The translations under genes and the position numbers were made by a program. Under the pieces are notes generated by a model. It was not told the DNA's origin, did not search any database, and was given only the letters and a program-made list of their open reading frames with translations. 38,946 nucleotides of DNA. Origin: a virus. Of the stretch, positions 1 through 38,946 are shown piece after piece. Where the stretch lies: positions 1 through 38,946 of the IMG/VR virus record IMGVR_UViG_3300023202_000230; one strand, written 5' to 3'. Numbering within the stretch: the stretch's first letter is position 1; every line of letters begins with the position of its first letter.

Positions 1-111
1 GACGCTAGTGGTATGATCAATAAATTAATGCCTGAGTATGTTTGTAAGTCTAAAGACCGCTTTATGTTAATGGCTGCTGGTAGGTCATATATTGACAATT
101 TGATTGGGTGA
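1..111 (+). CDS. C-terminal end of an unidentified protein (5' partial)
   Basis: An open frame enters from the left edge and stops at TGA 109-111, giving 36 residues that end in the motif AAGRSYIDNLIG. Too little is left to name a family. Its stop overlaps the GTG that may start the polymerase gene, so the two are probably cotranslated. In some divergent T4-like phages the 3'-5' exonuclease and polymerase parts of the replicase are separate adjacent genes, so an exonuclease subunit is possible, but nothing visible here proves it. Confidence 0.5.
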   Translation, partial: DASGMINKLMPEYVCKSKDRFMLMAAGRSYIDNLIG

Positions 112-1223
112 CAACAAAATTTTTAATGGATGTTTTAATTATCAAATGGGGCAACAGCAGGCCAGAAGAAGCTTTAATAACTGATTTTAAAAAATGTAAG
201 AAAATAACTTTATGGAAGAATAATTCTGGGTTGACAATTGAGGATGCCCTTAACAATGAAAAAATGTTATCAAGCATTGTTGATGATAAGGATGAGTTGG
301 TTATTGTTGGGTATAAGAAATATTGTAATTATTTCGGTGTAGCTAGATCGCAGATTTTATATGATTATCCATTAGAATACAATGATTTGAAGAGTGGTTT
401 AAAATTAGTTGCGTTGGATAAAAAAGATATAGGTAAAGAGTGGCAAAGTATTAGGGCTGATGCTGCAGAATCCTATATGGAGATCGAAAAAAGAGGTGTT
501 GTAGTTGGTGGCATATTAAAATTTCCAAAATATTCGATGGATGTATATAGTGGCAGATCTAAAACTGTTTTATTTAATGTTCAGGGTTTAAATTCTGATT
601 ATAAGGTGGAACATCCTGATGTTAGAAACAATATATTAGTTAAATTCGATTGGATTTCTGCTGATATGCGTATTGCTTCGTATTTATCTGAAGACAATGA
701 TTTGATGGGATGTTATATAGACTCTGACCCATATTCACATGTGTCAAAAGTTTTGGATAATAAAGTTGATAGAGAACAGTGCAAGATTTATATGAATAGA
801 GCTGTTAATTCTTTGAATGATAATGATTTGATATTGAAAGTTTTTCCGAAATTAGCATCTTGGATTAAAGATAAAAAGCGTGATCTTGAGAAATTTAAAT
901 ATGTTAAGTCCATTATGGGGAGGAAATTTTATACTGATAATACAAAAAAAGGTGATAGAAGAGCTTTTAATAGCATATTGCAGGGAAGCATTGCCCATGC
1001 TATGCAGAATACAATATCTCACGTTATGGAATCATGCGGTAATATTATAATAACCGAACAGCATGACTCGTTGACAGTAGCTACACCTGAAGACCGTTTG
1101 ATGAAAGTAATAAATGATATAAAAAATATAATGATCAATCCAATAGAGGGAGTTAGAATGCCATTAACGGTAGAAGTTGGAAAATCATGGTGTAAATATA
1201 AAAAGTTCAAAGAGTATAGATAG
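108..1223 (+). CDS. Family A DNA polymerase, palm/fingers part only, divergent
   Basis: The C-terminal half aligns by eye with the polymerase domain of DNA polymerase I. Motif A is FDWISADMRIAS (Pol I: DYSQIELRI), followed by a DPYSHVSK stretch equivalent to the DIH segment. Then come GRKFY, the LQGSIAHAMQ helix (Pol I: MQGTAAD), motif C as QHDSL (Pol I: HDE) and the C-terminal VEVGKSW. The two catalytic aspartates are present. The protein is only 371 residues: there is no 3'-5' exonuclease domain and little room for a thumb. The fingers O-helix is odd: Arg and Lys are kept (REQCK) but the positions of the usual Phe and Tyr appear to be Asn. The start may be GTG 108, overlapping the upstream stop, or ATG 126. 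Expected role: phage DNA synthesis, perhaps with a separate exonuclease subunit. Family placement is fairly sure; activity is not. Confidence 0.75.
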   Translation: MTTKFLMDVLIIKWGNSRPEEALITDFKKCKKITLWKNNSGLTIEDALNNEKMLSSIVDDKDELVIVGYKKYCNYFGVARSQILYDYPLEYNDLKSGLKLVALDKKDIGKEWQSIRADAAESYMEIEKRGVVVGGILKFPKYSMDVYSGRSKTVLFNVQGLNSDYKVEHPDVRNNILVKFDWISADMRIASYLSEDNDLMGCYIDSDPYSHVSKVLDNKVDREQCKIYMNRAVNSLNDNDLILKVFPKLASWIKDKKRDLEKFKYVKSIMGRKFYTDNTKKGDRRAFNSILQGSIAHAMQNTISHVMESCGNIIITEQHDSLTVATPEDRLMKVINDIKNIMINPIEGVRMPLTVEVGKSWCKYKKFKEYR

Positions 1224-1239
1224 TAGTACTTTGTACTAC
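1223..1239 (+). other. Small hairpin after the polymerase gene
   Basis: A 7-bp perfect stem (GTAGTAC / GTACTAC) with a TTT loop begins in the polymerase stop codon. There is no T-run after it, so it is not a clear terminator. It could be an mRNA 3'-end stabiliser or a chance AT-rich structure. Confidence 0.3.
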
Positions 1240-1274
1240 ATGGGAATGTATTTCAATAATATTGGAGATCATGC

Positions 1275-1751
1275 ATGAAAAACAGATGGTGGGAGAAGAA
1301 TGTAGATTCAGATATTTCTGATGTAATTATAGAACTTAAAGCTACTATTGGCAATAAGACTGTAAATAAAAATTGGGTTGATGATTTATCACTTAATTAT
1401 GAAAATATAGATAATGACATGGAAAATATTCCAACCATTCTTGCTTTTTGGAGTGCGGTTTTGGCAGAAGCAAGAAAGCAACACAGTGTGATTAAAATGA
1501 AAATGGATATTAGAAAATCTAAAGTTTTGGATGGAACAAAAGATTTGATTAAAGAAGGAGTTAAACTTACTGTTAATGATAAGGAAAATATGGTTAGTGT
1601 CGACCCAAAATATGTGTCGTTACACACTCAAGAAATAGAGCTTGGCGCTACCATTTCTAAACTTTTTGGTATTGTTGATGCTATAAAAATTAAAGCTGAT
1701 AATTTGAGATCTTTTGCAGCTATGAAGAGAGCGGAATTGAACAACACATGA
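1275..1751 (+). CDS. uvsY: UvsY-like recombination mediator
   Basis: This 158-residue protein resembles T4 UvsY in layout: a helical, charged N-terminal half, a central segment with KMKMDIRKSK, and a C-terminal helix that reads LFGIVDAIKIKADNLRSF, comparable to the UvsY ending (ALDAIKSRGF...IQDMRAFE). UvsY loads the UvsX recombinase on single-stranded DNA coated with gp32 during recombination-dependent replication. Its position directly before a gp32-like gene supports the call. A GGAG ribosome site at 1264-1267 lies 7 nt before ATG 1275 and favours that start over ATG 1271, which is out of frame. The match is by eye and moderate. Confidence 0.65.
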   Translation: MKNRWWEKNVDSDISDVIIELKATIGNKTVNKNWVDDLSLNYENIDNDMENIPTILAFWSAVLAEARKQHSVIKMKMDIRKSKVLDGTKDLIKEGVKLTVNDKENMVSVDPKYVSLHTQEIELGATISKLFGIVDAIKIKADNLRSFAAMKRAELNNT

Positions 1752-1793
1752 GTGTTTATAGGAATTTTTGTGTATTTTATTATAGAGCAGAGA

Positions 1794-1812
1794 TTTGAGG
1801 GAGTACCTCAAA
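1794..1812 (+). promoter_or_regulatory. Leader hairpin before the gp32-like gene, possible autoregulatory operator
   Basis: A 7-bp perfect inverted repeat (TTTGAGG, loop GAGTA, CCTCAAA) lies in the 95-nt leader, about 34 nt before ATG 1847, followed by an unstructured purine-rich stretch and the GAGGAGAA ribosome site. T4 gp32 represses its own translation by binding a structured leader plus adjacent unstructured RNA. The geometry is reminiscent, but no pseudoknot partner for the loop was found by eye. Confidence 0.35.
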
Positions 1813-1846
1813 ACTAGAAACCATAGAGACAACCAGAGGAGAAGAC

Positions 1847-2914
1847 ATGGCTCTTTCACGAGATAGCAAGAAAAAGATCTTAGAGAAGATGAGAAACAAC
1901 AAAGCTAAGAAAGGAAGCGGGTTTAGGGATCCAAATGAATGGAGACCTAAGTATGATGCAGAAAAGGATTTAAATTTCAGAATATATATATTGCCACCGT
2001 TGATGAAAGGTGATGCATGCTTGGACAAGGACAATAATGTTTCAGAATGTAAGGAAGATTGGGATCTGTATTATTTTCAAAGGGGTGGCCACTTCATCAA
2101 TAATAGAATAGTGGAATGTCCACGTGTTAGGGGTCTTGGTGATTGCCCATTGTGTTCTATTGGCTTTGATCTGATGAAAGAATCTGACGATAAGGAAGTT
2201 AGAAAGCAGATAGCTAAAGAATGGCTGTCTCAAGAGTCTAGGGTTTGCAACATTTATTTTGCGGATCATAAAGATAATCCAGAAGAATTACGTGGCAAGG
2301 TTAAATATTGGCGTTTACCTCTTGCTATTTTCCGACAATGTGAAGACGCCTTAGATAGAGATGATGATGGTGGCGATGAAGATGACCCGTTAGCTTATGG
2401 ATTATTTTTTGATCCTGAAGATAGCTTCCCTATCAAAATAGTTTTACGTGAGAAGGCTAAATACAATAATTATGATGACTCTAAGTTGCTAGGAAAAAGT
2501 AGGGCAATTGCTGATTCGGAAGAAGAGATTGAGGAAATTTTGTCTAAGCGTATCAATGTGCCAGAAAGATTCCCTGACCCTGACGTAAGTGAATTACAAA
2601 AGATAGCTGATGCTAAGATGTCCGGAGATACCAGCGGGTCATCTGATGCTGGGTTTGATGATGATGATAGTGGTAAAAATAATGATGGCAACGATGTAAA
2701 AGAATCTAAGGATGATGATGTAGCGATAAAGAAGAGGAAGAAAGAAGAAGAATTAAGAAAACAGAGAGAAGCCAAGAAAAAGAGAGAATCAGATGATGAA
2801 ACAGATGATTTAGGTAATGATGATAATAGTAAACATGATAGTGGTAAACAAGATAATGATGACGATGACGAGCTTGACCCAGAAATGGCTGATTTACTTA
2901 AAGAGCTTGAATAA
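1847..2914 (+). CDS. 32: Single-stranded DNA-binding protein, gp32-like
   Basis: This 355-residue protein carries the T4 gp32 zinc subdomain: His82, Cys91, Cys100 and Cys103 (HFINNRIVEC...GDCPLC). Further on it has the gp32-like core motifs KVKYWRLP (T4: KVFKYRFG) and YNNYDDSKLLGKS (T4: FSNYDESKFLNQS). The basic N-terminus (residues 1-25) corresponds to the cooperativity region. A very acidic, low-complexity tail (about residues 265-355, rich in Asp/Glu with one Lys/Arg-rich patch) matches the protein-interaction tail. The tail is longer than in T4 gp32 (301 aa in total). It coats single-stranded DNA and organises replication and recombination proteins. A strong GAGGAG ribosome site precedes ATG 1847. 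Confidence 0.92.
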   Translation: MALSRDSKKKILEKMRNNKAKKGSGFRDPNEWRPKYDAEKDLNFRIYILPPLMKGDACLDKDNNVSECKEDWDLYYFQRGGHFINNRIVECPRVRGLGDCPLCSIGFDLMKESDDKEVRKQIAKEWLSQESRVCNIYFADHKDNPEELRGKVKYWRLPLAIFRQCEDALDRDDDGGDEDDPLAYGLFFDPEDSFPIKIVLREKAKYNNYDDSKLLGKSRAIADSEEEIEEILSKRINVPERFPDPDVSELQKIADAKMSGDTSGSSDAGFDDDDSGKNNDGNDVKESKDDDVAIKKRKKEEELRKQREAKKKRESDDETDDLGNDDNSKHDSGKQDNDDDDELDPEMADLLKELE

Positions 2915-2918
2915 AATA

Positions 2919-2969
2919 GATTAATATTTTAATCAAGTTTGTGGGGGTTTTTTTTGCCCCCCACAAACT
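2919..2969 (+). terminator. Tandem hairpins, probable terminator after the gp32-like gene
   Basis: Two inverted repeats follow the stop. The first is a 6-bp stem (GATTAA/TTAATC, 2919-2934). The second is a perfect 12-bp stem (AGTTTGTGGGGG 2936-2947 with CCCCCACAAACT 2958-2969) with a T8-containing loop. The sequence after it is AT-rich (GTATTTT) but lacks a clean T-run, so termination may be partial, or the structure may instead protect the abundant gp32 mRNA from 3' decay. Confidence 0.6.
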
Positions 2970-2982
2970 GTATTTTAAAATT

Positions 2983-3798
2983 ATGTATGATAACGTTTTG
3001 GTAGATGGTAAAAACATCGTATTTAGAGCTACGATGGCTTCACGAAGCAGTGATTTTAGAGATCATCCTGTCACAATAATGATAAGAATGATGGATAAGT
3101 GGCGTCGATCATTCAACCCAAAACATTGGAGAATATTCTGGGATGTTTCTAAAGATTCTTTATGGCGTAAGGAAATATATCCAGAATATAAATGTGGCAG
3201 ACCGTTATATGATGATGTTGTTAAATCATATTTAAAAGATAGCCAGAGAATTGCGGTAATGATTTTTGCCCAAATGGCAATGACTCAATATATTAAAAAA
3301 CATAATGAAGCCGATGATTTGATTTATGCCTTTATTGTTGGGAATCAAGATAAGAAAAATTTGATTGTTACCAGCGATGGTGACGCTACACAGATATCTT
3401 ACCATTTAGGTGTCGATATTTTGAATCCTGGCAATAAAAAATGTGAAATAGAAAAGGTTCCAGATTATGATCCAGTTATTGTAAAATCTTTGGCTGGCGA
3501 TTCTTCTGACAATATACCTAATTATCGTTTGGTGAGGGATCTAACTGCGTATAAAATAATTGATAAGGGCTTAGATGATTATTTAAATGAGAAGGGCAGA
3601 GAATTATTTGATAGAAACAAAAAATTGGTAGATTTGTCATTCAATCCTTATTTGGATGAAAATATTCGTTATGTAAATGATGTTAGTGACAACAAATCGT
3701 TTGATCTTCAAAAGATTAGAAAATTAATATCTAAATATAATGTGTCAGGGTTGAGTAGAGATTTGACAACAATTGTCAAACCATTCAAAAATATTTAA
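2983..3798 (+). CDS. rnh: 5'-3' exonuclease / flap nuclease (T4 RNase H type)
   Basis: This 271-residue protein has the FEN/PIN metal-binding pattern: VDGKNIVFRA at residues 7-16 (Asp8), EADDLIYAF at 109-117, TSDGDATQ at 130-137, and AGDSSDNIPN at 171-180 (helix-hairpin-helix entry). In T4 this enzyme removes RNA primers from lagging-strand fragments and works with gp32, whose gene is just upstream. The frame is open further 5' from GTG 2941, but that codon lies inside the hairpin, so ATG 2983 is the likely start. No clear ribosome site is seen before it; the start is AT-rich, as for several first genes here. Confidence 0.88.
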   Translation: MYDNVLVDGKNIVFRATMASRSSDFRDHPVTIMIRMMDKWRRSFNPKHWRIFWDVSKDSLWRKEIYPEYKCGRPLYDDVVKSYLKDSQRIAVMIFAQMAMTQYIKKHNEADDLIYAFIVGNQDKKNLIVTSDGDATQISYHLGVDILNPGNKKCEIEKVPDYDPVIVKSLAGDSSDNIPNYRLVRDLTAYKIIDKGLDDYLNEKGRELFDRNKKLVDLSFNPYLDENIRYVNDVSDNKSFDLQKIRKLISKYNVSGLSRDLTTIVKPFKNI

Positions 3799-3810
3799 AC
3801 GGAGGATATG

Positions 3811-4077
3811 ATGGCTATTAGAACTGCAATAATGAGACTTGTTAATGTCGACTCTAATAATAAAATTATTTACAAGGACAAAGCAACAATCGCTCAGGTT
3901 ATGTCAAATGCTGCTCCTCAATTGAGGGTTTTTGAATTTCAGAACAATTCAGCACCAAATGCTGCCAAAAACAATGGCAATACTGCTCCAACATTACATG
4001 AATATTTAGTTAAAGAAGATGACGATTCATTTGAACTAATACATTTAGATCAGACTTTTGTTATTACTAAAGGCTAG
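3811..4077 (+). CDS. Small unknown protein (88 aa)
   Basis: Not recognised. The protein starts with a hydrophobic, basic segment (AIRTAIMRLVNVD), has an Asn/Ala-rich middle (residues about 45-60) and an acidic C-terminal part. A good GGAGG site at 3801-3805 precedes two in-frame ATG codons (3808 and 3811); spacing favours 3811. It follows the flap nuclease gene at 12 nt and is probably in the same operon. Confidence 0.65.
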   Translation: MAIRTAIMRLVNVDSNNKIIYKDKATIAQVMSNAAPQLRVFEFQNNSAPNAAKNNGNTAPTLHEYLVKEDDDSFELIHLDQTFVITKG

Positions 4078-4090
4078 TTGAAATATAGTT

Positions 4091-4101
4091 AGCAAAAATA
4101 A
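4091..4101 (+). promoter_or_regulatory. Candidate promoter motif AGCAAAAATAA
   Basis: This 11-nt sequence occurs upstream of the nuclease gene at 4105 and again exactly at 25128-25138 upstream of the tail sheath gene. T4 late promoters have TATAAATA; the core here (CAAAAATA) could be the equivalent in this phage. Two copies in an AT-rich genome are weak evidence. Confidence 0.25.
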
Positions 4102-4104
4102 TAT

Positions 4105-4707
4105 ATGTCTAGCTGGAAAGCAGCAGAAAATAGAATAGGTGTATTTTTTGGTGCTAAGGGTATAGGAAAGTCTGGCAGATTACCTTTAAGCGGTGGTAGT
4201 TCTGGGTCTTCACGTAGTGATTCACCACACAGGACAATATTTATAGAGTCAAAACGTGATAAGCGTTTTCATTCTGTTATCAAATTATGGAGAAGTATTA
4301 AAAAAACAAATGATATTCCAACTGTACAGGCATTACCAATCGTGGAAAATAATAAAATAGTTTCCAAGAATAGTGATTTGTGGTGTTTTCATAATAATGA
4401 TATGGAACAGTTAGTTGATCGGGTCCAAAATGATATCTCTGTTCCAGTACACGACTGGCATGGTGCATATCCTAGTGCACTAACATTATACCAAGAATCA
4501 GTTAGTATAAAAAATTCAACTATTTTGGATAAAGATAAAGAAGTAGTTTGCTGTTGTTTAGTGTATCATCGTAGTCCAGGATTTTGGATTGTAATCGATA
4601 AAAATGATATAGTTAAATGCTGGGATTTAATACTTTTGGAGAGAGAACATAGAGATCGCTTAATCCAAGAAGAAGAAGTATTTAAAGAAAAGGAAGGATA
4701 TCCATGA
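4105..4707 (+). CDS. Putative PD-(D/E)XK nuclease, Holliday-junction-resolvase-like
   Basis: The N-terminal 60 residues follow the phage Hjc-type pattern: WKAAENRIGVFFG with Glu8, a Gly/Ser-rich loop (SGRLPLSGG), Asp39, and the core IFIESKRDKRF with Glu48 and Lys50 (E-x-K). WRSIKKT and IPTVQAL follow, where such nucleases have an amphipathic helix and a strand. The rest (residues 100-200) is not recognised and ends in a charged Glu/Lys-rich helix. A structure-specific nuclease would fit the surrounding recombination genes. No ribosome site is visible; the start is preceded by AATAATAT. Fold assignment is moderate and substrate specificity is inferred. Confidence 0.5.
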   Translation: MSSWKAAENRIGVFFGAKGIGKSGRLPLSGGSSGSSRSDSPHRTIFIESKRDKRFHSVIKLWRSIKKTNDIPTVQALPIVENNKIVSKNSDLWCFHNNDMEQLVDRVQNDISVPVHDWHGAYPSALTLYQESVSIKNSTILDKDKEVVCCCLVYHRSPGFWIVIDKNDIVKCWDLILLEREHRDRLIQEEEVFKEKEGYP

Positions 4708-4934
4708 GTTGTTCTAACCGTCGTTGCAACTGTAAAAATGAACTGGAAGATAAATTTAATAATTTGAAAAATTTATGTGTTTCTTTATGTGATGATATTA
4801 ATAGTCGATATCCAGATAAACCTAGAAATGCATGGCGTTGTGACATCATGGCCAAAATTGCTGATTTAGTGAATTATGGATCACCAGAAAAGTTAGATGA
4901 AGAAAATCAAACCAATTTATTAGATAATATGTAA
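4704..4934 (+). CDS. Small Cys-containing unknown protein (76 aa)
   Basis: Not recognised. The N-terminus holds a Cys cluster (MSCSNRRCNCK) and further Cys at residues about 25, 29 and 46, so metal binding is possible. ATG overlaps the upstream stop (ATGA), and GGAAGGA lies just before, indicating translational coupling to the nuclease gene. Confidence 0.6.
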   Translation: MSCSNRRCNCKNELEDKFNNLKNLCVSLCDDINSRYPDKPRNAWRCDIMAKIADLVNYGSPEKLDEENQTNLLDNM

Positions 4935-4949
4935 TTATTGGAGAGCATG

Positions 4950-5135
4950 ATGGGATGTGGATGTGGTTCTAAAAAGGTAAGAGTAAATATTAAAAATCAT
5001 AAGCTTAGAAAAGTATGCCCAAAGTGCAGAATATTGATGGGGTATAAACAGGTTTATTCGCCCAAAACAAAAAAACACGTAAGAAAATGGGAGTGTCCTA
5101 GATGCAAACGAACGGAAATTTTGAAGAAATCATAA
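4950..5135 (+). CDS. Zinc-ribbon protein (61 aa)
   Basis: The small basic protein has two CPxC knuckles: Cys23/Cys26 (CPKC) and Cys49/Cys52 (CPRC), 22 residues apart, typical of a zinc ribbon, plus an N-terminal GCGCG. Such proteins often bind nucleic acid or RNA polymerase, but no specific function can be given. TTGGAG at 4938-4943 is the ribosome site and points to ATG 4950 (or 4947) rather than the TTG at 4938. Confidence 0.65.
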   Translation: MGCGCGSKKVRVNIKNHKLRKVCPKCRILMGYKQVYSPKTKKHVRKWECPRCKRTEILKKS

Positions 5136-5509
5136 TATTTGTTTTGTTGTGGGTATTTTTTGTAGTATTTGTTGAGTCTTTTAATCAAATCATACTCCAT
5201 GCTGGCCCACTTGAGCCAATTAGGTCTTTTTTTTCTCGCAGGAGTAGTTTTATAGCTGATTTGCTAAGTTGTGGTTATTGTTCATCTGTTTGGGTCGCTT
5301 TTTTAATTGCTTGGATTTTGCCTTCTCCAATTTGTCTAATTTTGCATAGTGGTATTTCCAATGTTTTTTTAGAATTCACTAATAATTATTTGTGGTGGTT
5401 TTTGAATGGCATAATATTGCACAGACTTTCTAATGTTTTCCATGACAGAGTAACTAATATACCAGATATAGAGGTGATTGACAATGAGACGAATGGTCCA
5501 CACAGTTAA
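5102..5509 (+). CDS. Small integral membrane protein with a CGYC motif
   Basis: This 135-residue protein has three hydrophobic segments: about residues 10-32, 61-83 and 95-112. The motif LLSCGYCSSVWVAF (Cys57, Cys60) at the start of the second segment resembles the Cys-x-x-Cys...W pattern of small uncharacterised phage/bacterial membrane proteins (DUF1360-like). It lies in the inner membrane by inference; it could be an accessory lysis or superinfection protein, but nothing shows this. The gene overlaps the zinc-ribbon gene by 34 nt, and GGGAG precedes the ATG. Confidence 0.6.
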   Translation: MQTNGNFEEIIIFVLLWVFFVVFVESFNQIILHAGPLEPIRSFFSRRSSFIADLLSCGYCSSVWVAFLIAWILPSPICLILHSGISNVFLEFTNNYLWWFLNGIILHRLSNVFHDRVTNIPDIEVIDNETNGPHS

Positions 5510-5960
5510 TGCAAGGGACAACATTACTCCTGTTGAAATCAAAAGTGTTCAGGATATTAGAAAAGTTGTAGCCCCATTCATTAGAAGTATACCGAATAAT
5601 AAGGTTGACATAGAGGGCAAAGTTGATTGGACTGATGATGATGGCACTAAAAATTCAACTAATGTTAAGTCACATAGCACTGACACCAATGCCCGCAAGG
5701 GTCTTATAGATGGTTTTAACCATGTAAAAGAACAAGAAGAGATGTGGAATAGGTTATACAATGCCTTGAACGATGATGAATATAGCGCCACGATACCAAA
5801 ATTAGATATTGATAATATGGTCTTGCCGGTAGATAGGATTATCAGACAAAGACTTGGTGGAATTAGAGAGGGTTATACTGTAGTTTGGCACTTGCCAACT
5901 AAGAAAGTTGTATTTTATCCTTATGATAAAAAGCTGGAAGAGATACCGTTGGAGCAGTAA
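5484..5960 (+). CDS. Unknown protein (158 aa)
   Basis: Not recognised. The mostly polar, charged protein has a middle with KVDWTDDDG and a C-terminal beta-like part (YTVVWHLPTKKVVFYPYD). GAGGTG at 5471-5476 supports ATG 5484 rather than the in-frame TTG 5478. It overlaps the membrane protein gene by 26 nt and its stop overlaps the next start by 1 nt (TAATG), so these genes form one tight operon. Confidence 0.6.
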   Translation: MRRMVHTVNARDNITPVEIKSVQDIRKVVAPFIRSIPNNKVDIEGKVDWTDDDGTKNSTNVKSHSTDTNARKGLIDGFNHVKEQEEMWNRLYNALNDDEYSATIPKLDIDNMVLPVDRIIRQRLGGIREGYTVVWHLPTKKVVFYPYDKKLEEIPLEQ

Positions 5961-6235
5961 TGCCTAAGGATTTTCAAGTAGACTTAATTGAGTATGGTTC
6001 CATAAAGATGTGGATTCCAAAGACTGGTGATATGGTGTTCAAGGATGGTGGTTTATTTAGGTGGTGTGGGCTAATAGATGGAATCAAGGATGATAACATA
6101 AGTATTAGGAAATCGGGCAATCCAGCGTTATTGGTGACTGGTGAATATAAATCTGGAATAATAAATGTTAGAAAAATAAAATATGCTAGAATCGGCTCTT
6201 ATTTTATTGTTTCCGGTGGTACTTATTATGTATGA
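5960..6235 (+). CDS. Small beta-rich unknown protein (91 aa)
   Basis: Not recognised by family. The pattern WIPKTGDMVFKDGGLFRWCG...ISIRKSG suggests a small SH3-like beta barrel, since alternating short strands are separated by Gly/Asp turns. It sits in a chain of overlapping genes (starts in TAATG; ends 4 nt inside the next gene). Confidence 0.6.
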   Translation: MPKDFQVDLIEYGSIKMWIPKTGDMVFKDGGLFRWCGLIDGIKDDNISIRKSGNPALLVTGEYKSGIINVRKIKYARIGSYFIVSGGTYYV

Positions 6236-6759
6236 ATATAACTGTACCTGATTTTGTAGATTATCCTGAATTTTATAATGTAAAGGACAATTTAAAGATT
6301 TTTAATGGTGTTTTTGTATATATAATAGAGCCTTATAAACTAGATGGCCAGGCACTATACATTGGCTTTAGAAATGAGCATAGTATTGTTAGATTATCAG
6401 ATTTTAAATCTGATAATATTTCAAAAAGTGATTTAGATGATATGTCTAATAATATTTTATATTGGTCTGAATATTTAAAAAAGATAATGTTGTCAGCACG
6501 TATACCAGATGCTTTATTTTATTTTTCATCTTCTGGTTGTAAACTGGTTGATGTAATGATTTCAGCCAATAAATTTTTAGGTCCTGGCATGCTTAATGAT
6601 TTGTTTGGAAATGTTGTTCCAATCCAGGATGTTATTACCCATGTTGTTTTAGATGACGATAACATTAAAAAATATAATAATAAGTTTATTAAGCCAAGCA
6701 GGTTCAGATATTTGACGGAGAATGGTATCATCAGACCACAATATGGAATTATACAATGA
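6232..6759 (+). CDS. Unknown protein (175 aa)
   Basis: Not recognised. The N-terminal half looks beta-rich (VFVYIIEPYKL, ALYIGFRNEHSIVRL) and the C-terminal half mixed alpha/beta. It overlaps both neighbours by 4 nt, and so is probably co-expressed with the glycosyltransferase that follows. No membrane segment or signal peptide is visible. Confidence 0.6.
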   Translation: MNITVPDFVDYPEFYNVKDNLKIFNGVFVYIIEPYKLDGQALYIGFRNEHSIVRLSDFKSDNISKSDLDDMSNNILYWSEYLKKIMLSARIPDALFYFSSSGCKLVDVMISANKFLGPGMLNDLFGNVVPIQDVITHVVLDDDNIKKYNNKFIKPSRFRYLTENGIIRPQYGIIQ

Positions 6760-9695
6760 AATATGTATTTAGAAATATTAAAGGACACACAGTCAAGCTT
6801 CCAGGTCGTGATGGCAGATTGGTTCATTTCGCAATTGGTGAACAAAAATCTTTAGATTTTTATTTTAAAAAATATGCTCCTAAGTATTTATCTATTGTAA
6901 AGGAAGTTAAAGAAAAAACAGTAAATGTAAATAGTGACAATCATCTTAGACGTGTTGCAAAACCAAAAGTTAGAAATAATAAGGAAGATAGAAAAGTATT
7001 AGTATCTCGTAAAGCAGTTAAGGCAGTCAAAGCAGCTAATGCAACAATAACAATTGGTGGTAATAGAAATAAAAGAAATAAAATTGCCAAAATTGTTGGT
7101 AGGGCATCTCAAACTAAAAGATCGAGTGCAACTAGTTTTTCGATAGCTAGGATAGAAGAGAATTCTATACCGATATCTAATGATATAGGAGTTGGAATTC
7201 TTAGTTTTAATCGACTTAAGTCTTTGATACCACTAATTGAGTCCATTCGTAAATATACTGATCTAAATAAAACTACTGTTTTTGTTAGTGATGAAAGTAC
7301 TGATCAGAAAGTTTGGGATTGGCTTAAAAATCAGAAAGATATCGTTGTTTTGCATAATGAGAGAAAGGGTATTTCAGCGAATACTAATAGGATTCTTAGA
7401 TGTCTATCAAGGTTTAAATATAAATTGATTCTGAATGATGATGTAGAGGTTTTGAGAGATGGATGGGATAGTTTTTATTTCAAGATCATGGATAATACTG
7501 GACTGAAGCACTTTTGTTATAGACAGAAAGGGATTTACGGAGCTGATAGGCCAAAACCTGATAAAAATGGCTTGATTAAGGTTGTTGAAAAACCACATGG
7601 TGCTGTATTGGCAATTCATGATGATGCATTTAGAAAGATAGGTTACTTCGATGAGAAATTTGGGGTATATGGTTTTGAACATGTTGATTATAGTGATAGG
7701 ATAGCTAGACATTGTCATGGTCAACCTGGATATTTTGATGTTAAAGGGTCTGACTCTTATTTTAAAATATATGATGATGCTACTAGCGATCCCAATAAAC
7801 ATTCGCATTATTCTAAAGCAAAAAAGATTTATTCAGAGATATCTAAAGATAGAGTGTATGTTGAAACTTCTAATAATTCAATAGTTCATGGTATTACTTA
7901 TATAATTCCTTTTAGAGATATAGGTAGACAAAAGTGTATTTTAACTGTGATTAATAATATTAAAGCTCAGAGATACCCAGATATTCAGATTATTTTAGCC
8001 GAACAAGATGATAAAACGAAAATTGATTTGAATAAATTTGGTTGTGTGGATCATACTTTAGTTAAAAATTGGATTAATGGCATGCATTTCTGTAAATCTG
8101 CAGCATTCAATAAGGGGGTTGAATTATCTAAATTTGAGAATTTGATTTTACATGATGCTGATATGTTAGTTAGATCAGACTATTCTAAAAAGATTGCTGA
8201 TTTATTATTAGAGCATGAGTCTGCACATATTGGATCTACAGTTTGTTATATGGAAAAAGAATCAACTGATAAAATTGTAGAAAATCAATCAATTGATAAG
8301 TCTAGAGTATCAAGTGATCGTGTTGTCAGTTATTATGAAGGTGGATCTTTTGGTATCAAGAAGTCGGCTTATATTCGTATTGGTGGATTTTGTGAGGATT
8401 TTATCGGCTATGGTTGTTTCACTGAAGGTAATTATGTGGTTACATCTGATGGTTTAGTAGATATCCAAGATGTGAAAGAAGATGATTATGTATTAACTCA
8501 TGCTGGTGAATATCAAAGGGTAGTTAGAAAATATTCAAGGCATTGTAATGACAATGTATTTGATGTCTTTATTCCTGGGAGGATACCAATACGTGGTGTA
8601 ACGGATGAGCACCCGTTTTTAGTAGATGGTGAATGGGTTGCAGCGAAAGATTTAAAGATTGGGATGGAAGTGTCCTTCCAGCCTTGCTATGTCGATTTAG
8701 TTCCGTTTTCTAATTTATTCGATATAATGAATGATGATAAGTCCAAAAATGACATAAATATTAGCTTATATTCAGGTTATTTTTCCTGGTTTGTCGGATT
8801 ATTCTTGGCTGGTGGAGTTGTCAAATTAAATAAAGCAGTTTATTTGTATATTGATGAATTGGAGGAGCAATTGTTGGAAAAGATTTATGAGGTAGTCGAC
8901 ATAATAAACCCTTCTATCAGTATAAAGTCACATTTTGTTAAACATGGATGCAGAGAAGTAAGAATATTCAGTTCCAAGTTAGCTAAGATTATTAATGCGG
9001 TATCTCCAAAATCTAATTCCAGGAACAAAGTATTAGCCAAATGGTATGTTGATAACTTAGATAATGAATCAAAGATTGAGCTTCTTTGCGGATTGATTGG
9101 TGGCGATGTAGACAAGCAGCATGGTTCAAAGAAAAGATTAGTTTATACTACTGGGAGCATCAATCTAGCTAATATCGTTTCAATGATGATGAATGAGTGT
9201 GGAATAAGTCATAATTTTGGAATTATGAAGACCAGTGGATTTAAAGAAAATGATGATTATATCTTAACTGTTAATAGGCAATGCGAAACGCATCTTGATG
9301 TTGCTGGGATGGTTAAGGATGATGTCGCTCAAAGAGAAGTATCGTTTAATAAGATCTATAGTATAAGTAATAGAGTTGTTAGTGAACCAGTTTACAACCT
9401 GGAAGTTGATAAGGATAACTCTTATATAATTAATGGTTCTATTGTCCATAATTGTGAAGATACTGAATTTTATAGAAGAATGGTAAAACAAACTAAATCA
9501 TATACCAATAGGTCGATAGACTTATTCCATTTATGGCATGATAGGACTAATGGGTGGACAGAAAGACACGGCATTAATAAGAGTTTACAGACTATGATGT
9601 TTAAAGAGAAAATTTCAAAATTGTGTACTAGATTAAATAAATATCTCACTAGCAAGTATGGAGGTCTACTTTCTCATGAAAGTAATGGTAGTTAG
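6756..9695 (+). CDS. Two-domain glycosyltransferase interrupted by an intein
   Basis: The order is: a short N-terminal domain (residues 1-55), a Lys/Arg-rich linker (60-135), a first GT-A domain (about 141-360) and a second GT-A domain (about 378-553 plus 900-950). The first has GVGILSFNRLKSL, a SDEST loop and the LNDDVEV metal-binding stretch, with a GYFDEKFGVYGFEHVDYSDR helix. The second has YIIPFRDIGRQ, LILHDADMLV (DxD-like), GGSFGIKK, GGFCEDFIGYG and CEDTEFYRRM. Residues 554-899 are an intein placed exactly between GYG and CEDTEF, the conserved ED motif of this family. Spliced length would be 633 residues. It probably glycosylates phage or host molecules, since it is paired with a second glycosyltransferase gene. 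The start ATG 6756 overlaps the upstream stop. Confidence 0.85.
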   Translation: MKYVFRNIKGHTVKLPGRDGRLVHFAIGEQKSLDFYFKKYAPKYLSIVKEVKEKTVNVNSDNHLRRVAKPKVRNNKEDRKVLVSRKAVKAVKAANATITIGGNRNKRNKIAKIVGRASQTKRSSATSFSIARIEENSIPISNDIGVGILSFNRLKSLIPLIESIRKYTDLNKTTVFVSDESTDQKVWDWLKNQKDIVVLHNERKGISANTNRILRCLSRFKYKLILNDDVEVLRDGWDSFYFKIMDNTGLKHFCYRQKGIYGADRPKPDKNGLIKVVEKPHGAVLAIHDDAFRKIGYFDEKFGVYGFEHVDYSDRIARHCHGQPGYFDVKGSDSYFKIYDDATSDPNKHSHYSKAKKIYSEISKDRVYVETSNNSIVHGITYIIPFRDIGRQKCILTVINNIKAQRYPDIQIILAEQDDKTKIDLNKFGCVDHTLVKNWINGMHFCKSAAFNKGVELSKFENLILHDADMLVRSDYSKKIADLLLEHESAHIGSTVCYMEKESTDKIVENQSIDKSRVSSDRVVSYYEGGSFGIKKSAYIRIGGFCEDFIGYGCFTEGNYVVTSDGLVDIQDVKEDDYVLTHAGEYQRVVRKYSRHCNDNVFDVFIPGRIPIRGVTDEHPFLVDGEWVAAKDLKIGMEVSFQPCYVDLVPFSNLFDIMNDDKSKNDINISLYSGYFSWFVGLFLAGGVVKLNKAVYLYIDELEEQLLEKIYEVVDIINPSISIKSHFVKHGCREVRIFSSKLAKIINAVSPKSNSRNKVLAKWYVDNLDNESKIELLCGLIGGDVDKQHGSKKRLVYTTGSINLANIVSMMMNECGISHNFGIMKTSGFKENDDYILTVNRQCETHLDVAGMVKDDVAQREVSFNKIYSISNRVVSEPVYNLEVDKDNSYIINGSIVHNCEDTEFYRRMVKQTKSYTNRSIDLFHLWHDRTNGWTERHGINKSLQTMMFKEKISKLCTRLNKYLTSKYGGLLSHESNGS
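8415..9452 (+). mobile_element. Intein with decayed LAGLIDADG domain inside the glycosyltransferase
   Basis: The 346-residue in-frame insertion begins with Cys554 (CFTEGNYVVTSDGLVDIQDV, block A) and has block B as GVTDEHPF (Thr616, His619). It ends with block F/G VYNLEVDKDNSYIING then IVHN (His898-Asn899), followed by extein Cys900. All splicing residues are present, so splicing should work. The central part has two LAGLIDADG-like helices, FVGLFLAGG (679-687) and LLCGLIGGDVD (776-786). The acidic residue expected at the end of the first is Gly, so homing endonuclease activity is probably lost. Confidence 0.92.
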
Positions 9696-10662
9696 GCCAC
9701 CTGGTGGTGCTTTTTCATACATAACAAAGGGCTACATCAATTCGTTTAATGATATTGGTGTTGATGCTAGATATTGGAATGGCGATTTCAAAACTGCCCA
9801 TGATTTTAATCCTGATTTGTATATTGGGTGTTCTGGCCATAGGCAAAATATCAGATCCGCTGGAGTAAACCCTAAGGTTGCAATACATGTCAATCCATTT
9901 GGGGATAGGCTTACACCATTGTTTGGTGTTGATATAAATGAGCCGTTTGATGCTATTGAATGGGTTAAGTCTCAGAAGCCAGACATAGTTTTTGGGTATG
10001 GACTACAACAAGATTATAAAACATACTGGAGGAATTGGTTAAGTATTGCTAAGTTTGTTGGGTGTCCAACTGCTGGAGATATTGTTGAATATTACCCACA
10101 AAGAGAAGAATGTGATTATAAAGTCGCATTTCTGGGTGGTAGGTGGGGCTATAAAGCAAATAATATCAACAAGTGGCTTCTTCCATCAATCAATAAGCTT
10201 GGTGATAAAATAGCTATTAGAGGATGGGGTGGGTGGCATGGCGTCAATCAATACCGTGGCATTTTGCCGGTAAATGATAGCGGTAGGGCATTTTTAAGTT
10301 CTGCTATGGTTGGCCCGTGTGTATGTGAACCACATACCACAAAATATGGTATTGATATACCTGAAAGATTTTTTAAGGTGGCGTTGTGTGGATCTCTACC
10401 TATTTTAGATAAGATAGAAGGATTCAACCGTTACTGTGATGAGCATGTAATGGCCAAGGATCCCAATGATTATTACAGTAAAATCGTAAATTATTCATGC
10501 AATCCGGATTATATTCATGAAGGCAAAGAAGTAGCAAAAAGAATTAGAACGGAAATACTAAATAAACATACATATCATCATAGAATGAGAGACATTTGTA
10601 TAGCAACTGGATTTACTAATATAGCTGAAAGATTTAATGATAGAATATCGGAATTTAGTTGA
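9676..10662 (+). CDS. Glycosyltransferase, GT-B type (CgeB/group 1-like)
   Basis: This 328-residue protein has a Rossmann-like N-terminus (MKVMVVRPPGGAFSYITKGY, IGCSGHRQN) and a C-terminal domain with AFLGGRWGYK, IAIRGWGGW and PERFFKVALCGSLPILD. The last is the nucleotide-sugar binding region of group 1 / CgeB-like enzymes, where a Glu-containing helix binds the sugar nucleotide. GGAGG at 9660-9664 and 11-nt spacing favour ATG 9676 over the in-frame ATG 9658. The gene overlaps the intein-bearing glycosyltransferase by 20 nt, so the two probably act on the same target. Confidence 0.75.
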   Translation: MKVMVVRPPGGAFSYITKGYINSFNDIGVDARYWNGDFKTAHDFNPDLYIGCSGHRQNIRSAGVNPKVAIHVNPFGDRLTPLFGVDINEPFDAIEWVKSQKPDIVFGYGLQQDYKTYWRNWLSIAKFVGCPTAGDIVEYYPQREECDYKVAFLGGRWGYKANNINKWLLPSINKLGDKIAIRGWGGWHGVNQYRGILPVNDSGRAFLSSAMVGPCVCEPHTTKYGIDIPERFFKVALCGSLPILDKIEGFNRYCDEHVMAKDPNDYYSKIVNYSCNPDYIHEGKEVAKRIRTEILNKHTYHHRMRDICIATGFTNIAERFNDRISEFS

Positions 10663-10885
10663 CTTCACCAACATTTATCATGACTTGTCTTAAAAATTGA
10701 CTGTGTGTATTTTTTAATAACCTTGTGATTTCCATTATGTCTTGCGGTTTGTATAATACTGATAATTTTTCTTCTTCTGATGTTGGGTCGTCGTACACTA
10801 ATACATATTTTTCGATTTTGAATTTTTTTACTAACTCCTCAAATTCGTTTCTAAATTTGTCCATGTCATTTTTTGCGTCTTCCAT
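10655..10885 (-). CDS. Small charged unknown protein (76 aa), minus strand
   Basis: Not recognised. The amphipathic, Lys/Glu-rich N-terminus (DKFRNEFEELVKKFKIEKYVLVYDD) looks like a real small protein, and no plus-strand alternative fills this gap convincingly. The stop overlaps the stop of the glycosyltransferase gene by 8 nt (convergent). The start codon is divergent from the GTG at 10900 with only 14 nt between them, sharing a nearly symmetrical AT-rich sequence. No ribosome site is visible. Confidence 0.5.
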   Translation of the reverse strand: MEDAKNDMDKFRNEFEELVKKFKIEKYVLVYDDPTSEEEKLSVLYKPQDIMEITRLLKNTHSQFLRQVMINVGEVN

Positions 10886-10899
10886 AGTATATTATATAC

Positions 10900-11511
10900 G
10901 TGAGCACAGTTCGTAAAGATGTATTGGGGGTTGCTGTAGAGTTTAAAAATTCAATGAAAAAAGCTGGAAAAGGATTTAAGTTTGCTAAAGCAAAAGATAT
11001 AACTGACACATATCATTATCGGTGGTTTAATTCTTTTGTTGATAAATGCTATCGTAATGGACTTGATTTAGATGGGGCTAAGGAAGTTGTGAGATCAATG
11101 GTTGTTTTTGCTAAGGATAATGGCATATTGAATAAGGGTGCTGCACTATTGAGTAGAAGTGATATAATTGATGTGTGCATAAGAAAGATTGAAAAAGATG
11201 ATCAGGATATTGATGAACACTTGATAACTATTAAAGAATCGCTGTCTACAATTGATGTTAATAATCCTGTGAGAATGCTGATTAAGAAACAGCATAGGCA
11301 CGGATCCCACAATATAGTATTATTGAGGGATAGAAACAAACTTCCTGATTTTTTTATTTCATTATCTAAATCATGTATGAAGGCGGTCTGTGAATTAAAA
11401 AGTGACGATCTTTTAAGTATCAGAGAGTATTATTTAATGAGAATGAAGATGATCAATAAATTTGGTGATGACACTTTAAGAGAAATAATGGGGGACGAAT
11501 ATAATGGCTAA
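10900..11511 (+). CDS. Unknown protein upstream of primase (203 aa)
   Basis: Not recognised. It is probably all helical, with a basic N-terminal part (KKAGKGFKFAKAKD) and a C-terminal part REYYLMRMKMINKFGDDTLREIM. It overlaps the primase gene by 8 nt, so a role in replication (for example helping helicase or primase loading, as gp59 does in T4, which is of similar size) is an inference from position only. The start is GTG 10900; the next in-frame ATG is 10954. Neither has a clear ribosome site. Confidence 0.6.
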   Translation: MSTVRKDVLGVAVEFKNSMKKAGKGFKFAKAKDITDTYHYRWFNSFVDKCYRNGLDLDGAKEVVRSMVVFAKDNGILNKGAALLSRSDIIDVCIRKIEKDDQDIDEHLITIKESLSTIDVNNPVRMLIKKQHRHGSHNIVLLRDRNKLPDFFISLSKSCMKAVCELKSDDLLSIREYYLMRMKMINKFGDDTLREIMGDEYNG

Positions 11512-12523
11512 GTATATGGATATTAAAACAAGAAAAAGATTTGTTAATCCTACTGCTGAGCAAATAGAGAATTGGTTTAAGCATAATCGCATTGATTATA
11601 AAAATCTAAGAGGCCAATTTAGAATTTGCAATCCAGATGGTGATTCAAAATTTTGTATGGAAATAAGTAAGGAAAAATCTTTAGTACATGACTTTAGACC
11701 AAATCATCAGCAATACGACGGTACTTTTGTAAGGTTCGTATCTAAATATAAAAGTATATCGATATCAGAAGCAATTGATGATATATGTGGTAGTAATATA
11801 ATATATGAGTCTATTGAAAATGATTGTGACGATGAAGATGATGATATAGAAGATGAAATTGATTTACCTAATGGTTGTTATTCTATTAGAGATGAAAAGA
11901 TGTTTGGATCTAGAATGCGTAGTATGGTTATGGATTATTTGGTTAAAGAAAGGTGTTTGAGTGAATATTCTATTATTAAAGCTAATATTCATTATCTTGG
12001 TACATCAGTTATTGTCCCTTATTATGAATATGGAATGATAGTATTTTGGCAAATGCGTCATCAGCTTTCTAAAGTTTTTAAGTTTCCACCTTCATCTAAT
12101 AAGAGTGCTGGTGATTTTTTATATGGATTTGATAATGTTGAGCCTTACTCTTTTGTAATTGTTACTGAGTCTATTTTCAATACTTTATCGATAGGTGACG
12201 ATTGTGTTGCTACTGGTGGCGCTTCTTTAAAATCTGGGCAAGTTAAATTATTGAAATCGTTGCGCCCTAGTAAAATAATATTAGCACCGGACAATGATTC
12301 GGCTGGCATTTCATCAGTACAAAAGGATTTTTTGTTATTAAGGAAAGAGAAATTTGATGTTTATTATTGTTTACCGCCAATAATTGATAATAGACCAGAT
12401 ATTGATTGGAATGATTTGAAGAAGATTGGTATCGATCCTAGAGAATATATTTTGAAGAACAATTTAAAATTAACAATGAAAGATGTATTTAATGGTATAA
12501 ATGGTAAGAATTTTATTATTTGA
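11504..12523 (+). CDS. DNA primase with Toprim domain (gp61-like)
   Basis: This 339-residue protein has a Toprim core: VIVTESIFNTLSIG (Glu222), ATGGASL (237-242) and KIILAPDNDSAG (Asp263, Asp265), as in DnaG-type primases. The N-terminal 90 residues occupy the place of the CHC2 zinc finger (FRICNPDGDSKFCMEIS, then YDGTFVRFV), but the usual Cys/His set is not there, so zinc binding seems lost or altered. An acidic linker lies at about residues 105-120. It makes RNA primers for lagging-strand synthesis. GGGGGA precedes ATG 11504. Confidence 0.82.
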   Translation: MAKYMDIKTRKRFVNPTAEQIENWFKHNRIDYKNLRGQFRICNPDGDSKFCMEISKEKSLVHDFRPNHQQYDGTFVRFVSKYKSISISEAIDDICGSNIIYESIENDCDDEDDDIEDEIDLPNGCYSIRDEKMFGSRMRSMVMDYLVKERCLSEYSIIKANIHYLGTSVIVPYYEYGMIVFWQMRHQLSKVFKFPPSSNKSAGDFLYGFDNVEPYSFVIVTESIFNTLSIGDDCVATGGASLKSGQVKLLKSLRPSKIILAPDNDSAGISSVQKDFLLLRKEKFDVYYCLPPIIDNRPDIDWNDLKKIGIDPREYILKNNLKLTMKDVFNGINGKNFII

Positions 12524-12815
12524 CTTGCTTTTTGTTGGTTAACGAATAAGATTTTTGAATTGTTATTTTCTTTAAGATAAATTCTCTGTATCCTTTTTTA
12601 TATGCTGATGGAATATTGTTCTTTGCCCATAATATTTTGTTTCTTAAATTATAGCTATCTAATTTGGTGTTGTTTTTCATTATTATTTCAGCTTCTTTTT
12701 TGCTTATTGCTTCATTAAGTATGGCGGATAATTTATCTCCTTTTTTCCCAAATACTAAAATTACGATGCTTTTACGTTCGTTCGTTTTTTGGTATAATAT
12801 TTGGCTAAGTATCAT
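12516..12815 (-). CDS. Small basic unknown protein (99 aa), minus strand
   Basis: Not recognised. Features are a beta-strand-like IVILVFGKKGDKL followed by helices and a very Lys-rich C-terminus (YREFILKKITIQK). The frame is open further 5' to 12899, but that would run into the gp5 gene; ATG 12815 is the sensible start. The stop overlaps the primase stop by 8 nt, the same geometry as the minus-strand gene at 10655. It is divergent from the gp5 gene at 24 nt. Confidence 0.45.
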   Translation of the reverse strand: MILSQILYQKTNERKSIVILVFGKKGDKLSAILNEAISKKEAEIIMKNNTKLDSYNLRNKILWAKNNIPSAYKKGYREFILKKITIQKSYSLTNKKQVK

Positions 12816-12839
12816 AGATACATAAAATATAAGTGAAAC

Positions 12840-14912
12840 ATGACTATTAACGACAATCTCCATAATATATACAACAAACTTGCTTATGATCGTAAGCAAA
12901 AGTCTGCTTATGATAGATATAAAGGAATATATCGTGCACTAGTTGTTGAAACTAACGATCCTTTGAATATGCACCGCGTGCGATATAAAATGCCGGAACA
13001 GCATGATTTTAATTTGAAAGCTGAAGATTGTCCTTGGGCTGTTCCTTTTTTTCCACATGGTGGTAAAGGTTGTGGATATTGGTCTTCGCCAAAGATTGGC
13101 GATATTATTTGGATATCTTTTGAAAAGCAACATTTTTATGCACCTATTTGGCTAGGACACGCAGAACCGACTAGACGTAGATTTTATAAATTACATGCCT
13201 TATTCCAGAAGACACAGGTGTTTGTTGATCAGGAAGGAAAACCTGTTGGCGATGATCCCATAGATTATGAAGAATATTATCCTAAGGATGGAAGACCTTA
13301 TTCATTAGGCATTAGTGATCGTTATGGAAATATGCTTGTATTGGATGAGACTGGTTATTTTCCTAGTGAGCATTCTGAATTTCCTGCGCCAGTTGGTGTT
13401 GATGGCATAGCAAATTCAGAATTTCAAGGACAACGATCTTCACCTAGGGCAAATGAGCCTGACAGGAAGATGATAGCCAATGTTAGTAAGTATGGCCATT
13501 ATATGGTGCTGGGCGACCAAGGATACGATTGGCAGTCAGAATTTTCTGGTAATTTTGATGAGGATCATGAAAAGGAGAAAATAAGAGTTAGAAATTTAAT
13601 TAGAACGTTAAATGAGGGGTCACCAAATAGTTCCGATAGAGATCAACGCAGGATAGAGTTTAGAAGCGGTTATGGCCATAAATTTGAAATGCGTGATGTT
13701 GGCTGGTCAGCCGCTGGTCCTAGTGGTAGTAGCAGTAGACCTGATGACTGGTTTGGTAGTTCTTCACAACAGTCGCGGTTTGGTAGTCGTGATGAAAGGT
13801 GGGTAAAATTAAGAACTAAAGGTGGTCATTTAATTCAGATGATGGATATGGGTGCCAACCCAGCATCTGACGTATTTATTAGGCGCAATAGAATAGAAGA
13901 GATCGGTGGGGCCGTTGACTCTGAAGATGATGATTGGCAAGGTAGGGATGGTCGCCAATTACGTTTTGTTACTAGATATGGTTTCAAGTTTGTATTAGAT
14001 GATCGTGGGTCTGATTCGAATGATGCCGAAGGATTAGAATCTCCAAGGGGTAATGGGTGGCTCATAAAAGGTCGTAGGGATAATAGGGGTTTTGGATGGG
14101 AGGTTAATGAGAAAGATTCTTTAAATCATTCATTGATGTATTCTCCAAAATCTAAAATATTTGAGATTAATGATAGATATGACTATATGATGATGTGCAC
14201 TAATACTGTATCACAAATCAGCAGAGAATGGAGTAAACTTAGAGAAAATGAATTTGCTTTAGCAAATTCCATGTCTTTCAACCCTGAAAATGATACTTAT
14301 CATTGTAAGTTAGACTTAGCTAATAATTATATAAGAATGAAGACTCCAGGTGGTAGAACTTCTGGCCAGGGATTTGAGACTAGATTTGCGGGAAATGGCA
14401 ATACTGTTTGGACTGAGATGATGGATAGGGACAATCGTGCATTGATAATGAATAGCACTTTGCGTCACACATCATGGCATGATTCTAGAGAACAGAAATT
14501 CATAACTATAGGTGATGATGATCAAGTCATATTGATAAGAAACAAAGTAGGTAAGGTACAAATACATGCTACTGGTAATGTTGAAGTTAAATCTGATTCA
14601 AATATTGCTCTAGATGCAGCAAATAATATAACAGCAAAGGCTGGTGGTCAATTTGTTGTTAATGCTGGTGGTGGTCAATTTGTTGTTAATGGGTCGGGTA
14701 TTGGTACTACCGGGAATGTCAGGGCATCCAAGGTTTTAGCATTTCACCCTGGTTGTGAATCTGGTGGGGGTGCTGGATCACCATCGCCATCTGGTGGGTC
14801 TGCTGCTCCATATATTCCACCTCGTGAATTGCCACTTACTCCATCTGATCGTGGTGCAGTATTCAATACTCCATTCAATCAAGTTAGTGAAAATGTAATA
14901 ACGGGGATTTAA
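12840..14912 (+). CDS. 5: Baseplate hub/spike protein, gp5/VgrG-like, without lysozyme domain
   Basis: The N-terminal OB-fold (residues about 28-110) reads YRALVVETNDPLNMHRVRYKMP ... SSPKIGDIIWISF ... APIWLGHAEP, typical of gp5/gpV. Then come at least five copies of a beta-hairpin-like motif of the form YG-x-F-x-L-x-D-x-G (DRYGNMLVLDE, KYGHYMVLGDQG, GYGHKFEMRDVG, RYGFKFVLDDRG). The C-terminal VEVKSDSNIALDAANNITA and repeated GGQFVVNAG/GGQFVVNGSG resemble the triple-stranded beta-helix of spikes. No T4-type lysozyme domain is seen. It forms the membrane-piercing spike at the tail tip. It begins the baseplate operon; downstream genes overlap by 1-4 nt. Confidence 0.82.
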   Translation: MTINDNLHNIYNKLAYDRKQKSAYDRYKGIYRALVVETNDPLNMHRVRYKMPEQHDFNLKAEDCPWAVPFFPHGGKGCGYWSSPKIGDIIWISFEKQHFYAPIWLGHAEPTRRRFYKLHALFQKTQVFVDQEGKPVGDDPIDYEEYYPKDGRPYSLGISDRYGNMLVLDETGYFPSEHSEFPAPVGVDGIANSEFQGQRSSPRANEPDRKMIANVSKYGHYMVLGDQGYDWQSEFSGNFDEDHEKEKIRVRNLIRTLNEGSPNSSDRDQRRIEFRSGYGHKFEMRDVGWSAAGPSGSSSRPDDWFGSSSQQSRFGSRDERWVKLRTKGGHLIQMMDMGANPASDVFIRRNRIEEIGGAVDSEDDDWQGRDGRQLRFVTRYGFKFVLDDRGSDSNDAEGLESPRGNGWLIKGRRDNRGFGWEVNEKDSLNHSLMYSPKSKIFEINDRYDYMMMCTNTVSQISREWSKLRENEFALANSMSFNPENDTYHCKLDLANNYIRMKTPGGRTSGQGFETRFAGNGNTVWTEMMDRDNRALIMNSTLRHTSWHDSREQKFITIGDDDQVILIRNKVGKVQIHATGNVEVKSDSNIALDAANNITAKAGGQFVVNAGGGQFVVNGSGIGTTGNVRASKVLAFHPGCESGGGAGSPSPSGGSAAPYIPPRELPLTPSDRGAVFNTPFNQVSENVITGI
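14643..14691 (+). repeat. Tandem 22-bp duplication in the spike gene
   Basis: The unit GGTGGTCAATTTGTTGTTAA (plus TG) occurs at 14643-14664 and again at 14670-14691. It encodes two GGQFVVN beta-helix rungs, so it is an internal protein repeat rather than a mobile element. Confidence 0.8.
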
Positions 14913-15622
14913 TGATAATCACTGCTCCAACTGGTCTGTATAATTCAATAATACCTAAATCTGCTACAGATTCTGGCAATTATACTTTTACTATTTCTAA
15001 TAATAGCCCACCTAGATCATCCGGCACATTTGTACAGTTACCATCTCCAGAAATTATCAGGAAGCAGCCTGATAGAGTATTCACTAAGGGTCAAAAGAGA
15101 TCATTTTTAGGTAAGTTAGTTTACGATGTAACTGTGCCTGGACCAGCTATAACAGGTAGTGGAACATTACAATTTGATATTGGCGATGTGTTAGAATTTG
15201 GTGATACTGACACGACAACTAGTGACCCATTCGCCCTGTCTGTGGAACAAATTAGACAAGATCTTAAAGCTATTGATTTTGAATCTGCTGGATTGACAGA
15301 AGACGAGTATATTCAGTTAAGAGAAGCTTCAGAAAAGCGTATAGATGAAATAACTAGTAGAATAGCTGAAGTAAGTTCAGAATTGAACACTAATAAAGAG
15401 TCTATTCGTAGAAATCAATCTAATATAAATAATTCTAAGTCATTGCTGGATAATATAATTCTTGTGCTTGGTGATAATAGTGTGCAAGCACAAAAAGTTA
15501 AAAATAATTTAAATAAACTAGACGATGAGAAGAATGAATTGTTATTGGTTCGTAGTGATTTGCAATCATCTTTAAGCGATCTTAGAAGTGAATTGCAGAA
15601 AGTTCGTGAGGTAGTAAGATAA
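14912..15622 (+). CDS. Baseplate-region protein with C-terminal coiled coil (236 aa)
   Basis: No family recognised. The N-terminal 110 residues are beta-like and Ser/Thr/Pro-rich. Residues about 115-236 form long helices with heptad character (EASEKRIDEITSRIAEVSSEL, KNNLNKLDDEKNELLLVRSDL), a probable coiled coil. The start overlaps the gp5 stop by 1 nt, and the stop overlaps the gp25 start by 1 nt, so it is made with the baseplate proteins and is probably a baseplate wedge or spike-associated component. Confidence 0.65.
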   Translation: MIITAPTGLYNSIIPKSATDSGNYTFTISNNSPPRSSGTFVQLPSPEIIRKQPDRVFTKGQKRSFLGKLVYDVTVPGPAITGSGTLQFDIGDVLEFGDTDTTTSDPFALSVEQIRQDLKAIDFESAGLTEDEYIQLREASEKRIDEITSRIAEVSSELNTNKESIRRNQSNINNSKSLLDNIILVLGDNSVQAQKVKNNLNKLDDEKNELLLVRSDLQSSLSDLRSELQKVREVVR

Positions 15623-16074
15623 TGGCAACTTGGTATGGTCCTAGCTTCCCATTTTTTCGTGGAAATACTATACTAGGTTCTACTTCTCAAGTTTTACCAA
15701 GACAAGAAGATAGTAGGTTAATAAGGAACAATTTCATTCAGGGAATTTTGACAAATAAGGGAGAGAGAGTTTTTAGGCCTTCGTTTGGTGGTAATGTTTT
15801 TAATTTTCTGTTTGAGCAAAATGATGCCCAGTCTAGAACTGAATTAGAAAGCTCAATAGTAGAACAAGCTGGAATCTATCATCCTAGAATAATAATAAAC
15901 AATATTGACATTAGCCAACCTAATGATAGCCCAAATTCTGTTGTTGTTAAAATATTTGGAAGAACAAGTTTAGATGCAACTAATGTTAAAGATTTGTTAG
16001 TTAGGTTTATGGTTCCAATAGCTGGTTCGATTGGTCAGAATTCTACCAGAAATCCATTAGGATCAACATCATGA
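15622..16074 (+). CDS. 25: Baseplate wedge protein gp25-like
   Basis: This 150-residue protein shows the gp25/gpW pattern: DSRLIRNNFIQGILTNKGERVFRPSFGG near residues 31-58, FNFLFEQND, and a later IIINNIDISQPNDSPNSVVVKIFGR strand pair. gp25 belongs to the contractile-injection sheath-initiator family that joins the wedge to the first sheath ring. Length agrees with T4 gp25 (132 aa) and relatives. It sits between the spike operon and gp6, as is common in T4-like phages. Confidence 0.88.
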   Translation: MATWYGPSFPFFRGNTILGSTSQVLPRQEDSRLIRNNFIQGILTNKGERVFRPSFGGNVFNFLFEQNDAQSRTELESSIVEQAGIYHPRIIINNIDISQPNDSPNSVVVKIFGRTSLDATNVKDLLVRFMVPIAGSIGQNSTRNPLGSTS

Positions 16075-17759
16075 ATGAATTTAATACCATTATCGATCTT
16101 CCGATTAGTCCAGAAGAAATAGGTGTAAGTTTACCGCCTAGTAAATTACGTCGTATTGATTTTTCTGCCCTGGATTTTGAAGCTCTCAGGAGAATGGGTG
16201 TTGAATACGTTAGAACTTATTTTCCCGATGACTTTAATGATTTCACTGTTAGTAATGGATTTATTCTATTCCTAGAAATAGTGTCCGCTGTTGGCAATGC
16301 TATTTCAGAAAGATCTGACATTATAGCCGACGAGTCATTTTTGCCTACGGCGCAGTCTAGAACAGCAGTTTCTAATCATTTAGAATTAATTGGCCAGTCT
16401 ATTCGTAGAGCATCAGCAGCTACTGTTAATGTTGAATGTAGTTTGGCCGTTCCAGCTGCATTTGATGTGTCAATACCTGCTGGTTTGGCTTTTACTGTTT
16501 CTGGTCCAGATGGTTCTCCTATTGTATATGAATTATATAGTGCACCGGGTGATTATAATACTAATCTGGTAATTCCAAAAGGAAAGCGTGGGATTATTGG
16601 TTTTGCTGTTGAAGGAAGGTTTGCATCTCCAATAACACAAATAAGCAATGGTGAGCCAAATCAATTTGTCGATATTGTTGGCTCTAGCATATTGCAAAGT
16701 CCAATAACGGTTGAAATTGCTAGTGGTTCAACTTCTATTATGTGGTCAAGAGTTGATTTTATAGAGCAGTCTGATGCAAATGATGAGGTTTTTGAAGTTA
16801 GATTTTTAGAAGATAGAATCAGGGTCGTTTTTGGTGATGATCAAAATGGTAAGATACCAATATCTGGACAGGTAATAACAGTAAATCACAGATCAGGCGG
16901 CGGCATAAGGGGTCGTATAGGTTCTGGTATAATAAATGAAACCAGGCCTATATCACAGGATGGATTTGCAACTCAGACTGTTCTTTTTAGGAATCTTGAA
17001 CCATCAGTTGGTGGTCAGGATATAGAATCATTGAGAAGCGCTAAAAAGAGGGCTCCGAGAACATTTGCTGTTCATGATAATGTTGCAACATCAGAAGATT
17101 ATATATCAGTTTCTGAAACTTTTGTGCATCCTGCTTTTGGATCTGTTCAGAAAGCTTCTGTATCTATAAGAACTGGTATTGACAATGATGTTGATGAAAT
17201 CATTAAAGCAATAAGATCAGCCCCAACAGAAGAAGAAGCTAAAAATTATTTGCTTGGTAATTATGTTAATAGAAATATAGTCGAGTTATATGTTTTGCAG
17301 GAGAATGACGACATACCAATAGCACCTAGCCGTGGTTTAAAAGAAGCTTTAAAGACAAGAATTGAAGATATAAATGTGTTTACTGATGAGGTTAGAGTAT
17401 TGGATGGGAGTATAAGACCTATTGATATAACGGCTACTATAACAGTATCTAGAAATGTTGATGCTACATTAGTGAAAGAACAAGTGGGTTTAGCTATAAG
17501 AAATGTTTTTGACATAAATGAGATTGAAATGGGTGAGGGATTTAATAGGAGTGATTTAATTAGAGCTATATCGAATGTTGATGGTGTTGCTGCTGTTGAT
17601 ATTTTTAAACCAGTAGATGATTTTCCTTCATTGGGAGTGATAGTTGATCCTAATATTCCTGTCGATGATAGACCTCAGGGTATTGGCGTTAATGAATTAT
17701 TCGTTCTTGGATCGCAAAATTTACAGTTCTTCTTGGAACGTGGTAATTTAAACACGTAA
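16071..17759 (+). CDS. 6: Baseplate wedge protein gp6/J-like
   Basis: This 562-residue protein has the baseplate J/gp6 architecture: N-terminal helical region (FSALDFEALRRMGVEYVRTYF, GFILFLEIVSAVGNAISERSDIIADESFLPTAQSR), a beta domain with IPAGLAFTVSG, FGDDQNGKIPISGQVITV, and a C-terminal part with VATSEDYISVSETF and ITATITVSRNVDATLVKEQV. It forms the iris-like dimers of the wedge and controls sheath contraction. The ATG overlaps the gp25 stop (ATGA). Confidence 0.88.
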   Translation: MNEFNTIIDLPISPEEIGVSLPPSKLRRIDFSALDFEALRRMGVEYVRTYFPDDFNDFTVSNGFILFLEIVSAVGNAISERSDIIADESFLPTAQSRTAVSNHLELIGQSIRRASAATVNVECSLAVPAAFDVSIPAGLAFTVSGPDGSPIVYELYSAPGDYNTNLVIPKGKRGIIGFAVEGRFASPITQISNGEPNQFVDIVGSSILQSPITVEIASGSTSIMWSRVDFIEQSDANDEVFEVRFLEDRIRVVFGDDQNGKIPISGQVITVNHRSGGGIRGRIGSGIINETRPISQDGFATQTVLFRNLEPSVGGQDIESLRSAKKRAPRTFAVHDNVATSEDYISVSETFVHPAFGSVQKASVSIRTGIDNDVDEIIKAIRSAPTEEEAKNYLLGNYVNRNIVELYVLQENDDIPIAPSRGLKEALKTRIEDINVFTDEVRVLDGSIRPIDITATITVSRNVDATLVKEQVGLAIRNVFDINEIEMGEGFNRSDLIRAISNVDGVAAVDIFKPVDDFPSLGVIVDPNIPVDDRPQGIGVNELFVLGSQNLQFFLERGNLNT

Positions 17760-17796
17760 ATTAAATTGTATTAGCATGTGATGTATTTAATGATGA

Positions 17797-18322
17797 ATGA
17801 AAAGTCATATTGTAAATGGTATTTCTAAATTAGATTACTATAATTGGTTATATGACAAATACATTACAGATAAATTAAGTCAATCAGCTATTGGCAAATT
17901 AGTTGGTAGATAATGATGATTTAGTTTGTGCTATAAGATTTAATAATAATCACAAATATGGATGGGAAATTAATAGATATTCTGCAAAATTGAATACTAG
18001 TGTTGTTGGTGGCACAAGTAAAATGTTAAAATACTTTAAGAAGATTGTAGATCCTGATGTTGTAGTAGCATATGCCGATAGAAGGTATTCATTTGGTGTT
18101 TTGTATACGATTTTGGGGTTTGAATTTGATGGAATTACTGATCCAATGTTTTGTTATGTTAAAAATAATAATGTTTATTCTAGGCAGTATTTTCAAGAAC
18201 ATAAACTAGATGATAGAATAAAAAATTTTGATCATAATTTATCTGTTGAACAGAATATGTTCAATAATGATTATAGAAGACTGTGGGATGCTGGCCATTT
18301 TAGATTTATTTGGAGAAAATAA
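17797..18322 (+). pseudogene. Remnant of a homing endonuclease gene (nuclease domain deleted)
   Basis: Two pieces of one gene are joined out of frame. Frame 17797-17913 encodes 38 residues with an HTH-like end (YITDKLSQSAIGKLVGR). A second frame, open from TTG 17903, encodes a 139-residue domain (YGWEINRYSAKLNTSVVGG, VAYADRRYSFGVLYTILGF, FNNDYRRLWDAGHF) that is the C-terminal domain of the homing endonucleases at 20788, 28685 and 36265. The Vsr-like nuclease core and the zinc repeats that should lie between are missing. It lies directly after gp6 and before the gp13 neck gene. Confidence 0.8.
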
Positions 18323-18332
18323 AAAATAAATT

Positions 18333-19082
18333 ATGATTTGTGGACCAAATGGGCCTGGTGGTCAAGGTTGTGGCGCTGTATTGAAATTGAATACTAATCC
18401 GACTAAGCTTGAAGTATTAGCTCATTTTGGTCATCCTAATGTAAGAGTTGAGATAACAGAAGAACAATTTGAGACAATATTTAGAAGTGCTGGTGACTTC
18501 ATAGCCGGATTTTTCCCGTTCGAGGAGCAGATTGCCACTTTTTATACCAAGCCATTGGTTAATGAGTATGATTTGCCACCTAATGCCTATTGGATCAAAC
18601 AAGTAAAATGGGATCCAGCGGTTACCAGGATTGGTGATATTTTTGGTGCAGAGTCGTTTTTATTCAACATAGGAAACATAACCGGGTTACAAGGCCTTCT
18701 TCTCGATTATCATTTAATTCAACATTATCGCAAGTTCAGTCAGAGAATTCTAGCAACAGAAGGAAGATGGGAAGTAAAGGGTAATAATAAAATAAGGCTT
18801 TTACCGATACCACGCGGTACTTTCCCTGTTTTTGTTGAGTATTTTCCATGCGTTGAGAGTTTTAGAACACCATGGGCTAGGGAATTATTGCGCAGATATA
18901 TGATTGCCGAAGCATCTATGATAATTGGTCACACCAGGTCAAGACGTGCTCTCCCGACACCCGACGGTGGCACAACTACGTTCAATGGGGAGGATTTATT
19001 AAGTTGGGGAAGGGATGAGAAACGTAGGGTTGAAGAAGATGCTATCAAGTTCGGAGAGCCACCTGGCATATATCCTTATTAG
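18333..19082 (+). CDS. 13: Neck protein gp13-like
   Basis: This 249-residue protein compares well by eye with T4 gp13: LEVLAHFGHPNVRVEITEEQFE (T4: LRRLGAPIINVELTPDQIY), LLDYHLIQHYRKFSQRILA, RLLPIPRGTFPVFVEYFP (T4: YDLIIVESW), and a C-terminal ARELLRRYMIAEASMIIG ... NGEDLLSWGRDEKRRVEEDAI ... PPGIYPY, matching the T4 end (GQRLIEEARLEKEALREE...PPFGI). It closes the head and joins it to the tail. Its location before gp14- and gp15-like genes agrees with T4 order. No ribosome site; the start follows an AT-rich AAAAAATAAATT. Confidence 0.75.
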   Translation: MICGPNGPGGQGCGAVLKLNTNPTKLEVLAHFGHPNVRVEITEEQFETIFRSAGDFIAGFFPFEEQIATFYTKPLVNEYDLPPNAYWIKQVKWDPAVTRIGDIFGAESFLFNIGNITGLQGLLLDYHLIQHYRKFSQRILATEGRWEVKGNNKIRLLPIPRGTFPVFVEYFPCVESFRTPWARELLRRYMIAEASMIIGHTRSRRALPTPDGGTTTFNGEDLLSWGRDEKRRVEEDAIKFGEPPGIYPY

Positions 19083-19093
19083 TTGTAGTCTTT

Positions 19094-20545
19094 GTGGTAT
19101 ATAGATATACTGTGGAATTCATCCCAATAGATTTAGACGATCTTAAAAAAGATTATTTGAACGGTGAATCTTTACGATCTCTTGCACGTAAACATAATAC
19201 TTCGAAATTAACTATAAAACGTAAGTTGAATAAAGCTGGAGTAGATGTTTTATCTTCTAGCGAATATATTGCTAAATATAATATTCAACATGCTAATAAA
19301 TCGTCAAATAGATATGAGTATAACGATGATAACATCATTAAGTTGTACCATGATGGAATGTCAATAAATCAGATAATTAATGAATTTGGTGTGTCTGAGC
19401 CTTCAGTTCGCAAATTAATAAACAACAAGAGAACTATTGATAAACAATATATATCAAATAGGTTTTGTTCTATTTATGAAAAGGTTAAACCAGAATTTAT
19501 AAACCACAGCCATTTACATGATCTGTACCATAATAAAAAATGGTCAATAACAGACATATCTAATTTTTATTCTTATGATGAAGAGGTTGTTAGAAGAGCT
19601 TTTATTAAATATGGCATAGACAGAAGAAATATGGCCGAAGCGTCGTTAGTGAATTGGGAGAAGAATAATTATAGATCATCATTGGAAAGGATAGTAAAGG
19701 TTATTCTAGATGATAATAGTATTAAAAATGAAAAGTTTGTGCATGGTGGCTACGAGTTTGATTTTTTAATTGATGATAGATTACTTGTTGAAGTTAATGG
19801 GCTGTTTTACCATTTGAATTGTGACAAGAAGGTGATCAGAGATAAAGACAAATACGATTATTGGTTGAATAATTTAAAGAACAAGTATGATTTTAAATTG
19901 TTGTGGGAGCATTTTGCCAAATCTAATGGCTCTTTATATGATCTTTTGAATTCATGGTTGTGCTTTAGAGTTATTACGGTCGATAAATCAAAAATTACAT
20001 TCAGTAGAATTTCTTATGGTGAGGCTGATTTATTTTGCAGGTCTTACCATTATCATAGGAAAACTAGAAAAGGTGATTATTATGGTGCTTTTTATAATAA
20101 TAAATTAATAGCTGTTGCGGTGTTTTCATCAGTGACTAGGAAGCAATCAGCCGACAGACTTGGCATTAGTTCAAATAGGATTAGAGAATTGTCTAGATTC
20201 TGCATAAATGGATCATATAGATCAGAAAACCTAGCTTCATTTATACTTTCAAGGTTTGAAAAGTTGTTTTCTATCAATAATTCGGATATTTGTTGCTTAT
20301 TGACTTTTGCTGATCAAACAGAGGGGCATGTTGGAACAATATACAGGGCTACTAATTGGAAGATCGATGGTATGTCAAGGGAATCATATTTTTATGAAAA
20401 AGATGGAATGAGATGGCATAAGAAGACTATTTGGCAAAATGCTAAATGCTTGGGAATGAAGGAATGTGAATTTTCCAACATGTTTGGATTAAATCAAATT
20501 AAAACTTTAAAGAAATATAGGTTTATCAAATATATTAATAAATGA
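19094..20545 (+). CDS. Homing endonuclease, HTH repeats plus Vsr-like nuclease
   Basis: The 483-residue protein begins with three helix-turn-helix repeats (about residues 10-45 LRSLARKHNTSKLTIKRKL, 75-112 INQIINEFGVSEPSVRKLI, 135-175 ITDISNFYSYDEEVVRRAF). Next is a Vsr/EDxHD-type nuclease core: GGYEFDFLIDDRLLVEVNGLFYHL, then DKYDYWLNNLKNKYDFKLLWEH. It ends in a GNAT-like C-terminal domain (YGAFYNNKLIAVAVF, IRELSRFCINGSYRSENLASF). It is expected to cut an allele lacking the gene near the gp13 locus. The start is uncertain: GTG 19094 or GTG 19112. It fits between gp13 and the next ORF with 11 nt and a 4-nt overlap. Confidence 0.82.
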   Translation: MVYRYTVEFIPIDLDDLKKDYLNGESLRSLARKHNTSKLTIKRKLNKAGVDVLSSSEYIAKYNIQHANKSSNRYEYNDDNIIKLYHDGMSINQIINEFGVSEPSVRKLINNKRTIDKQYISNRFCSIYEKVKPEFINHSHLHDLYHNKKWSITDISNFYSYDEEVVRRAFIKYGIDRRNMAEASLVNWEKNNYRSSLERIVKVILDDNSIKNEKFVHGGYEFDFLIDDRLLVEVNGLFYHLNCDKKVIRDKDKYDYWLNNLKNKYDFKLLWEHFAKSNGSLYDLLNSWLCFRVITVDKSKITFSRISYGEADLFCRSYHYHRKTRKGDYYGAFYNNKLIAVAVFSSVTRKQSADRLGISSNRIRELSRFCINGSYRSENLASFILSRFEKLFSINNSDICCLLTFADQTEGHVGTIYRATNWKIDGMSRESYFYEKDGMRWHKKTIWQNAKCLGMKECEFSNMFGLNQIKTLKKYRFIKYINK

Positions 20546-20784
20546 GACTATGTTATATAAATGAAAATGATAGACGGCCGGTACTACACCACCGTGAAGT
20601 ATTGGGAAGTCTTTTCACCGATAAGCCATTATCTTCCTTGGCTTTAGAACCAAATGAAAATGGTATTGAAGAATTAGAAGATGATTTAGGGGATGAACTA
20701 GATAAATCTTATTTTGGTAGATCTTCTAATTTTCATCGTTTGAATACATTTGGTAATGATGATATTAGAGGTAGCCAAAAGTGA
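20542..20784 (+). CDS. Small acidic unknown protein (80 aa)
   Basis: Not recognised. The N-terminus is basic/mixed, the middle acidic (GIEELEDDLGDELDK). It lies between two homing endonuclease genes and its start ATG overlaps the stop of the first (ATGA), so it is either a native tail/neck-region gene now separated from its operon or a piece left by the insertions. No ribosome site is clear. Confidence 0.5.
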   Translation: MRLCYINENDRRPVLHHREVLGSLFTDKPLSSLALEPNENGIEELEDDLGDELDKSYFGRSSNFHRLNTFGNDDIRGSQK

Positions 20785-20787
20785 ATA

Positions 20788-22440
20788 CTAATTTGTGCAC
20801 CATATTAGTTTGATATTGCCACAATCCCATAGTCTTCTATATCCATTGTTAAACATATTTTGTGCTTCTGACAAATTTGTATCGAAATTATTCAATCTGT
20901 GTTTTAACTTATGTTTTTGGTATTGTTTCCTGGTGTACAAATTTGATCCTTTGACATATTGATAATTTGGGCTAGTGTTTGTGGCATATTTAAATCCTAG
21001 ATTTTTATAAATATTATTGTCTGTGCTGCTATGATATCGCCTATCAACATAACAAATAATAAGTTTTGGTTTATGGTTGTTTAGAAATTCTTTGAATAGT
21101 TTATTGGCTCCTCCTGCAATTGTTGTGTTTAGTTGTGTTGCCAATCTGTTTAATTCCCACATGTTTTGTTTTTTAGTTAATCCAATATACTGAACTAGTT
21201 TATTTTTATAGAATAAACCATATTTCGCTGTTGATCCGATGTATCCTTGGATATGATTATCATTTAGAAATTTTTTTGATTCTTTTGGCGATAATGGTCT
21301 TACTGCGCATTGTTCAATAGGTATCTGATTGTTTATTAATTTTAGTTTATTATTTAATATTGAAAGTATTATTTCCTGTTTATTTGTTATATCATAATCT
21401 AATAAATGAATCAATCTGATATTTAATTTTTCACATCTTTTGGTTTTTTCTAAATGTTTTGTTTTATCTTGTTTGGATTCTAAATGGTTATATGAATGCC
21501 AATATATCCCATTAATTTCAATGGCTAAATCATGATTTGGTATTATTATATCAAGTTCTTTAGGATGTATTATAACTCTATTATTTATTTCGTAATTAAT
21601 ATTACTATCGCTTAAATAATTACATATAAATGAGTGGCATGATGATATATTACACTTTTGGCATCCTGATCCTTTTAAATGGACACCAGCATTTTGTGTG
21701 AAATTTCCATGGTATGGGCATGTTATTGTAATATCGTCTTTTAATTTAGCATATTTTGTTATGCTGTATTGATATTTATTTTGATGAACTTGATATGCTC
21801 TCTGGATGTAGTTTTTAATTCCTAGTGATAATCTTGTGCTAGCATTATTATAATGACATTTTGGACATCCATTTCCAACAAGATGGCGTGCTGGCCTTTG
21901 TTTGAATGCTCCGTGTTTTTTGCATATTAATTTTACTTTGGTATTACTATTTGTATATTCAACCTCATGATAATAATATTTATTACCATGAATCTGGATG
22001 GCCTTATGAATGAATTTACTTTTATTATCAGAAAATTTTTTAGATAATAAGTCATATTTGCATTTTTTGCAACCGTTGTTTCTGAGGTGCCCTTGTGGTG
22101 TTTGTTCAAATTCACCGTGGTATGGACATATTATGGTAACTTTAGTTAAGTTGTTTTGATATTTTACTTTAGAATAATCGTATTTATTATTGTGTTTCTT
22201 ATTTGCTTTTTGGATAAATTGTTGTGTGGTGCTGGAATTTTGTTTTTTTATTTTATCAATATGGCATTTGAAACATCCATTTTTACATGTTAGATGAGCA
22301 TTTGGACTTTGTTGAAATGGCCCATGCTTCTTGCATGTTATTGTTAATTTTTCTTTGTATTTTGTATAGATAGATTTAGAATAATCATACTTATTACCAT
22401 GAATCTCTTTTGCTTTTTGGATAAATTTTTTAGTATTCAT
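20788..22440 (-). CDS. Homing endonuclease with four zinc-knuckle repeats and Vsr-like nuclease
   Basis: The 550-residue protein has four N-terminal repeats of about 60 residues, each with the form F-I-x-KA-x-x-x-H-x-NKY-x-Y, then I-x-C-x-x-HG-x-F-x-Q and HL...GC-x-KC (DUF723-type DNA-binding repeats). A Vsr/EDxHD-like nuclease follows (ELDIIIPNHDLAIEINGIYWHS, KTKRCEKLNIRLIHLLDYD). The C-terminal GNAT-like domain has WELNRLATQLNTTIAGGANK and YVDRRYHSS, ending FNNGYRRLWDCGNIKLIW. ATG 22440 is preferred to TTG 22443. The gene lies antisense inside the neck gene region, its start facing the gene at 22463 across 22 nt. Confidence 0.88.
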   Translation of the reverse strand: MNTKKFIQKAKEIHGNKYDYSKSIYTKYKEKLTITCKKHGPFQQSPNAHLTCKNGCFKCHIDKIKKQNSSTTQQFIQKANKKHNNKYDYSKVKYQNNLTKVTIICPYHGEFEQTPQGHLRNNGCKKCKYDLLSKKFSDNKSKFIHKAIQIHGNKYYYHEVEYTNSNTKVKLICKKHGAFKQRPARHLVGNGCPKCHYNNASTRLSLGIKNYIQRAYQVHQNKYQYSITKYAKLKDDITITCPYHGNFTQNAGVHLKGSGCQKCNISSCHSFICNYLSDSNINYEINNRVIIHPKELDIIIPNHDLAIEINGIYWHSYNHLESKQDKTKHLEKTKRCEKLNIRLIHLLDYDITNKQEIILSILNNKLKLINNQIPIEQCAVRPLSPKESKKFLNDNHIQGYIGSTAKYGLFYKNKLVQYIGLTKKQNMWELNRLATQLNTTIAGGANKLFKEFLNNHKPKLIICYVDRRYHSSTDNNIYKNLGFKYATNTSPNYQYVKGSNLYTRKQYQKHKLKHRLNNFDTNLSEAQNMFNNGYRRLWDCGNIKLIWCTN

Positions 22441-22462
22441 CAATGATTTTCAAATTTAATAT

Positions 22463-22885
22463 ATGACAATAGTCATAAAAAATCGTTTGCTGGTTATTGG
22501 TAATAAGCTAAGGGTGCCAATGTTTGAACCCCTATCGGAACAAACGACTAATAATTTGTCAATTGCTTTGCAGGGTGCTAATACATACATAGATCTAGAT
22601 GTAGCTTTGGAATTGATACCGGAGTCTAAAGTTGTTATTACCCATAATGCTGGCCCTACTGCTGGATCTTTTGGATTCGATAAGTGGTTTGAACTTCCTA
22701 GTGGGCCTCCACCAGATGGCAATACATGCCCAAGCAATTGTATAAGAGATTATTATAAAATATTACAGGATCATGCAAGATTATCATTAACACCTTTGGA
22801 AAATTCAACATTGGCGGAAGAAAACAATGACTTTAATCAATTTGGCCAGTGTGATTTCCAAGATTTTGAAAGTGGGTTAGCATGA
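22463..22885 (+). CDS. Unknown protein in neck region (140 aa)
   Basis: Not recognised. It begins MTIVIKNRLLVIGNKL, has a hydrophobic DLDVALELIPESKVVITHNAG stretch, a Pro/Gly-rich loop and a polar tail. Its stop overlaps the start of the gp14-like gene (ATGA), so it is probably a virion or tail-assembly protein made with the neck proteins. The start is preceded by TTTAATAT without a ribosome site. Confidence 0.55.
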   Translation: MTIVIKNRLLVIGNKLRVPMFEPLSEQTTNNLSIALQGANTYIDLDVALELIPESKVVITHNAGPTAGSFGFDKWFELPSGPPPDGNTCPSNCIRDYYKILQDHARLSLTPLENSTLAEENNDFNQFGQCDFQDFESGLA

Positions 22886-23457
22886 GCGATTTTCAAGAAT
22901 ATAGCAGCATAGATCAGCAGCCAGATCACAGAGATCCGGACAAATCGTTAATCTCCATATTTGATCAAAATAATCCGGACATAGCTTTCATGGAGCGTGA
23001 GGCTTTTAACCATATTCATGAGTCAGGAGCTTTAACTAAAGTATATCTGCGCACTAATGATCTTGGTAGCGTAGATGATGTATGGGAAGAAGATGCTAAT
23101 CCGATTTATGATCAACCTGTTAATATAAAAGGACAATTTGTCCCCGAGAAGATGAGTGTTGCATTGAATAAGTTTGGTATTGAGAATAATTCAAAATTTG
23201 AAGTTAATTATTCTCGTGCTGAATTGTTGTCGCTGTTTGGTCCTAGACTGATTAGAAGTGGTGATGTAATACAGATACCACATAATACTTTAATACAGAC
23301 ACAAAATACTGAGTTCATTGATGGTCAACTAGGACTAGCCGATAAGTTCCGTGTTATTAGTGGGGCTGATGCTGGTAGTTTTAATTATCGTTGGCTGTAT
23401 TGGGTTGTATATGTAGAATTGTTGACTGGCAATTTTACTGTTCGGCCTTCTTCGTAG
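22882..23457 (+). CDS. Probable neck protein gp14-like
   Basis: The 191-residue protein resembles T4 gp14 in several places: a helix followed by GALTKVYLRTND, a mid-region EKMSVALNKFGIENNSKFEVNYSR (T4: NFGMQVQDEVTLSINP), then RSGDVIQIPHNT (T4: KEGDLIYFPMDN) and a C-terminal beta region with WVVYVELLTG. Its place between gp13-like and gp15-like genes fits the T4 order 13-14-15. It would form the second neck ring. The match is moderate. Confidence 0.5.
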   Translation: MSDFQEYSSIDQQPDHRDPDKSLISIFDQNNPDIAFMEREAFNHIHESGALTKVYLRTNDLGSVDDVWEEDANPIYDQPVNIKGQFVPEKMSVALNKFGIENNSKFEVNYSRAELLSLFGPRLIRSGDVIQIPHNTLIQTQNTEFIDGQLGLADKFRVISGADAGSFNYRWLYWVVYVELLTGNFTVRPSS

Positions 23458-23485
23458 TTGTAATGAATGATTCAAAGTTATAATA

Positions 23486-23755
23486 ATGGTTGAAATACAG
23501 ACTAATTGGGACCAAGTTAAACAACAGATGTTGAATGAGACATCTAAGGTATTGCGTGATTTTAATAAAAATGTAATAAATGATTTTGAAAACAGACTTA
23601 GGGAAAAAGGCATAGATGGTTCTAAAATTTCTAGGTCATTTGATAGGATATCGTTTATTACAGATGACTTGCAAGAATATCAGACTGGTAAAGTGTATTT
23701 TGATGAAGTTTATAATGAAGTCAGCAATGATAAATGGCTGGAGTCGATAAGATGA
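23486..23755 (+). CDS. Small helical unknown protein (89 aa)
   Basis: Not recognised. A charged helix (VKQQMLNETSKVLRDFNKNV, then FENRLREKGID) suggests a small structural or chaperone protein. It overlaps the gp15-like gene by 4 nt. No strong ribosome site precedes ATG 23486; TATAATA is directly upstream. Confidence 0.55.
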   Translation: MVEIQTNWDQVKQQMLNETSKVLRDFNKNVINDFENRLREKGIDGSKISRSFDRISFITDDLQEYQTGKVYFDEVYNEVSNDKWLESIR

Positions 23756-24699
23756 CTATTCATGAATTTGATTTTAAATCTTTTAATACCGGCCAAGAAG
23801 AACAACAAAGCTTTGTTCCTAAACCTAAAATTGAAAATAATTTACCCGGAGAAAGAGAAACACCAATAATAGATAATCTTGGTGATCCCGGTGCTCGCAT
23901 CAATGATGAAAGAAATTTAGAAAATTGTCACCCATGCAAAAGTGACGATGACATTATTGATGTTAATTTTGTAGAGGATGTTAGAGAAACATACCCAGTT
24001 GGCTTTAAGTTGATGGATAGGGGAATTAAGAATTATTTTTCTGGAATACGTATTCCTACTGGGTCTGGATTAGAGCATTATACGATATTACCAGTTAGAA
24101 TTTCAGCAGCCGACCCTGACACTTTAATATATTCAGACCAACATTTACGTGGTGGCAGAATTGAGTTGCCATTTTTAGCTATCACTCGAACTGACGAAAA
24201 TTATGATAATAAAAGATATAGTCCTCCAATTAGACATATTTTTAGGCATATGCTTAATTGTGGTAAAAAGTCTGAACTGGTGTATAGGCCTATACCGTAC
24301 TTGATTAATTATACTTTAGATATCATGTCAGAACATAAGAGTGAAGCTGAGTATGCGTTGTTTTCAATAATTTCTAAACTTAATCCTATTGGATCATTCT
24401 TTTTGGAAGAAAGATCTATGGGAATGGCTCATGAAGTAATATTAAACCCAATAAATAGTGCAGATAATAGTGATTTAGAGACTGATCCCAATACAAGACA
24501 ATATATTAGAAAAACTATAACTATTAGTATGGAAGGGTGGCTTCCAACTCCAACCAAGGTTGTGCCGAATATATTGGCCAAGCCACTATCAATTAAAGAG
24601 GGTGTTGGTGGTATAGGTAATGAAATCAAAATTCCAGGGGAAACATTCGCTGTAATACGTGATCAATCAATCAACACAAGTGGAGATCAGCATGATTAA
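23752..24699 (+). CDS. 15: Tail sheath stabiliser/tail completion protein gp15-like
   Basis: After a disordered N-terminal 70 residues, the protein follows T4 gp15: MDRGIKNYFSGIRIPTGSG and HYTILPVRISAADPD (T4: KFIRVPITYASKE), GGRIELPFLAITRTDENYD (T4: ILPRINLHLVDFSYN), YRPIPYLINYTLDIMSEHKS with ALFSIISKLNPIGSF (T4: PSPIKMIYELSIFTRYED...ILPYFQPHF), and TITISMEGWLPTP (T4: LTFEVNGWMYPP). It caps the tube and sheath at the head-proximal end. GGAG at 23740-23743 supports ATG 23752, which overlaps the upstream stop, over ATG 23734. Length 315 residues versus 272 in T4. Confidence 0.82.
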   Translation: MTIHEFDFKSFNTGQEEQQSFVPKPKIENNLPGERETPIIDNLGDPGARINDERNLENCHPCKSDDDIIDVNFVEDVRETYPVGFKLMDRGIKNYFSGIRIPTGSGLEHYTILPVRISAADPDTLIYSDQHLRGGRIELPFLAITRTDENYDNKRYSPPIRHIFRHMLNCGKKSELVYRPIPYLINYTLDIMSEHKSEAEYALFSIISKLNPIGSFFLEERSMGMAHEVILNPINSADNSDLETDPNTRQYIRKTITISMEGWLPTPTKVVPNILAKPLSIKEGVGGIGNEIKIPGETFAVIRDQSINTSGDQHD

Positions 24700-25120
24700 G
24701 GATAGACCTTTAACTGTTCGTGAAATACAAGAGCAGAAGAGGAAGAAAAGGGAATTAGAACATAATAAAGTTAAGGTGCGAAATATTACTAAATTTCAAC
24801 CAGTACCATTACAAGTATATGGTAGAGCATCAAAAGATGCAGTAAATCAGGTCACTATGTTTATTGGTCCTGGGCAGTCTGTAGAAGTTCCGGAGTATAG
24901 ATTAATACCTGGGCAAATAGTTAATTTACGCAAGAGAAGAATGATCTCTACACATAAGGTGGGAAAAATTGAAGCGGGGTATAAGAAATTTCTTCCTGGA
25001 TCTAACAAGGTTGATCTGAATAGCAATAATAAGAATTTTAAAAATGTTTCTTCTAAGGCTAAAAATAAAAATAATAAAAATAAGGGAGACTCTGGGCCTA
25101 AGACAATAGACACTGAATAG
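24692..25120 (+). CDS. Unknown protein with basic low-complexity tail (142 aa)
   Basis: Not recognised. The N-terminal helix is highly charged (REIQEQKRKKRELEHNK), followed by a beta domain (TMFIGPGQSVEVPEYRLIPG) and a Lys/Asn-rich tail (about residues 110-135). TGGAGATCAGC supports ATG 24692 rather than the in-frame ATG 24659. It overlaps the gp15-like gene by 8 nt and precedes the sheath gene; probably a virion or tail-assembly protein. Confidence 0.55.
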   Translation: MIKDRPLTVREIQEQKRKKRELEHNKVKVRNITKFQPVPLQVYGRASKDAVNQVTMFIGPGQSVEVPEYRLIPGQIVNLRKRRMISTHKVGKIEAGYKKFLPGSNKVDLNSNNKNFKNVSSKAKNKNNKNKGDSGPKTIDTE

Positions 25121-25127
25121 TTACTTC

Positions 25128-25138
25128 AGCAAAAATAA
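25128..25138 (+). promoter_or_regulatory. Candidate late promoter motif before tail sheath gene
   Basis: Exact second copy of AGCAAAAATAA (see 4091). It lies 22 nt before the sheath ATG, with a GGAG ribosome site between, which is a sensible spacing for a late promoter feeding the sheath-tube operon. Confidence 0.3.
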
Positions 25139-25159
25139 CGAAAAGTTACGGAGCAAGCA

Positions 25160-28012
25160 ATGACAACGTTTTTAAGCCCTGCGGTTTTTGTTAATGAAAT
25201 AGATCTTAGTTCCTTACCAGGGGGCTCAAGTGGTATAATACCGGCTTTTGTTGGCACTGCCAGTAAGGGTCCTGTCAATGATCCGCAGGTTATAACTAAT
25301 GCACAGCAGTTTGTTGATGCGTTTGGTAACCCATTCCCTGAGAGCTTTCTTGGTTATGCTGTTGTGGCATATCTCGAAGAGGGCAATATAGCTTGGGTCA
25401 ATAGAGTAGGTGTGGAATGCGAGGAAGGTCAAGTAGAAGAATTAAGTGATATCTGCATAGATACTTCTGGTAATCAAGGTAAAGGATGGGGCAGAGTTCC
25501 CATATTTAAGAATATAGATTTTGGAAAAATTTGCAGTCGCGATATTGGTAGTGGTTTTAGCTTCCATGATCAGTCGATAACCTTTGTTGAATTTAATGAC
25601 TCTATAATAAATGACGATACTTTTGGGCCAACTGCTGCCACTCTTACTTTTACTGGCACTGATTATACTGCTCCCATAGATGATGGGTTCTTAGTAATTA
25701 TCACATCTGCTCCAACTGTTACTGGCAGTTCTATGGATGGTGCTGAATATTCTGTAATTCGTAGTTCTGATGGTCTTGAGGTTGACTCTGGAACTATTGT
25801 TGAGAGTACTACCACTGGAACTAGTGAAGATATTTCTTTGGGTGATGGAATAGTTTTACAAATTGTAGTGTCGGCTGGTGTTTTGGATGTCAATGATAGC
25901 TTCCGTTTTGAAGTTGAGCCTGATAATCGTTCATTCTCGTTTAATGTCACTGATGGTGTATCTCGTTGTGGATTCAGAGATTTAACTGATGTTGAAACAT
26001 TCAGCATTACTGGCGATTATACTGATGTTGACAGCTTAGTGTCTGATATTGCGGCAATTACTGGGTTTTCTGCTGAGGATTATACGGTTGTTGCTGATGG
26101 CGATACGATATGCTTTAGGACTGAGAATAACGGTGATGCTATTCAATTGGCTGGATCTGAGGCATTCGCGCTAGAGATTGGTCAGAGTCTATATGCGTTT
26201 GATATACCAAGATCTAACTTGGCAGGAATTCAGCCTGAAGTATTTGATATAACTTCAGGAAATAATGTTGCAGTATTCCAAGTTGAGTCTAATACTGGCA
26301 AAACGCAGTTTACAGCTACTATTCCTACTGGTTTTGATCTTCCAGCAGCTACTATCGCTTCTGCAATCAATGCGGCAGCCACTGTTGCTGGTGATACTCT
26401 TGTTTGTTCTTATCCTTTGACAATTCCTGGTGGTGATGTAGTATTGGTTGTTGAAACAACTGTTGATCATCAGTTTGATCAATTAAAGCTTTTAGCTAAT
26501 GGTAGCAATATTTCTTCAGTTCGGTTTGCTGAAGAAGTTGGGTTTATATTCCCTTATACTGAAAATTTCCGAGGATTTTTCGATTCTAGGACTGTTTTGC
26601 CTGATGGCGGTGAAGTAACAGAGGAAACTCCGTTATCATGTGAAGAAAATCCTGGTGGTGCTCAGTGTGTTTTAGATAGTGCGTATTATGAGAATATTGT
26701 TGGGTGGTTTGTTGCTACTTCTCCTGGAACTTGGGTTAACAATTATATCATTGATTTGGAACGTTTTGAGGGAGAATTCACAGAGCCAGGTAGATTTACC
26801 GTTAAGTTATATGATGATCAGAATGTGCTGATTTTCCGTTTGGATGACATCAGCTTTAATCCTTCAAGCAGTGCTTATATTGGCGATCAGATTAATCCAG
26901 GAACCACTGGTGGTGGCGTTAATGGTAATGAATTTATAAACTGGATAAATAGACCGGATTTCCTTGGTGGTGATGCCACTAGCAGTGGTTTTGAGAATCG
27001 TGAGCCAGCAGCGTTTTTCAATAGAAAATTCGCTGGGCAGGCAAATGGTATTCCTAATGATCCTACATTCAGTGGTGAATTAGACCGAGCAGTTATTGGC
27101 AACCCAGCATTGCAGACTGGTTTGTTTAAGTTCTCTGATCCAGAACGGTTTAACATTAGCCTCTTATCTGCTCCAGGGTTTAGCAGTGGTGCTGTTATAA
27201 CTGCAGGCATAAGCATTGCTACTCAACGTGGTGATGTTCTTTATCTTGTTGATGCACCATTTGGGTTAAATGCACAGCAAGCTGTCGACTGGCATAATGG
27301 TCTTCTGTTTAATGATCTTCAGATTGCTCTTGACAGCAGTTATGGCGCTCTTTACTATCCTTATGTTAAAATAAGCGATCAGTTTAATGGTGGAAATATC
27401 TTTACTCCGCCTTCTGGCCATGTTGCTGCTGTTTTTGCCCGCACAGAGCGTGAAAATGAGCAGTGGTTTGCTCCCGCTGGTCTACGTAGAGGTAAGTTGA
27501 GTCAAGCGTTAGATCTTGAGATTGACGTAACTCGTGGTGAGAGAGATCTATTATACGGTTTAAACAATGCCATTAATACATTGGTTAACTTCCCACAGAG
27601 GGGCATTCACGTCTGGGGTCAAAGAACTCTTCAGCGTCGTGATAGTGCTTTAGATCGTGTTAATGTTCGCATGTTGTTGTCATTCATTAAGAAGGGCTTA
27701 GCTGGTCCTAATGGTATACTTAATGATTTCATATTTGAACAGAATGATGTAATTACTCGCTCTAGTGTAACATCTGTAGTTTCTGGATTCATGGGTGATA
27801 TTCAGTCTAGAAGAGGTGTTACAGGTTTCCGTGTTATTTGCGATGATAACAATAACACACCAAGAAGAATTGATAGAAATGAGTTACATGTATCTCTTCT
27901 TATCAAACCGGTTCGTGTAGCCGAGTTTATCGTCTTAAATATTGCTGTGCTTCGCAGTGACCAGAGCTTCTCTAGTGAAGAAGTTCTTGCTGCTGCTGGC
28001 GTGGCGGTCTAA
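25160..28012 (+). CDS. 18: Tail sheath protein gp18-like
   Basis: The N-terminus (FLSPAVFVNEIDLSS, IIPAFVGTASKGP, AQQFVDAFGNP) is the typical sheath start. The C-terminal domain has VDWHNGLLFNDLQIALDSSYGALYYPYVKI, FARTERENEQWFAPAG, LYGLNNAINTLVNFPQRGIHVWGQRTL, VNVRMLLSFIKKG and ELHVSLLIKPVRVAEFIV. At 950 residues it is much longer than T4 gp18 (659). The extra length lies in the middle (about residues 100-530), which is rich in Thr/Gly/Asp beta repeats and is probably surface-exposed domains. It forms the contractile sheath. GGAG lies before ATG 25160. Confidence 0.93.
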   Translation: MTTFLSPAVFVNEIDLSSLPGGSSGIIPAFVGTASKGPVNDPQVITNAQQFVDAFGNPFPESFLGYAVVAYLEEGNIAWVNRVGVECEEGQVEELSDICIDTSGNQGKGWGRVPIFKNIDFGKICSRDIGSGFSFHDQSITFVEFNDSIINDDTFGPTAATLTFTGTDYTAPIDDGFLVIITSAPTVTGSSMDGAEYSVIRSSDGLEVDSGTIVESTTTGTSEDISLGDGIVLQIVVSAGVLDVNDSFRFEVEPDNRSFSFNVTDGVSRCGFRDLTDVETFSITGDYTDVDSLVSDIAAITGFSAEDYTVVADGDTICFRTENNGDAIQLAGSEAFALEIGQSLYAFDIPRSNLAGIQPEVFDITSGNNVAVFQVESNTGKTQFTATIPTGFDLPAATIASAINAAATVAGDTLVCSYPLTIPGGDVVLVVETTVDHQFDQLKLLANGSNISSVRFAEEVGFIFPYTENFRGFFDSRTVLPDGGEVTEETPLSCEENPGGAQCVLDSAYYENIVGWFVATSPGTWVNNYIIDLERFEGEFTEPGRFTVKLYDDQNVLIFRLDDISFNPSSSAYIGDQINPGTTGGGVNGNEFINWINRPDFLGGDATSSGFENREPAAFFNRKFAGQANGIPNDPTFSGELDRAVIGNPALQTGLFKFSDPERFNISLLSAPGFSSGAVITAGISIATQRGDVLYLVDAPFGLNAQQAVDWHNGLLFNDLQIALDSSYGALYYPYVKISDQFNGGNIFTPPSGHVAAVFARTERENEQWFAPAGLRRGKLSQALDLEIDVTRGERDLLYGLNNAINTLVNFPQRGIHVWGQRTLQRRDSALDRVNVRMLLSFIKKGLAGPNGILNDFIFEQNDVITRSSVTSVVSGFMGDIQSRRGVTGFRVICDDNNNTPRRIDRNELHVSLLIKPVRVAEFIVLNIAVLRSDQSFSSEEVLAAAGVAV

Positions 28013-28022
28013 GGAGAATTTG

Positions 28023-28577
28023 ATGCCAGGTTTTGCTACTCCTTATCGCAGTGCTTCACAGGCTGGTCGTAATGATTTTGCTGATGCTCGTTCGGAGACT
28101 AAGAGAAAGCATCGGTGGGTGTTTACAGTATTTTGGGGTGGGGGTGGCCAGGGTAGTCTTCCTTCTCTCCAAAATAGTTCTATTTATTTGCAGTCAGCTC
28201 AAAGGCCACATTCAGTAACTGAAGAAGTGGTCATGCATCACGATCAAGAACAAGTATACTTTGCTGGTAAGTATCATTGGGAACCAATTTCTTTAGTATT
28301 CTATGATGTTCAGGATCCGATTAATTCTTCTCAAGCAATTTGGGAGTGGTTAAATCGGGTCATAGATGTGAATAATGCTGCTGTTTCTCTACCTCGTGAA
28401 TATAAAAAACAGTGCAAACTTGATATGACAGATGGTGCAGGTGGTTCTATTGAACAGTGGGAGATTGACAATAGTTGGCCAATCGATCTTAATTGGAATG
28501 ATTTGGATTACACCAACACAGAGATACAAACGGTGGATGTCTCACTTAAATATGATAGAGCTACTAAAGTAGCATAA
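28023..28577 (+). CDS. 19: Tail tube protein gp19-like
   Basis: The 184-residue protein follows the sheath gene at 10 nt, the standard place for the tube gene. It has KHRWVFTVFWGG near the start, HHDQEQVYFAGKYHWEPISLVFYD in the middle, AIWEWLNRV, and WPIDLNWNDLDYTNTEIQTVDVSLKYDRA at the end, like gp19 tube subunits. GGAGAATTTG before ATG 28023 decides the start; the frame is open upstream into the sheath gene. It polymerises as the rigid inner tail tube. Confidence 0.88.
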   Translation: MPGFATPYRSASQAGRNDFADARSETKRKHRWVFTVFWGGGGQGSLPSLQNSSIYLQSAQRPHSVTEEVVMHHDQEQVYFAGKYHWEPISLVFYDVQDPINSSQAIWEWLNRVIDVNNAAVSLPREYKKQCKLDMTDGAGGSIEQWEIDNSWPIDLNWNDLDYTNTEIQTVDVSLKYDRATKVA

Positions 28578-28603
28578 CAAAAACATATTTTAAAACTAGT
28601 GGA

Positions 28604-28637
28604 AAAAAGGCCGTTATCCTGTGATAGCGGCCTTTTT
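28604..28637 (+). terminator. Rho-independent terminator after the tube gene
   Basis: A 15-bp stem with one G-T wobble (AAAAAGGCCGTTATC with GATAGCGGCCTTTTT), tetraloop CTGT and a T-run at the 3' arm. It ends the sheath-tube transcript and separates it from the homing endonuclease gene. The A-run on the 5' side means it could also work in the other direction. Confidence 0.92.
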
Positions 28638-28672
28638 CGTTTTGTAGTTAGTTAAATTCATTCTATTATTAA

Positions 28673-28687
28673 AGTAAATATTATATG
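28673..28687 (+). repeat. Direct repeat, left copy, at start of homing endonuclease gene
   Basis: AGTAAATATTATATG, including the ATG of the endonuclease gene, matches the right copy at 30222-30236 in 14 of 15 positions. The pair brackets the endonuclease coding region exactly. Confidence 0.7.
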
Positions 28688-30223
28688 ATTTTATGGGATG
28701 AATCAGAAAAGTTATATAACAAGAAAAGAGATGAATTTAGAAGAATTGATAGAATATTAGTAAAATGTAGCAAGTGTGGCAATGTTAGATCTGTAAAATT
28801 TGTTACTTGGAAAAATCAAATGAGAATTATGGGTGATGATTTATGTGTGTCCTGTAGATCTTCCATTAATAGGATAAAGTATAAGGAATCATATTGCAAG
28901 TCTGATTTGGTAAGATCTAAATCAATATCTAACACAATGAAAAAGAAATGGTCAGATAAAGATATTAGAAATAAGTATGTTGATAGCATGAAGATGTCAG
29001 AGAATGATTTTATAAATAGATCTAAAGGTATACATGGCGACAAATACAAATATTCAAAAGTTGACTATGATGGATATCATAATAAAGTGTGTATTATTTG
29101 TCCAAACCATGGTGAATTTTATCAAACACCAGCAAGGCACTTAAATGGTGTTGGATGTAAAAAATGTGGTATAGATAGCACTAGACTTAAACTAGATGAT
29201 TTTATAAGTAAGTCTATAGCAGTTCATGGTGAAAAGTATAATTATGACTGTGTTCAATACACAAATACTCGCGATAAAGTCAAAATAGTGTGTACTGATC
29301 ACGGTCCTTTTTATCAATCACCAAACAGTCACCTGTCTGGTAGGGGATGCCCACATTGTTCTGTTTCGGTATCTTCTGGACATCTTGAGATACATGAATA
29401 TATTAAAAGCTTTTATTCTGGTGATGTTTTGATTAATGATAGGAAAGTTTTAAATGGTTTAGAAATTGATTTATATATTCCTGATAAATCGTTAGCTATT
29501 GAATTTAATGGACTTTATTGGCATTCATTTGGCGATACAGAAACTATAGAGGAAAAGAATAGACATAAGAATAAAAGAAACTTGTGTTTTAATAATGGAA
29601 TTGATTTGTTTTACGTGTGGGAGCATTTATGGGATAATAAAAAAGAAATTATAAAGTCAATGATACTTAGCAAATTAGGAATTAATAAAAGAATATTTGC
29701 TAGAAAATGTTCAATTGAGTATGTTGATAATAAAAGCTTTTCTAAGTTTATGAATAAAAATCATTTGCAAGGCAATACTGGATCTTCAATTAAGATTGGG
29801 TTGCGTCATGATGATGATATTGTTTGCTGTATAGGATTTAATCGTCATAAAACATTTGGGTGGGAGGTTAGCAGGTTTGCATCTAAACATGGCATTACTG
29901 TAGTTGGTGGTATGAGTAAGTTATTTAAGAAATTTATTAGAGATTATCGACCAACCCACATAATGACTTATGCTAGTTTAGATTATTCAAATGGCGAATC
30001 TTACCGTAAGGTTGGCTTTGATATTATTGATTATTCAAAACCTGGATATTTTTATTATAAGAATAGGAATGTGTTTTCACGGCAGCAATTTCAAAAGCAT
30101 AAGTTGTCTAAAAAGTTAGAAATTTATGATAGTAATTTGACTGAACATGAAAACATGTTTAACAATGGTTATAGAAGATGCTGGAATTGCGGAAACATGA
30201 AACTTCTTATGTCTGTGTGTTAG
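28685..30223 (+). CDS. Homing endonuclease with zinc repeats and Vsr-like nuclease
   Basis: This 512-residue protein begins with a zinc-ribbon-like segment (VKCSKCGN...LCVSC, about residues 26-58) and a NUMOD3-like stretch (SISNTMKKKWSDKDIRNKY). Two DUF723-type repeats follow (about 102-160 and 166-223; HGDKYKYSKVDY, ICPNHGEFYQTPARHL, GCKKC). The Vsr/EDxHD nuclease core has EIDLYIPDKSLAIEFNGLYWHS and RNLCFNNGIDLFYVWEHLW. The GNAT-like C-terminal domain ends FNNGYRRCWNCGNMKLL. It is inserted between the tube and gp26 genes; its TAG stop lies in the leader of gp26. No ribosome site; AT-rich start. Confidence 0.88.
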   Translation: MILWDESEKLYNKKRDEFRRIDRILVKCSKCGNVRSVKFVTWKNQMRIMGDDLCVSCRSSINRIKYKESYCKSDLVRSKSISNTMKKKWSDKDIRNKYVDSMKMSENDFINRSKGIHGDKYKYSKVDYDGYHNKVCIICPNHGEFYQTPARHLNGVGCKKCGIDSTRLKLDDFISKSIAVHGEKYNYDCVQYTNTRDKVKIVCTDHGPFYQSPNSHLSGRGCPHCSVSVSSGHLEIHEYIKSFYSGDVLINDRKVLNGLEIDLYIPDKSLAIEFNGLYWHSFGDTETIEEKNRHKNKRNLCFNNGIDLFYVWEHLWDNKKEIIKSMILSKLGINKRIFARKCSIEYVDNKSFSKFMNKNHLQGNTGSSIKIGLRHDDDIVCCIGFNRHKTFGWEVSRFASKHGITVVGGMSKLFKKFIRDYRPTHIMTYASLDYSNGESYRKVGFDIIDYSKPGYFYYKNRNVFSRQQFQKHKLSKKLEIYDSNLTEHENMFNNGYRRCWNCGNMKLLMSVC

Positions 30224-30236
30224 TAAATATTGTATG
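30222..30236 (+). repeat. Direct repeat, right copy, at start of the gp26-like gene
   Basis: AGTAAATATTGTATG contains the ATG of the gp26-like gene and the end of the endonuclease stop codon. It differs from the left copy only at the G before TATG. Confidence 0.7.
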
Positions 30237-31199
30237 ACTGAAAATGAAGAAGACATGGAACAGCTGCCTGATGCTGTTGTTCGAAATGCAGAATCTCAAG
30301 GTGCTTATAGCGAATCTCGTGATTTGTTTGACCAACTTATAGGTCATGTTAAAAATGACTACATCCCTTGGGAAAAAGTTAGATTGCCAAGCAAGGGTTT
30401 ATATTATGGTGGATTAATACCTGATGGATGGCTTGAAGTTAAGCCTATGGGTGTAGATGTTGATAAGATGCTAACCAACCAAAGATTGATTGCTAATGGA
30501 GAACTTTTAAATAAAGTCATTGAGGCATGTGCCAGGCTTCCCAATGAGTTTAATATTAGGGATATGTTATCGGGTGACTTCAATTTTCTACTTTATTATC
30601 TTCGTGGTATAACTCATGGTCCTGATTATGAATTTGTGGCTGATTGCCCTAATTGTAAAACCAAAAATACATTTACATTTGATCTGAGTAATTTGAATAG
30701 CACAATAAATTGGGCTAATGAAGATTATAGTGAAGAACCATTTGAGGTTGAATTGCCAATTCTTACTAAGTCATTTGGTAAGTCTGTTTGTGCTTTAGTT
30801 CGTATGATCCGTGTAGATGACATAATGCGTATGTCTCGGCCAGGAGAAGATAAAATATTTGATCCGGTTAGACGTGGTCGTGTATCGGTTAGACAGAAAA
30901 ATAAAAAGACAATAATTCGTAATGATGGTCAAAATCTTGAAAAGATTTATGAAAATAATATGAAATCACAAATCGTGGCAATATCAATTGACGGTCAACT
31001 TTATGATGACCGTGTCAAATTAGATACAATAATCGACAGTATGCATCAGAGGGATACCGCCCGCATTAGGGAATTTTTGGATGATGTAAGCCCCAGCATT
31101 GACACAACATTGGATGTAGTTTGTGTTAATGATGATTGCAAAAATGAATTTAATGTGAATCTGCCATTTAACGAAAACTTTTTTCGCCCCAATAACTAG
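30234..31199 (+). CDS. 26: Baseplate hub assembly protein gp26-like (possible tail assembly chaperone)
   Basis: This 321-residue protein resembles the T4 gp26 family: VRLPSKGLYYGG (49-60), LEVKPMGVDVDKML, LLNKVIEACA, MLSGDFNFLLYYLRGITHG (111-129), then DCPNC (Cys138/141) and a late CVNDDC (Cys297/302) that may complete a zinc site. In T4 gp26 is needed for the baseplate hub, although it is not clearly a virion component. Its last codons contain a UUU UUU C run, and a gp51-like frame follows in the +1 frame without its own start, so a fused longer product of about 394 residues is likely made as well. Confidence 0.75.
   Translation: MTENEEDMEQLPDAVVRNAESQGAYSESRDLFDQLIGHVKNDYIPWEKVRLPSKGLYYGGLIPDGWLEVKPMGVDVDKMLTNQRLIANGELLNKVIEACARLPNEFNIRDMLSGDFNFLLYYLRGITHGPDYEFVADCPNCKTKNTFTFDLSNLNSTINWANEDYSEEPFEVELPILTKSFGKSVCALVRMIRVDDIMRMSRPGEDKIFDPVRRGRVSVRQKNKKTIIRNDGQNLEKIYENNMKSQIVAISIDGQLYDDRVKLDTIIDSMHQRDTARIREFLDDVSPSIDTTLDVVCVNDDCKNEFNVNLPFNENFFRPNN
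31179..31185 (+). other. Candidate +1 ribosomal frameshift site, UUU UUU C
   Basis: In the gp26 frame the codons are AAC TTT TTT CGC, four codons before the TAG. A tRNA-Phe (anticodon GAA) on UUU can re-pair perfectly with UUC one base on, which moves reading into the gp51-like frame. No NTG start exists in that frame between its preceding stop (31156-31158) and the ATG at about 31288. A sequencing error in the T6 run would give the same picture. Confidence 0.6.
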
Positions 31200-31419
31200 T
31201 GTTGATTTAGAGAAACAGTATTGGGCAATATGGAATCACATATTCCTTCTTAAGGAGTATTGTGGTTTAAGTTTAGAAGAACAAAGAATGATGACCGCCG
31301 AGGAGCGTACTTGGTATTTGTCTAGATATAATGAAGAAATTAAAAAGAAAAACGATGAAGAGAAAAGGCAACAAAGGAAGGCAAGTTCTGGCATACCGAA
31401 GCCTAGTGTAAGAAAATAG
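31186..31419 (+). CDS. 51: gp51-like baseplate hub assembly factor, probably expressed by frameshift from gp26
   Basis: The +1 frame after gp26 encodes 77 residues: SVDLEKQYWAIWNHIFLLKEY, then LSLEEQRMMTAEERTWYLSRY and a Lys/Glu/Gln-rich helix ending in SVRK. The pattern (aromatic helix, then a 'PxxxR-x-W-x-x-x-R' type segment and a charged tail) fits small gp51-type proteins, and in T4 gene 51 follows gene 26 directly. There is no ATG, GTG or TTG in the frame until two ATGs at about 31288, which would remove the best-looking half. The likely product is a gp26-gp51 fusion, analogous to the G/GT tail assembly chaperones of other phages. Confidence 0.6.
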   Translation, partial: APITSVDLEKQYWAIWNHIFLLKEYCGLSLEEQRMMTAEERTWYLSRYNEEIKKKNDEEKRQQRKASSGIPKPSVRK

Positions 31420-31436
31420 AAGTGCAAATATAAAAC

Positions 31437-32333
31437 ATGCCAACTAGAGAACGTCTTAGTGGTGCTGTATGTGATGACATTGCTTTAAATGTACAGTTTT
31501 TAAATAATGGTTCACCAGCGGACCCAGCGGCCATTTGTTCAGTCAAGATATACAAATGCTCGGTTAATGATGAAAATCTGGTAACACAAATGGTATTTCC
31601 AGAGCCTACAGATGATGATTTTGATTTATCTAAAGAATATATTTATGATGGGATGTTAAAACGCTGCAATGACACATCTGATCCTGCATTATGTGGCACT
31701 GATAAAGACCCAGAATTCACTCCTGGCTGCTTTATACTTAATTTAAATTTATGCCCAGATGTTTTTGACTCTGGTGTTTATTTTGATGTGTGGGAGTTTG
31801 TTGGTACTGCCTGCAACTCTTGTGAAGGAACTGATGTTACTGATGTTACTGATATTACTGATATTACTTCTGTCACAGAGTCTAATATTTGTGATGATGA
31901 TTCTCAATTACAAAGCCAGTGCAATAAATTTTATGTAAATGGCCGTGGGTGGTTTGTTGATGATGGTCTTAAAAATATTAGATTAGGTTTTGAACCATTA
32001 GATAAAAGATTTCAACAACCGGAAAAACGTTATTTGGAAGTTGGATTAACACCTCTTCCACTATATGATTATGATTCCGATAAGATTAGATCAATATTGC
32101 CTTCCCTAAGTGCTACCATAACTGTACAAACTGGATGCCATGAATTGTTAATCGATTCTGAACCTATGAAGATAGGCTTAAGACAGGGGTCATTTAGGTC
32201 TAATCCATATGTAATAAAATATCTTTTTGATACAAATAGGTTTTTGAAAGGAACATATCAGTATAGGGTTGATGTTCAATTACCCGATGGACAGACTAGA
32301 TCATCACCATATTTTACGGTAGCAATCAGATGA
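31437..32333 (+). CDS. Unknown, probably virion protein, Cys-rich and beta-rich (298 aa)
   Basis: No family recognised. The N-terminus looks like a beta-sandwich (DDIALNVQFLNNGSPADPAA), followed by a Cys-rich middle (ACNSCEG, NICDDDSQLQSQC) and a second beta domain ending in GTYQYRVDVQLPDGQTRSSP, like an Ig-type or carbohydrate-binding fold. A four-unit tandem repeat encodes DVTDVTDITDIT at the domain boundary. The position among tail genes suggests a structural or decoration protein. Its stop overlaps the next start. Confidence 0.6.
   Translation: MPTRERLSGAVCDDIALNVQFLNNGSPADPAAICSVKIYKCSVNDENLVTQMVFPEPTDDDFDLSKEYIYDGMLKRCNDTSDPALCGTDKDPEFTPGCFILNLNLCPDVFDSGVYFDVWEFVGTACNSCEGTDVTDVTDITDITSVTESNICDDDSQLQSQCNKFYVNGRGWFVDDGLKNIRLGFEPLDKRFQQPEKRYLEVGLTPLPLYDYDSDKIRSILPSLSATITVQTGCHELLIDSEPMKIGLRQGSFRSNPYVIKYLFDTNRFLKGTYQYRVDVQLPDGQTRSSPYFTVAIR
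31833..31868 (+). repeat. Four tandem 9-bp units
   Basis: GATGTTACT twice, then GATATTACT twice, without spacing. They encode a (D-V/I-T)4 linker between two beta-like domains and may vary in copy number by slippage. Confidence 0.85.
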
Positions 32334-32788
32334 AAGTATTAAATAGGCGTGGAATAGTTAAGGTGATTAAGTATCTTGGTGAAGATCGTTTTACCGTTTC
32401 TACATCGAATGGTATTAATTGTATATTTGGAAATGTTACAAAAGAAGATAAAGATAAATTAGATGAAATAGGTGTTAGGTTATATTCATGCAGTGATGAT
32501 AATATGCTTTCTGAAGCTGTATTGGATGATACTGAGGTTGAATCTGATCAGGAAAGTTCAGATAATAATGAAATAGGCAATAGTGATATAAATGACAGTA
32601 AGGCAAGAGATTTGGCTAAATCAATAATACCATATTTAAAAGAGTATTTTCCATCTAAAGATGAAATTAACGATATCTTGGAAAAATTTAGGGCTCAATC
32701 GATAGATCCGGAAGAAATGATTAATGGGTTGAAAATGCAAATAAGAAGAATCAAAAAACATTCAAAGGAAAATGATGAAATTGGGTGA
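32330..32788 (+). CDS. Unknown acidic protein (152 aa)
   Basis: Not recognised. A short beta domain at residues 1-50 (GIVKVIKYLGEDRFTVSTSNG) is followed by an acidic Asp/Ser/Glu linker (about 65-90) and a helical, basic C-terminus. It overlaps both neighbours (4 nt before, 17 nt after), so it belongs to the operon leading to the sigma-like gene. Confidence 0.55.
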   Translation: MKVLNRRGIVKVIKYLGEDRFTVSTSNGINCIFGNVTKEDKDKLDEIGVRLYSCSDDNMLSEAVLDDTEVESDQESSDNNEIGNSDINDSKARDLAKSIIPYLKEYFPSKDEINDILEKFRAQSIDPEEMINGLKMQIRRIKKHSKENDEIG

Positions 32789-33050
32789 TTTGAATAAAAA
32801 TAACATTGACATGGGTAGTAGTAGAACTGTTGAGGGTGATTCTTTTGAATTTTCTGTGCCTATGAATCAACGTCAAATCGAAAAGATTGATGTAGATAAT
32901 GCTGAATCAGAAGATGATAATGATGAATTTGATATTAATAATATTCATAATGATAAATTAATAAGTTTGTTGCATACAGTTAAGTCATGGGCTCCTAAAA
33001 GGGATCTTCCGGATATGCGTAAAGTTCCTAACACGGCAAATTTAATATAA
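32772..33050 (+). CDS. Unknown acidic small protein (92 aa)
   Basis: Not recognised. It is acidic in the middle (NAESEDDNDEFDINNIHNDK) with a C-terminal LLHTVKSWAPKRDLPDMRKVP that could be a short binding helix. AAGGA precedes two adjacent in-frame ATG codons (32772, 32775). Being small, acidic and just before a sigma-like gene, it might be a transcription co-factor like T4 gp33, but this is only positional. Confidence 0.5.
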   Translation: MMKLGDLNKNNIDMGSSRTVEGDSFEFSVPMNQRQIEKIDVDNAESEDDNDEFDINNIHNDKLISLLHTVKSWAPKRDLPDMRKVPNTANLI

Positions 33051-33066
33051 TTGGAGGTATGTAGTC

Positions 33067-34284
33067 ATGTTTGGATTTGATGAAAAAATGTCAAAGGTGT
33101 TTTCTGTTGGTGATTCAATCACTGAACAAGAAGATGATGATTATAGGGATTGGACTAATATACCGGGACCAAAGAAGGGTAAGACATTAAATGATTTGAA
33201 AGGTGTTAAAGATCCATTGAATAAAGGTTGGACATTGGAAGAAGTAATATCTGCTTTGAAGCCTACATTAATAGCTGCGGCACGTAAGTACTCAACTCCA
33301 AATTTTGGCCAAGATGAAGCTTTGCTTGCAGCTATGGAAGCTGTAATTGATGCTGTTAAGTCTGATAAGGGTCTCGCACCTTTTACATCACATGTGTTCC
33401 CTTATATTATGTCTAAAACTAAACGTGCTGCTGCTGGAACTAGAGATTTTCCAACTTCTAATGTTTCTGGTGTTAAGCCTAATGTTGGTGGGAAGACTGA
33501 TTTTCTGAAGGGGTCGAGAGCGACAGTTAGTGCTGATACACCAGTTGATAATGAAGATGGCGAAGCGACGTATGTGTCTAGATTGTCTAGTGATGCTGAC
33601 TCTGGTACCAAAGCTGCAAAAGAGCAAATGGACACAGTAAGACTTTTGAGTAATTTGTTTACATCTGATGAAGTAGGACTAAGCGACCAGCAAAGAATCA
33701 TCATGCTTGCTACTTATGGTATAACTTCAGATGGTGATTATTCCGAGTCAGGCCCTAAAAGCACTACTGAAATAGCTGATGCATTTGGTGTTAGTAAGGT
33801 TAGAATATCTCAAGTAAGGAAAAAGGCACAAGAAAAGATCAAAAATTACTTGGATAGCAGAGGTTTGGGATCTCCTGAGGAAGCCATGTCTGCTTTTGGC
33901 ATTGAGGAGGCTAAACTAATAGCTGCGGCACGTGTTGTTTTAGAATCATTGCCTGAGATAATTAGATTAAATATTGATTTGATTAATGAACACCAAAACA
34001 TACCAACTAGAGTTGATATTGATGGAATAAGTCATAAAGCAATAGTGAAAATAAATTCTGACACTTTCGAAATTGATGATGTTGTCGCTGAGGGTAATGA
34101 GAGCGTGCTATATAAGATAGATAGGGGGAGTTTGTCTGAAGCTGTCGATATAGCCAAGGCTAGAACTGGTTCAGAATATTTTTCTGAGACTGCTTCAACA
34201 ATAATTAGAATGCACGCTCAACCAATTATTGGTATTGTTGATAGGTTGAATGATAATGAGGAAAATGAAGATTCTGACGATTAA
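33067..34284 (+). CDS. Sigma-70-like factor with extra C-terminal domain
   Basis: Residues about 58-122 look like sigma region 2 (LKPTLIAAARKY, DEALLAAMEAVIDAVKSD, PFTSHVFPYIMSKTKRA). Residues about 205-262 look like region 4: LSDQQRIIMLATYG and a helix-turn-helix STTEIADAFGVSKVRISQVRKKAQEKI. The 140 C-terminal residues are not recognised and end in an acidic tail. It should bind host RNA polymerase core and direct it to phage promoters. It is distinct from the gp55-like factor at 37651. GGAGG precedes ATG 33067. An alternative is a virion-packaged transcription factor. The family call is fairly safe; the promoters served are unknown. Confidence 0.72.
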   Translation: MFGFDEKMSKVFSVGDSITEQEDDDYRDWTNIPGPKKGKTLNDLKGVKDPLNKGWTLEEVISALKPTLIAAARKYSTPNFGQDEALLAAMEAVIDAVKSDKGLAPFTSHVFPYIMSKTKRAAAGTRDFPTSNVSGVKPNVGGKTDFLKGSRATVSADTPVDNEDGEATYVSRLSSDADSGTKAAKEQMDTVRLLSNLFTSDEVGLSDQQRIIMLATYGITSDGDYSESGPKSTTEIADAFGVSKVRISQVRKKAQEKIKNYLDSRGLGSPEEAMSAFGIEEAKLIAAARVVLESLPEIIRLNIDLINEHQNIPTRVDIDGISHKAIVKINSDTFEIDDVVAEGNESVLYKIDRGSLSEAVDIAKARTGSEYFSETASTIIRMHAQPIIGIVDRLNDNEENEDSDD

Positions 34285-34302
34285 ATATGTATTTTAAAAT
34301 GA

Positions 34303-36270
34303 GTGCAGATTATTATATCTGATAATCATACGTTGCGTTTGGCGCAGATATTCGAACTTCATGAAGAAGTTTTGAAGAAGCGTTTTAGTGTTAAGGATCC
34401 ACAGGCCAGACATAAGATAAGCATGTATCGTGGGTCTTGGGATGGTTATCATAGGTTTTATGATGCACAAAATCAGATTTTATCTAGAGGATATTTAAAG
34501 GATGTTATAGAATTATGTATTGAAAATGATTTCCCGTTTGATATTGTTGATAATAGGTCAAAGTCTAAATACCCTGTTCCAGCTCCTGGGTCTTTCGATA
34601 ATCAACTTATTGATGCTGAGATAAATGGTAGAAAAATAATAGCTCATGAGCATCAAATGAGATGCTGGAATGCAGTATGCAAAGCATCTCAACATCCAAT
34701 TTATGAGGTTTGCACTCACTTTCATCCAACTGGTGGTGGAAAGTCATTGATGATGGCTGGAATTGTTAAATTAATTAGATGCCCGACAGTTATAATTACA
34801 GAACAATCTATAGTTTTAAATCAAATAACTAAGAGCTTAAAGTTGTTTAATGTAGTTCATCATGATGATATTGGAGAGTTTTATTCTGGTAAAATGCCAG
34901 AAGGTAATGTGGTATGTGTTGGTTCAATAGCTGCATTACAAACACCGAAAAAACCACAGTGGAAAAAATTTGATGTAAAAATATCAACACTGAAAAAAGA
35001 TTTTAATAATATGTATGTTAAAAATATTGATAAATTGAAGTCTATAATGTCAGTAAAAGCAATTGATGCTTGGCGTAGATCATGTGTGCTGGACTATGTT
35101 GAGGATTTATATGATAAAAATACTAAGAAAAATAAAAAAGATAGAATTGATTTATTTAGTATAGTTCCTGAGCATAAGGATTGGAATGAAGTTGTAAATG
35201 ATGTTGCCGACAATATTAGTTTTTTGATTAAAAATGATTTGGATGTAATATCTTCTATTATTGGTGATAGTAATGTATCTATATGGAAAGATACTGAATA
35301 CATTCATGATTTTTATGATAATCAATTAAAGAGGGCATTTGTTTTATGGTATTCTTATGAAAAGAAGAGGTATTTTGATATAGCAATGAAATCGTATTAC
35401 ACCAGATTGAAAAAGTGCAGAGAATTACAACATATGGTTTCTGAATGTGAATTGTTATTAGTTGACGAAATGGATAATGCTGCATCAAATAATTATGTTC
35501 CACTTTTTAAAGAGTGGTTTAGTGGCAGGTATGTACATGGTTTTAGTGGTACTCCTTATGACCCAGACAAACCAGTAGAGGAAATGCGCTTACGTGGTTA
35601 TTTTGGTCCTATTTCATCAAGATCTGAGAGGAGAGAACTAGAAGAGATAGGCCAGATTCAGCCGGTAAAGTATTATATGATGCAATTTGGTGAGATTAAC
35701 CCAAAAGATAAGACAGCATTTGATGTAGCTGAACGAAATATAATCATTGATAATCCAGAGTTTCATATAGTAATTAAAAAGTCAATAGAAAATTGGCCAA
35801 ATGAAAAACATTTATTGATTATTGATACTTCTAATGTTGAAGATCTTGGTAAAAAATTAAACGAAATATTGCCAAATTCTGCTTTTGTTTATGGAAAAGT
35901 TCCGTTTAAAAAGAGGCAAACAATGATTAAAAGTTTTGAAGATGGTGATATCAATGTGCTGATAGTTAGTAAAGTTGGTAAGAGAGGCATGGATTTGGGC
36001 GGTGGTGCCCACAATATGCATATTATTGGTGGTGGAAAAAATAAAAGCAATTTTGACCAGATTATTGGCAGGGGAGTTCGCAATAATGATAGGGGTTGGG
36101 CCAGGGTGTTTGACTATTATTACACTGGAAATCATTACCTTTTGAGACATTCTCGGAAGAGGTTGAATTTTATTTGTAATATGGGATATCAGGCCAAAAT
36201 AATATTTGGCAATGTAGTTATTGATGCTAGAAAATTCATTTCATCAAGGTATAAAATGCCTAAATCATAG
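34303..36270 (+). CDS. uvsW: UvsW-like SF2 helicase
   Basis: The 655-residue protein has an N-terminal accessory domain (1-110), Walker A HPTGGGKSLMM (141-151), motif Ia PTVIITEQ, motif II LLLVDEMDNA (DEMD at 388-391), motif III SGTPYDP (415-421), motif V VSKVGKRGMDLG and motif VI QIIGRGVR (586-593). T4 UvsW unwinds branched DNA and R-loops and turns off origin replication late in infection. About 150 residues of charged helical sequence separate motif Ib from motif II, longer than expected. The start is GTG 34303; no in-frame ATG is nearby. Confidence 0.88.
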   Translation: MQIIISDNHTLRLAQIFELHEEVLKKRFSVKDPQARHKISMYRGSWDGYHRFYDAQNQILSRGYLKDVIELCIENDFPFDIVDNRSKSKYPVPAPGSFDNQLIDAEINGRKIIAHEHQMRCWNAVCKASQHPIYEVCTHFHPTGGGKSLMMAGIVKLIRCPTVIITEQSIVLNQITKSLKLFNVVHHDDIGEFYSGKMPEGNVVCVGSIAALQTPKKPQWKKFDVKISTLKKDFNNMYVKNIDKLKSIMSVKAIDAWRRSCVLDYVEDLYDKNTKKNKKDRIDLFSIVPEHKDWNEVVNDVADNISFLIKNDLDVISSIIGDSNVSIWKDTEYIHDFYDNQLKRAFVLWYSYEKKRYFDIAMKSYYTRLKKCRELQHMVSECELLLVDEMDNAASNNYVPLFKEWFSGRYVHGFSGTPYDPDKPVEEMRLRGYFGPISSRSERRELEEIGQIQPVKYYMMQFGEINPKDKTAFDVAERNIIIDNPEFHIVIKKSIENWPNEKHLLIIDTSNVEDLGKKLNEILPNSAFVYGKVPFKKRQTMIKSFEDGDINVLIVSKVGKRGMDLGGGAHNMHIIGGGKNKSNFDQIIGRGVRNNDRGWARVFDYYYTGNHYLLRHSRKRLNFICNMGYQAKIIFGNVVIDARKFISSRYKMPKS

Positions 36271-37641
36271 ACTTAGTATAAATTTATCATATCCTGCGTC
36301 ATATATTATTCCATAATCATTTTTTAATATATCTGTTTGCAATTGGTGCTTTGACCATATTTTGTCTTTTTTAAAATATTTATAATCTGGTTTTGTTGTC
36401 TCTATATATTTAAAATTAAATTTTATAAGTATATCATCAATGGGATATCTTTTGTCTGAGTATGACAATATTGATTTTGGTTTGTATTCTTTTATAAATG
36501 AATTTAATAATTTTTTTAATCCATTAGTTATTATATAATTTGTTTTGGTTGTATATCTATTTATTTTATAATGGCCGTCTGCAATTTTATTAAATGATAA
36601 CGTAGATACTAGGGTATTATTATCAAATAATCCATAGCATATTTGTGAATTTGATTTTCCTAGTATGTTATTGCATTCGCAAAATTTTGAGTTTGTTTTA
36701 TTTGGTATTGTTGAAATTTGGCATTGCGCTGCAAATATTTTGTTTGATTTATTGAGATAATGTTTTATGATTGATTTTACTATATTTTTACTATTTGACC
36801 ATTCATATTCAAATATTTGTATTAGTTTTATCGAGTTATTTTGTGCTTTTATAGCTTTTTCTTGATGGTTATTTTTGTTGTTGTGCCACCAAAGACCATG
36901 ATATTCAATGCCTATTCTATTTTGTGGTAGATAGCAGTCTATTTCTAGTGGTTGAATTGCCGATCTATCGTTTATTATCAATTCGCAGTCAGTTATTGAC
37001 CTAATGAAATCTATAATTTCTTGCTGTGGCTTTGATATTATTGATGGACATTTTTGACATCCTTTACCCGATAAATGATTACTTGGCGTTTGAATGAATG
37101 AGCCATGTGTTTGGCATATTATAGTGCATGGTTTCTTATATCCTTTGTAATTACAATATTTATATTTATAATTATGTATTGAATTTGCTTTTTCTATGAA
37201 TTTTTCAAAAGGTAATGTTAATTTTTTGGATGTGCCTTCTGTACTGCATTTGGGACATTTGCTTCTTGTCAGATGATTGCAAGCTGTTTGTTTAAAATCT
37301 CCATGTTTTGGGCATGTTATCGTTATTGGCGTATGTTTGTAATCTATATAAACAGATTTATCATAAATATATTTATTATTATGTATTATGGATGCCCTTT
37401 TGATGAATTTTTCGGTTGTGTATTTATAATTTCTTGACAATTTTTCATTTGCACATTTCTTACACCCACTAGTGTTTAGATGATGTCTAGGATATTGTGT
37501 AAATCTGCCGTGTTTTTTACATATTATTGTGATTTTTGTTCTACTATTAATATATTTAGTCTCATGGTATAAATATTTATCACCATGTATCTGTATTGAT
37601 TTATTGATAAAGATTGTTGTATTGATTTGGTTATCTTTCGT
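36265..37641 (-). CDS. Homing endonuclease with Vsr-like nuclease; start codon appears to be ACG
   Basis: Three zinc repeats (IHGDKYLYHETKY..., IHNNKYIYDKSVY..., IHNYKYKYCNYKG..., each with ICKKHG/TCPKHG/ICQTHG and GC-x-KC-like knuckles) precede a Vsr/EDxHD core (PLEIDCYLPQNRIGIEYHGLWWH, IKLIQIFEYEW) and a shortened GNAT-like C-terminal domain (YKINRYTTKTNYIITNG, SYSDKRYP). The frame is open to 37641, but the only NTG codon is TTG 37440, which would cut off the first repeat. The codon where ATG is expected, after TATATTATAT, is ACG at 37641-37639. It may be poorly translated or inactivated. It is convergent with uvsW (6-nt overlap) and divergent from the sigma gene at 9 nt. Confidence 0.75.
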   Translation of the reverse strand, partial: TKDNQINTTIFINKSIQIHGDKYLYHETKYINSRTKITIICKKHGRFTQYPRHHLNTSGCKKCANEKLSRNYKYTTEKFIKRASIIHNNKYIYDKSVYIDYKHTPITITCPKHGDFKQTACNHLTRSKCPKCSTEGTSKKLTLPFEKFIEKANSIHNYKYKYCNYKGYKKPCTIICQTHGSFIQTPSNHLSGKGCQKCPSIISKPQQEIIDFIRSITDCELIINDRSAIQPLEIDCYLPQNRIGIEYHGLWWHNNKNNHQEKAIKAQNNSIKLIQIFEYEWSNSKNIVKSIIKHYLNKSNKIFAAQCQISTIPNKTNSKFCECNNILGKSNSQICYGLFDNNTLVSTLSFNKIADGHYKINRYTTKTNYIITNGLKKLLNSFIKEYKPKSILSYSDKRYPIDDILIKFNFKYIETTKPDYKYFKKDKIWSKHQLQTDILKNDYGIIYDAGYDKFILSL

Positions 37642-37650
37642 ATATAATAT

Positions 37651-38946
37651 ATGGCCGAAGAGAAGTCTAAATCAAAAAAACGCAAGAAAAATATGTATTT
37701 CGATAATGAAGCTGTCGAAAAATTGTTAGACAGATATGTTAAAAGGGGTTGTGTCGATGTATACCTACGTGATGAAATCATGTCTCATGCTGAGGAGTTA
37801 ATTAGGCAAATAATTAGAGCGCACAATTTTGAGTATATTTTCCCTGGAAGGGATCAATCTTCATTTGGTGAATTATTTCAGGTGGCTTGGTGTGTGAATC
37901 CTGATTCAATTGTATTGACTGATAAGGGATTTAGTAAAATTGGCTCATTGTTGGGCGATAACGATGTTGGTGATTGCAATTTCATGATCTACGATGGAAA
38001 TCAATTAGAAAAATCAACTAAATATATTAAACTACCTGAGCAGCCAACTAAAATCATCACTACAAAATTTGGCTATAATCTTGAAGCATCTCTGGATCAT
38101 CCTTTGCCAATATTTAGAGATGGCAGAATTATTAGAGAAAAAGTTGATAATATAAAAGTTGGAGATTGTTTATCGATTCATTATGGAATGAATGTTTTTG
38201 GAGATTGTGATGAAATCGATTTTGTCCCAGAAATTACTGGTGGAACGACATATATGTGGAATCCACCAGCAAAATGGAATGAAGAATTAGCGTATTTTGT
38301 TGGGTTGTTTGTTTCTGAAGGATCTTATGAAGACTATCGTGCCACAATCTATAATGATGAAGATGAAATAAAACGTTTTCTGCTAAACAACAACATTGGG
38401 TTAAATGTTAGATATTCGCATTGTAATGGTGGAAGATTTACGATTGGTTGTAAAAGATTTTGTGAATTTTTGTCATGGTTGAAAGTTGATCGCGATTGTT
38501 ATGGAAAGTGCATACCTACCCAAATAATGAAATGTAGTGAAAATATTGTTGCTTCTTTTTTAAGAGGTCTTTTTGATGGTGATGGCCACTCTAACAGAAA
38601 TAATGGGAATGTTGGATATACTTCTACTTCCAGAAATCTGATAAATGAATTGAGAATGGTATTATCAAATTTTGGTATTTTGACTAAATTGTCTGAGACT
38701 AAGCGTTATAAAACTAATTTTAGCAACAATTGCAGACCCATGATACAGCTGTTGTTATCAAGCGTTGATTCTTCTATCTTTTATGAAAAGATTGGGTTTG
38801 GAATTGAGAGAAAACAACAAAATCAAGCCAAATTATCAAACAAGTGCTTTAGGCAAGTTTATATAGACGTTAAAAAATTGATTAGAAAAACAGTTGATAA
38901 TATCGATGTTTCTTTGAAAAAACTTGGATTATCAACTGTTTTAAAT
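37651..38946 (+). CDS. 55: Late sigma factor gp55-like, interrupted by an intein (3' partial)
   Basis: The first 80 residues have a basic tail (SKSKKRKKNMYFDNEAVEKL) and then a sigma region 2-like helix set: LRDEIMSHAEELIRQIIRAH, NFEYIFPGRDQSSF, GELFQVAW. This agrees with gp55-type factors of T4-like phages (YF...; NII...FKF). At FQVAW, in the region 2.2 equivalent that contacts the polymerase beta' subunit, an intein begins at Cys81 and is still open at the window edge. The rest of the factor must lie downstream. Location next to uvsW is common in T4-like phages. The start is AT-rich without a ribosome site. Confidence 0.7.
   Translation, partial: MAEEKSKSKKRKKNMYFDNEAVEKLLDRYVKRGCVDVYLRDEIMSHAEELIRQIIRAHNFEYIFPGRDQSSFGELFQVAWCVNPDSIVLTDKGFSKIGSLLGDNDVGDCNFMIYDGNQLEKSTKYIKLPEQPTKIITTKFGYNLEASLDHPLPIFRDGRIIREKVDNIKVGDCLSIHYGMNVFGDCDEIDFVPEITGGTTYMWNPPAKWNEELAYFVGLFVSEGSYEDYRATIYNDEDEIKRFLLNNNIGLNVRYSHCNGGRFTIGCKRFCEFLSWLKVDRDCYGKCIPTQIMKCSENIVASFLRGLFDGDGHSNRNNGNVGYTSTSRNLINELRMVLSNFGILTKLSETKRYKTNFSNNCRPMIQLLLSSVDSSIFYEKIGFGIERKQQNQAKLSNKCFRQVYIDVKKLIRKTVDNIDVSLKKLGLSTVLN
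37891..38946 (+). mobile_element. Intein with apparently intact LAGLIDADG endonuclease (partial)
   Basis: Block A is CVNPDSIVLTDKGFSKIGSL starting at Cys81, and block B is ASLDHPLPIF (Ser in place of the usual Thr, His present). Two LAGLIDADG helices follow: YFVGLFVSEGSY (about 38293-38328) and FLRGLFDGDGHS (about 38555-38592), each with its acidic residue. A DNA-recognition segment YTSTSRNLINELRMVLSNFGI follows the second. 352 residues are seen; the C-terminal splicing block lies past the window. Confidence 0.88.

Follow-up and report, generated by a model that had tools for sequence, protein, structure and literature searches.

A probable phage sigma factor gene interrupted in region 2 by a predicted self-splicing LAGLIDADG intein

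Introduction

What protein is encoded by a viral gene that opens like a sigma factor and then runs into an intein, and does such an insert simply splice itself out or does it time infection? The window analysed here, a whole IMG/VR virus record of 38,946 bases, ends within such a gene, an ORF of 432 codons (37651-38946, + strand, ATG start) whose frame is open up to the contig end and which runs past the end of the record. An initial annotation read it as the late sigma factor gp55 with an intein at FQVAW/C, in the equivalent of region 2.2, and proposed that no functional late sigma factor would exist until splicing. With high confidence, the gene is taken here to encode a phage sigma factor and to carry, within region 2, a class 1 LAGLIDADG intein that probably splices itself out constitutively and homes.

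The interrupted gene

The intein starts at Cys81, and the NCBIfam intein_Nterm profile matches at 25.6 bits against a curated cut-off of 24.5. Cys81 opens a block-A-like sequence (Table 1) and thereby supplies the nucleophile-first N-terminal splicing block of a class 1 intein. The Pfam LAGLIDADG_3 profile matches the same ORF at 64.7 bits (cut-off 22.5), and the acidic residues are retained in both helices, as in a LAGLIDADG homing endonuclease. The initial description, a sigma-like protein entered by an intein at FQVAW/C and two intact LAGLIDADG helices, was borne out, and both helices can be read in the translation. Block F/G, the C-extein and the +1 residue of this copy lie beyond the contig end; by analogy with the relatives described below, its 3' end is presumably intact. 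With a perfect inverted repeat at the contig terminus, the last contig bases could be an assembly effect.

Table 1. Features of the intein-bearing gene and its upstream neighbours (window coordinates)
Feature	Position	Strand	Basis
Second sigma-like ORF, 405 aa, uninterrupted	33067..34284	+	TIGR02937 E 1.5e-8; Sigma70_r4 E 6e-5; fold
UvsW-like helicase, in most relatives next to the sigma gene	34303..36270	+	phrog_16 E 3e-47; synteny
Free-standing homing endonuclease, located between the helicase and the sigma gene	36265..37440	-	phrog_559 E 1e-73
N-extein, sigma factor residues 1-80, ending ...SSFGELFQVAW	37651..37890	+	aligned with L004/L005
Site-a intein, residues 1-352, truncated where the contig ends	37891..38946	+	intein_Nterm from residue 81
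Block A, CVNPDSIVLTDKG, with Cys1	37891..37929	+	sequence and intein_Nterm match
First LAGLIDADG helix, ELAYFVGLFVSEG	38284..38322	+	read in translation and alignment
Second LAGLIDADG helix, FLRGLFDGDG	38557..38586	+	LAGLIDADG_3 E 9e-18
Perfect inverted repeat at contig end (arms of 15 nt, loop of 26 nt)	38887..38942	.	sequence

Fold and sequence of the extein

A structural model was built from 49 intein-free relatives (pLDDT 86, pTM 0.57), and it has the fold of sigma-70 region 2. All PDB matches listed by VIA-align were sigma factors; T4 gp55 (PDB 7d7c chain F) ranked first, with Z 13.1 and rmsd 6.2 over 126 residues of the 137-residue chain, a ranking to be read for a helical protein in which other sigma factors score closely behind 7d7c_F. 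SigmaS superimposed with an rmsd of 2.2 over 93 residues. Nearly all listed Foldseek matches were likewise sigma factors, at modest E-values (best 5e-3), and the named BFVD matches were mostly phage sigma factors.

The sequence libraries (Pfam, PHROG and NCBIfam) gave the extein no name and no gp55 match; the only sequence-family match to sigma-70 was that of one relative, L009, to phrog_351 (E 0.005). Profile-profile comparison by hhalign with 18 T4-like gp55 sequences found no homology (probability 0.2 percent), and neither this comparison nor the phrog_234 profile placed the extein in the gp55 family. A gapless block, SQ..........YIKKE in the extein and TQ..........RIKKE in gp55, was marginal, being reached by 2.5-7% of column shuffles. 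The extein had no tblastn match in GenBank phages, and its profile gave chance matches only among PDB sequences. The model thus supports a sigma factor with a predicted gp55-like fold; of the name gp55 given initially, the part that concerns fold is supported and the part that concerns sequence family is not. From alignment by eye, FxDLxQxAWxQIExxLYKF would correspond to region 2.2 and KVFNMWSQ to the start of region 2.3, and on this basis, together with the fold match, the insertion would fall at the equivalent of region 2.2, as described initially. A Cys-rich, zinc-ribbon-like insert was seen in sigma region 2 of many relatives (L019, L020, L021 and L022), between LYKY and the motif at the second insertion site described next.

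Relatives and the two insertion sites

A scan with the whole ORF returned contigs L004 and L005, and scans with extein and intein alignments returned about a hundred relatives, a set that may omit records very near the window's own; insertion sites were assigned by mapping profile matches onto the relatives' ORFs. Most relatives are without any intein. The exact junction of the window (site a) was found in eight other contigs (L100, L103, L099, L104, L112, L105, L106 and L136), in which the intein is 424-445 aa long. All eight extend through the C-terminal junction, HN/C in seven and HN/T in one (L099), with sigma C-extein next to it, and intein_Cterm is above its cut-off in L100, L106, L136 and L112. 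The initial annotation had suggested looking for the same insertion in gp55 homologues, and for a C-terminal splicing block and sigma C-extein downstream; the relatives supply all of these, at the identical junction.

A related intein occupies a second position (site b), between FN(M/L)(W/F) and SQ, in 12 further contigs, with Ser as the +1 residue. Site b lies 23 codons 3' of site a in the closest relatives and 23 or more overall. In two of the eight site-a contigs (L104 and L112) both sites are occupied in one gene, which in each case is cut by a contig end. The window's closest relatives belong to site b: the N-exteins of L004 and L005 are 86-92% identical to that of the window (92% over 66 residues for L005), and their inteins sit at FNMW/C...SHN/SQ, 23 codons downstream of the window's site.

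Several further observations concern these contigs. One scan of genome contigs gave a single locus, L136, whose contig sits in a Candidatus Lokiarchaeota bin and has a UvsW-like neighbour beside the site-a sigma intein; this may be a misbinned phage contig. In L017 the second LAGLIDADG helix of the sigma intein is degenerate and the remainder complete, which suggests a dead endonuclease. In L011, L060, L066, L072 and L112 the intein profile also matches long ORFs that lie downstream of the sigma gene, a place where L004 has a terminase large subunit.

Phylogeny and movement of the intein

A maximum likelihood tree places all sigma inteins in a single clade (bootstrap 100), separate from the terminase inteins, and within it two groups are supported, one for site a (98) and one for site b (97). 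The site-a group contains every site-a intein, including that of the window, and also the site-b intein of L018, whose placement is weakly resolved; the remaining site-b inteins make up the other group. The window and L005 share 92% identity in the extein and 39% in the intein (that of L005 being at site b), compared with 85% and 68% for the pair L004 and L005. Intein identity therefore does not track extein identity, and the inteins of the window and L005 are not one vertically inherited insertion. The sigma inteins appear to share one ancestor and to occupy two sites between which the element has crossed; the simplest account of the tree would be at least one ancient between-site transfer, with a second in L018.

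These results also bear on whether the window's junction might be an artefact, in which two Trp codons were brought together, by misassembly or by a 69-nt deletion, and a site-b intein came to lie beside VAW. In line with this, both junctions are W/C and the closest relatives carry their intein at site b; however, the other contigs with a site-a junction keep the between-site sequence intact downstream of the intein, and the window intein groups with site-a inteins. A deletion artefact is contradicted by both lines of evidence and was rejected as extremely improbable.

The target sequences of the two sites can be compared in alleles that have no intein. Site a then has the sequence [W/Y]-x-Q-[I/L]-E, site b has F-N-[M/L/F]-[W/F]-S-Q, and W-[C/S]-Q-[I/V] is often common to both. 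Over 33 nt, the flanks of the two sites share a mean of 15.3 matches against 8.8 at other codon-aligned positions in the 49 intein-free genes, a null that ignores protein-level conservation at both sites. The likeness differs by record: in several of them, roughly one in ten of the other positions matches equally well. Similar target sequences may have helped the intein to move between sites.

The +1 residue and the integrity of the window copy

At site a, the +1 residue of intein-free relatives is V, C, I, M, T or A, and it is C or T in all eight intein carriers. V, I, M and A, which are found in 32 of the 49 intein-free genes, are unable to serve as splicing nucleophile. L004 and L005, the two closest N-extein relatives, have the non-nucleophilic Met there. 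A +1 proline is reported to block splicing of an MCM intein (PMC10643990). It might be supposed, then, that the window copy is broken, by truncation of the intein or sigma gene or by a non-nucleophilic +1 residue, so that no sigma factor is made from it and a second sigma-like gene substitutes. The position of the 3' end past the contig end, the Met of the closest relatives and the presence of an uninterrupted second sigma-like ORF would fit; against these stand a frame open for 432 codons, both endonuclease acidic residues kept, and C or T at +1 in each of the site-a carriers. A broken copy is judged very unlikely.

For the intact intein, the predicted course is as follows. The whole precursor, sigma factor and intein, would be translated; the intein would excise by way of Cys1, its terminal Asn and the residue that opens the C-extein (predicted to be Cys in the window copy), and the exteins ...FQVAW and CQIE...LYK... 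would be joined into a continuous sigma factor. In mixed infection the endonuclease would cut uninterrupted copies of the gene, and repair would copy the intein in. Such splicing and cutting probably occur.

Neighbouring genes and the question of timing

The window has T4-like tail genes together with gp32-like, UvsY-like, exonuclease and helicase genes. The second sigma-like ORF, two genes upstream of the intein-bearing gene, scores below the curated cut-off of TIGR02937 and just below that of Sigma70_r4; its model has pLDDT 68, and all of its listed fold matches are sigma factors. It shows no homology to the extein by hhalign. L004, L005, L026 and L100 also have this gene, adjacent to the helicase and sigma gene, and in L004, L005 and L100 the gap between helicase and sigma gene is too small for a homing endonuclease. 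The endonuclease of the window (36265-37440) has a reading frame that continues upstream past the listed TTG codon and almost reaches the start of the sigma gene (36265-37650, - strand), and its true start is uncertain. It is one of three free-standing phrog_559 homing endonucleases in 39 kb, the others being at 20788-22443 (-) and 28685-30223 (+). Elsewhere, ORF 19094-20545 joins a C-terminal Mom-like DNA modification match (phrog_1384, E 2e-27) to an HNH-endonuclease-like N-terminal part.

The description of the sigma factor as late found no support. The T4-type late promoter TATAAATA was not enriched in the window (9 found, 8.4 expected; other promoter motifs are possible), and a simple count of upstream k-mers gave no signal. 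Profiles for gp33 and gp45 (phrog_254 and phrog_223) matched none of 10 records, which may be fragments, and the same searches also matched no control genome. The proposal that no functional late sigma factor exists before splicing overreaches, since with an uninterrupted second sigma-like gene upstream, blocking one sigma factor need not block late transcription.

A related reading is conditional splicing, by which the intein would act as a post-translational switch timing sigma activity. Both sites are in the conserved core of the sigma factor, and an insert left unspliced there should prevent function; conditional splicing is also reported for other inteins (PMC5790916). However, most relatives have no intein, phage inteins are usually placed in conserved motifs (PMC5050341), and the window also has its second sigma-like gene. 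Conditional splicing is considered unlikely, and the further step, that regulated splicing sets the switch of the phage's transcription programme with the intein as timing device, quite unlikely; redox control of the splicing, as raised initially, is speculation.

The most likely reading is a selfish intein that splices constitutively. Constitutive splicing with homing is the default for an element of this kind, and its patchy presence among relatives fits.

Relation to known systems and significance

Like T4 gp55, its top fold match, the extein is phage-encoded and stands in a T4-like gene set; it differs in the absence of detectable sequence-profile homology and of T4 late promoter enrichment in the window, and its family differs in the ribbon-like insert of some members. 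The intein itself is of a known kind. It has the splicing and endonuclease domains of the LAGLIDADG inteins of phage terminases, helicases and DNA polymerases, genes that hold its best GenBank phage matches (24-28% identity); unlike these, the sigma inteins have a sigma factor as host gene and form their own clade. Haloarchaeal MCM inteins are reported also to occupy multiple neighbouring sites in one gene, with splicing blocked there by a wrong +1 residue (PMC10643990), whereas their host is an archaeal helicase, and the sigma sites hold inteins of one clade with flanks alike.

Text searches of a library of open-access papers found no sigma-factor intein described; this agrees with the initial remark that sigma-factor inteins are not commonly described. 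Within that library, what is new is the host gene and its sites. Sigma factors thus join the proteins invaded by inteins, with two core sites, genes in which both are occupied and one apparent site switch. They provide a natural set for examining how inteins move between sites of the same gene, and whether infection timing changes when a master transcription factor carries an insert.
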